64,000 bases of DNA, taken from NCBI RefSeq assembly GCF_001761485.1, contig NC_090773.1, positions 1-64,000 on the forward strand, read 5' to 3'. Below, one piece after another: positions 1 to 64,000 of the stretch. The translations under genes and the position numbers were made by a program. This stretch comes from Yarrowia lipolytica. Taxonomy: Eukaryota; Ascomycota; Dipodascomycetes; Dipodascales. Under the pieces are notes generated by a model, which was not told where the DNA came from, searched no databases, and worked only from the letters and a program-made list of their open reading frames with translations. Each line of letters starts with the position of its first letter. Positions within the stretch are counted from its first letter, which is position 1.

Positions 1-940
1 CACTAGGAACACGGTAATAGTTTTAAAATGGGGCCAAAAAAATGGTTTTTTGGAATTTAAAAATATGGGGATTCCGCCAAGGGACAGCCCCAAGAAGTCC
101 CTGGGGAAAAAGGGAGGGGCTGAGGGCAAGCCTACGAAGTCGTCCAGGCTACTTGGAAGAACTTTTCTTCCCCGTCCATGTTGGAAGCCAGGAGAGAAGT
201 CATCAGTCGATTTGGAGGACTCGGATCTACCGTGAATTTTAGAGGGACCGACAAAACCCTGTGGAGTCGGAGCTGACAGCTGAGACTGCCCCGACCGTGA
301 TCGCGAGACCAAGACTATTGGAAGTGGGCGTATTCTTCAACGAAAGGTATATCTTTGTCTATCGCCACCCTCCATCTGTTCATGACGGTAGCTGTTTCAT
401 GACCTCTTTCTAGGAGTCTTTCGTACCACCTGGCACAATATGATTAGCGATATTGTGCCGTCTTGATTGACACGTTGGGAGCGCCACAGGGGTCTTCTAA
501 GGGGGATATATGAACGTGAGGCCAATGGTGTCGTGCTCGAAGCCCATAAGAGCATTCCCATAGCACAGGAAGTCTTCCGTGGGATCAGTCTGCTCACCTG
601 TTCTCTGCCAAAGGGAGTCACGGATATTTGTCGAGGCTAAGTTTCCTCAACGTTACTAATACTTGGCCTCTCCGCTGTGTACGTGCAACTGTGTACTGGC
701 TATAACACCATTCTCCAACTCCAACAAGGTGAATAATCACGAGATCAAGGCGGTTCAGCAATGGTTCTCTACAAAAGATCGCTTCTACAACTACAAATAC
801 TGTTCAACTCTCTACAACTCAAATATTCGGGGGGACTCTTTGGTCCATGATTTATTAACCCAAGAGGTTCGGATTTTCACCTACTCCTCTTAAAAACTAG
901 ATAAACAGGTTCGGTCAGTTACATCCTCTGGCTAAGAGGT
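1..940. other. Gene-free subtelomere-like stretch
   Basis: No reading frame longer than about 75 codons with a credible start is seen, and no telomere repeat is visible at the left edge. Around 390-660 a few short frames on the + strand faintly recall the zinc-binding part of a Ty3/gypsy-type integrase. If real, this is an old and broken retroelement fossil. The resemblance is too weak to annotate as an element. Confidence 0.4.
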
Positions 941-949
941 TCACTGCCT

Positions 950-1830
950 ACTCCTTGAATAGTGTGACTTCGGCTCGTGCTCAGGCTCTCATTGCTCTTT
1001 GGACTTATTGGCAACTGGCTGGCCTCGGCTCTATGGCCCTGGCTCCTTCGGCTCTGTCTGTGCTCTGGCGTTTGGCGCTTATTGCATCTGTGGACTCACT
1101 GGCTCTTGCTCAGGCGAAATGGCTCTTATTGCTCTCTGGACTTAGTGGCTCGAATGGCGACCATGCGCTTATCGCCTTGAAGGACTTAGTGGCATTGACG
1201 TTGCTCTCACGGCGTTTGGCACTTATTGCCTTGAAGGGCTTACTGGCTCTTTGCTCGTGTCATGGGTTCTGGCTCTGGCATTTCAGCGCTGGCTCTGACC
1301 TGTGTGGCTCTTGCTCTTTGGACTTATGGCTCACACTCAGGCATCTGTGGCTCTGGCTATCGCTCTGACTCTGTGGTATCTGGCGTATCAGCTCTGGCTC
1401 ATGTCGCACTGGCTGTGGCTTATAGCTCTGGCTCTGGCTTGCTCTTTTGACCATGTATGGCGTCTGTCAAAGCAGATCTTTGCTCTACAACTGGCAGCTC
1501 TGGCATTTCAGCTTGGCTCTTCAGATTCTAGGCGGCTTCTCATACAGGAATTTCACCCTATGAGACTTCACAAAGGAGTTTCACCCTGTGAGTAAACAGG
1601 AATTTCACCTGTGGGAAAGGAGTCTCGAAAGGAGTTTCACCCTTGAAAATCTCTGTCGGTGGCTCTGCAGATGTTTCACTGTCTGGCTCTTTGCTCTGGC
1701 GGCTGCACATGTGGTCCTCAAGAACTCACAAGGCACGAGCAGGCTCAGGCATTTCAGCCGGCCAAACTCGCTCTTGGCTCATGGCATTTTCAGCTCATGG
1801 CGGTCAACCGGACGCACAGTCACGGACTTA
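950..1830. repeat. Degenerate GGCTCT-rich tandem repeat
   Basis: The + strand is built from diverged copies of a CT-rich unit. One recurring block reads approximately CTTATTGCTCTTTGGACTTA followed by TGGCTC, with recognisable copies near 988, 1078, 1126, 1168 and 1222. Further on, the block GGCATTTCAGC recurs near 1276, 1503, 1748 and 1783, and GGARTTTCACC recurs four times between about 1549 and 1642. Unit spacing varies from about 42 to 90 bases, so this is an old, eroded minisatellite. The long leucine/alanine-rich frames across it follow from the repeat and are not genes. Confidence 0.65.
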
Positions 1831-3557
1831 CTGACACTTGGCGCAGGCTGTCGTACTCGCCTCTGTGTTGAACTCGCCGAGAAGCAAATCTCAGCTCAAA
1901 CGCCCAATCAGAAGCTGTCGCACATTCTCAGGCTCATACATCTTTTTCAATGCGTCATAGCGAGAGTCTCTTGACCGAAAAGGGCTCATGCGGTAAACGC
2001 GTCATTGCCCAAACAACTCAACGGACATGGCTAGCGAAGCGGTCCTCGTTGTAGGGGACAGGTCTGCTTATCAGCTCTGCATCTCAGCAGGCTATAAAAG
2101 GCACCTTCCATCTCCAGAATGACTCAGAGTGAACTGGTCTGATTCTGATTGAAAAAGAGGGACGTAGAGGGTGTTTATATATTCCTTGCCGAGGCTGTTT
2201 AGGTTCGAAGAGGTTCGTCAGTGGCGAAAAAATGTGCATCGTTGATGCATGCATTATGCCAACGAATTTTTAGGGTGCAGGAGGAAGAAGTCGTCAGAAT
2301 CAGATGGAAAGCTCCAGAATGTGATGGTAGAGATATTTTGAAACAAATGCTGCAATGATGGCATACTTTAGTGGTAAAATTATGATTTAATTCTTCTAAA
2401 CAGTCCCATCTCAGTTTCCCTGCTACTTAGTAGACCCCAAAGATGCCATCCCTCCTTACATATCATAAAACCTTTAATTATGCACCAGCCCTCCTGGGCA
2501 AGAAAAATTGACAGAATAGCGGAGAATATTCCATGATACCGAAGCCACCTGAATCTTGATTTTGGAAGATAAAGGTTCCGACTGGAAGGATGTGGCATCA
2601 TCTGTGCAACAAACTGTCTTCTTAGCTCCCAAATATCCATCTTTTTTCCTTCCCTTGGGGTATTCAGAATGCATGCATGATGAGGAGGCTGGAACGGATG
2701 ACCTATATGTGAACTTGTGCAACAGGATAATGGCAAAACGCCGATTGATTCAAGTGTAAGAGTGCCGTTATCAAACCGTCATGTACCCTTAGCTTCTCAC
2801 TGATCTAAAAATAGCCTCGTAGAAGCCATCACGCCAACACAATGACTAATACGGAGAACATGGGTTGGAAACGGAACATGAAGGTGGCAAAAATAAGTAC
2901 CATCCCATTTGAAAATGAGCAAAAAAGTAATTGCAGCACCCAGGATTCTCGTATGGTCTCCCACTACAATACTAACTGGGCTCTCTGGTGCTTGACTATG
3001 GCTGATCAGACGGGAAGCCGTATTTTCACCAGGATATGGCCGCAACTGGTTTGACAAATGTAATATTCCATTTAACTGGCCAAACAAGTCATTTCACCGG
3101 CAAAAATACAATGAATCTGGAATGCCTATTGCGTAATATCTGGTAGAAGAACTTTTCTTGCATCAAAGTAACGTGGATGTGAATCAGTTCGAGTTTTTGG
3201 ACAAAGCATCAAGGTTAAGTAGGACTCAAATACTTCATAAAGAAGACAAATAACTGCTGGTGCACAGCTGTCAACTTCAGATACACTGAACTCAAGAGGA
3301 GAGATCAAACTGCGCATCAATACTGTTGTGGAGCGTGCGTCGTTGTGATTATGATTCTCATGGTCGCGTTTGCTTTTTATTCCCTTGTTGGTAAAGGTAC
3401 AAGTACGAATACAGTACATACTTTTGGAGTTTGGTATCTCTGAGTAAAGGCGGGGACTATAAGTCTGCTCGCACATTGAAGACTGTGACGATGGTGGAGC
3501 CTGCTGTAGGCGAACGGCAGTAGTGATGTGGCGGTAATCTGCTCGTAGAACTCTCTA
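1831..3557. other. Gene-free stretch
   Basis: Only short frames occur, several starting at non-ATG codons, on both strands and without recognisable domains. A TATA-like GCTATAAAAGGC lies near 2090 with no convincing gene downstream. Confidence 0.45.
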
Positions 3558-4280
3558 TCAAGTTTGAAAGACCAAGGACCCCATCTTATTTCCTGGGTCA
3601 ACGTTGGTGGAGACAAGAGTAGGTGTACCTGCACAAAATAACTTCTGTTGGCGTTTGTCAGAACCTTCAATCCCGTGATAAGTCATGGAGTACAGTACAT
3701 ACTGTACCGGAAGTAGCCCTCTGAGTTCGAAAAGTGATGAGTACTGTACCGGAAGTATCCCCTGAACAGTGTGGGTTGAGCCCGGTGTGTGCGTTATCTG
3801 CTTAAAAATATCTCCGCTGTCGTTCTCAAGGGTCGTGGTACATTTTGAATGTCCAGGCGCGGTGTCTGTGGAGGCTGGAGGTGTGAGGTAATAGGAGACC
3901 AAACCAGCCGTGTCCATTCGGAACACCATTTGTGTAACTACCTTGCTGAACACAGAGGACAGGGGAACAAGGGTACTTGTATTATACACAGGCTTGAGAG
4001 TCATTCGTGACATTTCACCCTTCCAAGATTCATCTCCCTGGAAATAGAACTTGCTCATCTGACGAAGCGAGCACACTCCAACACAAAAAAGGGTAAAGTC
4101 ATCGGACGACAAGGACAGTAATGGGAGTCCACTAGTACCTGCTTTATCTACTTTATCGAGTTCTGCTTTGAATCCCACGTGCGTGGCAGGTGAATCTATG
4201 GCTGGTCTTTGCAGATTTGTCGCGACCCTTCTGACCGTGTTACATTTTTGAGGCGTATCTGTGGACGTGGGTAGATGCAA
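3558..4280 (-). pseudogene. Open frame with faint Rad1/Rec1 checkpoint-clamp resemblance
   Basis: A 240-codon open frame on the minus strand begins at TTG, not ATG; the first ATG lies about 75 codons in. The central part, with segments such as TLFCVGVCSLRQMSKFYF and VTQMVFRMDTAGLVSYYL, has the rhythm of a PCNA-like clamp second domain of the Rad1/Rad17 (9-1-1 checkpoint clamp) type: a beta-hairpin, a linker, and a closing hydrophobic strand after a glycine. No matching N-terminal domain is found upstream, and the 3' part runs into TACAGTAC-type intergenic repeats. It is either a relic of a duplicated clamp gene or a chance frame. A working RAD1-type gene would be expected elsewhere. Confidence 0.2.
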
Positions 4281-7200
4281 GTGAGTGTTTTTCGACTCCT
4301 GCCACAGTGGAAGTGTTTACTGGTGCGGTCAAGACGTTCGCCGAGGTATCTTCAAACGCGGGGGTAGTTCCAGGAATGCCTCGTATTACAAGTAGAATTG
4401 ATTTGTAAGACTTACAAGAGGGGCGTCTCACTCCATCAGGGCTATGCTTTAAGAGCTTCCATCTAAGAAGAGGGAAATAACTGGCCCGAGAATAAAACCG
4501 ACCCTGAAAATCATGTCACATCTGACGCACATTATCAGATGGACAGATCAAAGTCGGACATATAGAAGTTTGTTGTAAAAATGCATCAGAGGTTGTTCGA
4601 GGATTTTGATTATAATCATCTGAAAGGACTGGAAGAGGTGTTATTCTTGTTTCAACTACTTCCTGACTCTCGAGTTCTGGAATCAACAGTTCAGACCCTT
4701 TTTGCCTTCTCTTTAAAAGGCTCAGAAGTGGCTTAGGTACCTCAGAACATACAGAAAACATCAAATTTTTACAGGTGCGATTAACAACAGAGGTCCTAAA
4801 GAAGTCAAAGATCGAGACTCTCGGTGTCCTGTTATCGTAAAGTTGGATTAAGAGTCCTACAAGTACAAGCTTTCCATGGGTTCATACGAGTCGCGATGAG
4901 AGGAGCCGTCCATCAACTTTGGGAATGCTGATCACGGTCTCAAAGTACAAGTAAAGTACTGTTGTATTAGGTCTATTAACAATAGTCACAGTGGAAATAG
5001 TGTATCATACAGCTAGCTAGTAGCGTTGTATTCTTGTGTAGCGGGTTCTCGTTGAATTCCGGGTATCGTCTGGTCATAATGTGAGGGTGTCGCTTACGGT
5101 CTTGAAGCTTGACAGCCTGTGGGGAACCACAAGTTGCAACAATTACTTGTAAATATCTCGTCAGAAGTCTCCAACATTGGCTTCATGTAGCTAGGCTATA
5201 TGTATTAGCGGTCGTCCTGGGTCAATAGTATACTCACACTTGTCATCTCTGGCTGTAGGCTGTTTGTGTTGTGGCGCAATGGATGCACAGCATTTGTGCT
5301 ACTTGTAGTGTAGTTAGAATCTAGGGTGGGTCGTAAGTTGTAGTCGAAACATAACTGGCGTCGAGCATCTATGTGGTGGTGTTGTGATGGTGTGTGATGG
5401 TGGTGTATCAGTCTGTGGCGGTGGAAGTCTTGATGAATATGTCATATTTAAGAAGTACAACTCCTCCGAGGGTTCCGCCCCTCCGAGGACGATGACACCA
5501 AGGTTGTTCCTGGAGCCTGTCACCTATAAGCAGAATTGCTCTGATTCTGCTGGTGACGACAACCATAGCGGTGACAGTGGCTCTGCTGCTGCCTACGGCT
5601 TCTCTTCATGAACCAGGGCAACGAACCCACTGCTTCATCACCCGCAGTGGCTGATTGGCCTGGATCCTTGCTCTGCTGCTTTTCAGAGCGTCGCAGAATC
5701 GGTAGAAGTAGCGACTTGGTTGCTGTTGTGTGCTTGGATCACGAGTGACTGGGTAGCGACATGGTGACTCGAAAGCTTGGGTGGCGGATTGATGACAAAC
5801 AGGGCGGATGGGTCGAAAGAAACAACAAACCACAGACTAAGGTGACGCAGAAACACGTTACAGATGTGTAGCTTGGGGTTAGTGGCCAGGCCATCACATG
5901 CTCGTGTATGTGAAGTTGTTACTTGTAGATAGAAGTTGTCGTCGTTCTGATAGGCGCATCGTCTTGACAGGTGTACGATGCGATGCACAAGTAGGAATGT
6001 GGGAGGTGACTCGTCTGCACGGGAAATGTGTGCAAATGACGCCATGATGACGCCTTCTGTGGCGAGTAGGGGGTGGTGGCAGTGGTGGCAGTGGTGGCAG
6101 TGGAGCAGAATTGTCTTAGTCTGTTGAAGTCTGCTGTGTTGACTTAACATATTCAGGAAATTGTCATCAGCTTTCCAATGTCTCTTTTCTTTCTCGCGAT
6201 TCATCATTTGGAGCTCGCTTTGAAAAGGGAGTGAGGAGACCTGTTTACGCGCCCTGCATGTAAATTAACTTAACCTACTTTTACATGCAAGATGTCGAGG
6301 CAGCATGTGGTGGTCATTTTGGTGCTGTAACAGTTCCCAGTGGAAATGCGGAAACGCGACATTTCAATATGACAAAGTGTCTGGCTGTAACATGCTCTGA
6401 TCATGATTCTTCGTCTTCGACAGCTATGCAACAATCGGTCTCTGATTGCTACTGGCGACCACGTTGATAACTGGGGGAGGTGATTCATGCGTCACCCATA
6501 GATGAAGACATCGAGTTGGTCTCTAAGCAGCTGACTACTTGTAGTCTGGATATGGTAGCTGCCCAAGAGAAACCCGGGTAACTTATCTGTTACAAGACGG
6601 TCATTATCGGGTTACCCAGCTGACCCACTGATGGAGTTGTGTATATTATCTGTCTCCACTACCAGTGGCTCGCTTGGCTCAGTGTATACATTATAGATTT
6701 CTAGAGAGTAAATGGACGATAAAACTGCCTCGCTGTACCCACGATATCGTATCGGTACGATAGCCATTCAATACACAGTACCAGCATAATCGGACCCTTT
6801 GCTGATGGTTGTAAGGAGTTAGTCTTGTGAACCACGAGAAGTGAGCAGATCTACCCGTAAGATGAACAGCTAATGTCACGCATAGAGATCAAAAGTGCAA
6901 GCCATAACGCAGGACTCGAGTATGTGGAAAAAGGGAAGTGGCTTCCTGTATGCTATCATAGTTATGGAAACGTGTGCTTTGAGATGTGTCTTCCGCGACA
7001 TCAGTTTTGGGTGGCGCACCAACTTACACAGTAGCTATAGTATGTACATCACGCGAGGAGGGATGGGTGCTCGCAGGTACGGGGCAACAAGGTACAGTAG
7101 TCATAACGCGTCTGTTTATAGTATGGACTCCTCTGCTCTTCCAATTCTCAGTGCACTGACAGGTCCTGAATTCCGATATCAGTTACTTGCATACAGAGTC

Positions 7201-9380
7201 AGCCTGGTAAATGCGTAACTTTTGGAACTGTTGGGAGACAGACTTTACAGTAACAGATGAAGCAGGCAGAGTGGGGAAGAGATAGCATCAGTGTAAGGAA
7301 AGTAACAACTGTATAGGGCAGCACAGTGCGAGCATGTACGATACCAAGGAACAGTGAAGAACAAAGAGAGTATTGTGTGTCAGCTTAGCTTTTTCCAATC
7401 CACGGGTGACCGTGAGGGGACTGGCACTTTCTTTGTGAACGCGTTTTAGGGTTCACCATGGTTTCAGGCACTGGCGATAATTCAATTTGGTGCACGATGG
7501 GGTGAGACTCCTTCGTGTCCTTTATCGTGAAGCGCATTTAATTTCAGTCTCAGGGCTTTTTTTTACCACACGGCGGTGTCTGTGTCAGTTCTTTTTCCTA
7601 CTGTTAATCCGAGGGGGGCACATTGGAAAGCTTCTCTCGGATGGCGAGACTTAATGTGGGGGGAGGAGTCTCAACTGTGCCTTCCGTGGCAGGCAGGACG
7701 ACGCCCATGTATCCTCTAAATATACGACCGGGTTCTCAACGAGTGGAACCGTGGGTGGTGGCATTTTCTTAATCACGTTTTCGCTTTCCGGGGGGCCTTC
7801 ATCACTGGAATTTCACCCTCTTTACCCTTTTATGGTGGGGAGGTCTCGTATCAACCCCTTATACGCCGCCCTTTTAAGCATACATGATAATCCAGAACAC
7901 GACTTGGGCGGTGCCAAGTAAGCCAGAACAAGTGGAGTCTCTATTAGGTACATGGAACAAGGGCCACGTAATATCGTTACTTCTCGTAGCAGGATATTAC
8001 GACATTGTCCGTGTGACCGCAACACCTCCACGTCCCTTGTCTGCAAAGTTTATTATGCAGGTGTTTCACAAGGCCATACACCACTGCATGATGATTTGCA
8101 TATTTTAGGCCAGATATGGAACTTGGCGCTTGGCCAAGGAACAGTTTTGAGGAGACTATTCCAGTACAAGTACAGTACTCGTACTGGCAGATCAATATTT
8201 CCCTACAGGGAACTACAGCTACAGCTACTACAGATTTCTAAGCTCTCTCCCACGGCCCTGTCGGCGTTTGACTTTGCTCTCTTGGCCGACTCTCCACGAA
8301 ACCTAACTCTACACTTCCGATGACATCTGATCAGCCACCATAAAAGCAGCCGCAGTGAAACATAACAGATCCGAACCGCCGGTTTTTCCGGTGGGGTGAA
8401 AGCAACGGTAATATTGAAGGCGTCCGAAAACGGCGGGCTCAGAAACAACACCAACATCAACGCCACGCGACTTTGCTAGGTCTCAGGATAGGGTCAGGTT
8501 GTCTCTCCCGAGAAACTCGTGTGGGGAAAAGCTGCTGTTTTCTTGTTGATCCGCACGGTCTTCCCAGAAAGAAAAAACTCAAAGGCAGCAACCTTAATGA
8601 TCAACTGATTTGGGCCGAGAATGGGGACTGTTAACAAGCTTATGATGATCCTTGGGAATGAGATGAAGACACCGAACTTGCTGCAGTGACTTTTGATAAC
8701 GGACTCTATAGAGCACCAATCACTGCCAAATAGATGTTTTCCCCTGCTATGAGTTGTGGTCCTGCCTAGGGCTTGCGTAATGCAGGAGCAACATAACGCA
8801 CAAGAGCTTGCATTGCCATGTTCGTCATTCTTGTTTCTGTCTAGCGAATTCGCTCGAAGCTAAATCGTCTGGCCTTCAGATCTCTCCTCTGGGAAACAAA
8901 AGGTCTTACCAGAAAAGAGTATTTTTCAACGGAACACCCAAAACAGATCGTGCCGCTTGTTACATTTAGATATCATGCTGAACTCTATAGATTACAAGGT
9001 TGACCTAAATTGTCCGACACCCAGCCGTGGGGTATTTCCCCTTGCATGGTAATAGGTGGCGAAAGCTGAATGATGATGTCGTCTGTGTAGCTGTAGGCCC
9101 TGTATGCAACTAGGGAAAGAAATCGCGCACTAGAAGTGATAAAACAGCCGGAACTCAATGAGAAAACCAACTAAAAAGTAATGCACCCCATCCTTTGTTC
9201 TCTTGGCTATACTTGGCAACATTTCTGCATCATCTTTTTATCCGAGAAGGTTTGTGCCAGTTGCATTAGAATTCGCATCTCATTGCTTTCTTCCCCGCGT
9301 AACAAGTTCCCGGCAGCAGTGATGAAAAAGTATTTTGCAGTTAAACGTGGAGGGCGCACACGGTTCCGTTACCGATAGTA
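4281..9380. other. Long gene-free stretch
   Basis: This is five kilobases with frames no longer than 175 codons, none with recognisable domains and most without an ATG start. It contains short GT-rich runs (5371-5410), a nine-base microsatellite (6074-6103) and scattered TACAGTAC/ACTTGTAG motifs, for example 8162-8190. Nothing indicates a coding gene. The last few hundred bases presumably hold the promoter of the sugar transporter that follows. Confidence 0.5.
6074..6103. repeat. Short TGGTGGCAG microsatellite
   Basis: There are slightly more than three head-to-tail copies of the nine-base unit TGGTGGCAG. On the other strand this reads as repeated His-Cys-His. Confidence 0.8.
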
Positions 9381-9390
9381 GCTATATATA
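9381..9390 (+). promoter_or_regulatory. TATA box of the sugar-transporter gene
   Basis: GCTATATATAAGAG lies about 40 bases before the ATG at 9427. It is the best TATA match in the intergenic region and suits a regulated nutrient gene. Confidence 0.55.
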
Positions 9391-9426
9391 AGAGACCACG
9401 TCCGTAAATTACTCTCGGTACGCAAA

Positions 9427-11406
9427 ATGGTTTTTGGACGAGAAAAAGACGACTCTGAGGGTATCGAACATGTGCCCTCCCCCCAAGACAACCCGTCAGA
9501 TCAGACGTCAGACATCATCGCTCTGAACGAGAAGGCTTCTAATGAACATGATGATCTCCCCACTATCCCCAAACCCGAGGGAGATGCCCCAGTCAACTCT
9601 GAACTGGACCCCGACAATCCGCTGATTCGATACAGTCGCGCTGAGCTCCTCGAGATTGCCACCCAGTTTGCGGTGGATAACGACCTTGCCGACAAAGCGG
9701 AAGCATTCAGAAAGGGCGCCCTAGTGGCCCAAGACCCTTCCGGTTTCGAGAACATCGACATACTTGATGACGACGACAGATACTGGCTTAACCGTGAGAT
9801 CACCAATAAGTGGGATCATCCCATGAAGGTTTACTACCTTGTTGTGTGCTGCTCCTTGGCTGCTGCTGTCCAGGGTATGGATGAGACTGTTATCAACGGC
9901 GCCAACATCATTTTCCCTGCTCAGTTTGGTATCAAGGAGGATTCCGGTGTTGTGTCTCGAAAGAGTTGGCTGCTTGGTCTTGTCAACTCTGCTCCTTATT
10001 TGTGTTGTGCATGCATCTCGTGCTGGATGACTGACCCTATCAACAAAGTACTTGGCCGAAAATGGACAGTGTTCTGGACCTGTTTCTGGGCCGGAGCCAC
10101 CTGTTTCTGGTCTGGTTTCGTCAACACCTGGTGGCATCTGTTTATTGCCCGGTTCTTCCTGGGATTCGGTATTGGTCCCAAGTCCGCCACAGTTCCCGTG
10201 TACGCTGCCGAGTGTGCTCCTCCCAGGATTCGAGGTGCCATGGTTATGATGTGGCAGATGTGGACTGCTTTTGGTATCATGATGGGCTATGTTATGGATC
10301 TTGCATTCTACTACGTCAAGGATAGAGGAACTATTGTCGGCCTAAATTGGAGACTGATGCTTGGTTCTGCTTTGATTCCTGCTCTTCTGGTCTGTATTTT
10401 TATTGTCAAATGTCCTGAGTCTCCCAGATGGCACCTCGCTCGAGGAGAGATCCGAAAGTCGTTTGAGTGCATGCGAGAAATTCGACACACTGACATACAA
10501 GCCGCTCGAGATACCTTCTACGCCCACGTTCTTCTGATCGAAGAGAACGAGATGAAGAAAGGAAAGAACCGATTTGTGGAGCTCTTTACCGTGCCTCGAA
10601 ACCGGCGAGCAGCCTGGGCTTCTTTCATTGTCATGTTCATGCAGCAGTTCTGTGGTATCAATGTTATTGCCTACTACTCCTCCAACATTTTCATGGAGTC
10701 TGGTTTTGGTGCTATCCAAGCTCTTCTGGCTTCGTTTGGTTTTGGTGCTATCAACTTTGTGTTTGCGTTGCCAGCTGTTTACACTATCGACACATTTGGT
10801 AGACGGGCACTATTACTGGCGACCTTCCCTCTGATGGCTATATTCTTGCTATTTGCTGGTTTCTGTTTCTACATTGGCCAGAACGATCCCACCCACTCTC
10901 ATGCTCGTGTCGGTTTAATTGCTCTAGGTATCTATCTCTTCTCAGCAGTTTACTCCTGTGGAGAAGGTCCAGTGCCCTTCACCTACTCGGCTGAAGCCTT
11001 CCCTTTGTACGTTCGAGATTTGGGTATGTCGTTTGCCACCGCCGTTTGCTGGCTCTTTAATTTTGTTCTAGCCGTCACGTGGCCCTCTCTCCTGGCAGCC
11101 TTCACTCCGCAGGGTGCCTTCGGATGGTATGCTGCGTGGAATGTTGTCGGATTCTTCTTGGTCCTGTGTTTCTTGCCCGAGACCAAGAACCTGACTCTGG
11201 AAGAGCTTGACAAGGTCTTCAGTGTCCCCACCCGAGTCCACATGAAGTACCAGTTCAACGCCTTCAAAATCAACATTCAGCGAACAATATTACGAAAGGA
11301 TGTGCCCAAGCCTCCTCCGCTCTATGCCCACGAAGCCGGTATTGGTGGTACTTCTCACTGGAGCTCCAAGCCTCAGCCCAACGCGAACACTGCCGAGTTC
11401 GTTTAA
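9427..11406 (+). CDS. MFS sugar transporter (sugar porter family)
   Basis: This 659-residue, 12-helix major facilitator protein should import a sugar or polyol across the plasma membrane, probably with protons. Family signatures are visible: GRKW after the second helix, RFFLGFGIGPKSATVPVYAAE, PESPRW at about 330-335, QQFCGINVIAYYSSNIF starting near 406, and PETKNLTLEELD near 584 after the last helix. A hydrophilic N-terminal extension of about 130 residues precedes the first helix. It is longer than in typical hexose carriers and resembles a fungal subgroup related to inositol and polyol carriers. The ATG at 9427 follows a TATA box by 40 bases. It is the first convincing gene from the left edge. 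The substrate cannot be read from the sequence; hexose, polyol and myo-inositol are all possible. Confidence 0.9.
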   Translation: MVFGREKDDSEGIEHVPSPQDNPSDQTSDIIALNEKASNEHDDLPTIPKPEGDAPVNSELDPDNPLIRYSRAELLEIATQFAVDNDLADKAEAFRKGALVAQDPSGFENIDILDDDDRYWLNREITNKWDHPMKVYYLVVCCSLAAAVQGMDETVINGANIIFPAQFGIKEDSGVVSRKSWLLGLVNSAPYLCCACISCWMTDPINKVLGRKWTVFWTCFWAGATCFWSGFVNTWWHLFIARFFLGFGIGPKSATVPVYAAECAPPRIRGAMVMMWQMWTAFGIMMGYVMDLAFYYVKDRGTIVGLNWRLMLGSALIPALLVCIFIVKCPESPRWHLARGEIRKSFECMREIRHTDIQAARDTFYAHVLLIEENEMKKGKNRFVELFTVPRNRRAAWASFIVMFMQQFCGINVIAYYSSNIFMESGFGAIQALLASFGFGAINFVFALPAVYTIDTFGRRALLLATFPLMAIFLLFAGFCFYIGQNDPTHSHARVGLIALGIYLFSAVYSCGEGPVPFTYSAEAFPLYVRDLGMSFATAVCWLFNFVLAVTWPSLLAAFTPQGAFGWYAAWNVVGFFLVLCFLPETKNLTLEELDKVFSVPTRVHMKYQFNAFKINIQRTILRKDVPKPPPLYAHEAGIGGTSHWSSKPQPNANTAEFV

Positions 11407-12097
11407 ATTATTCCTGCCATCTAATTTATTTTTATTGTTTAAATAGTGTGAACTGTCTTGTAGGTGTTCCAGTACTGTAGATGAGGCTTCAGGACTGATG
11501 GTAGACATCCTCCACCAGTTCATGGTGCAGGTTTACTGTAGGTTTTGCCCCGCGAAACCAGATGAGGGGTTCGAAATAGAGTTGAAATGGTGCAGCGCTC
11601 ATCGGACATTTTCGGTTATCTCCGACGATAAGAGGTCGCGTAGAATGAGAATTTCAATGAATTTTTTTTTATATGAAACGATACATGAATACACAGTCTC
11701 TTATATGGTGTAATTTTCAGTGCCACAGACACTTTTCAGTGATCCGATAAATAAATAGCGTACGACTTTGAACATGTCTGTGACTTGGCGAATGGTGACG
11801 TTCAATTAACGAGCTGGTTTACGCAACGGTTCCAAACTTGAAGGCAGTGAACATCATGAGTATTGTATGTATCGCACTCATATTAGTGTCTCTATATTGC
11901 TACATACGCACGTCCGGACGATATGGTGATGCTACAGGTTGAAATGAAATTGTTGTCCTAGACCCTCACAGGTGACAAGAATCAATTTACTGGTTGAGTG
12001 CGATGACTTCAAAAGCTCAACGTACAAGTACACTCATTACAATGTGTTAGAGGTGTATACTCGGATCTCAAAGTAAACAACACACATATAATGATGA

Positions 12098-12842
12098 AGT
12101 TTTCGACATCAACAGACAACCGTTTCATATCATCGATGCAGTTCTCAACAGCAGCAAGAATCAGGCTCCAAAACAACATCTGCTGACCGACTTCAGCAAG
12201 ATAAATTTTGGAACAAGTCAGAGAAAGAGCTTCAGACTGATTTCCAGCTGTCCAGTAAGTCACAAGCGCAAGGATTGAATCTGAGAAAGTCCATTTCAGA
12301 GGCTGACAAGAGACACGAGATTCAAAAGGCTCTGTTAGACATGTTGGACAAGAAGAACGACTCTAAGAAGTTAACTATCTACTGGCTTAAAAGCCACATC
12401 CAACGACTTTTTGGAAGCCCTCCGAAAGACCTCCTGATCAAATCGAAGAGTCTCTCTTGACCGCGTACTCTGAATGCGTTGACTCGACGACCAAAGACTG
12501 TCCCAAAGAGAGAATAAAGAATGACAATGTTCTCCGGAGTGAGTCCGATACTCCCCATTTCAATGACATGTGGCAAGCTTATTATGCTGACACCAAGCTG
12601 AGAAGTCAGACTTATGTACACAAAATATGGCGAGTCTGAGACTCGAGGGCTTGGAACTGGCCAAAGAACAGACAAGTCTGACGAAGCGATTTCAAGTTTT
12701 GATGAGATTGGATAGTCTCAGACAGGAGAAACCCTCCAACAGAGGCTTCAAGCTAACCTTCCTTTTCGTCTCGAACAAAACAGACGCTCCTCACCCTATC
12801 TGCTGCTTGAGTCCGAAGAGGCGACAGCGTCGCGATTATTAA
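12098..12842 (+). pseudogene. Possible decayed coding region, family unknown
   Basis: Three consecutive + strand frames carry coding-like, charged, low-repeat composition. The first is open from 12098 to 12460 without an ATG and includes LRKSISEADKRHEIQKAL and IYWLKSHIQRLFG. A second frame covers 12457-12639 and a third 12627-12842. The amino-acid make-up looks like a helical cytoplasmic protein, but no family is recognised. It may be a host gene lost to frameshifts, or the 3' exon of an unrecognised gene, or chance. Confidence 0.2.
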
Positions 12843-13258
12843 CAGACGGTTCCCCCCTCATTGGAAGATGTCTATGGCCTTGACATTTTCCATCCTGATT
12901 CCCTCCCCAAGTTCAATAGTCCATGAAAGCAGATTGAAGAGCTGGATGGATGGGTGGATCATGTACTTGGAAGCTGGAGGAGTTGCGTGTGTAGTGGGGT
13001 AATTACGAGCGCCTCATATCGGGGATGATATTTCCAGAGTACAATCGAGTCGTCTGTCTCCTGCTACAAGTAGAGCGACTGTCTACCATTGCTTTCCATT
13101 ACACGGCACGCATATCATGCTGTATTTTCTGGGCGTGCAGATTTGCTTCTGCCATTTTTGATAGGGGTACATAAATTGTTCGGGAACACAATGAGGGCAC
13201 AAGCGCGTTTTGCGTCGACATGATTAATGCGTCGCATCTGAGAAGATCGTAAGTATGA

Positions 13259-13318
13259 GTACAAGTAGCTACAGTACAAGTACAGTAGGTACTGTACTCG
13301 TACCCGTACAAGTACTTA
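13259..13318. repeat. GTAC-rich degenerate repeat cluster
   Basis: A 60-base run of overlapping ACAAGTA, TACAGTAC, TACTGTACTCGTAC and CCGTACAAGTACTT elements. The same near-palindromic vocabulary recurs in most intergenic regions of the window, for example 8162-8190, 13606-13630, 15890-15910 and 22363-22432, and is absent from coding regions. Confidence 0.6.
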
Positions 13319-14269
13319 CACAACCCACACACACTCGTCTATTGCAACTGTAGGTTCCCTGACATCATCGTTCTACTCCTATGATCGTAGCGAACGATGG
13401 CGACACTTGCCTGTGATACCTGGAGACGTGCGAGATCTTCTTTCTTGCACATAATGAGTTTGGCTGTCTTATAATATTTTCCGGGCTGTGTATACCCGCT
13501 CCAACTGTCTGACATCGAGAATGGATAAAAATGGAACCACTTTGGGTCCCTAAGAAAGCAACGCAGCTGGAAACTACGTGAAAATGTGGACAAAGGAAAA
13601 GTTCCACTACAAGTACAGTACAGTACATAGTAGCCCGATCCAAGTGTCACTGTCTGTCCACAATCATCGATCCAAAGTGTCAACACAGCCCAGGCTGACA
13701 GCTCTTCGGCTCTGATCTTTGTCCCTAGTCTTGGATGTGAATGCTATTTTAGGAGGCAGTGACAGTCCTGAACGCGTGGCGCATAAACGAAAAAAATATA
13801 AAAAATCTCCGTCTCCAGGGCGATACGATCGCCGGCCAGCTTCTGAGGAAGCTGCAAAATTTACACAAGTACAAGATATCATATATACTAGTACAAATAC
13901 ACTGTACATGCAATATGTTTCAATGGCTGCTCCACATGAACTCTGTTGTATTTTCACCCCCTTTTACGCGTGTGACTGAAACCCAAATCTTATACAGTGC
14001 GTGTGGATCCCTTTTGAGAAGACAGCGCCCAGCGTCCATAAACACACAGCCGTGTGGATGGCACGAGCTAGCCGATGCTAGTGCAAAACTACTGTACAAT
14101 ACCGAGGAGAAAAATTATCTGGGTGAGCCACCAGCGACCAGCGAGTAATTTAATGATTTATTGAGTATTAAATTAAAAATGAGCCAGGGGACAAGATCCA
14201 TCTTGTCTCTATTCTACCAAAAGCCAGTTACAGTAATAAGTAAATACGATCCGTAAGACTGTATTAAAC

Positions 14270-14550
14270 TTACAGAAGCATGGCAACAGCGGCGATACCG
14301 GCAGCGGCGACAGATCCACCAATAGCAACGGCGCCGTTGGCAATGGGGATAGATCGGAAGAGCGGTTCAGGGTGGGGAGGGTGCCGTTGGTGGGGGCGTG
14401 GCAGCCTCCAGTTCCGCAAGAGGTGATGGTGGCGACAACAGTGGAGTTGACATGGACAATACCAGTCTCAGTGACGGTGGGAGCGACGGTAACGTTCTGG
14501 GCGGCAACAAGGCCGGCGGCAGAGATGAGGGCGAGGGCGGAGGTCTTCAT
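14270..14550 (-). CDS. Small secreted GPI-type cell-surface protein (frame broken by adapter)
   Basis: The product starts with a signal peptide (MKTSALALISAAGLVAAQ) followed by a Thr/Val-rich stretch with NVT and NST glycosylation sequons and a Cys pair in TSCGTGGCHAPTNG. As assembled, the frame then reads through foreign sequence and ends at 14209. The 20 bases at 14351-14370 are an Illumina adapter; leaving them out joins GTLPT directly to IPIANGAVAIGGSVAAAG and a hydrophobic tail ending AAVAMLL with a stop at 14270-14272. The resulting 86-residue protein has N-terminal signal and C-terminal GPI-attachment-like hydrophobic segments, as in small yeast wall proteins. I infer a wall or plasma-membrane location; the function is unknown. 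A TATA box lies about 85 bases upstream. Confidence 0.75.
14351..14370 (+). other. Illumina adapter embedded in the assembly
   Basis: The sequence AGATCGGAAGAGCGGTTCAG is identical to the first 20 bases of the Illumina paired-end adapter. It lies within the GPI-type gene and is exactly the length needed to explain the frameshift there. An identical copy in the opposite orientation is at 19071-19090. Confidence 0.95.
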
Positions 14551-14632
14551 TGTAGATTGGGGAGATGTGATAAACGAGTGAATGAGGTTGGAGAGTAAGA
14601 TCTGAGGAGTCTGGAGGGTGCGGACTGCGGGC

Positions 14633-14640
14633 CTTTTATA
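14633..14640 (-). promoter_or_regulatory. TATA box of the GPI-type protein gene
   Basis: TATAAAAG on the minus strand, about 85 bases before the ATG at 14550, in an otherwise G/C-rich promoter. Confidence 0.55.
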
Positions 14641-16044
14641 ATGGACCTCTCGTGTCTGTGCTAATTAGCGCCGCAGGGCTGACGCATATCTATCAGAGGC
14701 CCTTCATTTTTTTCTTTCTGCAAACTATGAAACTGAACATTGTACCAATTCGGGAAATTAGTTCGGTTCATGCATGTGTACTGAGTCCTCCAAGGGTCTA
14801 AGCTGTACAAAATAAGGGGCTACGGTTGGATATATGTAAGATAGCCATGCATACATTCCTCCTGTACAACCAGGCACAGCGGCTCGGGCCGAACCCACAT
14901 ACGCAACCCGCCTGGAGACACATTGGATAACTGGACAGCAGAACCTGTTCATTCTACTGACACGTCGTCGACACCAGCAGCGTTCTAATAGTGCCTGAAA
15001 CTGGAACCAATACACCTGCATTAGGACAAGTCCCCTTATCAGTGTTGGGCTACTGCGCACACAATTATGCTTTTTTTTTTTTACTTTTTTTTTTGGCAGC
15101 CAGGAATGGGTGAGTGCATCTCGGAGGCTACAGTGCAGCTTTGGGAGCTTGAGCCGCGTTTCTTTGTTCCGTGACCACGACCGAGTGTTGTGGTATCGTA
15201 ATATCTATCTTATTTTTTCGTCGTGCTTACAACATTTGCGTCGAAAGGGGGACATTCCCAGCAAGAATCAAAATTTGAAGATGTGATTAGAGGGAGAGCT
15301 TATCTCTTCATCTTAGACACGTTAATACAATGAGACTCTTATCTTAAAGGCAGACTAATAAGCCGATGATCACCAACACCTACAATAGATTTTGTGTCTG
15401 GTGACCAGTTTTATTAATCTACATCTGCGGAACTATTATGACCAAAAAATGGCCTCCAATATCGAATAAAACAGGTATCTATTTCATCCCCTATGTATGA
15501 CACGACAATTAGAAAAAAGCCCAGTGTGTGTTACATGCTCTAGGCTAAAAATAACTTTCTCATCATACAATCAGATGGCTCCCTTTTTAAGACACCGTTC
15601 CTTGTGTATTCACGTGATCGCCAACCACTCCATTATTAAAACTACACTCATTGAAAAGCAACTGGTACGAGTAGGACTTTTCGATGTGTTGGAACTGACT
15701 AAGCGCTTCCAGCAGGCCACGCCGTAGCATGAGGTACTAACGACAAGCTACTTAGCAGTAGTTACTGCTAAAAGCAGCCACTGGGTATCCACAGCTCGTG
15801 TTCATCATGCCGATACACACACCCAATGTGAATACAGTATCGATCGAATTTATGTATCCTACACTACTGTATGTACTATATGTACATACTGTCGCTACAG
15901 TACAAGTACCGGTAACTATACAAGACCACATATTCGTACGGAATTAGCTACCGTTACAAGTTCGAGTACAGTATGGCCATACGAACACACAGATCCGTCA
16001 TAATAGTTACGTTATTTAAATATATTGGGTTCGTTTGAAGCTGC
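14641..16044. other. Gene-free stretch
   Basis: About 1.4 kb with no convincing gene. It holds T-rich homopolymers at 15069-15095 and a GTAC-type motif cluster around 15857-15970, just past the 3' end of the thiolase gene. Confidence 0.5.
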
Positions 16045-17397
16045 TTAAAGCTTGGAGTCGAGTCGAATCTCCTCAATTCGGTTGTCCTCGACCATGAAGT
16101 CGGCGTAAGGCTTGGCCTTAACCTTGTTGAGGTCATCGACAGAGATTCGCCGGGCCTCGGTGGCAGGGTTGTAACCCAGTCGGGTCTTTCCGTTCTCACC
16201 ACCCTCCTTGTAGAAGTCGGGTCGCTTGTAGACGGCCATGACGACAGCGCCACCAAGACCAACGTTGTGCTGAAGACAAGCCTTGGTGTCCTTGACCAGT
16301 CGGTTGTCGGCCCAGCCTCGCAGGTGCCAGACCAGCTCTGAGCACTGAGCAAGACCAGTGGCACCGAGAGGGTGACCCTTGGAAATGAGTCCTCCAGAGG
16401 GGTTGATGACGTACTTGCCGCCGTAAGTGTGGTCACCGTTCATGACAAAGTCACAGGCAGTGCCAGGCTTGCACAGACCCATGGCATCAATGGAGACAAG
16501 CTCGTTGGCAGAGAAACAGTCGTGCAGCTCGACAACCTGGACATCATCGGGGGTCATCTTGGCCTGCTTGAACACGTCCTGGGCAGCCTTTCGGGTCATG
16601 TCAGAGCCCACAAGCTCAATGGAGTCCTTGGAGAAAAGCTTGGGGGTGTCGGTGGCCATAGCAATACCGGCAATCTCAATGGCCTGGTTCTGGAGATGGG
16701 GGTTCTCCTTGATGAACTTCTCGGAACAGATGACGACGGCAGCAGCACCGTCGGAGGTGGGGCAGCAGTGCAGCTTGGTAAGGTTGTGGACCTTGGGGGC
16801 GTTCTTGATCTGATCCAGGGTGTACACGGTCTGGAACTGGGAGTAGGGGTTTCGAGAAGAGTGCTCGTGGTTGGCCTGGGCAATTCGGTCGAGACACTCG
16901 GGGTTACCGTTGTTCTTGTTGATGTAGGCCTTTCCGGCGTTACCGAACAGCTGGCAGACAAGACCGGCCTCGGACTGCTCCTCAATGTCAAACATCATCT
17001 GCATGGACTTGTCCATGGGGGACACTCGGTCGGTCCACTTGGTACCGAGAGATCCAGGCTCCATCTTCTCGAATCCAACACAGAGAACACAGTCGAGGAC
17101 ACCGGCCTTAATGAGCTGAGAACCAATGAAAAGAGCTGTGGATCCAGTGGAACAGTTGTTGTTGACGTTCATGACGGGGATACCGGTCATACCGAGCTGG
17201 TAGACAACCCGCTGGCCGGAGGTAGAGTCTCCATAGACGTAGCCAGCAACACACTGCTCGACCTTGTCGTAAGTGATTCCGGCATCAAGAAGAGCCTTGA
17301 CGGCGGCCTCGAGACCCATCTCCTCGTAGCCCATCAGATCTCGGGGCTTGATGAACTTGGTCATGCCGACACCGGCAACGTAAACAGGGTTGGACAT
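16045..17397 (-). CDS. Peroxisomal SCP2-type thiolase (SCP-X thiolase domain)
   Basis: This 450-residue thiolase is of the sterol-carrier-protein-X class, which cleaves 3-ketoacyl-CoA, often branched-chain or bile-acid-like in animals, with CoA. The nucleophile is Cys82 in NNNCSTGSTALF. The other active-site blocks are HDCFSANELVSIDAMG (292-307) and SKGHPLGATGLAQ (339-351), and the C-terminal glycine loop is LQHNVGLGGAVV (375-386). The last three residues are SKL, a classic PTS1 signal, so it should act in the peroxisome. Unlike mammalian SCP-X it has no fused SCP2 lipid-transfer domain; the thiolase stands alone at full length. S. cerevisiae lacks this class, while fat-degrading yeasts keep it. 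The start at 17397 gives the expected SNPVYVAGVGMTKF N-terminus. The substrate is inferred from the family only. Confidence 0.93.
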   Translation of the reverse strand: MSNPVYVAGVGMTKFIKPRDLMGYEEMGLEAAVKALLDAGITYDKVEQCVAGYVYGDSTSGQRVVYQLGMTGIPVMNVNNNCSTGSTALFIGSQLIKAGVLDCVLCVGFEKMEPGSLGTKWTDRVSPMDKSMQMMFDIEEQSEAGLVCQLFGNAGKAYINKNNGNPECLDRIAQANHEHSSRNPYSQFQTVYTLDQIKNAPKVHNLTKLHCCPTSDGAAAVVICSEKFIKENPHLQNQAIEIAGIAMATDTPKLFSKDSIELVGSDMTRKAAQDVFKQAKMTPDDVQVVELHDCFSANELVSIDAMGLCKPGTACDFVMNGDHTYGGKYVINPSGGLISKGHPLGATGLAQCSELVWHLRGWADNRLVKDTKACLQHNVGLGGAVVMAVYKRPDFYKEGGENGKTRLGYNPATEARRISVDDLNKVKAKPYADFMVEDNRIEEIRLDSKL

Positions 17398-17482
17398 TTT
17401 GGATGTGTGTGATGAAAGATTAGGTCGATAACTGGTTGAGTAGTCGAACTTGAGTGCACTATTGAGATGTGGTGAGTCGTGT

Positions 17483-17490
17483 CTTTTATA
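17483..17490 (-). promoter_or_regulatory. TATA box of the thiolase gene
   Basis: TATAAAAG on the minus strand, about 85 bases before the ATG at 17397. The spacing matches that of the neighbouring GPI-type gene. Confidence 0.5.
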
Positions 17491-18299
17491 ATACTAGCCA
17501 CAATGTGGGGCATGCTGCATGTGAGTTTGCACTACGCCCAATCAGGGCATCAGGGTTGCGGTACAGAGGGCTTTAAAATCTTATTACAGGCGTGGTCGGC
17601 TCAAGCTCAACTTCCCCAGAGTAATCCCAAAATTGGGCCTGCAATATTCGCCTCAAGCCGGCACAACTATATGCACCGATTTCCAAACCAAACCCGTGGC
17701 CAGGCGGGTTATCAACTGTCGTAACACCATCTGCCTCAAGATAAAATGGTACAACTACGATCAATAGATTTTCCACGTGCTAGTGTCAAGTTTCACTCAT
17801 CCCCACCTTTTCCGGCCCGTGTCACATGAAAATGGCAACTCGCAAAAGGTTTACCTACTAACGGGTGTGGGGTACTCGGCCGAACTTTGCACCCGAATAC
17901 CGACAAATCATTTTAAAACAAGATTGAAAGATGGGGAGGACCCAACCCTGCGTACACAACCACTCATCATGGGATTGCGAAGAATGGCAACCTGCATTAT
18001 GATCACTTTATGCACCCCTCACTGACCTCAACGGGCCGTTCGAACCTCATCACATCTGATCACACTTCATGGAACCAACTTTCCACGGCCTGAAAATGAC
18101 TGTCTCAAAGTTCTGGATCAAATTCCCCAAAACCTACTGTAAATCAGACCCGACCCGACCCTACATATCCTCTCGTACCGCACAGACAGCTGGCTTTATA
18201 ACAAGGTGGCAAAAACGCTACAATCGTCATCATCATTATTATTGAACAGTATACATCTCAGTAACTAGCTGATAGCTATTCTCTCGAAATTAAAAGCAC
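17491..18299. other. Intergenic region
   Basis: About 800 bases between the thiolase promoter and the 3' end of the large secreted-protein gene, both on the minus strand. No gene is seen. It presumably holds upstream control sites of the thiolase; none is identified. Confidence 0.5.
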
Positions 18300-21200
18300 T
18301 TAGTAGCTCAGTTTGTTAGCAAGTTGTTTTGCCCGCTCCTTAGCCTGCTTATACTTGGCACGTGCCTCCTCCAGCTGAGACGAACCCATAGGAGGCGCCA
18401 TCTCTCTCTGGAACTGTGTAAGCAGCGCAACCATTTGGTCAATGGGAGACAGCACCTGGATGTCCTGGAGAATCCGTTCCAGAGACTGCTCGCTGGGGGT
18501 GTTGGGGTCGGCATTGGCTGCCACCGAATAAACTCCGAGAACCTCACCAGTAAGGTTGGAGTGTGTATCCATGGACTTGGCAAGTGCATTGTCAAACATC
18601 ACCTCCGCCATGTTACGGGCCTCGGTATTGAAGTCATAGTTCTCGTTGACGCTCAGTTTCTGAGCCCACCCCATGTCGTTGTTCTGAGGATACTGAACGT
18701 CGAGGACATCCGCAGAGTGGACCAGAGGCATCATGAGGTGGACCCGGTTTCGAGCAACTCGCACCCACGAGTTCATGATGTTGTCAGCAATCAGAGGCAG
18801 CACAGGCAGGAAGTTGGGCAATTGGATAGGGCCGATAGAGCCAAACTGCGCCGTGTTTACAGTAGTACCGTTCTCGTTGTTGATTCGGATATCAATCGAC
18901 AGGCCTCGTCTCAGGTTGGCACAGTTCTTGTGCTCACAGTTATGGTTGTTGCAAGGCTCCTTGGGCTCTCCGGAGGGCTGAGGAGCAGGCGCAGGTACCT
19001 GAGATGGAAGGGGATACGGGCCGTCGGGAAGAGGGGTATGGATGGTCATCAACGGGGGGCGGGGGGAGGGCTGAACCGCTCTTCCGATCTAGGGTATGAA
19101 GGAGGCCCGTTACCAGGGTATCCGGGAAGAGGTTCTGAGGGGTAATCAACAGGACGCTGAGGCTGAGAAGGATTGTAGGGGTACGGAGGCGTAGGATTCG
19201 GCTGTGGCTGTGGCTGTGGCTGTGGCTGGTGAACCGGCCGCTGAGGCATGGACTCAGGCTCTTGTAGAGGAGGTGGGAAGGCATGGTGAGGAGGATGTAC
19301 AGGAGCCGCTCCTGGAGGTGCAGGAAGAGGAGTGCCATCTTCTCCATACCGTCTGTAGCCGCCACGGTTGCCATATCGGCTTCGAGACGAGGGGTATCTG
19401 TTGAAGGGACCTCGCCGTCGAGCCTGCTGTGACCTAGCCTTGCCAGAGCGATTGACGACAGTAGAATTAGCACCCGACATGGTGTTGTTGGACCCCTCCA
19501 AGGCCGAAAGATCACGCTTTACAGTGGTGCCGTTCTCATTGATCCGGATGTCCAGCTCAATGGTGCTCGAGCCCTTGTTTCGTGTGATGGGCCGGGGACG
19601 ATGATGCTTCTGGGGGTATCGGTCTCGCATGTCTCGCATGTCGTCACACTCGTCATGACCACAGTCAACCTCCTCGCAGGGCTCTCCAAACTTTTCCTTG
19701 TGCTTCTGTCTGAAAAGCTCGTGTAGATCCATCAAACCATTGTTCTTGGCCATCTCCTCTTGCTGGCTGATAATGGTCTCACGGATTTGTCGGCCGGATC
19801 GACCTCGGCCTCTCTGACGAGCAGAGGGGGTTCGGAACCAGTCTAACCGCTGGGTCTCAACCATGGTCTCGCCCTCCAAAGCATGACGCTTCTTCAACTC
19901 AGGCGCAGAAGTGCTATTGTCGGTGTCAGTGTCGTTCTCCTTGATTCGAATGTCGAGCTCGATACTGTTGCAGCCACCACAACCTCCACCGCCCTTACAA
20001 GGAGGATGGAACATCTTGAAAAGGCACTTGAGGTTCTGAGGAAGCAAATCTTCCACAGGAGGATGATTGATGCCACAGGGGGGCTTAAGAGGATCATCGG
20101 TGATGTTTCCGCCCTGCTCCTTGATTCGAATGTTCAGCTCAATTCGGCTTCGAGAGTTGTCACAGTCATCATGGCCACAATCCAGCTCACAACAGGGAGG
20201 ATGGAAATGCTTGAAGAGATCAAGAAGGTTCTGAGGGACGTACTCGGTCTCAGGGACAATGGCGGCAGGAGAAGGTGCAGGCCCCTGAGTTGCAGAGAAG
20301 ACGGAGGCATTGTGAGCTCGGATGATTTCAATCTCGATGGCACGACGAGCACGCAGACATCTCTCGTTCTCACAACCAGTGTCGTCACAAGGATATGACT
20401 TGTGCTTGTTCTTGGAGTGACGAACTCGAGAACGTCGATGACCAACGCGAGGGCCCATAGGATAGGCAGGGTGAGGCCAGGGGTAGGCATTGTCGTAGGG
20501 GTGATCGAAAGGGATAGGGTACGGCCACTGTGCACTCTCGACGTTGCCATCTGCAGAATCCTCAGGGACCTCATCACGACGGACATGGCCTTGCTTGTTG
20601 ATACGAATGTCAATCTCAATTTTTCTGGACCGCTGGCAGCTCTTGTGACCACAATTGGGATCGGGACAAGGCTTGGGGGCTGTGACTGGATCATTGTCGA
20701 TAGGTGTGGTGGGTGGAGGTGGAGAAGGATAGTCGGGGATAGGAGGAGGGTGGTCAAAGTCGGGATCGTGGTCGGGATCATGGTATGGATCATCGAAATC
20801 GTCATCGTAGTCGTCATCATCGTAGTCGTAGTCGTCATCGTCGTAGTGAGGCGGGTAATCGTCATCATCATCGTCATAGTAGGGCTCGTCCTCGTAACCG
20901 TCGTCATAATGATCATCGTAATCATCATAAGGCTGATCTTCCTTCAAGCTATCTCTGGGATCCATTGGCACATCGGAGGGTTGGGTGACGGGTGACTCGG
21001 CAGTGCTAGTGGCCTCAATAGATGTGGAGGTGTACTCGGAAACAGAAGTCTCCAAAGAGACAAGGGACTCCGAAGTAGCAGGGGACTCGGAAGTAGCAGG
21101 CACATCAGATGGAGATGCAGTGGTGGTAACAGTGACGTAGTCGACGGGGGTAGAGGACGTCTCGCTCATGGGGACCTCCGGCCATCCCGGAGCAGGACTG

Positions 21201-22183
21201 TAGATAGGTGGCTCAGGCTCTGTGGTTGGGGGTGTCCATGAATCCCAATCAGGCTCATAAGTGGTTGAGGGCTGAGGATAAGGCGAGATGATCTCGATGG
21301 GATCCTCGATGAGACCGCACTCTCCCTTGCACTTCTTGCGGTTGCAGCCTTCGCAGGGGTGCTTGGGGTCTTTGCCACACTTGCCAGGACACTGAGGAAC
21401 ATCGCAACCAGGACAAGGGGTATCGGGAACCTCACCACATTCGCCATTCTGGCACTCCTTCTCACCACAGCCACGGCACGGGTGGTCAGGCTCGTTAGGG
21501 GCGGGGGGCGCTTTCTTCTTGCACTTTCCACTGCATCCCTTCTTGCCGCACTTGCCACAGGTACTCTTTTTCTTCTTGGCCTGTTTGCACTTACCGCTGC
21601 AGCTCTTCTTGCCACAGCCCTTGCAGGCCTTCTTGTCGTGGTCCTCGACAACCTCGTAGTCGTCCATGGGGTCAGACATGCCATTCTCGGATTCCACCTC
21701 TGGGTGTCTCTGGAACAGACCACCGATGATCTTTCCGGCACGGAACAGAGGAAGTTTTCGAAGCGCATACTTGCGGCGACGAACCACCTTGTAGCAGGTC
21801 TCCTTCTTCTGGAAATCTAGCAGACAGAACTCGCGATTCCACATGGCCTCCATAGAAGAGAGAGAGGCGAGGCCGGCAATCTTCTCTTTGTTACCCCAGC
21901 CCACGAACCACAACTTCTTGGCGTCTGTGGGCTCACCATCCTGGCAGTGGACGGCGACGATGGAGGCTGAGAACTGGGGGTCCTCGACGAGGTGTGAGAA
22001 GTCGCCATCCGATACCACGACGGGAGAAGAGTAGACGACATCGTTGAAGATTCGGACTCCGGTGTATGGGTGCCAGGAGTTTTGCGTGGGGTCGCAGACT
22101 CTGTGCTTGGAAACAAAATTGTTTGCAGAAGCCGCTGTGACTATCGTCAGCCACAGCAACAGGGTCGCTTCTAATAATCTCAT
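18300..22183 (-). CDS. Very large secreted Cys-rich modular protein, unknown family (frame broken by adapter)
   Basis: As assembled, two frames (22183-19049 and 19052-18300) are separated by a 20-base Illumina adapter at 19071-19090. Without it they form one frame of 1287 residues. The ATG at 22183 gives a signal peptide (MRLLEATLLLWLTIVTAASA); the next upstream in-frame start would be GTG. After a 150-residue N-domain come five Cys units of the C-x2-C-x4-C-x3/4-C type (for example CKGCGKKSCSGKC) at 21317-21632, then a Pro/Ser/Thr stretch, a long Asp/Tyr run (20760-20935), and six modules made of a C..C.H..C cluster followed by IEIDIRINKQG-like sequence. A proline-rich hinge leads to the last module and a coiled-coil C-terminus (KYKQAKERAKQLANKL). 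It is probably extracellular or wall-associated. Metal binding is plausible from the Cys/His/Asp content but is inference. No family is recognised. Confidence 0.8.
19071..19090 (-). other. Second embedded Illumina adapter
   Basis: On the minus strand this reads AGATCGGAAGAGCGGTTCAG, identical to the copy at 14351-14370. Immediately before it the frame encodes PPSYP. Immediately after it the frame that continues with MTIHTPLPDGPYPLP begins, so the 20 bases exactly account for the split. Confidence 0.95.
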
Positions 22184-22362
22184 GGCGTTGAGTATGAGGA
22201 GAAGAGAGTACACAGAATAGGATAGACTTATGTGTTTTTGAGGGCGGCCGATTTTACCTTACACAGAAGCAGTGAGGGGGTATATACACCATCATGCAGA
22301 CACACCTACAACAGCTACACTGTAATGCCTTCAAGATGAAGACACAAAACACACAAACAGGT

Positions 22363-22432
22363 ACGTACTGTAATTGCTGTAGGTACTGTATACTGTAGCT
22401 TGTACTTGTATCGTACTTGTAGGCAGAGCCCA
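22363..22432. repeat. GTAC-type repeat cluster in a promoter
   Basis: Overlapping GTACTGTA, TACTGTAGC and GTACTTGTA elements in the 300-base region upstream of the large secreted-protein gene and downstream of JAC1. This is the same motif family as at 13259-13318. Confidence 0.5.
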
Positions 22433-22484
22433 CAAACACATTCATGTTAAATATATATACTCATTTCAAAAGCCGGTAGATGGA

Positions 22485-23132
22485 CTAATGGTTCACAGGG
22501 TTGAACTTGCCTGCTTCCCACTGATCCAAAGCACTGTGGATGTTGGTCCAGTATCGCAACAGAATAGTAGCAGCCTTGGCCTTGTCAAGATCATCACTAG
22601 CAAATGCGCTGGTGAGTTCCTTTATCGAGGCCTCAATCCGCTTAGCGTTCTCTTCCTTGAGTGATTCAATCTGGGACTGTTCGGTAGCCTCCTCAATGGC
22701 CTCATGCACCTCCATGATCTCCATGAGGGCCTCCATATCCTCCACACCCTTTGGAGGACCAGAGCTAATATCTTCCTCGTCCTTCTTATCTTCGTCAACG
22801 TCAATGCCTCGGTTCTGGAGAATGTGAATGGCTCGCTGCAGAGGATCGCATAGAGCCTTGTACGCCTTGTTCAGGTCGGCTGATCGTTGCTCCAGCTCCT
22901 CCATGGACATGCCCTGTCGCTGTTCCTCGGTCAGCTGACGCAGTTTATCGGGATGGTACTGGCTCTGTAGTCTCAGGAACTCATTTCGCAGAGCTCGGGG
23001 GTCCAGCTCGAACTTGCCCTTAGGAGGCGCACCATCCGGCAGAGTCTTGGGGAAGTATGAGTAGAACGAGGTCATGGAGCGACGCTGGATACGCATGACG
23101 TTGCAAGTTAGTCGTGGGGCTCTCGAAAACAT
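22485..23132 (-). CDS. JAC1: Mitochondrial J-protein co-chaperone Jac1 (HscB type)
   Basis: This 215-residue protein passes iron-sulfur clusters on by presenting the scaffold Isu1 to the Hsp70 Ssq1 in the mitochondrial matrix. The N-terminus (MFSRAPRLTCNVMRIQRRSM) is basic and Ser/Arg-rich, as in a mitochondrial presequence. The J-domain follows with FELDPRALRNEFLRLQSQY and the essential HPD triplet in YHPDKL. The C-terminal part is the three-helix HscB domain that binds Isu (from about MEALMEIMEVHEAIEEA to the end). The frame is open further upstream to a GTG at 23174, but the first ATG is at 23132. The gene is divergent from the XLF-like gene, with less than 90 bases to that gene's first ATG. 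Confidence 0.92.
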   Translation of the reverse strand: MFSRAPRLTCNVMRIQRRSMTSFYSYFPKTLPDGAPPKGKFELDPRALRNEFLRLQSQYHPDKLRQLTEEQRQGMSMEELEQRSADLNKAYKALCDPLQRAIHILQNRGIDVDEDKKDEEDISSGPPKGVEDMEALMEIMEVHEAIEEATEQSQIESLKEENAKRIEASIKELTSAFASDDLDKAKAATILLRYWTNIHSALDQWEAGKFNPVNH

Positions 23133-23217
23133 CTTGTGTGGCGGTGCAATGGTTGTAGAGAGGTAACAATTCACACAGTTAACCTACAAGAATCTCCCTT
23201 TCTGCTGCTGGTACGAT

Positions 23218-24525
23218 ATGTACGATGAGCTAATCGGATTTAATTTCTGCGTACAGTGTGGGAAGTGTGAAGCTAAAAATCGCGCTTCGGAGTTAGGAGA
23301 TCTCCATATATGCAACATGGTGGAAGCCAACCCCAAAGCCGGAGCTTGGGTTCCTATCACAACTGACGACGGCAGCTTCCAATTTTTCGCCAGATTGACC
23401 ATTTCCAATGGCGGATACACCCTGCATCTTGCTGATGTCGCCAGCTTTCAATTCTGGATTGAAGACCTGCGCAAGGACCGAGTCACTATAAGAGCCGAAG
23501 ATGACGATTGCCTCATCGATGCCAACGACCCCACACAGCATGCACTGCTTCTCGACAAGCTGGGTCAGGCTCTGCGAGAGGGCCAGATCGACATCCGCAA
23601 GACCTCCCGAGGACTACGTATCAGTGTGTCTATGAAGATGGGTGGGGGCACTTTTGAATGGACCTTCCGTGTGTCTCAGGTAACAGAGACGCGTGAGCTG
23701 GTGGACCTTCAACGGACCTTTTTCAGTGGACTTATCACAGTTAGCCATTCACTGCTGTCCCAGGTTGAGTTTCTCGAGTCTCAGCTGTCTCTGAAGGACT
23801 ACCATATTGGAGCTATGCAGAAGCTGTTGGCTGATACCGAGCCAGGACGATCTACAGAGTATAGGCCACGGCGGTTCACTGAGGCAGCATACAAGACCGA
23901 CCCTGTGAAGCTAACTGAGAGTTGGAAGGAAGAACGACCAGCAGTAACCGAAAAAGAGGCCATGCTGTCTTTGGCAAAGGTGGACCCCTCACTGTGGATG
24001 CTACGAGAGACTGAGAAGGAGGTGGAGATCACAGAAATTAAAGAAGACACGAGTTTCGCGGATGACTTTGTGGATGATCAGGTGGAATCAGCCTCGCAAC
24101 TCCCTACACAAGACAAGTCAGAGACTCCAACCGAGTTTGAAACCAAGGACGAGATGGCCCAGATGGGCGTCGACACCCCAGACCTGTGCGAGACTGAAGA
24201 TGAGGAATCTGCTGAGGAAAAAGAGAATATTGGAAAAACTGCAGACGTGAGTAAAGAAGAAACTCCTTCAAGTGAACCTCCACAGACCCCAGAGAAACCA
24301 AAACCTACACCTGCAAGCACTTTCACCGAGCCTTCAGCAAGCCAAAACGATAGCCAAGGCTCTCCTAAACGAAGAATTGGAAGTCTGATCAAGAACATCC
24401 CGTCTTCGCCTATCAAGGGAGAGGACCCAGGTGTCGCATCAAACACTGAAACACTGAAGAGAAAACAGCTGGAACAGACACTACAGAAACAGCGAAGTGC
24501 TGTCAAGAAGAAACGGAGATTTTAG
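23218..24525 (+). CDS. NEJ1: XLF/Nej1-like non-homologous end-joining factor
   Basis: This 435-residue protein has the layout of XLF/Nej1, which bridges XRCC4/Lif1-DNA ligase IV filaments at double-strand breaks in the nucleus. A globular head (WVPITTDDGSFQFFARLTI, then GGYTLHLADVASFQFW) aligns by eye with the XLF head, including its spaced Trp residues. A helical stalk follows (LSQVEFLESQLSLKDYHIGAMQ). The long acidic, disordered tail ends in VKKKRRF, matching the basic-plus-terminal-Phe pattern of the Ku-binding motif at the XLF C-terminus. The first ATG (23218) gives a 33-residue Cys-containing extension; the ATG at 23317 (MVEANPKAGAW) fits the family start better and may be the true one. 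The family call rests on pattern, not on a search. Confidence 0.72.
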   Translation: MYDELIGFNFCVQCGKCEAKNRASELGDLHICNMVEANPKAGAWVPITTDDGSFQFFARLTISNGGYTLHLADVASFQFWIEDLRKDRVTIRAEDDDCLIDANDPTQHALLLDKLGQALREGQIDIRKTSRGLRISVSMKMGGGTFEWTFRVSQVTETRELVDLQRTFFSGLITVSHSLLSQVEFLESQLSLKDYHIGAMQKLLADTEPGRSTEYRPRRFTEAAYKTDPVKLTESWKEERPAVTEKEAMLSLAKVDPSLWMLRETEKEVEITEIKEDTSFADDFVDDQVESASQLPTQDKSETPTEFETKDEMAQMGVDTPDLCETEDEESAEEKENIGKTADVSKEETPSSEPPQTPEKPKPTPASTFTEPSASQNDSQGSPKRRIGSLIKNIPSSPIKGEDPGVASNTETLKRKQLEQTLQKQRSAVKKKRRF

Positions 24526-24701
24526 TGATGCTTCAGAGGCCGCTGTCTGTACTGTAGAGTACAGTACTTTACCATGTTTGTATATATTAACGGGATAATG
24601 TAACAACAGCAGTTTATGTGTTATGAAATGAGATATACTATAGCTACAGTGTGCTGCGTGCTATGATGTGACTGTGTTAGATGCACTGCTCGTTAACTGG
24701 A

Positions 24702-26405
24702 TCAGTTAACCAGACTAAGAACCCATCCAACGGCATCGACGTAGTTCTTGGGATACTCCCCTGTGAATGACTTTTCCATGTCGGCCGAAAGATGCATAAG
24801 GCCACGGAGAAAGGCTAAACGTTCAGGAGCCGGCGCGTTTGACCCCGGTTGGATACTGCGAAGATTGGGGAACTGAAACTGGCGCAGTTCGCTTGGACGC
24901 AGCTGCTCCATTATATCAGATATAGAACCGATACTGGTGGCTCTGTGGATGTTGTGATTCGGGGCCTGAAAAGCCACGGCCATCCGCAGCACCTTAAACA
25001 CAACCTTCTCAAGTTCAGGAAGAAGTTGGTCAGGGCTCTCGATCTTGGGATCGTCAATATACTCAAATTTACGAGGACCTGGTGCTGGTTTTGGTGGTGA
25101 CTGTGGCTGAGGTGTAGCAGGCCGATATGAAACCGCCGCAGGCTTAGGTACTGCACCCTTGTTATGCCTCGACGGTAAGGGTGCCATTTTTCGCGGAGGT
25201 GCGTCTGGGGGTCTTTGGGGTGTTGGTGTACTGGATTTCGTGTCCGGTGGAGAATTACCACTTGTAGACAATTTCCTGGCGTGTCGAGAAGCAAGGCCTC
25301 CAGGGGCCACTTTTCTCGATTTTTGTTGTCTATCGTCTGACGCAGCCGAAGAGGGTGTTTTGGGTTCCCTTTTTCGCTTCGAAGGCTCAACTTCGATGTA
25401 TGTGGAGACATTGGCGTGTTTCGGAGGTGGTCGACTGGGCGGGCTGACATGCCTTGGTGGGGGTGTTGGCTGTGGTGGTGGGATGGGAGGCGCAAGATGC
25501 ACATGTGACCTGTGGCTCGCAGCACCCGTATCTGTGTCCATCATTTCTCCCATGTTTTTGGCGTACTCGTCTGCGGTGATACGTGCAATGGTCTCGGCGG
25601 TCATTCTCTCCTGATACGACACTGTCATGATCTCGTGGATTAAAGCCTTCATACAGAGGTTCTTATCGTCTGAGAGAATGACTATAAACGCGTCGGCCTT
25701 GTGCTGAAAGTATCTACAGCAGTCCAGAATGGCATCATCACCACGTGTACTCTCACCCAGTCTCTCTGACACTTTCTGTCCAAACAGAGCTTGAGAGCGA
25801 GCTCCTAGCTGTTCGAAAATCCATGCGTTGGCCATGCGCGCTCTTTGACCTAGTGACAAGTCCAGATCAATGTCTCCTGTGGATACCGCTCCCGTCTGGT
25901 ACCTGTACTCCATCTTACCTGAGTTTTTCAGACCGTCCAGCTCCTTGATTACTGCCCATGGAACAATGAGAATATGACCATACTGCTCATGTAATGCTGC
26001 CAGCTCTTTCAGAAGCGACAAATGTGAAATTGCAAAGTTAGTGTCGATGATGAGCAGCAGCCTATTCTCAAATCGCAGTGCCGGTGGCTCTCCCGTATGG
26101 CCCTCCAGGTCAAGATCGAGCTGGTTTCGGATCTCCTGGGTTGCCTTTGTAATCGATGAAATCTCCTCCAACCCTAGAATGTCTGTTGCATGAGCCTTCC
26201 TCGGCGATCTGCTCCTCCGGGTCTTCATTTTCGGCAGAGGCACGTCCGAGTAATCCTCTTGGGGCGAACTGCTCCTACTTGTAGTCCGTGGGATTTTCAG
26301 CTTCATTTTCGGTAATGGCACATCTGAGTAGTCGGGCTGTGAGTGGGGTCGTGTACTTGCCGTGACAGGTTTCTTCGGAGGGCTGCTCCCCCAATATTGG
26401 TTCAT
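24702..26405 (-). CDS. SWT1: Nuclear PIN-domain endoribonuclease Swt1
   Basis: This 567-residue protein resembles Swt1, an RNA endonuclease that acts in perinuclear mRNA quality control with the TREX/nuclear-pore system. The PIN domain begins with LLLIIDTNFAISHLSLLKEL, where the Asp is the first metal ligand. It continues with ILIVPWAVIKELDGLK, a conserved basic/Glu block, and STRGDDAILDCCRYF and VILSDDKNLCMKAL, carrying the remaining acidic residues. A Pro/Ser/Lys-rich linker follows, then a helical C-terminal domain. The N-terminal tail contains DYSDVPLPKMK twice, about 30 residues apart. The frame is open upstream only to TTG, so the ATG at 26405 (MNQYWGSSPPKK) is chosen. The gene is convergent with the XLF-like gene, with about 175 bases between stops. 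Confidence 0.87.
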   Translation of the reverse strand: MNQYWGSSPPKKPVTASTRPHSQPDYSDVPLPKMKLKIPRTTSRSSSPQEDYSDVPLPKMKTRRSRSPRKAHATDILGLEEISSITKATQEIRNQLDLDLEGHTGEPPALRFENRLLLIIDTNFAISHLSLLKELAALHEQYGHILIVPWAVIKELDGLKNSGKMEYRYQTGAVSTGDIDLDLSLGQRARMANAWIFEQLGARSQALFGQKVSERLGESTRGDDAILDCCRYFQHKADAFIVILSDDKNLCMKALIHEIMTVSYQERMTAETIARITADEYAKNMGEMMDTDTGAASHRSHVHLAPPIPPPQPTPPPRHVSPPSRPPPKHANVSTYIEVEPSKRKREPKTPSSAASDDRQQKSRKVAPGGLASRHARKLSTSGNSPPDTKSSTPTPQRPPDAPPRKMAPLPSRHNKGAVPKPAAVSYRPATPQPQSPPKPAPGPRKFEYIDDPKIESPDQLLPELEKVVFKVLRMAVAFQAPNHNIHRATSIGSISDIMEQLRPSELRQFQFPNLRSIQPGSNAPAPERLAFLRGLMHLSADMEKSFTGEYPKNYVDAVGWVLSLVN

Positions 26406-27387
26406 GTTGGGGTTCGTGCAAGTAAAAGTACCGCCAATCCGCAAATATTGCCTGTGCCGTATAATGCCGTTAGAGCCGTGATAGTGAGCCTGCTCGTCCC
26501 CGTGTCGTGTTTGATCCTTCGCGTCCTGCTTATCGGATCTGCTTAGTGATGGCCAGAGATGCTGGGAAGTAAATTACAGCGTGTGGCCTACTTGTAGTAC
26601 AGTAATCATACAGGTACAGTTTATACCTGTACGAGCAGTTGGGAGTTCGGCTAAAATTGAAGGTGGTCTTCGCGGTGATTATATGGGTGGACAAATGACT
26701 TGAGTTGTTCTAGAGCATCTCCTGACTTATTTTTTCATACCAATGGCAAAGAGATGTCAGCCGTCATTGGTTTAAATTAAATGCTACAGTGGCCTTCTCG
26801 CCTTCCCATACCCATTTTTTCTGACCACTATCGTGGTGGGGGAACAACATGTACTGTGAAGTAGATGCCGAAAACGTGCAAAACAAGCAGTAGTCTGAGC
26901 TAAGCAAGAGACTGGTAAATGAATATTGAAGCGATGAACACGGTCTTCCCATACCTGGGTCAAACCCGTTGAACGCCGACCGATAAGAGCTCTCTCAGAA
27001 CCCACATTCATTCTGAGTTACACTGCCTGCAGTTCAGGAGCTGGGGAAAAAACTCACGTAGGTCCTGTTCATGCATGCAATAAACAATAATCCATTGTTT
27101 GCTGGAAGTGCGTTCGAGGGATATCCACATCTTGCGTAAAGTACAGCAATTGAAAGTATGCTGGCACATTTTGCACTATACAATCTGAACACATGCAATT
27201 CGTTTGCGTCTCTCAATATTCTCCCTATAGTACATGCTGTAATATGTCAGTCACTGTGTCACGCACTGGTTTCAGCTTGCTCCACCTCTCCTAAATATAA
27301 CCTTCGGACATGCATCTAGAAATTAACCGCAGCACTAACCTACCACCTTAGATACACACCACTCCGTTCATTGCACCCGCTAACAGC
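26406..27387. other. Divergent promoter region SWT1/PER33
   Basis: About 980 bases between two divergently transcribed genes. Short GTAC-type motifs occur around 26591-26635. No gene or RNA is recognised. Confidence 0.5.
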
Positions 27388-28365
27388 ATGCCCGAAGAAC
27401 CAGTCCAGGGAATCCAGTCGGCCGCCATGTTCGTGGACCCCATGACGGGCCACTTACCAGCCACCACAGACACCCCTGGCTTTCTAGCTCGTCCCAAGGG
27501 CGACATCAACCCCCAGAAGAAGGCCGACAAAATGGTCCCACTGCACGTTCTGTGGTTCTTCTCACACCAGGCCATTGTTGGCACTGGAGCTTGCTATTTT
27601 GCGCTATTCTTCATGGGCCTGTGCAACTGTAAGCTCGCCAGAGGCCTCTATCGAATCTTCTTTCTGGCGTGTATCTCCGCCTACTACACGTCCATCTACC
27701 GAAAGTACGGAGGCCAGCGACCCTCACGATACGTGCTGCTTCAAACAGATACATTCCAGTACCTTCTGATGGCCCTGCTGTTTCTCATTTCGCGACGCAG
27801 CATCTTCAAGTTGTTCCCCTTCTTCATGTACTCAGTGATGCATGTCGCTGAGACTCTGCGACGACGAGTGCTGAAGCGAGACTCGCCATTGGCCCACCAG
27901 CTCAACGATAATATCCTCAAGTTTGAGGCCCCCATCCAACGCATTGTCGCCGACTCTGAGATTCTTATTCTTCTCAGAATCCTCCTTAACGCTATTTTGT
28001 TTAGACAGGGCGCTGCCGTATGTCTGCTCATCTATGTTGTCATCTTCAGACTGCGAGTTGCCTACTCGCCGCCAATCCAGGAGTCTCTCAAGCGGCAGGA
28101 GGAGCGAATCGACGACGTGGTCGCTCAGTCATGGGTCCCTGAACCCGTCAAGAAGCACTGGGGCCGATTCAGAGACCTCGTCGACAACTACGAGCACTCG
28201 CGACTAACATCACTCCACGACGATCCTGATGATGATCTCGTGGAGGTGCATTCTGACGAGGAGGGCTACGACCAGAATGAGGACCCTGATGATATTCGAA
28301 ACGTGCCTAAGAAGAAGACTGTTAAGAGACGAGCTGATCTCGACGAGAATGACAAAAAGGAGTAA
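27388..28365 (+). CDS. PER33: Pom33/Per33/TMEM33-family membrane protein
   Basis: This 325-residue multi-pass protein belongs to the Pom33/Per33 (TMEM33, Tts1) family of the ER and nuclear envelope, which shapes curved ER membrane and helps place nuclear pores. Hydrophobic segments are seen at about VLWFFSHQAIVGTGACYFALFF, YRIFFLACISAYYTSIY, YLLMALLFLISRR, LFPFFMYSVMHVAETL and ILLRILLNAILFRQGAAV. The C-terminal cytosolic part contains an amphipathic helix, as expected for the membrane-curvature-binding region, and then a highly acidic and finally basic tail (KKKTVKRRADLDENDKK). The length and order fit the family. Yeast has two paralogues, Pom33 and Per33; which one this single gene represents cannot be told, so the symbol is provisional. 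Confidence 0.85.
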   Translation: MPEEPVQGIQSAAMFVDPMTGHLPATTDTPGFLARPKGDINPQKKADKMVPLHVLWFFSHQAIVGTGACYFALFFMGLCNCKLARGLYRIFFLACISAYYTSIYRKYGGQRPSRYVLLQTDTFQYLLMALLFLISRRSIFKLFPFFMYSVMHVAETLRRRVLKRDSPLAHQLNDNILKFEAPIQRIVADSEILILLRILLNAILFRQGAAVCLLIYVVIFRLRVAYSPPIQESLKRQEERIDDVVAQSWVPEPVKKHWGRFRDLVDNYEHSRLTSLHDDPDDDLVEVHSDEEGYDQNEDPDDIRNVPKKKTVKRRADLDENDKKE

Positions 28366-28703
28366 CCGTGGAGGACAACAGGAAGTGAAGCAATTGTGTA
28401 ATATATTCAAGTATAAGTAAAAACATATATTCTAGCTACTGCTGCATATTGCAAGAATAATTTATAACATTTTTGTGTTTTGAATGTAATGCTTTTGTAC
28501 TCGTGCCGATGCTGGATTGTATGTACTTGTGTGTGCGTTCATAGGTTAATGTGACGATTGGTTTCGTTATCGCAGTATCTTTACATCCTATGATTTGCCT
28601 ATAAGTTGGTTGTGTGGGTCTGTAACCTTCGAAAAAGATCACCTATCATTTGTCTATAAGTTCATGTTGATGATGGGGTATTGTCCGTCAATTAGATGTC
28701 CCA

Positions 28704-31151
28704 TTATTTAGGAAGGTTCTCCTTGAGAGTCATGAGATCCTCCCAAGCTTTAGTCTCTTCCCAGTAGTTCTTTCCTCGTCCAACAAGCACCCGCACGGCA
28801 CTCTTGCACTTGTACTTCCAGTCAGGACACACCTCGCCTCCATTTCGACCCTCCATCTCTCCAAAGTTCTCGTAAGCCTCGCACAGTTCGCCAAGGAACT
28901 CGACGGCGTCAGCAAACACCTTCTCATGCTCCTGGACAGTTGGAGAGTGAGTGTAGACTCGGAAGCCCTTCTCAAAGCACTCGAGAGCAGCCCAAGGTCG
29001 CTTTCGCCAAATCTCGACCTTGGCAATGGCCTTCCACAATCGAGCGTTGGATGTGAGCAGCTTGGGGATGAGGTTGCAGGTGAGATCAATGCACTCCTTC
29101 TGGAAGAAGGAGAGTCGGGGAGCAATCTCCTCGCCATCGGGACCATCCACAGCTCGAGGGAACTCCGTAGTTACTAGAATGGAAACCAGGGCCTCCACAA
29201 CAGGCACATCAATGGCCTTCTCACCCTCCTTCTCGCCCATAATGGCGATGATGTTCTTGGTTCCTCGCAGAACCTCGTTCCACTCCTCCAGCTCAATGGC
29301 CACTGTCACGTAGTTTGCCCAGATTCTCCAGTCGGAGTTTTCAGATGCAGCACGGGTCGACTTCTTGAGAGCGTTGAAAGCTTCGGTCTTCTTGCCCAGT
29401 CGAAGAAGAGAGGTGGACAAGTTGCTCCAGGCCTTGGGGTCAGTCTCGTCCAGAGAAACACATCGGGTAAAGGCCTCGGCAGCAAGCTCGTACTGCTCGG
29501 TCTCAAGACCACAACATCCATACAGGAACCAGGTGTTGAGATGCAGAGGGTTCACATGCAGAGATTCGTTGAAATGCTTGATGGCGAGATCCAGGTTTCG
29601 CTCAACGCCCTTGGGAGGCATGTAGAACCACTGGCCAAGCGATCGCTTGGATGGAGCGTACTTGCCAAGCTTCCATGCCTTCTCCCAGTACTCGGGCTTA
29701 AGGGTAATGTCACCCATAACGGACCAGCCTCGAGCATCGTCAGGATTCTCGTCCAGGTGCTTCTGCAGAATAGCAATACCCTCCTCCTGCTTGTCGACAG
29801 CAGCTAGACACATGGCCATCTCGGCCCACATTTGCAGTCTCTCGTACAGCCCAAGAGCAGTCTTAAGAGAGCCGATAGACAGGTACTTCTCAGCCAACAG
29901 AGCATCCATGCTCCAGGAAGGAAGAGGCATGGCCTGATGGACGTACCGAAGTCGAGATGCAGGGGAAGCCAGCTTCTCCTCCTCCGCCTTGTCAGCCTCC
30001 TCAAGTCGGGGAATGTATGTCATTGCGCTGTGTCCAAGCTCGTCCACGAGAGCCTGCATCTGCAGAATACCTCGCTCAACGGTCTTTGGGCTGTCAGATT
30101 CAAGAACAGATCTCTCCCAAAGAGCTCGGGAGAAGAGAAGCCAGTTGACTGAACAGCTGGGGGCGTAGATAAGTCGCTGCACGTAGGCAGAGAGCTCTTC
30201 CTTGGCGAAGGGAGCGTCAGTGGCCTGGCACTGTCGAATGTACTGTTCTCGGAGCATCAGAAGAGCGGAATCAATGTCTCTGAGAGGAGGCTGGGCGTTG
30301 GGGTCAATGTCCTGAAGGCCAGGATCAATCTTTCTGTAGAAAGGACTGTCAGGATCTTTTTCGCCCTCCATGGCCGAATAAAGAGGCTTCTCCAGGAAGA
30401 GATCCGAGTTGAGAGGCAATGCTTCGGGAAGTTGGATCTCCTCACCGGAAGCTGTGATTTCCTTTCTGCTCTTGGCAAGCAAAAGAAGGACAGGGTGCTC
30501 GACAGTCTGGAACTTGGTTCGCTTGGCCATAAAACCAGTAAGAGACAGAAGCAGACCACTGGCGTTCTGTCCGAGCTTGAGATCCTGCTCAGCTTTGGAG
30601 TCGTAGTCGTACATGAGCTCAGATCGGGCCTTCTCGAGGTAGTATCGGGTGGCGAGTTCAGAATCGCTTTCCACCAGCTTCTTGAACTTGGGAAAGAGCT
30701 CGGTCAAGGAGTCGTGAATCTCACTGGCGTCAGCAAACAGCAGAGACTGCTGGATAACCAGAGCTCGTGTGAGCCACCACTGGGAGTAGGACTGCAGTTC
30801 GCCTTCTTGCTTCTCCACTAGGGCTCGCAGGAGCTTCAGGGCTTCCACCAGAAGATGAGCAGCCTTGGTAAGGACATTGGCAGGCTCGTTGGAGGCAGAA
30901 AGATCCTTCTGTGTGTAGCCAGACGTGTTCTCTGGGATCAGGCCATCGATCTGGGGCCCAGTAAAGTTGACCTGGATGAAAGACTGGATCAGGGCAGCTG
31001 CCTTCAACAGGTCTGTTTCGGGAGAGTCGGTGGCGTCGGAGAGAGCCTTGTGGGCTTCAGGTAGCTTTCCATTGATAATGAGATCGGCAATTGTGTTGCC
31101 GGAGCCTTCAGCCGGGCTTTCTGATAGAATAAGGGGTCGAAGATACGACAT
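28704..31151 (-). CDS. EMW1: TPR protein Emw1/TTC27
   Basis: This 815-residue protein is the homologue of yeast Emw1 and human TTC27. Its molecular role is poorly defined; in yeast it is essential and linked to cell-wall integrity and glucosamine metabolism. The N-terminal 400 residues are helical and low in recognisable motifs. The C-terminal half carries tetratricopeptide repeats, clearest from RSLGQWFYMPPKGVERNLDL onward: LAIKHFNESLHVNPLHLNTW, then LAAEAFTRCVSLDETDPKAW, then FNALKKSTRAASENSDWRIW. The WFYMPP-containing segment before the repeats is typical of the family. The gene has one frame, no introns, and an ATG at 31151. A gap of about 340 bases to PER33 downstream (convergent) holds nothing evident. 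Confidence 0.88.
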   Translation of the reverse strand: MSYLRPLILSESPAEGSGNTIADLIINGKLPEAHKALSDATDSPETDLLKAAALIQSFIQVNFTGPQIDGLIPENTSGYTQKDLSASNEPANVLTKAAHLLVEALKLLRALVEKQEGELQSYSQWWLTRALVIQQSLLFADASEIHDSLTELFPKFKKLVESDSELATRYYLEKARSELMYDYDSKAEQDLKLGQNASGLLLSLTGFMAKRTKFQTVEHPVLLLLAKSRKEITASGEEIQLPEALPLNSDLFLEKPLYSAMEGEKDPDSPFYRKIDPGLQDIDPNAQPPLRDIDSALLMLREQYIRQCQATDAPFAKEELSAYVQRLIYAPSCSVNWLLFSRALWERSVLESDSPKTVERGILQMQALVDELGHSAMTYIPRLEEADKAEEEKLASPASRLRYVHQAMPLPSWSMDALLAEKYLSIGSLKTALGLYERLQMWAEMAMCLAAVDKQEEGIAILQKHLDENPDDARGWSVMGDITLKPEYWEKAWKLGKYAPSKRSLGQWFYMPPKGVERNLDLAIKHFNESLHVNPLHLNTWFLYGCCGLETEQYELAAEAFTRCVSLDETDPKAWSNLSTSLLRLGKKTEAFNALKKSTRAASENSDWRIWANYVTVAIELEEWNEVLRGTKNIIAIMGEKEGEKAIDVPVVEALVSILVTTEFPRAVDGPDGEEIAPRLSFFQKECIDLTCNLIPKLLTSNARLWKAIAKVEIWRKRPWAALECFEKGFRVYTHSPTVQEHEKVFADAVEFLGELCEAYENFGEMEGRNGGEVCPDWKYKCKSAVRVLVGRGKNYWEETKAWEDLMTLKENLPK

Positions 31152-32622
31152 AGATGTTCACACTAGCAGGTACGTTTTCGCTTCCATGCACAACTGTAAA
31201 AATATATTTATTAGAGTTGGCTGAAATGTCTTGGAAGGCGAGAGAAATTGGTCACGTGCATATTAGCTGAAGTTCCTGTGTGAAAAATTGGGAGTAAAAA
31301 AAATTAGTCCCTCTACCGCGCGTAACCCTAACCTTGAGAGGACATCGTCTGCTGACACGAAGTGGCCGAGACTCACATGCGGCGCTTGGCTTATCGGCGT
31401 GAATGCGGCACGGGATAAAAGGTCAGTCTGCACACATCACCGTATCAGGCTGCTTGAGTGATATCAGCCCCGAGTAACGCAAACGCGGGGTTAGGAAGGT
31501 GGATGAGGGTGTACGGCTTAGCTAAACACTTGGCTGTTCCAGAAGCTTATAGAGGAAGACTTTGCACATTCCTAGCCTAATGGCATTACATGACATGCAA
31601 AATTCTGTAGCTATTGGTCGCATGGTCGTTGGGCTATATTTTTTCTCTCTTGGGCGTGAAGACATTACAAGTAGCCTGTTCACTCGACGCACACCTGCAA
31701 CCGCTGGTAAAGCTTTTGTGACTTAATCATGCATGGCCCCCTAAATCCACGACAATCCATTGGATCTTGATGGTTTGGGTTTTTTAAAGTGGTTCACTTT
31801 TGCTCTCGATGTCGACGATGAAAGTGAGTGGTGTTAAACTGGGGGATCAAAAATATGAGGAGCAGAGAGATTGGGGTCTCACAGGAAGCAGAATTTATAG
31901 CTGGACCCAGCCCCCATCGCCACTGCCTGCGGATGATAGAAAATATTTATAGTAGCGGCTTATTTGGTCTAAAGTAGGGATTTTAGCTACGTTTTTTCAG
32001 TCATGCCTTAGTGCTTTACAATAGCGCTTGTCAGGGTTTACGCTACTGTACGATACTCTTGTGCACCTCAGTGGAATAGAAAACGAAAGAGGCTGGGCTA
32101 ATTTAAACGTCAGAGAATGGCTCTAGGCCAACGGTTCTACAAGCGTGAAAACTGTCACAAAGACGTGGGACGAGTTTCTATCTGTAGAGGGCGTGCTGTT
32201 TCATCCTTGTAGATGAACCACCACCACCCTTCTCCCATAGGTTACTCCCCCACGTGGTGCTTGTCCCTTCCTTTTACACGAGAAAAGTTCCTCTTCGCAC
32301 CCTTTTCACTCAGCCCAAGTGCACGGTTGTAGTGCAAATGAGAAAACTTTAAGGGGAAAAATTGACGAAGCTTAAAGTGGTAACGTTGTGTGAGCTGACA
32401 TGCATATATAGGACAGGGCGGTGGCAGATGTCGAGTTTTGGTTCTTCACCACCAACACCAGCAACCCTCTCGTCCACTAAGAGCGAGAGACCCCAACTAC
32501 TGATAACGCTGGTCGACCTTAATTTTCTTTCCGCTCCCAAATTTGTGAGGGAACCTCCTTGAGAGAAACACGACAATTCACTCATCACCACCAAGTAACG
32601 CCAAAGCGCCCCCATCACTAAA
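31152..32622. other. Long divergent intergenic region EMW1/Alr-type gene
   Basis: About 1.5 kb with no gene. A GTGAGT in ATGAAAGTGAGTGG (31818-31831) looks like a 5' splice site and might mark a 5'-leader intron of the metal-transporter gene, but no convincing branch-point/acceptor pair was assigned. The sequence GTAACCCTAACC at 31322-31333 is telomere-like but isolated. The length suggests extensive transcriptional control. Confidence 0.4.
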
Positions 32623-34440
32623 ATGGCTTCCCCAAACCACTTCGAGGACAAGCTGGGATCCGACACCCACTTTGACCACTATGATGACCCTCACCGACAC
32701 AGCCTTGAGGAGCGGGACCACCGACCTTCTCGAAAGTCTTCTTCTCGACGAGGACTGCCTGGCTTTGTGCAGCAGCTGCGAAACGCCGTCATGGACTCCG
32801 ATGATGAGGCCGTAGAGGGGGAGGACGAGGAGGCTGGAGGCATTCTGCTCAACCAGCCCGCCCCCGAAAAGGCCACCATCACCACAACCACCTCTCGACG
32901 ACGATCTATCATCGCTGATGACATTGACGACACTGGCTCCCAGGTGTCCATGGACCACGACGATGACGTGTGTCTGCCTGTAGAGGAGGGCTCTGGAGGT
33001 ATCGACTTCGAGGAGATTGATGACTACGTCCAGCAGCAGCGACGAGGTTCCAATGCTACTCGAACCGGCACTGCTCTTAACAAAGAGGAGGACTTCTCTA
33101 CCGACGAGACCGACGCCCGGTTCAACCCTCACGCTGACGACGTGCACCTCAGCAACCTCGAGCCCATGCGAACTCGAGACTCTGACCGAAGCCGACGACG
33201 ACGATCTTCGGTCGGAGGAGCTGGCATTCCTCAGATGAGCCGGCCCTCCGTGTTCCAGGACCGGTTCACCTTCTTCACCGCCGACTCTGAGGCCACTCTC
33301 CGAGGCCAGTCTATGAAGTCGCTGCTGGAGCAGGACCCTTCTCGGTCCACCTACAAGGAGCTGTTCGAGGGCAACTCCGACACCTGGTGGCTGGACTGCT
33401 ACAACCCCACCGATGGTGAGGTCAAGATGCTTTCCAAGGCCTTTGGAGTTCACCCCTTGACTTCCGAGGATATCCGAACCCAGGAGTCACGAGAGAAGGT
33501 GGAGATTTTCAAGTCCTACTACTTTGTGACCTTCAACACTTACGAGCAGGATTGGGAGTCTGAGGACTACCTTGACCCTGTCCCTGTGTACATGCTGGTT
33601 TTCAAGGAGGGCATCATCACTGTGCACTTTTCTCCCTTCCAGCACTTCGCCAACGTCCGACGACGAATCCGACAGCTGCGAGAGTATGTCAACGTGACCC
33701 CCGACTGGATCTGTTATGCCATCATTGATGACATCACTGATTCTTTCGTGCCCGTCTCCCACGAGATTGAGGTTGAGACTGAGGTAATTGAGGAGTCCGT
33801 ATTTGATGCTCGAGATGACGACTTTTCCCTCATGCTGCGACGAATTGGAAAGGCCCGATCCAAGACTCTGACTATGATGCGTCTTCTATCCGGTAAGGCT
33901 GATGTGGTTCGAATGTTTGCCAAGCGATGCACCGAGGGCCTTGGTGAAGGTGCCCCTAAGGGACACATTTCCCTCTACCTGGGCGATATTCAGGATCATA
34001 TTGTCACCATGTACCAAAACCTGATTGCCTATGAGAAGATTCTGTCTCGATCCCACACCAACTACCTTGCCCAGCTGCAGGTGCAGTCCGTGGACGCTAA
34101 CCATCGAGTCACTGACACTCTTGGAAAGGTCACCGTCGTGGGTACCATTCTGATTCCCATGAACCTGGTGACTGGTCTGTTCGGTATGAACGTTCGAGTA
34201 CCTGGCCAGGACGGAACCAACCTCGGCTGGTTCTTTGGTATTCTGGGCTTCCTGCTGGTGGTTGTGCTTACCGGCACTCTGCTGGCTCGATGGTGGCTCA
34301 AGGCCATGGCCAAGAAAATTTCGGGCAACTTCCGAAACGTGGGAGCTCCTTCTGTGCGAACCATGCGACGGGTCGAGACAATTCGAACGACTGGTTTCCC
34401 TCAGCATCGGGAGCACAACTCGGAGTTTTCTATGGTTTGA
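32623..34440 (+). CDS. CorA/Alr-type Mg2+ (divalent cation) transporter
   Basis: This 605-residue protein belongs to the fungal branch of the CorA pentameric channels (Alr1/Alr2 at the plasma membrane, Mnr2 at the vacuole), which pass magnesium. A disordered N-terminus (about 220 residues, rich in Arg, Ser and Asp/Glu) is followed by the CorA funnel domain, with WWLDCYNPTDGEVKMLSKAF, then FKSYYFVTFNTYEQD, then VHFSPFQHFANVRRRIRQLR. Two C-terminal helices form the pore: the first ends in the GMN signature (Gly521-Met522-Asn523 in FGMNVRVPGQ), and the second is WFFGILGFLLVVVLTGTLLA. The N-terminal basic stretch is like that of Alr proteins and is often phosphorylated. Alr1 cannot be told from Mnr2 by eye. 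The start ATG at 32623 is the first in frame. Confidence 0.9.
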   Translation: MASPNHFEDKLGSDTHFDHYDDPHRHSLEERDHRPSRKSSSRRGLPGFVQQLRNAVMDSDDEAVEGEDEEAGGILLNQPAPEKATITTTTSRRRSIIADDIDDTGSQVSMDHDDDVCLPVEEGSGGIDFEEIDDYVQQQRRGSNATRTGTALNKEEDFSTDETDARFNPHADDVHLSNLEPMRTRDSDRSRRRRSSVGGAGIPQMSRPSVFQDRFTFFTADSEATLRGQSMKSLLEQDPSRSTYKELFEGNSDTWWLDCYNPTDGEVKMLSKAFGVHPLTSEDIRTQESREKVEIFKSYYFVTFNTYEQDWESEDYLDPVPVYMLVFKEGIITVHFSPFQHFANVRRRIRQLREYVNVTPDWICYAIIDDITDSFVPVSHEIEVETEVIEESVFDARDDDFSLMLRRIGKARSKTLTMMRLLSGKADVVRMFAKRCTEGLGEGAPKGHISLYLGDIQDHIVTMYQNLIAYEKILSRSHTNYLAQLQVQSVDANHRVTDTLGKVTVVGTILIPMNLVTGLFGMNVRVPGQDGTNLGWFFGILGFLLVVVLTGTLLARWWLKAMAKKISGNFRNVGAPSVRTMRRVETIRTTGFPQHREHNSEFSMV

Positions 34441-34790
34441 TTTCCTTTTGATACATTTAGATTTATTTTAATTGATTAGATGATGTTTGAAAGATCACGC
34501 ATAGCTCGTAGTTGGTATCATGGCGATCTCGCCGAACAACATAAAGTTGATTGCCATGATTCGTTAGTTGGTCTAAATAGAGGTGAGACACTGAGTGGGA
34601 TGTCAGTGAGACATTTGCAAGGTGATCGGCACTGTTCCGCTGCATGGAAGCTCAATACAGGTTCTACAGCTACGTGTACCTGTACAGCAGATTATAAAAT
34701 GCATTGTCAAACTATTCTATCTCGTTTTGTGTGTCATTCCGTGGAGGCAGCTCAAGTGTAAAACATCCGTCGGTCTCTGCCTCTTTATGG

Positions 34791-35240
34791 TCAATAAAAG
34801 TAAGTGTCATTCGCAAATCGAACTTTCTTCTTTTTCATTGCTTCCATTTTCATGACCTCACGATGTAGATTTCGCAGGTCTGTTTGCAGTCGTCGCATGG
34901 CAACACAGTACCAGCTCATCTGGGGAATAATTTCAACGTCAGGCGAAAACCGGACATTGTAACCGTTCCTGTTGGGCCCCGAGTCGAACACAAAGACAGA
35001 CTCAACGCCATCGATGATCAAATCGACCCAATCGTCGATCCACTCTTGAATCTCGATTTTGCGCAGTGCCTGGTGGTAGATTTTCCCCTTTTGACGCTCA
35101 AATTTGTGTTCTCGATAAAGATCCGACAAAGAGCCCGTACTGGGGGGCACAGAGGTGCCACTAGGAGGGGAGGCATCGGGGAGATTGGTCTGTCCAATGA
35201 AGTTACTGTTGGGCAAGGTGGTGAAGTTTCTGAGAGCCAT
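34791..35240 (-). CDS. Small conserved-looking protein with PP1-docking-like tail, unknown
   Basis: This 149-residue protein of unknown family starts MALRNFTTLPNSNFIGQTNL and has a low-complexity Pro/Ser segment. A compact central part follows (YREHKFERQKGKIYHQALRK, then IQEWIDDWVDLIIDG, then SVFVFDSGPNRNGYNVRF) that looks folded, with alternating hydrophobic and charged residues. The C-terminus is a basic helix ending in KKKKVRFANDTYFY. KVRFA matches the RVxF consensus used by regulators of protein phosphatase 1. The ATG at 35240 is the first in frame and composition is coding-like, so it is probably a real gene. It is convergent with the Alr-type gene, and the 350 bases between them hold nothing clear. 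The phosphatase link is inference from one short motif. Confidence 0.65.
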   Translation of the reverse strand: MALRNFTTLPNSNFIGQTNLPDASPPSGTSVPPSTGSLSDLYREHKFERQKGKIYHQALRKIEIQEWIDDWVDLIIDGVESVFVFDSGPNRNGYNVRFSPDVEIIPQMSWYCVAMRRLQTDLRNLHREVMKMEAMKKKKVRFANDTYFY

Positions 35241-36049
35241 TATTTGGAGTTGGTGTGCCTACCGTAACCCCCATGGACAACTGCAATATATATCTCGATT
35301 GTGACAACAACATGGCTGGGGTTAATTCTTATGCCTGCGATACGAATATCTACGTGTAGGCATAGACTTGAAGGCGTTCGATTGTTTGACCTTCAGTTTA
35401 TGGCAGGGTTTGCGTTAGGCATAAATAACCGTTTTCGAAATCACTTGCGTGAGCAATAGGAACGATATTTGTGCTACGAGTGCCGATAGTTAACGACATT
35501 TCCCAAATACCAGGGAATAACGGGTAGTTTTTTGCTTATCCAGTAAGACCCCCTAAACCACAGCCGGAGACATAGACAAATTAGCAAAGTGTATGTGGTT
35601 TGATCGGTGCTCGTGCTTTACAGTTTTATATCATAGTTTGAACCTCAAATATTCTTTCTCCACTCTAAACCGATTAATAATAATTCAGGTTTGCTCATGG
35701 TAGATGGGGAAAAGCAGGAAACTATCTTAGCTCAGCATCACGTGCCTGTAACACTCTATGCCTTGTGTAAAACTGCGTTGGTCTCTTTCTGAGCTACAGT
35801 AGCTCAAGTGACAGGCCCCTTAGCTCCCACTATGCACTATGCAAAATAAGCTCAACCGAGGCACGGCGTGCGTCGAATAGAGTTGGGTATGTTGCATCCC
35901 TGCTCGTATATACGCATGGTGCGGCGTCTTCCGAGCGAGGTGTGATAGTCTTGGGTAGTTTTGGAGTAGCTACGATACAACTACGCAAACACGCCTCATT
36001 AATCAGCGAAAACTCATTAATACTCATTTAAACACTATAATATTTGGCG
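35241..36049. other. Intergenic region
   Basis: About 800 bases between the small protein's promoter and the 3' end of the second sugar transporter. Only short non-ATG frames occur. No RNA gene is recognised. Confidence 0.5.
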
Positions 36050-37669
36050 CTAACAGGTCTCCACGTGAACAGTGGCTCCCTTCTTCTCCTTGGCCAGATC
36101 GTCGTCTTCCTGCAGCTGGGTAGTGGTGCTTGTTTCGGGCACAAGCTTGGCTCCTCGTCGTCCAATGAGATACCAAGGTAGAGAGAACATCTCGTCGATA
36201 GATTCCAGAGATCTTCCGGAGACCTCGGGAAGGAAGAACCATGACCAGGCCAGACCGATGAGAATCACACCAGAGAAGAAGAACATGGTTCCATGGTCAG
36301 TCAGAGACTTTCGCATGTAGGGGAGTGCCTTGGAGTTACCATACTGGTTGACAAAGTGGAATACCATGATGATACCGCAGGCAAGTGATCGGTGTCGAAC
36401 AGTGTAGATTTCAGCGTTGATGAGGTACTGGATGGAGTTCCAGCCGAGAGCCCATCCGCAACCTGACAGGTAGATGGCAGCGATGGCACCTCCTCCAGCA
36501 TGTCTCTGGGAAGCAGTTCTGTCCTCAACAGCCCCAGAGCTAGCAGGAACAATAGACAGATAGATACCAAGATACAGCATGGAGATGAACTGGAGACAGA
36601 CGCCGGTGTAGAGAGATCGTCGTCGGCCGATGGTATCAATGAGGAAGACAGCACAGACAACGGAAGCAGCAAACTTGATAATACCTAGAATGGCAGTGTA
36701 CATCATTCGATCAGTTCGGAGAGTGACACCGAGCATGGCAAAGAACTGGGGCGAGTAGATGGTGACTGCGTTGGCTCCTGACCACTGGCCAAGTAGTTGG
36801 ACCATGATGCCAATGAAAAGTCTGTATCGATTGGCCTGAGTAGCAACAAGTTCCTTCAAAATAGAAAAGATGCTAGTACCAGATAGGGCCTGCTTTTCTC
36901 GCTCGACCTGTTCTCGGACATCAAGGATCTCTCCTTGGATGTAAACGTCGTCAATGGGAAGATGTCTGATCTTGGACAGAGTTTCCATTGCCTTTTCCTC
37001 CTGGCCAATCTTCATGAGCCATCTTGGAGACTCGTAAATGAAGAATGATCCAATGAAAAGGAGACCAGCAAAGATGAACTGGACACTGGTAGGGAGTACC
37101 CACTGCATTCTGCTCTCGTCAGAGACGTTCAGTGTTGTGGAATAGTTGGCAAAGTATTCCAACATGATACCCAGATAGACTGAGCCCGAAAAGACACATG
37201 TGCAGAGACCTCGAACATTCTTGGGAGACACCTCAGCAAGATATGTGGGACCAATAACGACGGACTGACCGATTCCTAGACCAGCAATGAATCGACCAGC
37301 CAGGAGTTGACCTTGGCCGTGAGAGGTGACTTGGATAACAACACCGACGATCCACACAATTAGCATCTGTTGCAAACATCGGACTCGTCCAATCTTGTCT
37401 TGGGCGAACATGGCGATAATGGAACCTCCCACAGAGCCCAGTTGGACCATGGCAGTGATGTTGGAGAGGGCATCTGCGATTTCTTTTTCGGTCTTGTTGG
37501 GGTCTCTGAGCCCGAATTGGTTCTCGAAGGAGACCTGGTGGGATGTACCTGAGATGTTTCCTTCATCAAGGCCTCGGGCTGAACCAAGCAGGCCAAAGAC
37601 TAGGACTGAGAGCCACAGAGTCCAATTGAGGACCTGTTTAGGCTCATTCTTCATGTTTTTCCAGAACAT
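36050..37669 (-). CDS. MFS sugar transporter (sugar porter family), second copy type
   Basis: This 539-residue, 12-helix sugar porter is distinct from the one at 9427-11406: its N-terminus is short and begins nearly at helix 1 (LNWTLWLSVLVFGLLGSARG). Signatures seen are GLDEGNISGT after helix 1, DKIGR in the loop after helix 2, RFIAGLGIGQSVVIGPTYLAE, the ESPRW block as YESPRWLMKIGQ, QLLGQWSGANAVTIYSPQFF, DTIGRRRSLYTGV, and PEVSGRSLESIDEMFSLPW at the end. The C-terminal tail is short and acidic/basic mixed. Overall it resembles the fungal quinate/hexose/lactose-permease-like group. The substrate is unknown. A TATA box lies about 60 bases upstream of the ATG at 37669. Confidence 0.9.
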   Translation of the reverse strand: MFWKNMKNEPKQVLNWTLWLSVLVFGLLGSARGLDEGNISGTSHQVSFENQFGLRDPNKTEKEIADALSNITAMVQLGSVGGSIIAMFAQDKIGRVRCLQQMLIVWIVGVVIQVTSHGQGQLLAGRFIAGLGIGQSVVIGPTYLAEVSPKNVRGLCTCVFSGSVYLGIMLEYFANYSTTLNVSDESRMQWVLPTSVQFIFAGLLFIGSFFIYESPRWLMKIGQEEKAMETLSKIRHLPIDDVYIQGEILDVREQVEREKQALSGTSIFSILKELVATQANRYRLFIGIMVQLLGQWSGANAVTIYSPQFFAMLGVTLRTDRMMYTAILGIIKFAASVVCAVFLIDTIGRRRSLYTGVCLQFISMLYLGIYLSIVPASSGAVEDRTASQRHAGGGAIAAIYLSGCGWALGWNSIQYLINAEIYTVRHRSLACGIIMVFHFVNQYGNSKALPYMRKSLTDHGTMFFFSGVILIGLAWSWFFLPEVSGRSLESIDEMFSLPWYLIGRRGAKLVPETSTTTQLQEDDDLAKEKKGATVHVETC

Positions 37670-37730
37670 TATTGGGGAGGTGTGGAATGATCTGTATGAA
37701 GAGTCCGAAAAGGCAGGAATACCAGGACTC

Positions 37731-37737
37731 TATATAC
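37731..37737 (-). promoter_or_regulatory. TATA box of the second sugar transporter
   Basis: TATATAG on the minus strand, about 60 bases before the ATG at 37669. Confidence 0.45.
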
Positions 37738-39204
37738 ATCAGCTCAGACTCCACGGCAGTATATCCAACTCCTTTCTTCCTCTCTGGGATATTCCGAATC
37801 GCACTGCTTCCCCGCTCGGTCTATTCGGCTCCGACTTGGCGGTCTTGGCGGTCTTCAAACCCCTCTGTTGTTCGGTAAACTCTTTAGTTGTGTTCAACGA
37901 TTCTCTATATCAAGTATCTATGTCGGGTGGTTTTCGCTACCGGATAATTACTGCACAACACAACCCCCCACCACACTAGTTACAAGGTTCAAACCGTTAC
38001 CCAGGGCAAGATATACCTCTAAACTGGGCATCTCAGCCGTGTTATAGCCCTAAATAGTTCCAGCCGTGCTACACTCCCATACTTGCAAAAAGATAGAGTC
38101 TTCATTCCCAACCTCGTCCCATTTTCTTTGACATTGCTTTGCCTAGGCCATTTCCCATTAAGTTTAGGGCTACCCCACATGTAACAAGCTGTATTCAAAA
38201 TCTTGTTTTTCTCTTGGCAATGACTGTTGGGATGACGCTTACGCCAGATCCGCGGAATTTGAAGCCCAAAGTTAGGTCGTGTGGTGAATCAGGCCACCCA
38301 CTTGCCATATTATTCTGGGTGGGCAGTCGATTGGATCAACCCTTGGTCTTGAAATCGTCCCATCTAGTTTAACATCTGCCTAGAACATAACGCATAAGAC
38401 TATGCGCCCACCTCTTGGCTGTTTTACACCACATATTTGTACTCCATATGAGGCCGGTCGCTGGTATAAATGTGACCCCCGCATTATGTGTCAAAAGTAT
38501 CTTTTCTTGGTCTACACGTCAAACACAAAGTGCCGTATCCTGTCAAACAAGGGAAACTGGCGGATCTGAAGAAACCTACGTGTTTCGCTGTTACATTGAG
38601 CCCCACAGTACAACCTACTTTTTGTTAATTGTTGGGGGTACACACTCTAACGGGCAGCTGGGCAGGGGTTCCTACCCCAGATCCTCGTGTCATTGGTTGT
38701 TTCGGAACGTAGATTAATCCGTAGTGCGGGGTGAACCACAGCGTTCTTTGTGTGGTCCAGTTTAACTGCACAATACACTGCTTGCTTGTTTTGGACATAA
38801 AACTGGACACACATTCTGAAGGCGGTCACCCGTGACACTACTGGGACGTTGTAGATTAACCGAATGGGACATTATTGGAACTTCCTTGCTTCAACAGAAT
38901 GCAACTCCTATCTCAGAAACCACCAGGTACGCAATTATGATTCTCTTCCCCCTCGCTGCCCTAGACTTCTACATAGGTGCCTGCGGTATCGTAAGTACAT
39001 ATTATGCATCACAATAAGTGCAGGGTGATGTTTCTATGTTCAGCTCTATTCTTAGTTTGTACTTGTATCCGGTATCGGCAAATCCCGGTGATAACGACGG
39101 CTGCATATCAAAAGACAAGCGACTGCTATCTGCAGGCCCTTTCATTGGCCACAAGAATTATTTGGTTTCATTCGTTATACGCTACTTCATCTGCCCGGGC
39201 GGGA
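37738..39204. other. Gene-free stretch with possible 5S rRNA fragment
   Basis: About 1.5 kb without a credible gene. The segment 38824-38848 (GGTCACCCGTGACACTACTG onward) resembles the antisense of the 5S rRNA internal control region, with two eight-base blocks at the right spacing. The flanks do not extend the match, so at most it is a short relic. The 3' end abuts the CUE5-like gene. Confidence 0.35.
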
Positions 39205-40635
39205 CTAGTCCTTGTCCTCTGTCACCTTGACCTCCTCCTTGACCTCCTCCTTGACCTCTTTTTTGGTTGTTTCCTCTTTGTCATCCTCATCGTCGCTATC
39301 TCCAATGAAGAATGGGTCCTTCTCTTCCTCGGGTTGGGGCTCAACTGCCTTGAGAGGCTCCCATTTGTTAGACTCGGCCTTGCTGGCTGCAGCGGTGGCA
39401 CCAGCGAGCGCGTCCTTGGCAGGGGGTCGAGGAGGCATCAATGGCTTGTCGTCGTCATCAAGATCATTGTTTTTGAGAGAAATGGATCGGAACTCGCCAT
39501 CGTCGGTAACTCGAGTCTTGGACCGTGACGACCTGGATGAGTAAAACTCCTGGTAAGATCGCTGAGACTCCTGGCTCTCCCGGCCAGATCCGAGAGCGCC
39601 AACCAGTCCTCGGGTAGACTCGGATCGAGGGGCGGGGGCAGGCCGCTGTCGACGGGGAGACTCATAGTAATCGTCGCCGTACTCCTCATAGTCTCTGTAC
39701 TGTCGCTCGTCGCCATCAACCCCATCAATCTTGTTGGACAGGTTCTTGACCCACGAGTTAACCTTGTTCTTGGTTTCGTTGAATCCCTGAACAACCTGAT
39801 TGGAGAAGTCCTGCCAATCCTCGCTCTGGAAAAAGCCCTGGTCGTCCTCCTCTTGGTTCTCTCGTCGCTCGTCGTATCGGCCTGAGTACGATCGGTTAGA
39901 CTCAGTTGAACCTCTGTATCGAGCGGGTACGCCTCCGGTTCGGTTTGCGGTTCGTCTATCGTACTGGCCAGCCAATTGCCGGGCCAGACGCTCATCGGCC
40001 TCAATCTGGGAGCGAGGAGAATGGATTCTGTGGGCCATTGAGGCGTCGGAGCCAGGGCCTCCGATGGGCCGCTGCTGCTGCTGTCGAGGAGGAATATCTG
40101 GCTTGAAGTTGGGGTCACTCATTGACAGCAGAGCGGTGAATGCAGGCTCCACCTCTCCGCCACTGGCAACCAGAACAGCCTTAATTATAGACTCCTCAGT
40201 GTCAGGGAAGGCCTCCTTGAGATGTGCCTGGGCCTGAGAGAAAGGCGAAAGAGGTCTCGGGGGTTTGGGAGGAGGGGTGGGAGGCTGAGATTCGCTCTGA
40301 GAGAGCTTGGGTGTGTAGGGCTGCTGGTATGAAGGAGCTGACTCCTCCTCTGTGGTAGTCTTCTTGTCCACCTCAGTTGTGGTGACGGTTTCCGTCTTCT
40401 TCTCGTCGCCATCGTTGTCGGTCTCCTCCTTTTCGGTAGTCACAGTGGTGGTGGTCTTATCGTCTTCCTCCTCCTTCTGGTCCTCTTCATCATCCTTAGA
40501 GACCTTAGTGTCCTTGGTGGTTTCCTTATCGTCCACCTTGAGATCCTCGACCTTGTCTTCAAGGTCGTCAATCTCAACTTCAGGGTTGGGATCCACCTCC
40601 TTCAATTCGTTGTTCTTGTTATTCTTTTTGGCCAT
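39205..40635 (-). CDS. CUE5: CUE-domain ubiquitin-binding autophagy receptor Cue5
   Basis: This 476-residue, mostly disordered acidic protein corresponds to Cue5, which binds ubiquitinated aggregates and proteasomes and hands them to Atg8 for selective autophagy. The CUE domain is at about 131-175: FSQAQAHLKEAFPDTEESII, then KAVLVASGGEVEPAFTALLS, with the AFP and terminal LL residues that contact ubiquitin. Near the C-terminus NKWEPLKAVEP provides a W-x-x-L Atg8-interacting motif (Trp425-Leu428), equivalent in position and sequence type to the WQPL of S. cerevisiae Cue5. The flanks are Lys/Glu/Thr-rich. The gene is intronless, with an ATG at 40635 that gives a Lys/Asn-rich start. Confidence 0.9.
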   Translation of the reverse strand: MAKKNNKNNELKEVDPNPEVEIDDLEDKVEDLKVDDKETTKDTKVSKDDEEDQKEEEDDKTTTTVTTEKEETDNDGDEKKTETVTTTEVDKKTTTEEESAPSYQQPYTPKLSQSESQPPTPPPKPPRPLSPFSQAQAHLKEAFPDTEESIIKAVLVASGGEVEPAFTALLSMSDPNFKPDIPPRQQQQRPIGGPGSDASMAHRIHSPRSQIEADERLARQLAGQYDRRTANRTGGVPARYRGSTESNRSYSGRYDERRENQEEDDQGFFQSEDWQDFSNQVVQGFNETKNKVNSWVKNLSNKIDGVDGDERQYRDYEEYGDDYYESPRRQRPAPAPRSESTRGLVGALGSGRESQESQRSYQEFYSSRSSRSKTRVTDDGEFRSISLKNNDLDDDDKPLMPPRPPAKDALAGATAAASKAESNKWEPLKAVEPQPEEEKDPFFIGDSDDEDDKEETTKKEVKEEVKEEVKVTEDKD

Positions 40636-42226
40636 TATTGTGGAGAAACAACTGTGATGATGTGATGGAAGGTGTTTACCTTAGGCCTTATTTAGTGATA
40701 TCTCGCAGATGCCACCTATAGCGTTATGCGGAGCGTGCATGGCCGGGTAATAAAGGAGTTTGCGCTACAGAGAGGTCTAGAAGCAAGATTGGGACACAAG
40801 CTTGACATAGTCAGCTCATGTTCACTCAATCTCTGTTTCTCTGGCAGCTCAAACTGCTGGTTTAACCACTGCAGCCACAGTCTCGAACCCTGATGATTCA
40901 GATAATCAACATGCATGCATGTGTCCAATGACCTGTTGACAATGGATGCGGTCTGTACAGTTTCTCTCACTGGTGGTGCATATACATCCCTAACCCTGCA
41001 TGATTTTGGGACTATAAAAACCTGCTCACGTCCATCTTATTCTTGTTCTTTAGATATCAACTCCTATTACTAGAGCTTCCTTTCAGTATGACAACCTCAC
41101 TGAACTGAAGTGTGGACACAGGAGAGAGATCAATGTGGAATCTGTACACAGCCGGTTGGGGAACGCTCTTCTTCTTTGTTCCGCGATTGGTAATCTCACC
41201 TCTAGTGAGATGAACCTGGCAGGTTCCTACATCCTCCTTATAAAATTTTCATAGCATCGTCGACGCTGCATTGTGACTATCTCTCTGGTCACTATTGTGT
41301 GCTTGTGCCTCCGTACTACACCCGTGTTTATGCGAACCAGGTGGGGCTGAATATTCAGTATTTTTGCCTTGCTCAACGGCTTGTGTGCAAATCTTCGTCG
41401 GTATCATATGTTCTGTGAGGCGGTATGGTATTTACCCTGCTGAAATGCGTGTCGAATAGTCTCACAGTAAAGGTGCTTGATGAGGTCATGTCGCATTCTT
41501 TATGTGTCTTTTATTCACGCATTATACAGTATTTGCATCTACAGCGTCAGGTTTGGTCAACGAAAGCGTCAACAAAATTTCCAACTAATTATTCAACTAA
41601 ACATTCCAATGTTTGTACTGTTTTGCTTTGGGACATCAATGTATGCAGAACAAAAAAAAACGATACCGGTGAATGCCGATGCTGGAAAGCCGCAATACAA
41701 CTCACTAACCCATGACCCGGGTCTCAGCCACCATTGAACGGGGCTTTCATATGTTGAGTGGCTTGCAACCTGTTTCTTTGTGCTGACACCTGGGGTTATC
41801 AGACAAGACGACACTGCATCAAGCCACTCTAAGACGCGATGATTGTGCAGTCCGCCAATGTTAATGTGGAGACAGGTTTAGCAATTGGCTTGAGTAAGGC
41901 TGAAAAGACGAGGAGAAGAAACAACAGGCTTTTTTGTCCCTAATCATGCCTCTTATTTTCAGACCTGCGACTCCCAGCCGGTGGCTAGAAATGAGGCTTG
42001 ACCATCCCTTGCCCAAGCCACACTTGCTAAAGCTGTCTTATCCTATGGACTACTCCATATTGATGGTGAGGGCAGACGCCAAGATGGAAATTGGAGGTGC
42101 AAATGAAATGCCAAGAACTAGTTGCTCTGTGGCTTTCGATTTCGTGATGGCATCCTTATCCAACTCGAGTCGTATTTAAGAAGGACTTTGTAGAAGCATT
42201 TGTCTGTAGAACAACTCATCATTGCC
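40636..42226. other. Gene-free divergent intergenic region
   Basis: About 1.6 kb between the divergent CUE5 and Dal5-type genes. TATA-like ACTATAAAAACC at 41010-41021 and CTTATAAAATTTT near 41236 sit on the + strand, but no long frame follows either. They could drive a short RNA or an unrecognised small gene. TATTTAAG at about 42173-42180 is the likely TATA of the downstream permease. Confidence 0.4.
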
Positions 42227-43855
42227 ATGTCCAAAAAGGAACAGTTCGCCGTGGAGACCGAGGAGATCAACTCTTCTGCCTCCTCCGTCACCTACACCGA
42301 CGTCCTCGACGGAGCAGGAACCAACCAAAACCCCTTCTCTGACCCCAAGGTGGCCCAGCAGTTCAGAGATCTCTATGAGAAGTCACAGTACGAATGTCGA
42401 CACTTGTTTGACCCCGAATTCGAATGGACTGAAGCTGAGGAGAAGCGAGTCAAACGCAAACTCGAATGGCGAGTCACAGGCTGGGCCTGTATCATGTTCA
42501 TGGCTCTGCAAATTGATCGAGCCAACCTGGGTCAAGCCCTCGCCGATAACTTCTTGGATGATCTCAATTTGACCACCAATGATTACAACTACGGTAACAC
42601 CATCTTTCTGGTTTCCTTCATGAGTGCCGAGATTCCTTCCCAGCTCATTTCGAAACGACTTGGTCCCGACAGATGGATTCCCCTGCAGATCTGTATGTGG
42701 AGTATTGTTGCAATGTGCCAGGGAGCCCTGTCAGGTCGAGCTTCGTTTTTTGTCACTCGTTGTCTCATTGGTCTTATTGAAGGTGGATTTATCCCTGATC
42801 TCGTTCTTTGGCTGTCCTACTTTTACAAGTCCAAAGAATTACCTATCCGTCTATCGTTCTTCTGGACTACTCTTTATCTCTGCAACATCTTCACTTCTCT
42901 ACTGGCTTTCGGACTGCTTCGAATCCGAGCAGGCGGGCTACAGGGTTGGAGATGGCTGTTCATCATCGAGGGGTTCATGACACTGTGCATTGGTGTAGCA
43001 TCTTTCTTCCGAATGCCTGCCTCTGCTGCCCAGACCAAGACCCGGTTCAGAAAGAAGGGCTGGTTCACAGACCGGGAAGAAAAGATTGTGGTCAACCGTG
43101 TTCTCAGAGATGATCCTTTCAAGGGTGACTTCCACAACCGACAGGCCATTACACCTAAAAACCTGTGGCAATGCCTCTCAGACTACCACATGTGGCCCAT
43201 CTATGCCATGGGTCTGCTCATCTACATTGGATCAACTCCTGTCACCCAATACATGACTCTGACTCTCCGACAGATGGGTTTCTCGCCTTTTAACACCAAC
43301 TTGATGACAATTCCTCCCTCTGTTATCAGAATTGTCTTCCTGCTGCTTTCAACTTGGCTTTCTGAAAAGTTCAACCAGAGAGCCCTCTTTGCCCTGAGTG
43401 AACCCATCTGGACTTTTGGAGGTCTCCTAGCTCTCAGATTCTACAGTGGAGCCCTGTCGGACATTTGGGGCACGTACGTAATCCTCATTCTCATCATTGG
43501 CTCTCCTTATGTGCATGCCATTCTCGTCTCTTGGGCTTCTCGAAACTCCAACACTGTGGCCCAGAGAACCATTTCTGCCGCAATGTACAACATGTGTGTG
43601 CAAGCAGGAAACGTGATTGCATCCAACATTTACCGTAAGGACGACGCCCCTCAGTACTACCGTGGAAATACTCAGCTGGTGGCCATCTCTGCTGCCTCAA
43701 TTGTTCTGGTCTTGCTGGTCAAGGTCTACTATGTGGCTATCAACCGACACAGAGATAACAAGTGGAACGCCATGAGCAAGGAGGAAAAGGCAGAGTACAA
43801 GGCTACCACGAAAGACATTGGCAGTCGGCGGTTGGATTTCCGCTTTGCCCATTAG
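42227..43855 (+). CDS. Dal5-type MFS anion/allantoate permease (ACS family)
   Basis: This 542-residue, 12-helix carrier belongs to the anion:cation symporter branch of the MFS that includes Dal5 (allantoate/ureidosuccinate), Tna1 (nicotinate) and Soa1/YIL166C (sulfonates). Typical elements: the pre-helix block EWTEAEEKRVKRKLEWRVTG, DRANLGQALADNFLDDLNLT after helix 1, FLVSFMSAEIPSQLISKRLG, then RCLIGLIEGGFIPDLVLWLS, and GWRWLFIIEGFMTLCIGVAS. The C-terminal half has the family's NSNTVAQRTISAAMYNMCVQ and ASNIYRKDDAPQYYRGN, close to the hallmark of the group. The frame is open to a TTG at 42200, but the first ATG is 42227 (MSKKEQFAVET). Which anion it carries cannot be told. Confidence 0.9.
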   Translation: MSKKEQFAVETEEINSSASSVTYTDVLDGAGTNQNPFSDPKVAQQFRDLYEKSQYECRHLFDPEFEWTEAEEKRVKRKLEWRVTGWACIMFMALQIDRANLGQALADNFLDDLNLTTNDYNYGNTIFLVSFMSAEIPSQLISKRLGPDRWIPLQICMWSIVAMCQGALSGRASFFVTRCLIGLIEGGFIPDLVLWLSYFYKSKELPIRLSFFWTTLYLCNIFTSLLAFGLLRIRAGGLQGWRWLFIIEGFMTLCIGVASFFRMPASAAQTKTRFRKKGWFTDREEKIVVNRVLRDDPFKGDFHNRQAITPKNLWQCLSDYHMWPIYAMGLLIYIGSTPVTQYMTLTLRQMGFSPFNTNLMTIPPSVIRIVFLLLSTWLSEKFNQRALFALSEPIWTFGGLLALRFYSGALSDIWGTYVILILIIGSPYVHAILVSWASRNSNTVAQRTISAAMYNMCVQAGNVIASNIYRKDDAPQYYRGNTQLVAISAASIVLVLLVKVYYVAINRHRDNKWNAMSKEEKAEYKATTKDIGSRRLDFRFAH

Positions 43856-44186
43856 CCTAAATAGATTAATAGATAGTGGAGATTCAAATGGTGATAATGT
43901 GCGCTTGTGGCAGCACATGATACTGTAGTGTAACACGGTTAATGCACGCTATGGAGACACAAATACCCCTCCAATATCAGCAGCAAAACACACTATTAGG
44001 TGGTGTTGTTAATGCAATTGATGCACACAGACAGCTTATTCACACCCAATTGGCACATGCACAGTTACTTACATATCCAATTGACACTACATGTACTACT
44101 GTACGAACTATACTGCACCCTCGATCTTAATCATCATGAATTTATTTATACATTAAGCATGTAGCTTTTGATGGCTTGTGGATCGC

Positions 44187-44942
44187 TTATTTGTCCTCCT
44201 TGAGCTCAGGAAGCTCCTCAGCCTCCTCGCCCTTCTCGCCCTCAGCACCCTCGGCGTCCTCAGCACCGCCAGCAAGACCGGCACCACCGCCCATCTGCTT
44301 CATGAGAGCCTCCATGTCCATACCTCCAGCACCTCCAGCACCTCCAGCACCACCGGCGCCACCCATGGCCTGCATCATGGCAGCCATATCCATGCCACCA
44401 GCGCCTCCGGCACCGCCAGCACCTCCAGCACCGCCCATAGCCTGCATCATAGAGGCCATGTCCATGCCGCCCATGCCTCCAGCGCCTCCGGCACCACCGG
44501 CACCGCCAAGCTGGGAGAAGTCAAGGCCCTGGCCTCCCATGCCCATGTCCTCCTCGGCAGGAGGCTCCTCGTCCTGCTCGTCCTCGTCAACCCACTTGTC
44601 GAAGTCGGTCTTGATGAACCGAAGACGGTGCTTCTCGTTGGTGAGTCGGGGCCAGTAGTCCTTCTCGCACTTGACCTTCTGGAGAATGTAGGAGATGCCT
44701 CGACCGGTCTCGGTCTTTTTGCTAGCCTCGGGATCAATGTCGCCGTAGAACTGAAGATCCAGCTCGTAGGAGTTGTGATCGTTGTAAGCGTTGAGCTTCA
44801 GCTTGTTGCTGGTGAGCTCAATCTCAATGTCCTTGGCATCGGGAATCAGGATGTTCAGGTAGACAATGTTCTTGGCTAGAATGTGCTCGTTAGACCGCTG
44901 GGCCCAGGTAACCTCGGGGGTGATAGACTTAGTCTTGTTCAT
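44187..44942 (-). CDS. SBA1: Hsp90 co-chaperone p23 (Sba1)
   Basis: This 251-residue protein is the cytosolic/nuclear p23 that stabilises the ATP-bound, closed Hsp90 clamp and slows its ATPase. The CS domain spans about residues 1-125: ITPEVTWAQRSNEHILAKNI, then IEIELTSNKLKLNAYND, and the family-specific YWPRLTNEKHRLRFIKTDFD leading to WVDEDEQDEE. The tail is unusual in length and regularity: three near-identical Gly/Ala/Met repeats (units like GGAGGAGGAGGMDMAAMMQA) encoded at about 44280-44520, followed by an acidic end. The frame is open upstream to 45080, but the first ATG matching the family start is 44942 (MNKTKSITPEV). About 330 bases to the convergent permease hold nothing evident. Confidence 0.92.
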   Translation of the reverse strand: MNKTKSITPEVTWAQRSNEHILAKNIVYLNILIPDAKDIEIELTSNKLKLNAYNDHNSYELDLQFYGDIDPEASKKTETGRGISYILQKVKCEKDYWPRLTNEKHRLRFIKTDFDKWVDEDEQDEEPPAEEDMGMGGQGLDFSQLGGAGGAGGAGGMGGMDMASMMQAMGGAGGAGGAGGAGGMDMAAMMQAMGGAGGAGGAGGAGGMDMEALMKQMGGGAGLAGGAEDAEGAEGEKGEEAEELPELKEDK

Positions 44943-45737
44943 CTTGCAATTGTGTCTTGATGTGATGTGAAGAGAAGGAGGTCGTTGGCTTCTTGATATG
45001 CTACTTGTGCTTCTCCAGATAAGCTTTAGGGTGTGGGTGCAGATATTCGATGTTCTTCTTAGAACTTCCAGGGCGTGCACAAACGCTAACTGGGGGTCGG
45101 TCTAGGTGGCAATGCAGGCGGGGAGGCGTGTAGATGTGGTTAATAGGGAATGAGGCGAGTGCCTTTTGAGGATGGCATATTGGTGGTACATAGAGGGTTA
45201 CGTAAAGTGACGTCATTAGAAACATCCCCAGTCACGTCAGTGATAATATAATACGAAGTACTCGTACAATTATAGACAAACAAGGCACCAGGATGTTCAC
45301 TGAAATTTGTGCCCCCGATTCTCCCGATTCTGCGGGCTGTAGATCAGTCTGTGCATACGTCATTGTGAGTGGGAAAATAATTTATGATGAAGAAGAGGGA
45401 TATACGAAGCAGATAATGTGTCAATGTGGATGTGAAGTACGATCCGCCATCGCGTACGATGCGAGTACGTCTGCTGAGTCCATTATTTCGATTCTACGCA
45501 GTTTACACAAAAATAATTAGCGGGCGATATGTTCTAACACGTGCGTATTTCTTGAAGGCAGAGAGCACTGAACGTGTACGAGCGCGAACAATGTTCAAGC
45601 TCACACAACTCGACTTGTTCAATTATTGATACAAGTAGCTACAATACAGCCACGAGCGGTAGGATTCTACTAGATCACAATTACTCAATCAATATCATAA
45701 TAAATTATTCATATCTAACTAATACAGGCAGAGTCGC
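44943..45737. other. Intergenic region
   Basis: About 800 bases between SBA1 and the Gly-rich protein gene. A 75-codon ATG frame at 45293-45520 has no recognisable content. No other feature is seen. Confidence 0.45.
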
Positions 45738-47480
45738 TTAGAGAACTCGGGCGTTGTTGATGCCCTGGCCGCCGGCGAGACCAGCACCGGGCTGGATTCC
45801 GCCCTCGGCAGCACCGAGAGAGGTAGGGTTGATGCCCTCCTGACCAGGCTGCAGAAGCTCCTCGTTGTTTCGGCCCAGAGTGGGATGAGCGATACCAGAG
45901 CCGGTACCAGTTCCAGCTCCATCCTGGTGATGGTGGTGGTGGTGGTGGTGCTCAAAGACCTTCTCACCAGACTGGCCCTGGTTGGCTCGGGTCTTGGTGT
46001 TGTACTCCGAGTTGGAACCGACACCAGAGGCGGTGTGCGAGCCAGTCTTCGTGCCAGTAGAATCGTAAGCCGAAGAACCGGTGTTTCCAGTAGTTCCGTG
46101 CTTTCCAGTGGTGCCCGTCTTGGAGTCGTAGGCAGAAGTGCCGGTGGAACCGTGCTTGCCAGTGGAGTCGTAGGCGGAAGAGCCTTTCTTAGCCTCCTTC
46201 TCAAACTGCTCCTGCTCCTTGGTGGTTCCAAGGGGAACACCCTCCTTTCGCTCCTCGTACTCGGAGGTACCGGGGATGTGAGAGAGGAACTTCTCGCCGA
46301 GAGAAGCCTCCTTACCATGGGTGCCGCTGTGGGGTCCAGTAGTAGAGTCCTTTCCGTAGGCGTCGTTGCCGTAGGCATCCTTTCCGTGAGTTCCGGTAGA
46401 AGAAGTGTTCTTTCCGTAAGCATCAGAGCCAGTGGAAGAAGTGTTCTTGCCGTAAGCATCCGATCCGGTTCCACGGGCACCGTGAGTACCGTGGGATCCA
46501 GAGCCGACACCAGCGCCAGTAGCACCGGCACCAGCACCGGCACCAGCACCAGTGGCAGAAGAGCCGTAGCCGGTCTGAGCGCCAGTAGAAGAGCCGTAGC
46601 CGGTCTGGGCGCCGGTGGAAGAGCCGGTAGAAGAGCCGGTAGAAGAGCCGTGAGATCCAGTGCCAAGCTGGTGCTTCACCTTCTCGTTGTGGATCTTATC
46701 GGAGGCTGTTTCCTTACCTCCGTGGGACTTGTAGTGAGGAGCACCCTGCTCGGAGTAAGTTCCAGCAGGTCGGCCAAGACCACCGTCAGAAACAGGAGCG
46801 GGAGCACCGGAAGCGGCTCCAGCGGCGCCTCCGCCGATTCCAGATCCACCGGTAGCAGAACCGTAGTCGGAGGTGGAGCCGGTCTTAGAGGTACCGTGGG
46901 TGCCGTGAGAAGCACCGTGGTGGCCGTGGTGACCGTGGGTACCAACGGTAGGCTGGGCACCAGTAGAAGTGGTAGCGCCGGTGGCGGGGTTTCGGTATCC
47001 GGACTCGGCACCAGTAGCGGAGTTACCGTAGCCAGACTGAGCTCCAGTAGCTGAAGAACCGTAGCCAGACTGAGCACCGTGAGTTCCAGAAGTACCATGA
47101 GTACCATGAGTACCGTGAGTACCGTGGGTTCCAGTGGCGGAAGAGCCGTAGCCCTGACCAGCCTGGGCGGGGGCACCTGCTCGAGTACCGTTCACACCGG
47201 TGGTGGCATCAGTGGAGTAAGAGTTGGCGTTGTTGGCAGAGTTGCCGTAAACGGGATCAAAAGTCTGGGGGTCAGAAGAAGTTCCGGTAGGTCGGAAGTT
47301 GTCAGACTGACCGGGGACTCGGGTGGCATCGGGGTTGCCATAAGAGCCCTCGTTGTAGGCAGAGGTTCCTTGGGTAGCGCCGGGGTTGGTGGAGGCGTTA
47401 CCGTGAGTACCATGGGTACCCTGGTCGCCCTCGACCCACTCCTCGACCTTGTTTGAAATCTTTTGTCCGAATCCTGACAT
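45738..47480 (-). CDS. Disordered Gly/Ser/Thr/His-rich repeat protein, unknown
   Basis: This 580-residue protein is built almost entirely of low-complexity repeats. It has an N-terminal MSGFGQKISNKVEEWVEGDQ helix, GTHGTHG runs, many SSATGAQSGYGN/TG units (a Gly-Tyr-containing repeat of about 11 residues), and SSTGSSTG blocks. A short conserved-looking island, SLGEKFLSHIPGTSEYEERK, is followed by DAYGK repeats, an eight-histidine run (45929-45952) and a C-terminal Gly/Ala/Asn tail. It has no signal peptide and no membrane segment. It behaves like a hydrophilin or stress-type disordered protein, and the N-terminal helix and the SHIPGTSEYEE island recur in fungal small stress proteins. That is inference; no family is named with confidence. 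The single long frame, first ATG at 47480 and low stop density argue that it is a real gene. Confidence 0.75.
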   Translation of the reverse strand: MSGFGQKISNKVEEWVEGDQGTHGTHGNASTNPGATQGTSAYNEGSYGNPDATRVPGQSDNFRPTGTSSDPQTFDPVYGNSANNANSYSTDATTGVNGTRAGAPAQAGQGYGSSATGTHGTHGTHGTHGTSGTHGAQSGYGSSATGAQSGYGNSATGAESGYRNPATGATTSTGAQPTVGTHGHHGHHGASHGTHGTSKTGSTSDYGSATGGSGIGGGAAGAASGAPAPVSDGGLGRPAGTYSEQGAPHYKSHGGKETASDKIHNEKVKHQLGTGSHGSSTGSSTGSSTGAQTGYGSSTGAQTGYGSSATGAGAGAGAGATGAGVGSGSHGTHGARGTGSDAYGKNTSSTGSDAYGKNTSSTGTHGKDAYGNDAYGKDSTTGPHSGTHGKEASLGEKFLSHIPGTSEYEERKEGVPLGTTKEQEQFEKEAKKGSSAYDSTGKHGSTGTSAYDSKTGTTGKHGTTGNTGSSAYDSTGTKTGSHTASGVGSNSEYNTKTRANQGQSGEKVFEHHHHHHHHQDGAGTGTGSGIAHPTLGRNNEELLQPGQEGINPTSLGAAEGGIQPGAGLAGGQGINNARVL

Positions 47481-48773
47481 TGTTATTGTTGTTTGTGTGT
47501 TTGTAGTTGTTATAGAGACTCAATTGAGGTTACCGAGTCCATTTAAATACTTCTTGGAGGTCAGGTACAGCCCCGTAGATGTTGCTACTGCCGTACCATT
47601 AAACGCTTTGTGCTTGCATATGCTCATTGTTCACCCGCATTTCACTTCAACCCTATTTGGGTTGCTATTATTTCAATACGGCCTACCAGGCACTGTGTCG
47701 AGGTCAGAAAATCAATGGTTTCAGATATGGAAATCAGCTCTCCGAATTAACCAGTCCGTCTTGGCTGGTTCTCGATTTTCACTCTCAATGTCCGAAAATT
47801 CACGCCCGAGTATGGTCAGGTGGCCTTGGCGTCAAGCATTGTGACGCAATCCTTGCTTAATCTTATGTGTCTCCTCTCGACTAAGGAAGGTAGAGGAAAG
47901 AGAACGGTACATTTTCATGTGTGGCGCAGACATAACAATGAAAGCCTGTCGATCCTCTGGAATCCGATCGCATTGTCCCTGGTTCTTTGCTTTTCGCAAA
48001 ACGGGCGTATGAGACGTCTTGTTCATACTGTGCCAGGTATGAGTATCTACTGTACGTCCATGTCAAAGTTAGCACTAACCTCGAACTATCTTGAGCCGAG
48101 ATCATACGACCTGAAACGAGAGATTTTGAATAATAATATTGCACTTGCACACGTACAGTAGCCACAGTATTAGCAGTAGCGCGCCCCTCTTAACACATGA
48201 TTGAAAGTGAGTGCTCAGTTTTAGACTCAGTTTCATAGCATCCCAGATTACTCTATTGATGCACTCTCGTTCGGGGGGTTGCTGCCAGATCTGTCCAACG
48301 AACCACCGGGTCACTGCGCCGCCGATTGCTTTCTGACCTGCAACGACGTAGCCTTGCATTCCGATTACGTCATGGGTGCGGACTTGGGGAGATGATGATT
48401 TGCATCAAAGTTGCTCATAGCAATGTCCCCACAGGCACACAAACCACTGTAAACCGTAGAGTGTGAAGTGAACTCTTGTGCCCGTGCCTGTACCTGAGTG
48501 AAACTTGATAGCCATAAAACAATACCATTCAGCCTTGCCATCTCGTTCCTTTTTGCCACTTGGCAAGCTTGTCGCATGCCTGCTGTAGAAGCCAATATGG
48601 GCCAATTGAGCAATGAAACAACCTTTCCAGAGGCTTCTTCTATACCCCCCCTTTTCATCGGTGAGCATCGCACACTCTAAGGAGGCGTGGGTGAAGAGCC
48701 AAACCCTAAATGCCAGGGAAAGAGCGTCAAACACAACTACTTACACGTGACTCCACAAGACCTAAGGGAACCC
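47481..48773. other. Divergent intergenic region
   Basis: About 1.3 kb between the Gly-rich protein gene and the F-box-like gene. Frames are short and none is recognisable. Confidence 0.5.
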
Positions 48774-49781
48774 ATGCCAACAACGCTCAACGACCTCCCC
48801 GTTGAGATTGTCCGCATATTAGCCCAGCACATTCCCTCGACCGTCCTGCGAGGTGTCAACAAGCGGCTGTTCCTCTTTGTGGACGTTGTGTATGAGGAGT
48901 TGTCGCGTGCCCGATATGCGCAATTAGGCGAAATTGCATCTTCTCCTGCCATTCGAAGCTACCACAATCACATTTGCAACAAGAACCATGAGGACGAGAC
49001 GAGGATATGGACCCCTGAGACTGCTGAGGCGTTTCCGGAAGGCTCCTGGTTCTTCATCTACCATTTCATGCTGAGAGACGTGCGCTACTTTGACTCGCAG
49101 ACGATACAACGCAGCAGTGAGCTGGAGCGGGAAAAATGTGACTATTATGACGAGCTGTCGGACTTTCCAGCTGCTGGCACCTGGAAGTACTTCCACAAGC
49201 CCAACGGCTGCCCGGGACTGTTTGCGGCCAACGTGCACTGGATAGAAATCAGATACGAAGCTTACCTGGCGTCTGGCGTGTACGACGTGTTTCTGAATCT
49301 GCGAACAACGGATTTCCAGTCGCTGCAGCCGCTGTGCTATCTGGCAATCGAGGTAACGCCTCCCCAGGATGCCATGGTACGCAGACCGCCGATGAGCGAC
49401 CTGTCAAGTCTGGGTAATATGCTTCCGGAAAAGGCACACAATAACCAAAACCTGATACTGAACCTAGGGAGGGTTTCTGTGCCAGAAAGCGAGGACAAAA
49501 AATGGAACCGACTGTGCGTGGGCATCACGGATTTGTCTAACTCTATCAAGAGACGGCTCATATTCAACTGTCTGCAGTTCAGAGCCGTGTTGGATTCGCA
49601 GCAACAGCGTGCTGTTACACCCAGCGAGTATATTGAGGAGACAGACGACAGCCACACATGGTGGAGCGTGGATCGCACCACCGTTGAGGAAGAAGGACTC
49701 ATGTGGGGGGCCTATGAGGAACTCAACAAGTTGAAGCATGACCACTATGTGGTTTCCAATACTCCGGTAGAGTCCACTTAA
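48774..49781 (+). CDS. F-box-like protein
   Basis: This 335-residue protein begins with a motif resembling an F-box: TLNDLPVEIVRILAQHIP, then TVLRGVNKRLFLFVDVVYEE. That would make it a substrate receptor of an SCF ubiquitin ligase through Skp1. The remainder, around TWKYFHKPNGCPGLFAANVH, then IEIRYEAYLASGVYDVFLNL, has a beta-rich pattern like the PP2 (phloem-protein-2-like) domain often found after F-boxes; this is inference. The frame is open upstream to GTG at 48687, but the first ATG, immediately before the F-box-like motif, is 48774. Its stop is about 95 bases from the convergent permease. No substrate can be suggested. Confidence 0.6.
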   Translation: MPTTLNDLPVEIVRILAQHIPSTVLRGVNKRLFLFVDVVYEELSRARYAQLGEIASSPAIRSYHNHICNKNHEDETRIWTPETAEAFPEGSWFFIYHFMLRDVRYFDSQTIQRSSELEREKCDYYDELSDFPAAGTWKYFHKPNGCPGLFAANVHWIEIRYEAYLASGVYDVFLNLRTTDFQSLQPLCYLAIEVTPPQDAMVRRPPMSDLSSLGNMLPEKAHNNQNLILNLGRVSVPESEDKKWNRLCVGITDLSNSIKRRLIFNCLQFRAVLDSQQQRAVTPSEYIEETDDSHTWWSVDRTTVEEEGLMWGAYEELNKLKHDHYVVSNTPVEST

Positions 49782-49878
49782 CATAACTACATACTAATAA
49801 TGCATTAAAATACTACAGTATGTACCATGTAATCATAACAGTAAATACAACAATCTATAAATTAAATGTGTGAATGAA

Positions 49879-51510
49879 TCACTCAGAACTGGTCTGACTA
49901 GAGGCTTGATGGCCATGGTCATAATCAGCTTCGATCTTTTTGTGGTGGTCCGCCTCCTCGTTGTATCCAACCACCTGTCCATCAACCACAACGGGCTCCA
50001 GAGTCGTCTTGGGACCCTGGTACCACTTGTGGGCGAACAAATAGTAATAACTGAGACAACCACCCCACACTGCCGCCAAAATGATGCATGTGTAGTTCAT
50101 GGTCTCCTTTGTTGGGTGGGAGGTTGTCTGGGGGAACTGGAGCAGGGCAATGGTGAATGTGAGGTAAAAGCAAGCAAAAGCAGCTACGGCAACAGACAGG
50201 AAATCTCCCATGTAGAAGGGTCCAGGTACAAACTTCTTCCGGCCCCAGACGAGCTTCAAGAAGATAGGAACACCCCAAGCCAGAGCGTTTCCTCCTGCAG
50301 ACAATGAGAAGAGAGCTGCTGCTGCGGCTGCGTCAATCATACAGAGACAGCCGATAGCAAGAGCAAGGATGGAGTTGCCCCAAACACAACGGACGGGGTT
50401 AGAGAACTTCTCGTTGATGACCTTGAAGAAGTTTGAGAATGGTAGAGCTCCGTCTCGAGAGAAGGCCCAGGATTGTCGAGAGGCAGCAGTCACGATAGAC
50501 AGACCCATAGTCCACTGGAGAACGAACAGGACGACCATGATTCCAATAGCCCAGTTCTTTCCGAGAACGTCGTAAACGAGCTGAGCCATCGGCTGCTGGT
50601 AGACAGTCTCCAGAAGAGGAGAGATGTCGTGAGGAAGAACAGCTACAAAGACAATGTTGATAACAAATCCAAGAACCCAGCACATGCCAATAGACGAGAT
50701 AATACCAAAGGGGACCGCCCTGGATGCGTTGGAGGCTTCCTCTGACATGTGAACACATGAATCGAACGATCCAATTGTCCAAATTGGACTCAGCCAGGTG
50801 AGGAAGAAGACCCAGCCGGAAGGCCAGCCGTCAGTCAGGTTGTCAATGTGTCCAAACATATACTCTCCGGAGTTGAGATGGTGCCGTCCTCCAATTGGCA
50901 GAGCGATGATCATGACGACAATGATGGCAATGTTGGTGTAAATGCAAACTGTCTGGGCCTTGGCCATGTGGCTAGTACCGAGAGACCCGACCAGAGCGTG
51001 AGAAATCACACAGGCTGCAAAAATTCCGTAGACAGTGTAGGGGGAAGGGTTCCATTTGCCGTCTGTCGCGATGATGATGACACTGACGAAGATTTGGGCG
51101 AATCCGTAGTCGATCGACATGATTCCGCCGGTAAGACCGAGGGTGTTCGAGTATCCCACAAGAAAAGAAAGAGGTCGTTTGGCTCCTTCGGGAGCAAAGT
51201 GATATGTCCACCAGTAGAGACCTCCAGAGGTAGGAAGAGCCGATCCAAGCTCTGCCATGGCCAAACCCACCGTCATAATGCATCCTGATGCAACAAACCA
51301 ACCCCACACCATACCGTAGGGACCTGCCGGAAGTGTGTAAGAGAGGGTGGTCGCGATGGAGGGCAGCAGGCCCATGATGGAGAAAGCAATACCAAACACT
51401 TGTAGCATGGAGAAGTTTCGGGCCAGCTCGGGCTTGTAACCAATATCGGCCAGTACGGCTTCATCGTGTTGGTGTACTGACTGTTGGGCTTCTAGTTCTA
51501 GTTCTCCCAT
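49879..51510 (-). CDS. GABA/choline-type amino-acid permease (UGA4-like)
   Basis: This 543-residue, 12-helix APC-superfamily transporter of the ACT (amino acid/choline) group includes Uga4 (GABA) and Hnm1 (choline). Signature segments: LARNFSMLQVFGIAFSIMGL at the first helix, then GPYGMVWGWFVASGCIMTVG, ELGSALPTSGGLYWWTYHFA, and HMSEEASNASRAVPFGIISS (the conserved SEE...A..P.GI motif). ASRQSWAFSRDGALPFSNFF is the hallmark of the family between helices 8 and 9. It starts at 51510 after a TATA-like TATATATA on the minus strand. Relatives transport GABA, putrescine or choline; this gene's substrate is not decided. Confidence 0.9.
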   Translation of the reverse strand: MGELELEAQQSVHQHDEAVLADIGYKPELARNFSMLQVFGIAFSIMGLLPSIATTLSYTLPAGPYGMVWGWFVASGCIMTVGLAMAELGSALPTSGGLYWWTYHFAPEGAKRPLSFLVGYSNTLGLTGGIMSIDYGFAQIFVSVIIIATDGKWNPSPYTVYGIFAACVISHALVGSLGTSHMAKAQTVCIYTNIAIIVVMIIALPIGGRHHLNSGEYMFGHIDNLTDGWPSGWVFFLTWLSPIWTIGSFDSCVHMSEEASNASRAVPFGIISSIGMCWVLGFVINIVFVAVLPHDISPLLETVYQQPMAQLVYDVLGKNWAIGIMVVLFVLQWTMGLSIVTAASRQSWAFSRDGALPFSNFFKVINEKFSNPVRCVWGNSILALAIGCLCMIDAAAAAALFSLSAGGNALAWGVPIFLKLVWGRKKFVPGPFYMGDFLSVAVAAFACFYLTFTIALLQFPQTTSHPTKETMNYTCIILAAVWGGCLSYYYLFAHKWYQGPKTTLEPVVVDGQVVGYNEEADHHKKIEADYDHGHQASSQTSSE

Positions 51511-51576
51511 GCCTTATTTTTGTCGGTCGCTGCTTTGGTAATGTCTGGAGCCCCCGCCTCAGGCCGTCCCATTCCT

Positions 51577-51584
51577 TATATATA
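51577..51584 (-). promoter_or_regulatory. TATA box of the GABA-type permease
   Basis: TATATATA about 66 bases before the ATG at 51510, in the usual position for a regulated permease. Confidence 0.5.
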
Positions 51585-53458
51585 CGAGAGTGGGTCTTGT
51601 GCTGGGTGCGAAAGCTAAACGATACCTTTCATAACGACCGTCAGATGTGAGGTACAGTAGGTGGGGTAGGATGGCTATAGCTGTTATTCTGTATCTATCT
51701 ATAGCGTTTTTGATGTCTAAACAAGGGGGTTGTGTTGAAAAGTCGACTTTGCATGTCCACAGATAAGCGAGATCTCGGCATTCTTGGCAGGGGCACTAGA
51801 AAAGTGGTGAGATTCGACACACGAGACTGCTCCGCCTGTCACCGAATCTTTACTTTTTTACATTCATCGGTCCATAATCTGTGCCTATGCCAAACGTTTA
51901 TCCATGGTATTATGGACGCTATTGGCCAAAGATCTACCTTGTTATCTTACCCCTGCTGATAAGACCGTCAAGTAGCTTAGAGTTTGGGCATAATCCGCAC
52001 AGTGAAAGAAGCTTGAATAAGGACACGACTGGTAAGATACGGGTCTGGCCCCGTCCTATAAAGCGGACTCGGATAATAACAAGGGCGGCTATAGCGTGTT
52101 TTAGCTTCATTTCGTGCGCTCTCGAATTAAGCACTTGTGGGCTAACGGCCTATTTCCTTAAGATTCTCCGCTATCAAGCACAACGATAGCAACTCCGCAT
52201 CTTGTATACGATATCATCAACAAGACAGGATTCAGGACGACTTCTTGGATAATTCACCTCAATGCGGCATTACATATATCTGTTTCGGCCACGGACAACA
52301 TGGCACTGCTCAGTTATATATCTGCTGTGTCTAATCAGTTACAGCTGGGATGCAGCCCTGATAACAGATAGTAAGACTTGCCAGGAGCATGTGTCTCATG
52401 CAATTTTTGCCGCCGGCCCTATAGTACTCGTACAAGGGTTTGTACCCGGATTCCATGTGGTTTTCGCCGACCCGATAGATTTTAAATTAGAGCTGCGCCG
52501 CACTCAAAGTGAGAGAGTATGTTCAGGGACAGCATTACATTTCATATCATATCTGCGGATATGCATAAATTCCAGCCTTGTTCAATGTTACACGATTGAT
52601 CATCGGGCTAACGAAAGGCTTACTATTGGGTTGAATTGGATCCCTTTTTGGTGTCGTTATTGAGCCTCAAACTTTTTGGTGGAGCTGTACACAGGTCCAA
52701 AATATCCTCTGAGGTTGAGACACAAGTTCATACTGTAGGAGTGCAGCTACCTTGTAGGTCCAAAGTTCCCGCGAATCAACACAAGGAACAATACCATATG
52801 TTAATCAAACTTGCGTCCTCAACAAATACGATTCCGCTTCTACTCGGATCCGCGTTCTTGTCCCAGTACAGTATGTAGCCCTCTTCATGTTCAGAGTTCC
52901 AATCAGACAGAATATGATAAGATAGGTGACCAACACCGAATTTGGACTTGATTTTTAGGTCGAATTATTCTACACATCCCATTAGAGGCCTTTAGACTAC
53001 TTTGTTCGAAACAAGACCCCTAACAGCTCACAGAATGAGTTGTGTGTGGTTGCATCTCCTGTTTGCATGTGGGATGATGGTTTTGGAGTTGATAAAGGGT
53101 CCTTACGTAGCCTATAGATGGCGGATTACTTGTTAATTACAATTACAACGCGTTTATTAGTAATCCATGGAGATTTTGAAGCTCCCCTTTCTATATTGAG
53201 AGCGTTGTGAGTCCCGACCTCACTCTTGCTCAGTTCCTAAAATTTTGGTGAAAAACCACATATCAGAACATCACTTTATGAGGGCCTGGCGACCATATTT
53301 TTATACATACCTCGTTAGTATTGATATTATTGATCTTATTTTATATATCCCTTGTTTAAACGGAAAAATATCTCAAACTGAGCTGTCCAGGGCAATTTTT
53401 TTGAAAAATATCAGAGTTGGGATTATAGTGAAAGTTTACCATTTCTTGGCGTGCGGCG
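51585..53458. other. Gene-free stretch before the tRNA
   Basis: About 1.9 kb. One 133-codon ATG frame (52262-52663, +) has Cys/hydrophobic-rich composition without a recognisable domain and is judged a chance frame. A retroelement remnant upstream of the tRNA would be usual in yeasts, but no end pair was convincingly identified. Confidence 0.45.
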
Positions 53459-53530
53459 TCCCCTCTGGCCTAATGGCAAGGCGCCTGTCTACGAAACAGG
53501 AGATTGCAGGTTCGATCCCTGCGAGGGGAG
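53459..53530 (+). tRNA. tRNA-Arg (anticodon ACG)
   Basis: The gene folds into a complete cloverleaf. The acceptor stem is TCCCCTC with GAGGGGA. The D arm GCC...GGC contains TAATGGCAA. The anticodon stem is CCTGT with ACAGG around loop CTACGAA (anticodon ACG at 53491-53493). The variable loop is five bases, and the T stem GCAGG/CCTGC encloses TTCGATC. It has no intron. A and B boxes are intact. With the first anticodon base edited to inosine it would read CGU, CGC and CGA; CGA is the dominant arginine codon in the genes of this window. A T-run at 53578-53584 ends transcription. Confidence 0.96.
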
Positions 53531-53540
53531 GAAGTGCTGC

Positions 53541-53584
53541 CTCTCTCAGGAGAGCCAAACCGGTTCAATTCCGGTTGTTTTTTT
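53541..53584 (+). terminator. tRNA trailer with two hairpins and T-run
   Basis: Ten bases after the tRNA comes hairpin CTCTC-TCAG-GAGAG (53541-53554), then AACCGG-TTCAATT-CCGGTT (53558-53576), then seven T residues (53578-53584) fitting a Pol III terminator. The second hairpin has the exact loop size and a GGTTCAATTCC sequence like a T-arm/B-box. This may be a partial tRNA-like remnant fused to the trailer. Confidence 0.55.
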
Positions 53585-53795
53585 ATGTCTATACTCTTTA
53601 TCAAGTGTTGATAGTATCTCTGAATTTTTTTGTCCACGTATTTCATCAGCGCCATCCACAACTACTCACCCACAGTTCTCAGTTGTCGCGTCTCAAATCT
53701 GGTTTTTCAGTTTCGTGCATTAACTTTTTGAATACACAGCATAATTATAATTATAGAGAACAGTGCAGAGGTCTCATCAACACCACACACAACTG

Positions 53796-55433
53796 ATGTT
53801 TCACGATCCATACAAGAAGAACGCTCACGATATTCCAGGTCTCGTGCCTGAGGTGAGCCGAGAATCTATAACTGCGTCCAAGTTACCGAAGCTTGTTGAT
53901 CCGGTCTTCAAGCCAGGAGCTCTACCCGTCATTCCAGGAATCATTCCTGAGAAGGTGGAGAAGGAGGACAAGGATGCCTCAAAGCAGGTAAATGGTACGA
54001 CAAAGGCAAAGCTCAAGACGAGAAAGGAGGCAGACGCTGTCAAGTTTAGGGCTCCGGGCATTCCTGTGTCTCAGCAGATCCACACTGTCTTTTTCAACGG
54101 CATGCCCAAGATCAGCGACAAGGCTCTTGACGGCATGTTAGGTCTACTTCCCACGATATCAGCATGGACTCGGCTCAAGGACGTGTGTGGCTACAACACA
54201 GACTCGGGTTTCATTACTTTCAGTAGTGCAATGGGAGTGGCTGTCGCTCGAAGATGCCTGGGAGAGCTGACTGTGATGGATGGTGAGGAGGAGAAGAAGA
54301 TCAATGTCACCTGTGAGGAGAACACCATGTCGAAGATTGATGATGTGAATGACGCTTTGATTCTGTCTGAGACTGGCAAGTCACCAGCCAACCTGATTGA
54401 TTCGATGCAGGCGATTATTGATGGAACTGAAGTTGCCGAAGAAGAGGAGGACGAGGAGGAAGAGGAAGAGCTGCCGCTAAGCCAGATCACCTTTGATGTG
54501 GATCCATTCTATGACGTTATTGAGCCGGACCGAACCAACCTCAAAAACGATATCAAGAATTTTAGAAACTCTGCCGTCAATGCTGAGAAGGATGCGTTTG
54601 CAAAGAGAGGCGAGTTTGGCAAGCAGAGAATTTCCCGACGAACCACGGCGGCAGAGAAGGTGCTGGGTCATGTCAAGGGTACCAGCACCTCTTCCAGTAC
54701 GACCACAACTAACCGAGCTACTGATCTGCGTCTGTCCGAGAAGGAGCGGGAGATGTACAGAGAGTACTCGCGAGAGTTACACAGCATTGAGAATAGAGAC
54801 AAAATTTCTGACGAGGACTATGCTGTTGAAATCATGGACAAGAAGGAGGACGAGGTTGAGGATCTATTTATCGAGGCCCAGAAGAGATGGCTCAGCTACG
54901 AGAACGGTCGTCTCCGAGATCTCGTCAGCCAGTGGAAACAGGTAGAGCCTGAGGAGCTGGAGAACAACAGAAAGACGGCTATTGCAAGACTTCTGGACTA
55001 TGACGACGACAAAGAGCGATCCAAGGAGAGACACATCTACTACTATGATCATGCTACTTGGTCCCGCAACCGAGCCGAGTTCCGAGACGGCGAGATTCGA
55101 CGAGAGAAAGAGGAGGCTGAAGAGGGGGAGGAAGCCGAGGTGGCAGCGCCCGTTGGTCCCATCACCATCTCACTCAAGCCCAAGGAGGATCCCAAGGAGG
55201 CTGTGGACGTGCTTTCCAAGCCTGTGTCGGTTCCCGATGTTGGACGCCTTACGGAGTATGTTGGTGAGCAGGTAGAGGAGTTCCTTGGAGCCAAGGAGGA
55301 AGATCTTATCAAGTTCATTGTCGACCATATTGTTTCTGGACACAGCGCACAGGAGCTCATCACTGAGCTGGAGGGTCCTCTTGATGAGGAAGGCGCCATC
55401 CTGGTGAAGAATGTTTGGGGATGGCTTCAGTGA
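53796..55433 (+). CDS. SNU71: PWI-domain splicing protein (RBM25/Snu71 type)
   Basis: This 545-residue protein ends in a PWI domain (DLIKFIVDHIVSGHSAQELI, then ELEGPLDEEGAILVKNVWGW), a nucleic-acid-binding helical fold of splicing factors. Upstream is a long Arg/Glu/Lys-rich coiled region (RSKERHIYYYDHATWSRNRA, then RREKEEAEEGEE) and an N-terminal RRM-like part containing SQQIHTVFFNGMPKISDKAL and VCGYNTDSGFITFSSAMGVA. This order, RRM-like then RE-rich then PWI, is that of RBM25 and of its yeast relative Snu71, a U1 snRNP subunit that helps choose the 5' splice site. The frame is open upstream to GTG (53763); the first ATG, 53796, gives MFHDPYKKNAHD. The symbol is provisional; RBM25-like is the safer name. 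Confidence 0.82.
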   Translation: MFHDPYKKNAHDIPGLVPEVSRESITASKLPKLVDPVFKPGALPVIPGIIPEKVEKEDKDASKQVNGTTKAKLKTRKEADAVKFRAPGIPVSQQIHTVFFNGMPKISDKALDGMLGLLPTISAWTRLKDVCGYNTDSGFITFSSAMGVAVARRCLGELTVMDGEEEKKINVTCEENTMSKIDDVNDALILSETGKSPANLIDSMQAIIDGTEVAEEEEDEEEEEELPLSQITFDVDPFYDVIEPDRTNLKNDIKNFRNSAVNAEKDAFAKRGEFGKQRISRRTTAAEKVLGHVKGTSTSSSTTTTNRATDLRLSEKEREMYREYSRELHSIENRDKISDEDYAVEIMDKKEDEVEDLFIEAQKRWLSYENGRLRDLVSQWKQVEPEELENNRKTAIARLLDYDDDKERSKERHIYYYDHATWSRNRAEFRDGEIRREKEEAEEGEEAEVAAPVGPITISLKPKEDPKEAVDVLSKPVSVPDVGRLTEYVGEQVEEFLGAKEEDLIKFIVDHIVSGHSAQELITELEGPLDEEGAILVKNVWGWLQ

Positions 55434-55578
55434 AGTAATACGTATTGTAATTTATATACCGTTGTTTTGTGTGTGTGTGTGTTTGTTGCTGTGCCAATTG
55501 TGGCTAAGGACATATCTTGTAGCTACAGTACAAGTGGTCTATACAATTAATATTAATATACATTATGCTAATTACCTT

Positions 55579-57789
55579 TTAAATATCAAGCTCGATCTCA
55601 TCCTCGTTAGCCTGGGCAACAGGAGGCTCAATGTTGCCTTTCTGCACAGTTTCACCCTTGACGAACTCCTGAACAGTCCCCTTCTTGACTTCGGCTGCTG
55701 TGGTGGCATAGTGGATGTCTGTGTTGAACTGGGCCTGGATTGACCGCTTGATTCGCAACATATCCTTGAATGTGTCTTCGGTACCGTGGGCAACCTCAAA
55801 CTTGTGCCATGCGTCGTAATATTTGATAATCTGAGGATCGGAGAACTGAGAGCCGTAGCCGTAGATGGCCCTCGCTCGGTCAATCTCACCCAGCTTCTCC
55901 TCCATCTGAGCATAGTCCAAAGCAAGCTCAGAGGCGTCCTTATTAGGAAGAGACTCGAGAGCCTTATCGTAGACAGGTCGGGTAGCCGCAAGACCAAAGT
56001 TCTCCACAGTTCGACCGATATAGTACTTGAACGTCTCCGAAGTCTTGACATGGTCACACATGGCCGAGTACACCCTCATCGCGTTTCTCACCAGTCCCCT
56101 ATCCTCCTCAAGCTTACCGTAGAGAATATAGAGGGCCTTTTGTGTTGGGAACTTCGAAATTGCATCTTCAAACAAGTCTCTCAATCGCTCCAGTCCCAAA
56201 CGGGGAGAAGCCTTAACCAAATACAGGTTCCAGATTTCAAATGCGCTCTCTTCAAACAGCGAGATTCCCTTCTCATAGACCTTGAACATTTCTTCGAAAT
56301 GGTCGTTTTCTTCCAGCAAGGTGGCGTAGTTGACCACAAACAGAGGGGTCAGCAGATCTAGCGCCATGATTTTCTCATACACTTGTTTCGTCTCTTCAAA
56401 TGTTCCGTACGACTCAACCAAGTCGGCGTAGTACGACCACAGACGCACACTCTTGTGAATTCGATCCTGAGCCGTCAGGTCCGAGTTGTGGTAAGAAACG
56501 TGTGTGTTGGGAGACTCCAACGCTTGCTTGATGATTTTGACTGCATTCTCCCAATGGTCGTTTTCACTCTCATATTGACTCCATGCCAGGTAGACGTCTG
56601 CCAGCTCAGACACAGACTTGTAGGGCACCAGAGTGGCCTTGTGATAGATTTCACATGCGGTTTCTCGATCTTCTGCGTAAAATTTAGCCCAGGAGATCCA
56701 CAGTTGCGACAGCTTTCCGTCAGCCTTTGCAGGTGGAATGGACTGAACTGCCTCGGTGTATGCAGCCACAGTCTCAGCGGGATCCTCGTAGAGGGCAATT
56801 CGTTTCTGCCACTCAAGGACTGAGTACGGTTCTCGTCGTAGTCGCACATCAGAGATGAGAAAGGGGCGTCGTTCAAGGAGATGGTCCAATTTAGCGATCC
56901 GCAAATCGGCCATTGGCGACTCGTTTTCAATCAGATGTGTCACGATTCGCTCCTCAAACTCGGCATATGCATCAAACACAACAGTGAAGTCTCGCACCGT
57001 GTTGGCTGTTGTGATTCCGTCCTCAAACACGTCTCTGGCGGACTCCAGATCGCCGTTTCGAACCAGAAAGTTTGCCAATTGCACGGTGAGGGGTCCTCTC
57101 TGGTCGGGAAACCGCTTAATACCCGATGAAATGATCTGTTCCACCGGGGGCTCCAGCGTCAGCTTGTCACTCTCTCCTATCAGGTCCACAAGTTCCGTCC
57201 AAAGTGCGTAGTTGTCTCCGGATGCATTTAAAAGCTCAATAAGAACAACAGCTGCCTCTCCATGATATCCCATCTTAATCAATGATTGAGCCATAGTCTC
57301 CTTCTGATCAGGATATGCCAGTACATATCGTTTCCAAATCTGCACGCTTGTGGGTCCTCCTACCTTTGTACCAAACTGCAGCGCCAGTTTCAGCACTCGG
57401 GGATGTTGTTGCACTGGTAATGACCGCAGAGCCTCGTTGATGACGCTTCTGGTTTTCGTCACCTTGGGTTGCAGCATCAGAAACTGCAGGTACTGTAACC
57501 AGATGACGGGCATTTTGTGGAGCAGCACCAGAGATTTCTCGTAGAGCGCATTGACGCGATCGTACTCGTCGGCGTGCTTGATTGGATTCAGACCCGTGCA
57601 CAGGCCACTTCGAAAGTCAAGATACTCTTTCCACAGCTTATATGACCGTGGAAGGGCTGTGACGGCACGCTCAAAGAGTATGCATTTTTGTCGCGCGGTA
57701 GTCTTGTCGTTTTTGACGGACGAAATGTACCGGATCCATGGACGCACGTCGCCAGGACTGGAGGCGATATCCAATTCGTGTTGCGACAT
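55579..57789 (-). CDS. SYF1: Pre-mRNA splicing factor Syf1 (XAB2)
   Basis: This 736-residue protein consists almost wholly of HAT (half-a-TPR) repeats and is the homologue of Syf1/XAB2, a scaffold in the Prp19 (NTC) complex that helps activate the spliceosome. It starts SQHELDIASSPGDVRPWIRY and continues with typical HAT blocks such as LFERAVTALPRSYKLWKEYL, MPVIWLQYLQFLMLQPKVTK, VRLWSYYADLVESYGTFEET, and FEIWNLYLVKASPRLGLERL. A region after the last repeats (EFVKGETVQKGNIEPPVAQA) ends with an acidic tail DEIELDI, resembling Syf1. There is one frame and an ATG at 57789. It is about 145 bases from the convergent SNU71-type gene, so two splicing factors are neighbours. It diverges from VMA8 across about 310 bases, in which no other feature is seen. 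Confidence 0.9.
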   Translation of the reverse strand: MSQHELDIASSPGDVRPWIRYISSVKNDKTTARQKCILFERAVTALPRSYKLWKEYLDFRSGLCTGLNPIKHADEYDRVNALYEKSLVLLHKMPVIWLQYLQFLMLQPKVTKTRSVINEALRSLPVQQHPRVLKLALQFGTKVGGPTSVQIWKRYVLAYPDQKETMAQSLIKMGYHGEAAVVLIELLNASGDNYALWTELVDLIGESDKLTLEPPVEQIISSGIKRFPDQRGPLTVQLANFLVRNGDLESARDVFEDGITTANTVRDFTVVFDAYAEFEERIVTHLIENESPMADLRIAKLDHLLERRPFLISDVRLRREPYSVLEWQKRIALYEDPAETVAAYTEAVQSIPPAKADGKLSQLWISWAKFYAEDRETACEIYHKATLVPYKSVSELADVYLAWSQYESENDHWENAVKIIKQALESPNTHVSYHNSDLTAQDRIHKSVRLWSYYADLVESYGTFEETKQVYEKIMALDLLTPLFVVNYATLLEENDHFEEMFKVYEKGISLFEESAFEIWNLYLVKASPRLGLERLRDLFEDAISKFPTQKALYILYGKLEEDRGLVRNAMRVYSAMCDHVKTSETFKYYIGRTVENFGLAATRPVYDKALESLPNKDASELALDYAQMEEKLGEIDRARAIYGYGSQFSDPQIIKYYDAWHKFEVAHGTEDTFKDMLRIKRSIQAQFNTDIHYATTAAEVKKGTVQEFVKGETVQKGNIEPPVAQANEDEIELDI

Positions 57790-58102
57790 GATGGAGGACC
57801 AGAAATTCCATGATGCAGAATATGCACGTTGGTGGTTAGGGTACAGCGTAATGGATTGAGAGATGTGATGATGTAGCGATGATGACAGGTTTGCTTAATT
57901 AAATGAGCTATGTAACATGGGCTTAATAATTCTATCCACGTATCTTATACCAGTTATGTTTTGATTCCCTTAGTATTTTACTCGATTTTGTACTTGCACC
58001 ACTCCCTCATACACCCTACTTGTAGACAGTTTAAGTTAACCCAGACGTGCTACCGCTAATCTACACCGTCGACGACGTCGTTGCTCATCCTCTAAAACCA
58101 CA

Positions 58103-59041
58103 ATGTCGGCCAATAACAGGTGAGTACCGCCGGAAAACACACGATTGGGGAATGTTTGTTGAAGGGAGATGTCCTGACGCCTGGAATTTCTCCACGGCCG
58201 CAAAAGTAATGTGCTGTCATCATCAACATAGCACCCACTGTCACCAACATGAGATACATCTCCTAGACCCCAGAACTAACTCAGAGAAGCCGTCTTTCCG
58301 ACGCGAATGACCTTGGGTATGATGAAGGGAAAGCTCAAGGGAGCTACCCAGGGTCACAACCTGCTGAAGCGAAAGTCCGAGGCCCTGACCAAGCGGTTCA
58401 GAGACATTACACGAAAGATTGACGAATCGAAGCACAAAATGGGCAGAGTTATGCAGACCGCAGCCTTCTCTCTCGCTGAGGTCACCTACGCTACCGGCGA
58501 CAACATCAACTACCAGGTGCAGGAGTCCGTCCGATCCGCTCGTCTGCGTGTGCGTGCCAAGGAAGAGAACGTCTCCGGTGTCAAGTTGCCCTCCTTTTCT
58601 TCTTACTACGTCGAGGAGAACTCCGACTTCTCTCTCACCGGTCTTGGTCGAGGTGGCCAACAGGTCCAGAAGGCCAAAGCCGTGTACTCCAAGGCTGTCG
58701 AGACCCTTGTCGAGCTTGCGTCCTTACAAACTGCTTTTGTCATTCTCGATGAGGTGATCAAGATCACCAACCGACGAGTCAATGCCATTGAACACGTCAT
58801 TATCCCCCGAACAGAAAACACAATCAAGTACATCAACTCCGAGCTCGACGAGTTGGACCGAGAGGAGTTCTACCGACTCAAGAAGGTCCAGGATAAGAAG
58901 GCGCGAGATACCGCGGCTCAGGACGCTGAGCAGAAGAAGCAGGCTCTGGAGGCGGCCGCTAGAGAGGAGAAGGTTGGCCATGCCGAAGCGACCGAGTCTG
59001 CCGACCTTACCGCTGACAAGGATGATGATGTCATTTTTTAA
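58103..59041 (+). CDS. VMA8: V-ATPase subunit D (Vma8), two exons
   Basis: Vma8 is the central rotor-stalk subunit D of the vacuolar proton ATPase, linking ATP hydrolysis in V1 to rotation. The product is 257 residues. Exon 1 is only 17 bases (58103-58119: MSANN and two bases of an Arg codon). Then come GTGAGT (58120) and a 165-base intron ending ACTAACTCAG at 58284; exon 2 runs 58285-59041. The joined N-terminus [20 protein letters not shown] fits the family, where the usual start is [16 protein letters not shown]. The conserved block [20 protein letters not shown] and two long coiled-coil helices follow. Without the intron, the frame would begin inside the conserved region at MTLG, which is clearly too short. 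The intron's GTGAGT donor and close CTAAC branch site are typical of Yarrowia. Confidence 0.95.
58120..58284 (+). other. VMA8 intron 1
   Basis: A 165-base intron with donor GTGAGT, branch-point-like CTAAC and acceptor CAG only a few bases later. Its removal joins AG from exon 1 to A of exon 2 to make an Arg codon. The short branch-to-acceptor distance is a known Y. lipolytica trait. Confidence 0.92.
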
Positions 59042-59386
59042 ACTAACGTGGGTATCTGTCTATACGATAGGATGATTATGAACTGCAGGATGGTAGTGAT
59101 TGTAGCATGTGATTTATTGTAGCTAAATACCATGAACACCATACAAGGCGGTTCCCTTGGTTACAGTACAATAGTTTGTATACTTATGGGGTGTAGCTAG
59201 CTGTAGACATACTGTAGCAACAACCATGCCTTTATCTGTAGTCCACCCTGTTTGGCGATGCATAAGTTACACAATATCAATCCTCAATCCTAAACAAACC
59301 AAATAAGTATATATGGGACCTCTCCCCCGTTCTTCTTCTCAGCTTCTTCATCAGCGTCCACAGACACACACACACACGCGCGCACA

Positions 59387-59390
<4 letters not shown>

Positions 59391-59420
<30 letters not shown>
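59391..59420. repeat. CT dinucleotide microsatellite
   Basis: A run of about 15 CT repeats follows a CA/CG run (59363-59388). On the minus strand it makes an artificial Arg-Glu frame that is not a gene. Such a CT-rich tract near a promoter is common upstream of strongly expressed yeast genes. Confidence 0.9.
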
Positions 59421-59421
<1 letters not shown>

Positions 59422-60106
59422 ATACCGAACTTCATGATCTCCCCTACTAACACAGCTCGCGTCGTTGTCGTGTTGTCTTCTCATCTTCACCACTTTACGT
59501 CTGTGTCCATGATTTTGTGTTCAGAGTTATTCACAGTGAGTATTTTCCTTTGATGTTGCTGGAGGAGGTTGGCCATTGAATATGGTATGGAATCACACAG
59601 CAGCTATAGGTGTCGAGCTGTCGCAGTTGTGCCATTAGTTGCTCGTCCTGTGAGTGCTATTCTACACTGATCTTCTGTTACTTCACACACACTGTCGGAG
59701 CCGGCAGATCTTGAACGCATCTTGTGATTATTTTATACTACTATGACAACCTCGAACTGACTAATTCCTACTTACAGGGAACTCCAGTCAGGCGTCCAGT
59801 GAAGGTTCCGCATGTGTGTACTGTCACCATTTGCATCAAAGCTGTTCTTCCGAGGATTGGTCACGCATACCAACACATGATACCCGGTCGCGATACCGGC
59901 GGAACTAGCCATCATCTTCCCTTTTTCGAACGTCTTTTTCATTCTTCTATTGACGACTGACTTTCGGCTCTTCGGAAGCATGGTCCCCCAGTAGGATCCA
60001 ACTTCTCCGGCAAGACTACATTCACCTACTTGTAATGATATTCACATTTTAAAACTGATATAATCTAATTATACATAAATAATTTATTGGATTTTTGTGG
60101 ATTGGT
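59421..60106. other. Unassigned transcript-like region between VMA8 and STR3
   Basis: After the CT tract there is ATG at 59509, eight further codons (MILCSELFT) and then GTGAGT at 59536; an acceptor CTTACAG at 59771-59777 is followed in frame by an open frame to 59960 (GTPVRRPVKVPHVCTVTI onward). Together they could make a 70-residue protein with one 5' intron, in the Yarrowia style. No family is recognised, and an untranslated RNA is equally possible. The remainder up to STR3's stop holds nothing evident. Confidence 0.25.
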
Positions 60107-61411
60107 TTAGTTGCTGACGTTGTTGGTAAGCTGGCCATCGATGCCGATGGTAACAGCACCAGCCTTCACGAGGGCGGTCTTGAGGTCATCAATCAGATCA
60201 TCGGGGTCTTCGATACCAACACACAATCGAATGAGATCCTCAGGGAAGTCACGTTCCTTTCGAGTCTTTTCGTCGATGGAGGCATGGCTCATCTTGCAAG
60301 GCATGGAAATGAGAGAGTTGACACAGCCGAAGGAGACGGAGATACCCCAGATTCGGGCAGCCTCGACAATCTTTTCCGACAAAGCGACAGATCCAGTCTC
60401 GAAAGAGAGAACGGCACCTGCTCCGCGCGATTGCTTCCAGTGGAGATCGTACTGTGGATGCGACTTGAGACCAGGAAATCGGACCTTGAAACCGGCCTCG
60501 TGCAAAAATTCGGCCACCTGCTGTGCGTTTCTCTGCTGCTTCTCCAGACGGACTGACAGCGTCTTGATACCTCGGAGCAGAAGCCACGAGTCGAAGGGAG
60601 ACAAGCCGCAGCCAGATGCGTTGATTGTGAAGAAGAGGCGATCGCCCACCTTGTTTTCTCGGACAGCCAGTACACCGGCCATGATGTCGTGATGACCAGA
60701 GAGGTACTTTGTTCCAGACTCGTAGACAATGTCGGCTCCAAGCTCCAGAGGTCGCATGAGCAGTGGCGACAGCATGGTGTTGTCGACACAAACAAGGGCA
60801 TTGGGGTTTCCAGCATGGGCAGCTGCTGCAAGGCCTTGGATGTCACAGACCTTGATGAGAGGATTAGTTGGGGATTCGAGCAGCACCAACGCAGTCTTGG
60901 GGCCAAACACCTTGGAGGCAGACTCCAGGTTAGTTGTGTCAACGTGGTGAACAATGATTCCAGCGTTCTCCTTGAGGTATGTGAGCAGACGGTTGGTTCC
61001 TCCGTACAGATCGTCTCCGGTAACAACCTCGTCTCCGGGCTTGAGCAATCTAGTCACGACATCTAGAGCGGTCATTCCCGAGGAAACAGCCAGGGCCCGA
61101 GAGGCACCCATGATCTTGGCCAAATGTCGCTCAAGAGCACTTCGAGTAGGATTGCCACTTCGAGTGTAGTCGTACTCGCCCATGTTGCTCAGCGACTCCT
61201 GCTTGAAGGTGGCGGTCTGGAAGATCGGCACACTGCTCGATCTGTGGTATTTGTCGGCTCCCTCGCCAGCATCGGTGTAGACCAGCTCGGTCTCGATGGC
61301 ATACTGTCGTCTCTGTCGAGGAGAAGACAGAGCAGGAGAAGGAGGGAGCTCTTCTGTCTCGGTGGAAGTGTTGAGCTTTTCCAGCTTACTGGCTAGTTCG
61401 TTGAAGGACAT
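60107..61411 (-). CDS. STR3: Cystathionine beta-lyase (Str3 type)
   Basis: This 434-residue, PLP-dependent enzyme of the Cys/Met metabolism family should split cystathionine to homocysteine, pyruvate and ammonia on the route to methionine. PLP-binding Lys235 is in YESGTKYLSGHHD, the form used by cystathionine beta-lyases; Asp210 in VCVDNT holds the pyridine ring. Other blocks are DYTRSGNPTRSALERHLAKI, VVTGDDLYGGTNRLL and VSFGCVNSLISMPCKMSHAS. A 35-residue hydrophilic extension precedes the catalytic fold. Unlike yeast Str3, which ends in a peroxisomal SKL signal, this protein ends NNVSN, so a cytosolic location is likely. Cystathionine gamma-lyase (Cys3) is the main alternative; the fungal beta-lyase signature favours Str3. 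The ATG is at 61411. Confidence 0.86.
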   Translation of the reverse strand: MSFNELASKLEKLNTSTETEELPPSPALSSPRQRRQYAIETELVYTDAGEGADKYHRSSSVPIFQTATFKQESLSNMGEYDYTRSGNPTRSALERHLAKIMGASRALAVSSGMTALDVVTRLLKPGDEVVTGDDLYGGTNRLLTYLKENAGIIVHHVDTTNLESASKVFGPKTALVLLESPTNPLIKVCDIQGLAAAAHAGNPNALVCVDNTMLSPLLMRPLELGADIVYESGTKYLSGHHDIMAGVLAVRENKVGDRLFFTINASGCGLSPFDSWLLLRGIKTLSVRLEKQQRNAQQVAEFLHEAGFKVRFPGLKSHPQYDLHWKQSRGAGAVLSFETGSVALSEKIVEAARIWGISVSFGCVNSLISMPCKMSHASIDEKTRKERDFPEDLIRLCVGIEDPDDLIDDLKTALVKAGAVTIGIDGQLTNNVSN

Positions 61412-62557
61412 TTTTGTAGGGATCGCTCGTACTGTAGTCGTAAAGGGTGGTACTTGTGAGTCGACCGTTACTATATCTCGGATTCAATGTGACTCGGGTA
61501 TGTGTCACGGGCAAGGTTTGGGTCATGTGATATGGCGATTTGACCACCCAGAAGAGCAGGTAATGCAGCCGATAAAAAGCGAGTGACTTGATGGTATTCA
61601 TCAATACAATCTATATCTCCATCCATCAGCTCCCTGGTTTTTCTAGACCATCTGGTGACGTTTGCACATGTCATCGACCGGGGGCCACTGTAGATAACAC
61701 TGTCAATAAATTGAATTTTGCTTTAGGCAGTGTGCAACCTTAGCGTCTTGTTGGAGGTTGCCCCGCAATATGACGAGGACAATACATACATAACTCGTGC
61801 GTATTCCCAGCATGTAGCAGCAGGTATCGTGCTTGCAATAGCCTGGTCATATTTCCGGGACGCACGGAACATCCGGTGGCAAAGCCGACTTTTGTACTCT
61901 GTCCCCCACCCACCCCTAACGCAAAACGAGCCACAGCCGATGGGGATGACTACTAAGACGGGAAATTTTTCACTTTTTCACGTTAGTCTGGAGAATGACG
62001 CTAAATATTATGACTCGAACTTGAGAAGTCCTCGACTCCTGGGTTTCAAGAAGCGACAATATTACTTTCAATATAATATTGAAAATATATACACATTACA
62101 CATTCGCCAGCTAACTTTAGAAGTGAACGGGTGGGCACTTTTGCCTTTGGAAGGAGTTAGCTGGAGTTAGTCGATGGAAAGTCCTATACTTGTAGAGTGA
62201 TATTTCGGTGTTCCCAAAATCGTAGAACCACTAAAGGTTTTCCAAAAACACACAACTTTATCTGGTTTTTAAACGGATCCAAGACCGATATTAGCCATTC
62301 CATACAGACTTGGGATATTCTTTCTGTTTTAAAAATATAATAACTTGTCTACATCTACAAGTTGGGACATTAGTTAAGGTTAGTCAGACAAGTCTGTACA
62401 CTGTTCAATGTGAATGGTCATGCCGAGCACGTAAATACACCCCCAAACACCAGACTGACTGTCGGAACACACAAAGTGACTACTGTAAGATACTATTACA
62501 ATGCGAAATATATCATGAAAAGAATTAACTATGTAAGTTGAATAAATAACGTTAGGT
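61412..62557. other. Intergenic region STR3/MSB2-like
   Basis: About 1.1 kb between the STR3 promoter and the 3' end of the mucin-like gene. The 146-codon frame at 61730-62170 begins at GTG and has no recognisable content, so it is not called. Confidence 0.5.
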
Positions 62558-64000
62558 CTAAATCCATCCCAAACTGTTTTCGCTCATAACCGGCTGAGAA
62601 ATCTGCGCCCTCGGCACAAATGACCTCTGATTATTCACGGGACTGTGGTGAGTGCGGGAATGAGAAGGCACACTACCCACATCAAAGTTGGATGACTCCG
62701 TGTCGTCAAAATACCGCGATCGGACCGAAGAGCCAGAGTCGGACGAGTCCAGAGCCATGGTCTTCTTCTTTCTGTATCGCTTAGAAACGAGGAAAATAGC
62801 TCCACCATAAGCAAACGCTCCAACAATAGCACCCACAGCAATTCCGACCGTCTTTCGGTCGACCGGAGTGGAACTGGTGGCTCCGCTAGTATCGATGGAT
62901 CCATAGGGGTTAGTTCCGCCAGCGCCTCCGCCGGCATCTGCCTTTTTGTTACCATTGTTCTTGTCAGAACCATCGCCACCATTGCCGGAACTTCCGGCCT
63001 GACCAGACTTGGCGCCGTTGGCATTTCCGTTGACGGCATCCAGGCCACTTCCAGGACTGCTGATGGTCTCAGATCCAGGAATCAGAGGGATACTGGGATC
63101 GATGAGGTTCATCAGCGTCTGAATGGAAGAGTCGGGGTTTCTGTACAGCTTGGAAGTAGGGGTGTGTAGCAAAGCAGTAAGAGTAGAAACCTGGTCGGAG
63201 GGAATGTATGCGAGAGCCAGAGACACGATGTAGCCAGCAGAGGCAGAGTCGTAAGGCTGGATGTTTCGCATGGACACGTTCTGGGCGTCGACGCCCAAGC
63301 CATAGCCAACACCCTCGGGGAGGTAGTGGAAGATCTGGGCAACGGAAACAGGGTTGTTCACAATGAAGGGGTAGTTGAGGGCGTAGGTGAAACCAATCTG
63401 GATAAGAGTAGAGTCCTTGGGCGAGTCAGGGAATCCGTCGGAAGGAGCAATAATCTTAGGAAGAGAAGATGGGATACCCGACGCGGTGGCACTAGCGGTA
63501 GCAGTGGCCACTGCATCACCAGAGGAGTAATCAGCACCGGCCTCAAGCGTGGAAGACGCGGACTGGGTCACAATTCCGGCAGGGAACCAGTTGGATGTCT
63601 CCGAAGTGGAACCAGAGGGAGCAGGGGCGGCCTCAGTGGCAGAAGTCACAGCCGGGCTGGCAGTTCCAACCACAACGGGGCCAGAGCTGGAAGCAACAGC
63701 GGAAGACTCGACTCCAGCGGGGGCCTCGGAAGTGGCCTCGGAATTGGCCTCAGAAGTGGCCTGGGCAGCGTCTCCAGAAGCAGCGGAAGACTGCACAACG
63801 GCAGTAATCTCAGACACTCGAGAGCTGGCGTCCACAGAAGAGCCGAGAACACTAGTGAAAGGCTCGTCGGCACTGTAAGAAGACACGGGCAACATGCCGG
63901 CAGCCGCAGTGGAAGACGCAGCAGCGGCTTCCTCAGCAGTGGTGGTGGGGACCACCTGGGAAACAACCTCCAGAGAAGACTCCTGGGAGACAACTGCCAG
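62558..64000 (-). CDS. MSB2: MSB2-like signalling mucin (5' end outside window)
   Basis: The frame is open to the window edge; 480 codons are present and there is no ATG start inside, so it is 5'-partial. The visible N-terminal part is Ser/Thr/Ala-rich and mucin-like. A folded ectodomain, IQIGFTYALNYPFIVNNPVS, then VAQIFHYLPEGVGYGLGVDA, then VSLALAYIPSDQVSTLTALL, is followed by a Gly/Asn linker. One membrane helix follows (KTVGIAVGAIVGAFAYGGAI), then the basic RYRKKK stop-transfer and a short cytoplasmic tail ending PVMSENSLGWI. Ectodomain, helix and the ENSLGW tail are those of Msb2, the plasma-membrane sensor that activates Cdc42-dependent filamentation and osmotic MAPK pathways. The total length is unknown. 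Confidence 0.87.
   Translation of the reverse strand: MAVVSQESSLEVVSQVVPTTTAEEAAAASSTAAAGMLPVSSYSADEPFTSVLGSSVDASSRVSEITAVVQSSAASGDAAQATSEANSEATSEAPAGVESSAVASSSGPVVVGTASPAVTSATEAAPAPSGSTSETSNWFPAGIVTQSASSTLEAGADYSSGDAVATATASATASGIPSSLPKIIAPSDGFPDSPKDSTLIQIGFTYALNYPFIVNNPVSVAQIFHYLPEGVGYGLGVDAQNVSMRNIQPYDSASAGYIVSLALAYIPSDQVSTLTALLHTPTSKLYRNPDSSIQTLMNLIDPSIPLIPGSETISSPGSGLDAVNGNANGAKSGQAGSSGNGGDGSDKNNGNKKADAGGGAGGTNPYGSIDTSGATSSTPVDRKTVGIAVGAIVGAFAYGGAIFLVSKRYRKKKTMALDSSDSGSSVRSRYFDDTESSNFDVGSVPSHSRTHHSPVNNQRSFVPRAQISQPVMSENSLGWI

What the first reader, a model, noticed from the sequence alone, without database searches (positions are those of the whole stretch)
19071..19090. Second, identical adapter in opposite orientation splits a giant secreted protein
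The same 20-mer on the minus strand separates two open frames (22183-19049 and 19052-18300). Both sides share the C..C.H..C plus IDIRIN module, so they belong to one protein. Two adapter copies within 5 kb suggest the assembly has a systematic gap-filling or trimming error, and other genes in this assembly may be broken the same way.
Basis: partly seen in the sequence, partly recalled or inferred. Interest (0 to 1): 0.88.

Follow-up and report, generated by a model that had tools for sequence, protein, structure and literature searches.

The report
Sequencing-adapter scars in a yeast genome
A 20-letter piece of laboratory sequencing adapter was left in the published genome of the yeast Yarrowia lipolytica W29, where it falsely cuts one secreted-protein gene in two; about 40 such scars are scattered over the assembly, so this is a data error and not biology.

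Summary
The six contig lengths equal those of the Yarrowia lipolytica W29/CLIB89 assembly (YALI1); the window is the left end of chromosome D. Window 19090-19071 (minus) is the first 20 bases of the old Illumina paired-end read-1 adapter; an identical copy lies at 14351-14370. Genome-wide the 13-base core occurs 40 times against 0 for the reversed control; 38 of 40 continue as that adapter for 15-24 exact bases, and two degenerate copies exist. The start is sharp in 26 of 26 testable copies, the end ragged; sequence after the adapter is less complex than before it in 30 of 38. This fits untrimmed read-through at Illumina contig ends later bridged with PacBio. In two relatives the protein (1301 and 1291 aa) runs unbroken across the site. 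The adapter overwrites rather than inserts: 56 nt lie between flanking conserved residues against 54 nt in relatives. The myosin-I gene is broken the same way. I found no mention of this in the papers searched. A useful quality-control result, no new biology.

The parts
19071..19090 (-). Illumina paired-end read-1 adapter remnant, 20 bases (21 if the next C is counted)
   Evidence: adapter identity from passages of PMC10038132 and PMC3784568
19035..19070 (-). C-rich junction after the adapter, opposite the PPPPP stretch of relatives; the frame changes in the adapter-plus-junction stretch
19049..22183 (-). N-terminal part of the split gene: signal-peptide-like start (by eye), Cys-rich and I-x-I-R modules; its last residues are adapter- and junction-coded
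18300..19052 (-). C-terminal part of the same gene, in another frame; its TTG start is only mechanical
14351..14370 (+). Second adapter remnant in the window, identical 20-mer, opposite orientation
14209..14550 (-). Small secreted, GPI-type protein frame hit by the second adapter (type recognised by eye; no relative compared); the hydrophobic GPI-like tail is in another frame beyond the adapter

Best explanation
The 20 bases are leftover Illumina adapter. Reads from short library fragments ran through into the adapter, and where true coverage collapsed (low-complexity stretches, often C-rich, G-rich or A+T-rich) the short-read contig ended in adapter bases instead of genomic ones. The hybrid pipeline then joined such contig ends with an error-prone long-read consensus, and the adapter stayed in the finished chromosome. 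Here it overwrote part of a proline-rich coding stretch and, together with the junction, changed the frame, so that one gene of about 1300 codons reads as two frames. Shown: adapter identity, genome-wide recurrence, sharp start and ragged end, the lower complexity after it, the unbroken gene in two relatives. Inferred: the read-through and contig-end step, and that the single-read library supplied the adapter.
For: Contig lengths and total equal the six of CLIB89 in Table 3 of PMC5014426. 40 exact hits of AGATCGGAAGAGC, 21 forward and 19 reverse, 0 in the reversed control. 38 of 40 continue as AGATCGGAAGAGCGG...; 0 of 40 follow the read-2 adapter beyond the core; searches with up to 3 mismatches gave 0 read-2 adapters (reversed control 4) and 2 TruSeq-like matches, 3 mismatches each (control 1). 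The interior 14-mer occurs 26 times, control 0, and these are the 26 exact 20-mers, so none of the 26 is cut at its 5' end; exact lengths run 15-24. The 60 bases after the adapter have lower trinucleotide entropy than the 60 before in 30 of 38 sites, means 4.39 and 4.85, p 1.5e-5; after-adapter against random places p 8.6e-12. Two relatives run through the site. Spacing is 56 nt here against 54 in both relatives, and 50 against 45 in myosin-I. Methods: Velvet contigs from Illumina reads, PacBio junctions with an estimated 8% consensus error, one single-read 97-cycle Illumina set. The words adapter, adaptor and trim do not occur in the main text. The oligo is the read-1 adapter.
Against: No raw reads and no second Y. 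lipolytica assembly could be examined; the relatives are another Yarrowia and an unnamed source. One further relative, P0005 (unnamed source, 186 aa), covers only the C-terminal part as a separate short protein; its DNA was not examined, so a short gene model, a break in that assembly or a real split cannot be told apart. 8 of 38 sites do not show lower complexity after the adapter, and the upstream side is itself slightly below random, p 0.04. For the copies that are not exact over 20 bases the full 5' end is partly a result of how they were sought. Two of the 40 core hits (L042, L048) do not continue as read-1 adapter. The S1 text with processing details was not readable (no supplement look-ups allowed).
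Confidence: 0.98

Rival explanations
1. The 20-mer is a chance genomic sequence and the gene really is two genes, or a pseudogene, in W29.
For: Both frames are long and open; no Y. lipolytica copy was compared; one unnamed relative is a 186-aa protein covering only the C-terminal part.
Against: 40 genome-wide core copies against 0 control; the same oligo at 38 sites, sharp start in 26 of 26 testable; collinear single protein in two relatives.
Confidence: 0.01
2. The adapter was a clean 20-base insertion into otherwise correct sequence.
For: 20 bases alone would shift the frame.
Against: The distance between flanking conserved residues is 56 nt here and 54 nt in both relatives, so almost no net length was added; APPVRY(H/Q) of the relatives aligns with adapter-coded residues only. 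Myosin-I shows the same, 50 against 45 nt.
Confidence: 0.05
3. Programmed frameshifting or a spliced intron joins the two frames in the cell.
For: Two adjacent frames with 4 bases of overlap.
Against: The relatives encode the stretch as ordinary Pro-rich protein in one frame; the supposed signal is a synthetic oligo found across the genome.
Confidence: 0.005

Closest known systems
Illumina paired-end read-1 adapter read-through (AGATCGGAAGAGCGGTTCAGCAGGAATGCCGAG)
   Same: 20 of 20 bases at this site, 15-24 exact bases at 38 sites; sequence and read-1 role seen in a passage of PMC10038132, same oligo in a passage of PMC3784568
   Different: Normally seen in reads and trimmed; here it sits inside finished chromosomes
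Assembly artefacts already reported for the W29 reference
   Same: PMC12888388 (passages seen) calls YALI1_D16990g, with 20 Phe, an artefact in the W29 genome
   Different: That case concerns a homopolymer; adapter remnants are not mentioned in the passages seen
Uncharacterised Yarrowia secreted protein (P0001, CJU90_2462 of Yarrowia sp. C11)
   Same: Collinear over both frames, 84% identical over the first and 90% over the second by tblastn
   Different: Unbroken in the relative

Membership tests
Illumina adapter contamination | Matches a known adapter from its first base | tested here: met
   20 of 20 bases here; 38 of 40 genome-wide core hits continue as the read-1 adapter
Illumina adapter contamination | Recurs at unrelated genomic places, far above chance | tested here: met
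   40 exact core hits, reversed control 0
Illumina adapter contamination | Sharp 5' end, ragged 3' end | tested here: met
   26 of 26 interior 14-mers have the full 5' end; exact lengths 15-24 at 38 sites
Illumina adapter contamination | Absent from the organism's DNA in independent reads | not testable with these tools
   No reads held
Single gene split by an artefact | Relatives encode both parts in one frame | tested here: met
   P0001 and P0002; P0005, a 186-aa C-terminal-only relative, was not resolved
Single gene split by an artefact | Another assembly of the same species has one gene | not tested
   No protein named as Y. lipolytica was returned

The most novel reading that the evidence does not exclude
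The reference genome of a widely used oleaginous yeast carries about 40 unreported adapter scars, placed before low-complexity (in genes, proline- or serine-rich) stretches, so that secreted and cell-wall proteins and at least one cytoskeletal motor (myosin-I, whose SH3 and acidic tail is cut off) are wrongly annotated as shortened genes, pseudogenes or strain differences.
Probability: 0.6. Interest if true: 0.35.

Novelty: not a real feature. Interest (0 to 1): 0.25.

Why it matters
W29/CLIB89 is described as the current RefSeq assembly of the species (passages of PMC12888388) and the same accession has been used for read mapping and variant calling (passages of PMC11784153). False sequence at about 40 places can mislead gene models, strain comparisons and primer or guide design; a list of the places lets users check them.

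Tried and rejected
Chance match: rejected by the genome-wide count and control. Pure insertion: rejected by spacing. Other adapters: read-2 form 0 hits (reversed control 4), TruSeq form 2 hits with 3 mismatches each (control 1), a PacBio hairpin piece 0 hits with up to 2 mismatches (control 0). One of the two TruSeq-like hits is the L048 site; I take it as chance but did not resolve it. C3:2126512 (L051), 3 mismatches, is not counted because it does not continue as adapter. L042 and L048 match only the 13-base core and were left out of the statistics; so were the degenerate copies L049 and L050. The Pfam scan of the focal protein gave no family reaching its cut-off; one weak hit for the C-terminal part (DASH_Spc34, E 0.073, below cut-off) was ignored. 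Structure prediction of the C-terminal part was not run: machine busy twice. Literature searches listed no report of adapter remnants in this assembly; only titles and abstract starts were seen except for the papers named in the report.

Full report
What was checked. The 20-mer AGATCGGAAGAGCGGTTCAG lies at window 19090-19071 on the minus strand and, identical, at 14351-14370 on the plus strand. In the window the 13-base core with up to one mismatch is found 2 times, both exact, against a shuffled mean of 0.13, and 0 of 100 shuffles reached 2.

Which genome. The six contigs measure 2,257,857, 3,044,971, 3,366,276, 3,629,463, 4,198,534 and 4,002,965 bases, total 20,500,066. These are exactly the CLIB89 lengths in Table 3 of PMC5014426 (section 5, part 1 of 2 seen). 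The window is therefore the left end of chromosome D of the W29/CLIB89 YALI1 assembly.

How many copies. Over the whole genome the core occurs 40 times exactly (21 forward, 19 reverse); the reversed control occurs 0 times. I fetched all 40 with 2 kb on each side. 38 of 40 continue as the read-1 paired-end adapter for 15 to 24 exact bases; 2 of 40 (L042, L048) match only the core. With up to 3 mismatches the 20-mer gives 40 hits, reversed control 2. Of these 40, 37 hold the exact core; of the three that do not, two continue as adapter (L049, 1 mismatch in 26; L050, 2 mismatches in 27, counted by eye) and one (L051) does not. So of 43 places examined, 40 look like adapter. With one mismatch allowed the 13-base core gives 79 hits against 26 in the control, so most of the further one-mismatch hits are expected by chance.

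Which adapter. A passage of PMC10038132 gives AGATCGGAAGAGCGGTTCAGCAGGAATGCCGAGACCG as the read-1 adapter and AGATCGGAAGAGCGTCGTGTAGGG... as the read-2 adapter of a 2 x 101 dataset; a passage of PMC3784568 gives the same pair to its aligner. The read-2 form was not found here with up to 3 mismatches (0 hits, reversed control 4). That only the read-1 side occurs would fit the single-read 97-cycle dataset of the assembly (Table 1); this is an inference.

Shape of the scars. The interior 14-mer GAAGAGCGGTTCAG occurs 26 times (control 0), and these are the 26 exact 20-mers, so none of the 26 is cut at its 5' end, while the 3' end is ragged. The 60 bases after the adapter are of lower trinucleotide entropy than the 60 before in 30 of 38 sites (mean 4.39 against 4.85, Wilcoxon p 1.5e-5), and the longest homopolymer is longer after it in 22 and shorter in 9 of 38 (p 0.005); random places in the same loci average 4.91. 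The upstream side is also slightly below random (p 0.04). The adapter thus tends to read from ordinary sequence into stretches that are hard for short reads. The methods describe Velvet contigs from Illumina reads joined by PacBio junction consensus with an estimated error of 8% (section 48); adapter, adaptor and trim do not occur in the main text.

The gene. A protein search with the N-terminal frame found 2 proteins, P0001 (Yarrowia sp. C11, 1301 aa) and P0002 (1291 aa, source unnamed), among the 8000 candidates scored. In tblastn P0001 residues 1-1055 match the first frame (84% identity) and 1052-1301 the second (90%); P0002 behaves alike (78% and 83%). A search with the C-terminal frame found one further relative, P0005, of 186 aa; it covers only the C-terminal part, and its DNA was not examined, so it neither helps nor settles. 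With two unbroken relatives, I take the two frames as one gene. Between the conserved SYP and PLPDG the two relatives have 18 residues (54 nt); the window has 56 nt, of which 20 are adapter. The adapter therefore took the place of coding sequence, and the frame difference is the net effect of adapter and junction. The relatives read PPPPP in this stretch, which is C-rich DNA.

A second gene broken the same way. At G000:C5:256373 (L035) the frame before the adapter carries the myosin motor (from within) and TH1 tail, and another frame after it carries an SH3 domain (Pfam). P0006 and P0007 (unnamed sources) hold these parts in one protein, with APPPPPP at the place of the adapter; the spacing is 50 nt here and 45 nt in both. 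At the other adapter of the window (L029) the small secreted-protein frame runs on past the adapter, while a GPI-like hydrophobic tail lies in another frame. Frames on both sides also suggest breaks in L010, L017, L026 and L037, the last with a CFEM domain before the adapter; these were not tested against relatives. In L022 (SUN family) the frame stays open through the adapter. The remaining sites were not assigned to genes.

In print. Searches (listings) and the passages of PMC12888388, PMC11784153 and PMC9865632 showed no mention of adapter remnants in this assembly; in PMC12888388 12 of 17 matching places were shown. Reports outside this library may exist.

Verdict.

Noticed in passing
window 14209-14550, minus strand: The other adapter copy sits in a small secreted, GPI-type protein frame; a GPI-like hydrophobic tail is readable in another frame beyond the adapter.
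   Followed up: partly
L035 (G000:C5:254373-258373): A class I myosin gene is cut between its TH1 tail and its SH3 domain by an adapter remnant.
   Followed up: yes
window 1-3177: PMC5014426 says that the first 3,177 bases at the 5' end of chromosome D were appended from the CLIB122 assembly, so this end of the window would be from another strain.
   Followed up: no
window 18300-22183, minus strand: The focal protein has no Pfam family above cut-off and only a Yarrowia and unnamed hits. Its relative P0001 carries a signal-peptide-like start (by eye), 3 CxGC-type motifs, an Asp-rich tract, 4 Cys/His motifs and 6 I-x-I-R strands by pattern. Function unknown.
   Followed up: partly
38 adapter sites, genome-wide: The base before the adapter is G 15, T 14, C 8, A 1: A is nearly absent.
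   Followed up: no
G000:C4:14351/19078 and C3:1318806/1323432: Two pairs of adapter copies face each other about 4.6-4.7 kb apart, against an average spacing of about 500 kb.
   Followed up: no
L048 (G000:C6:2851051): This core hit does not continue as read-1 adapter but matches the TruSeq form with 3 mismatches; chance or a damaged copy of another adapter.
   Followed up: no
YALI1_D16990g (outside the window): PMC12888388 (passages) calls this W29 gene an artefact with a homopolymer; a further reported fault of the same assembly.
   Followed up: no
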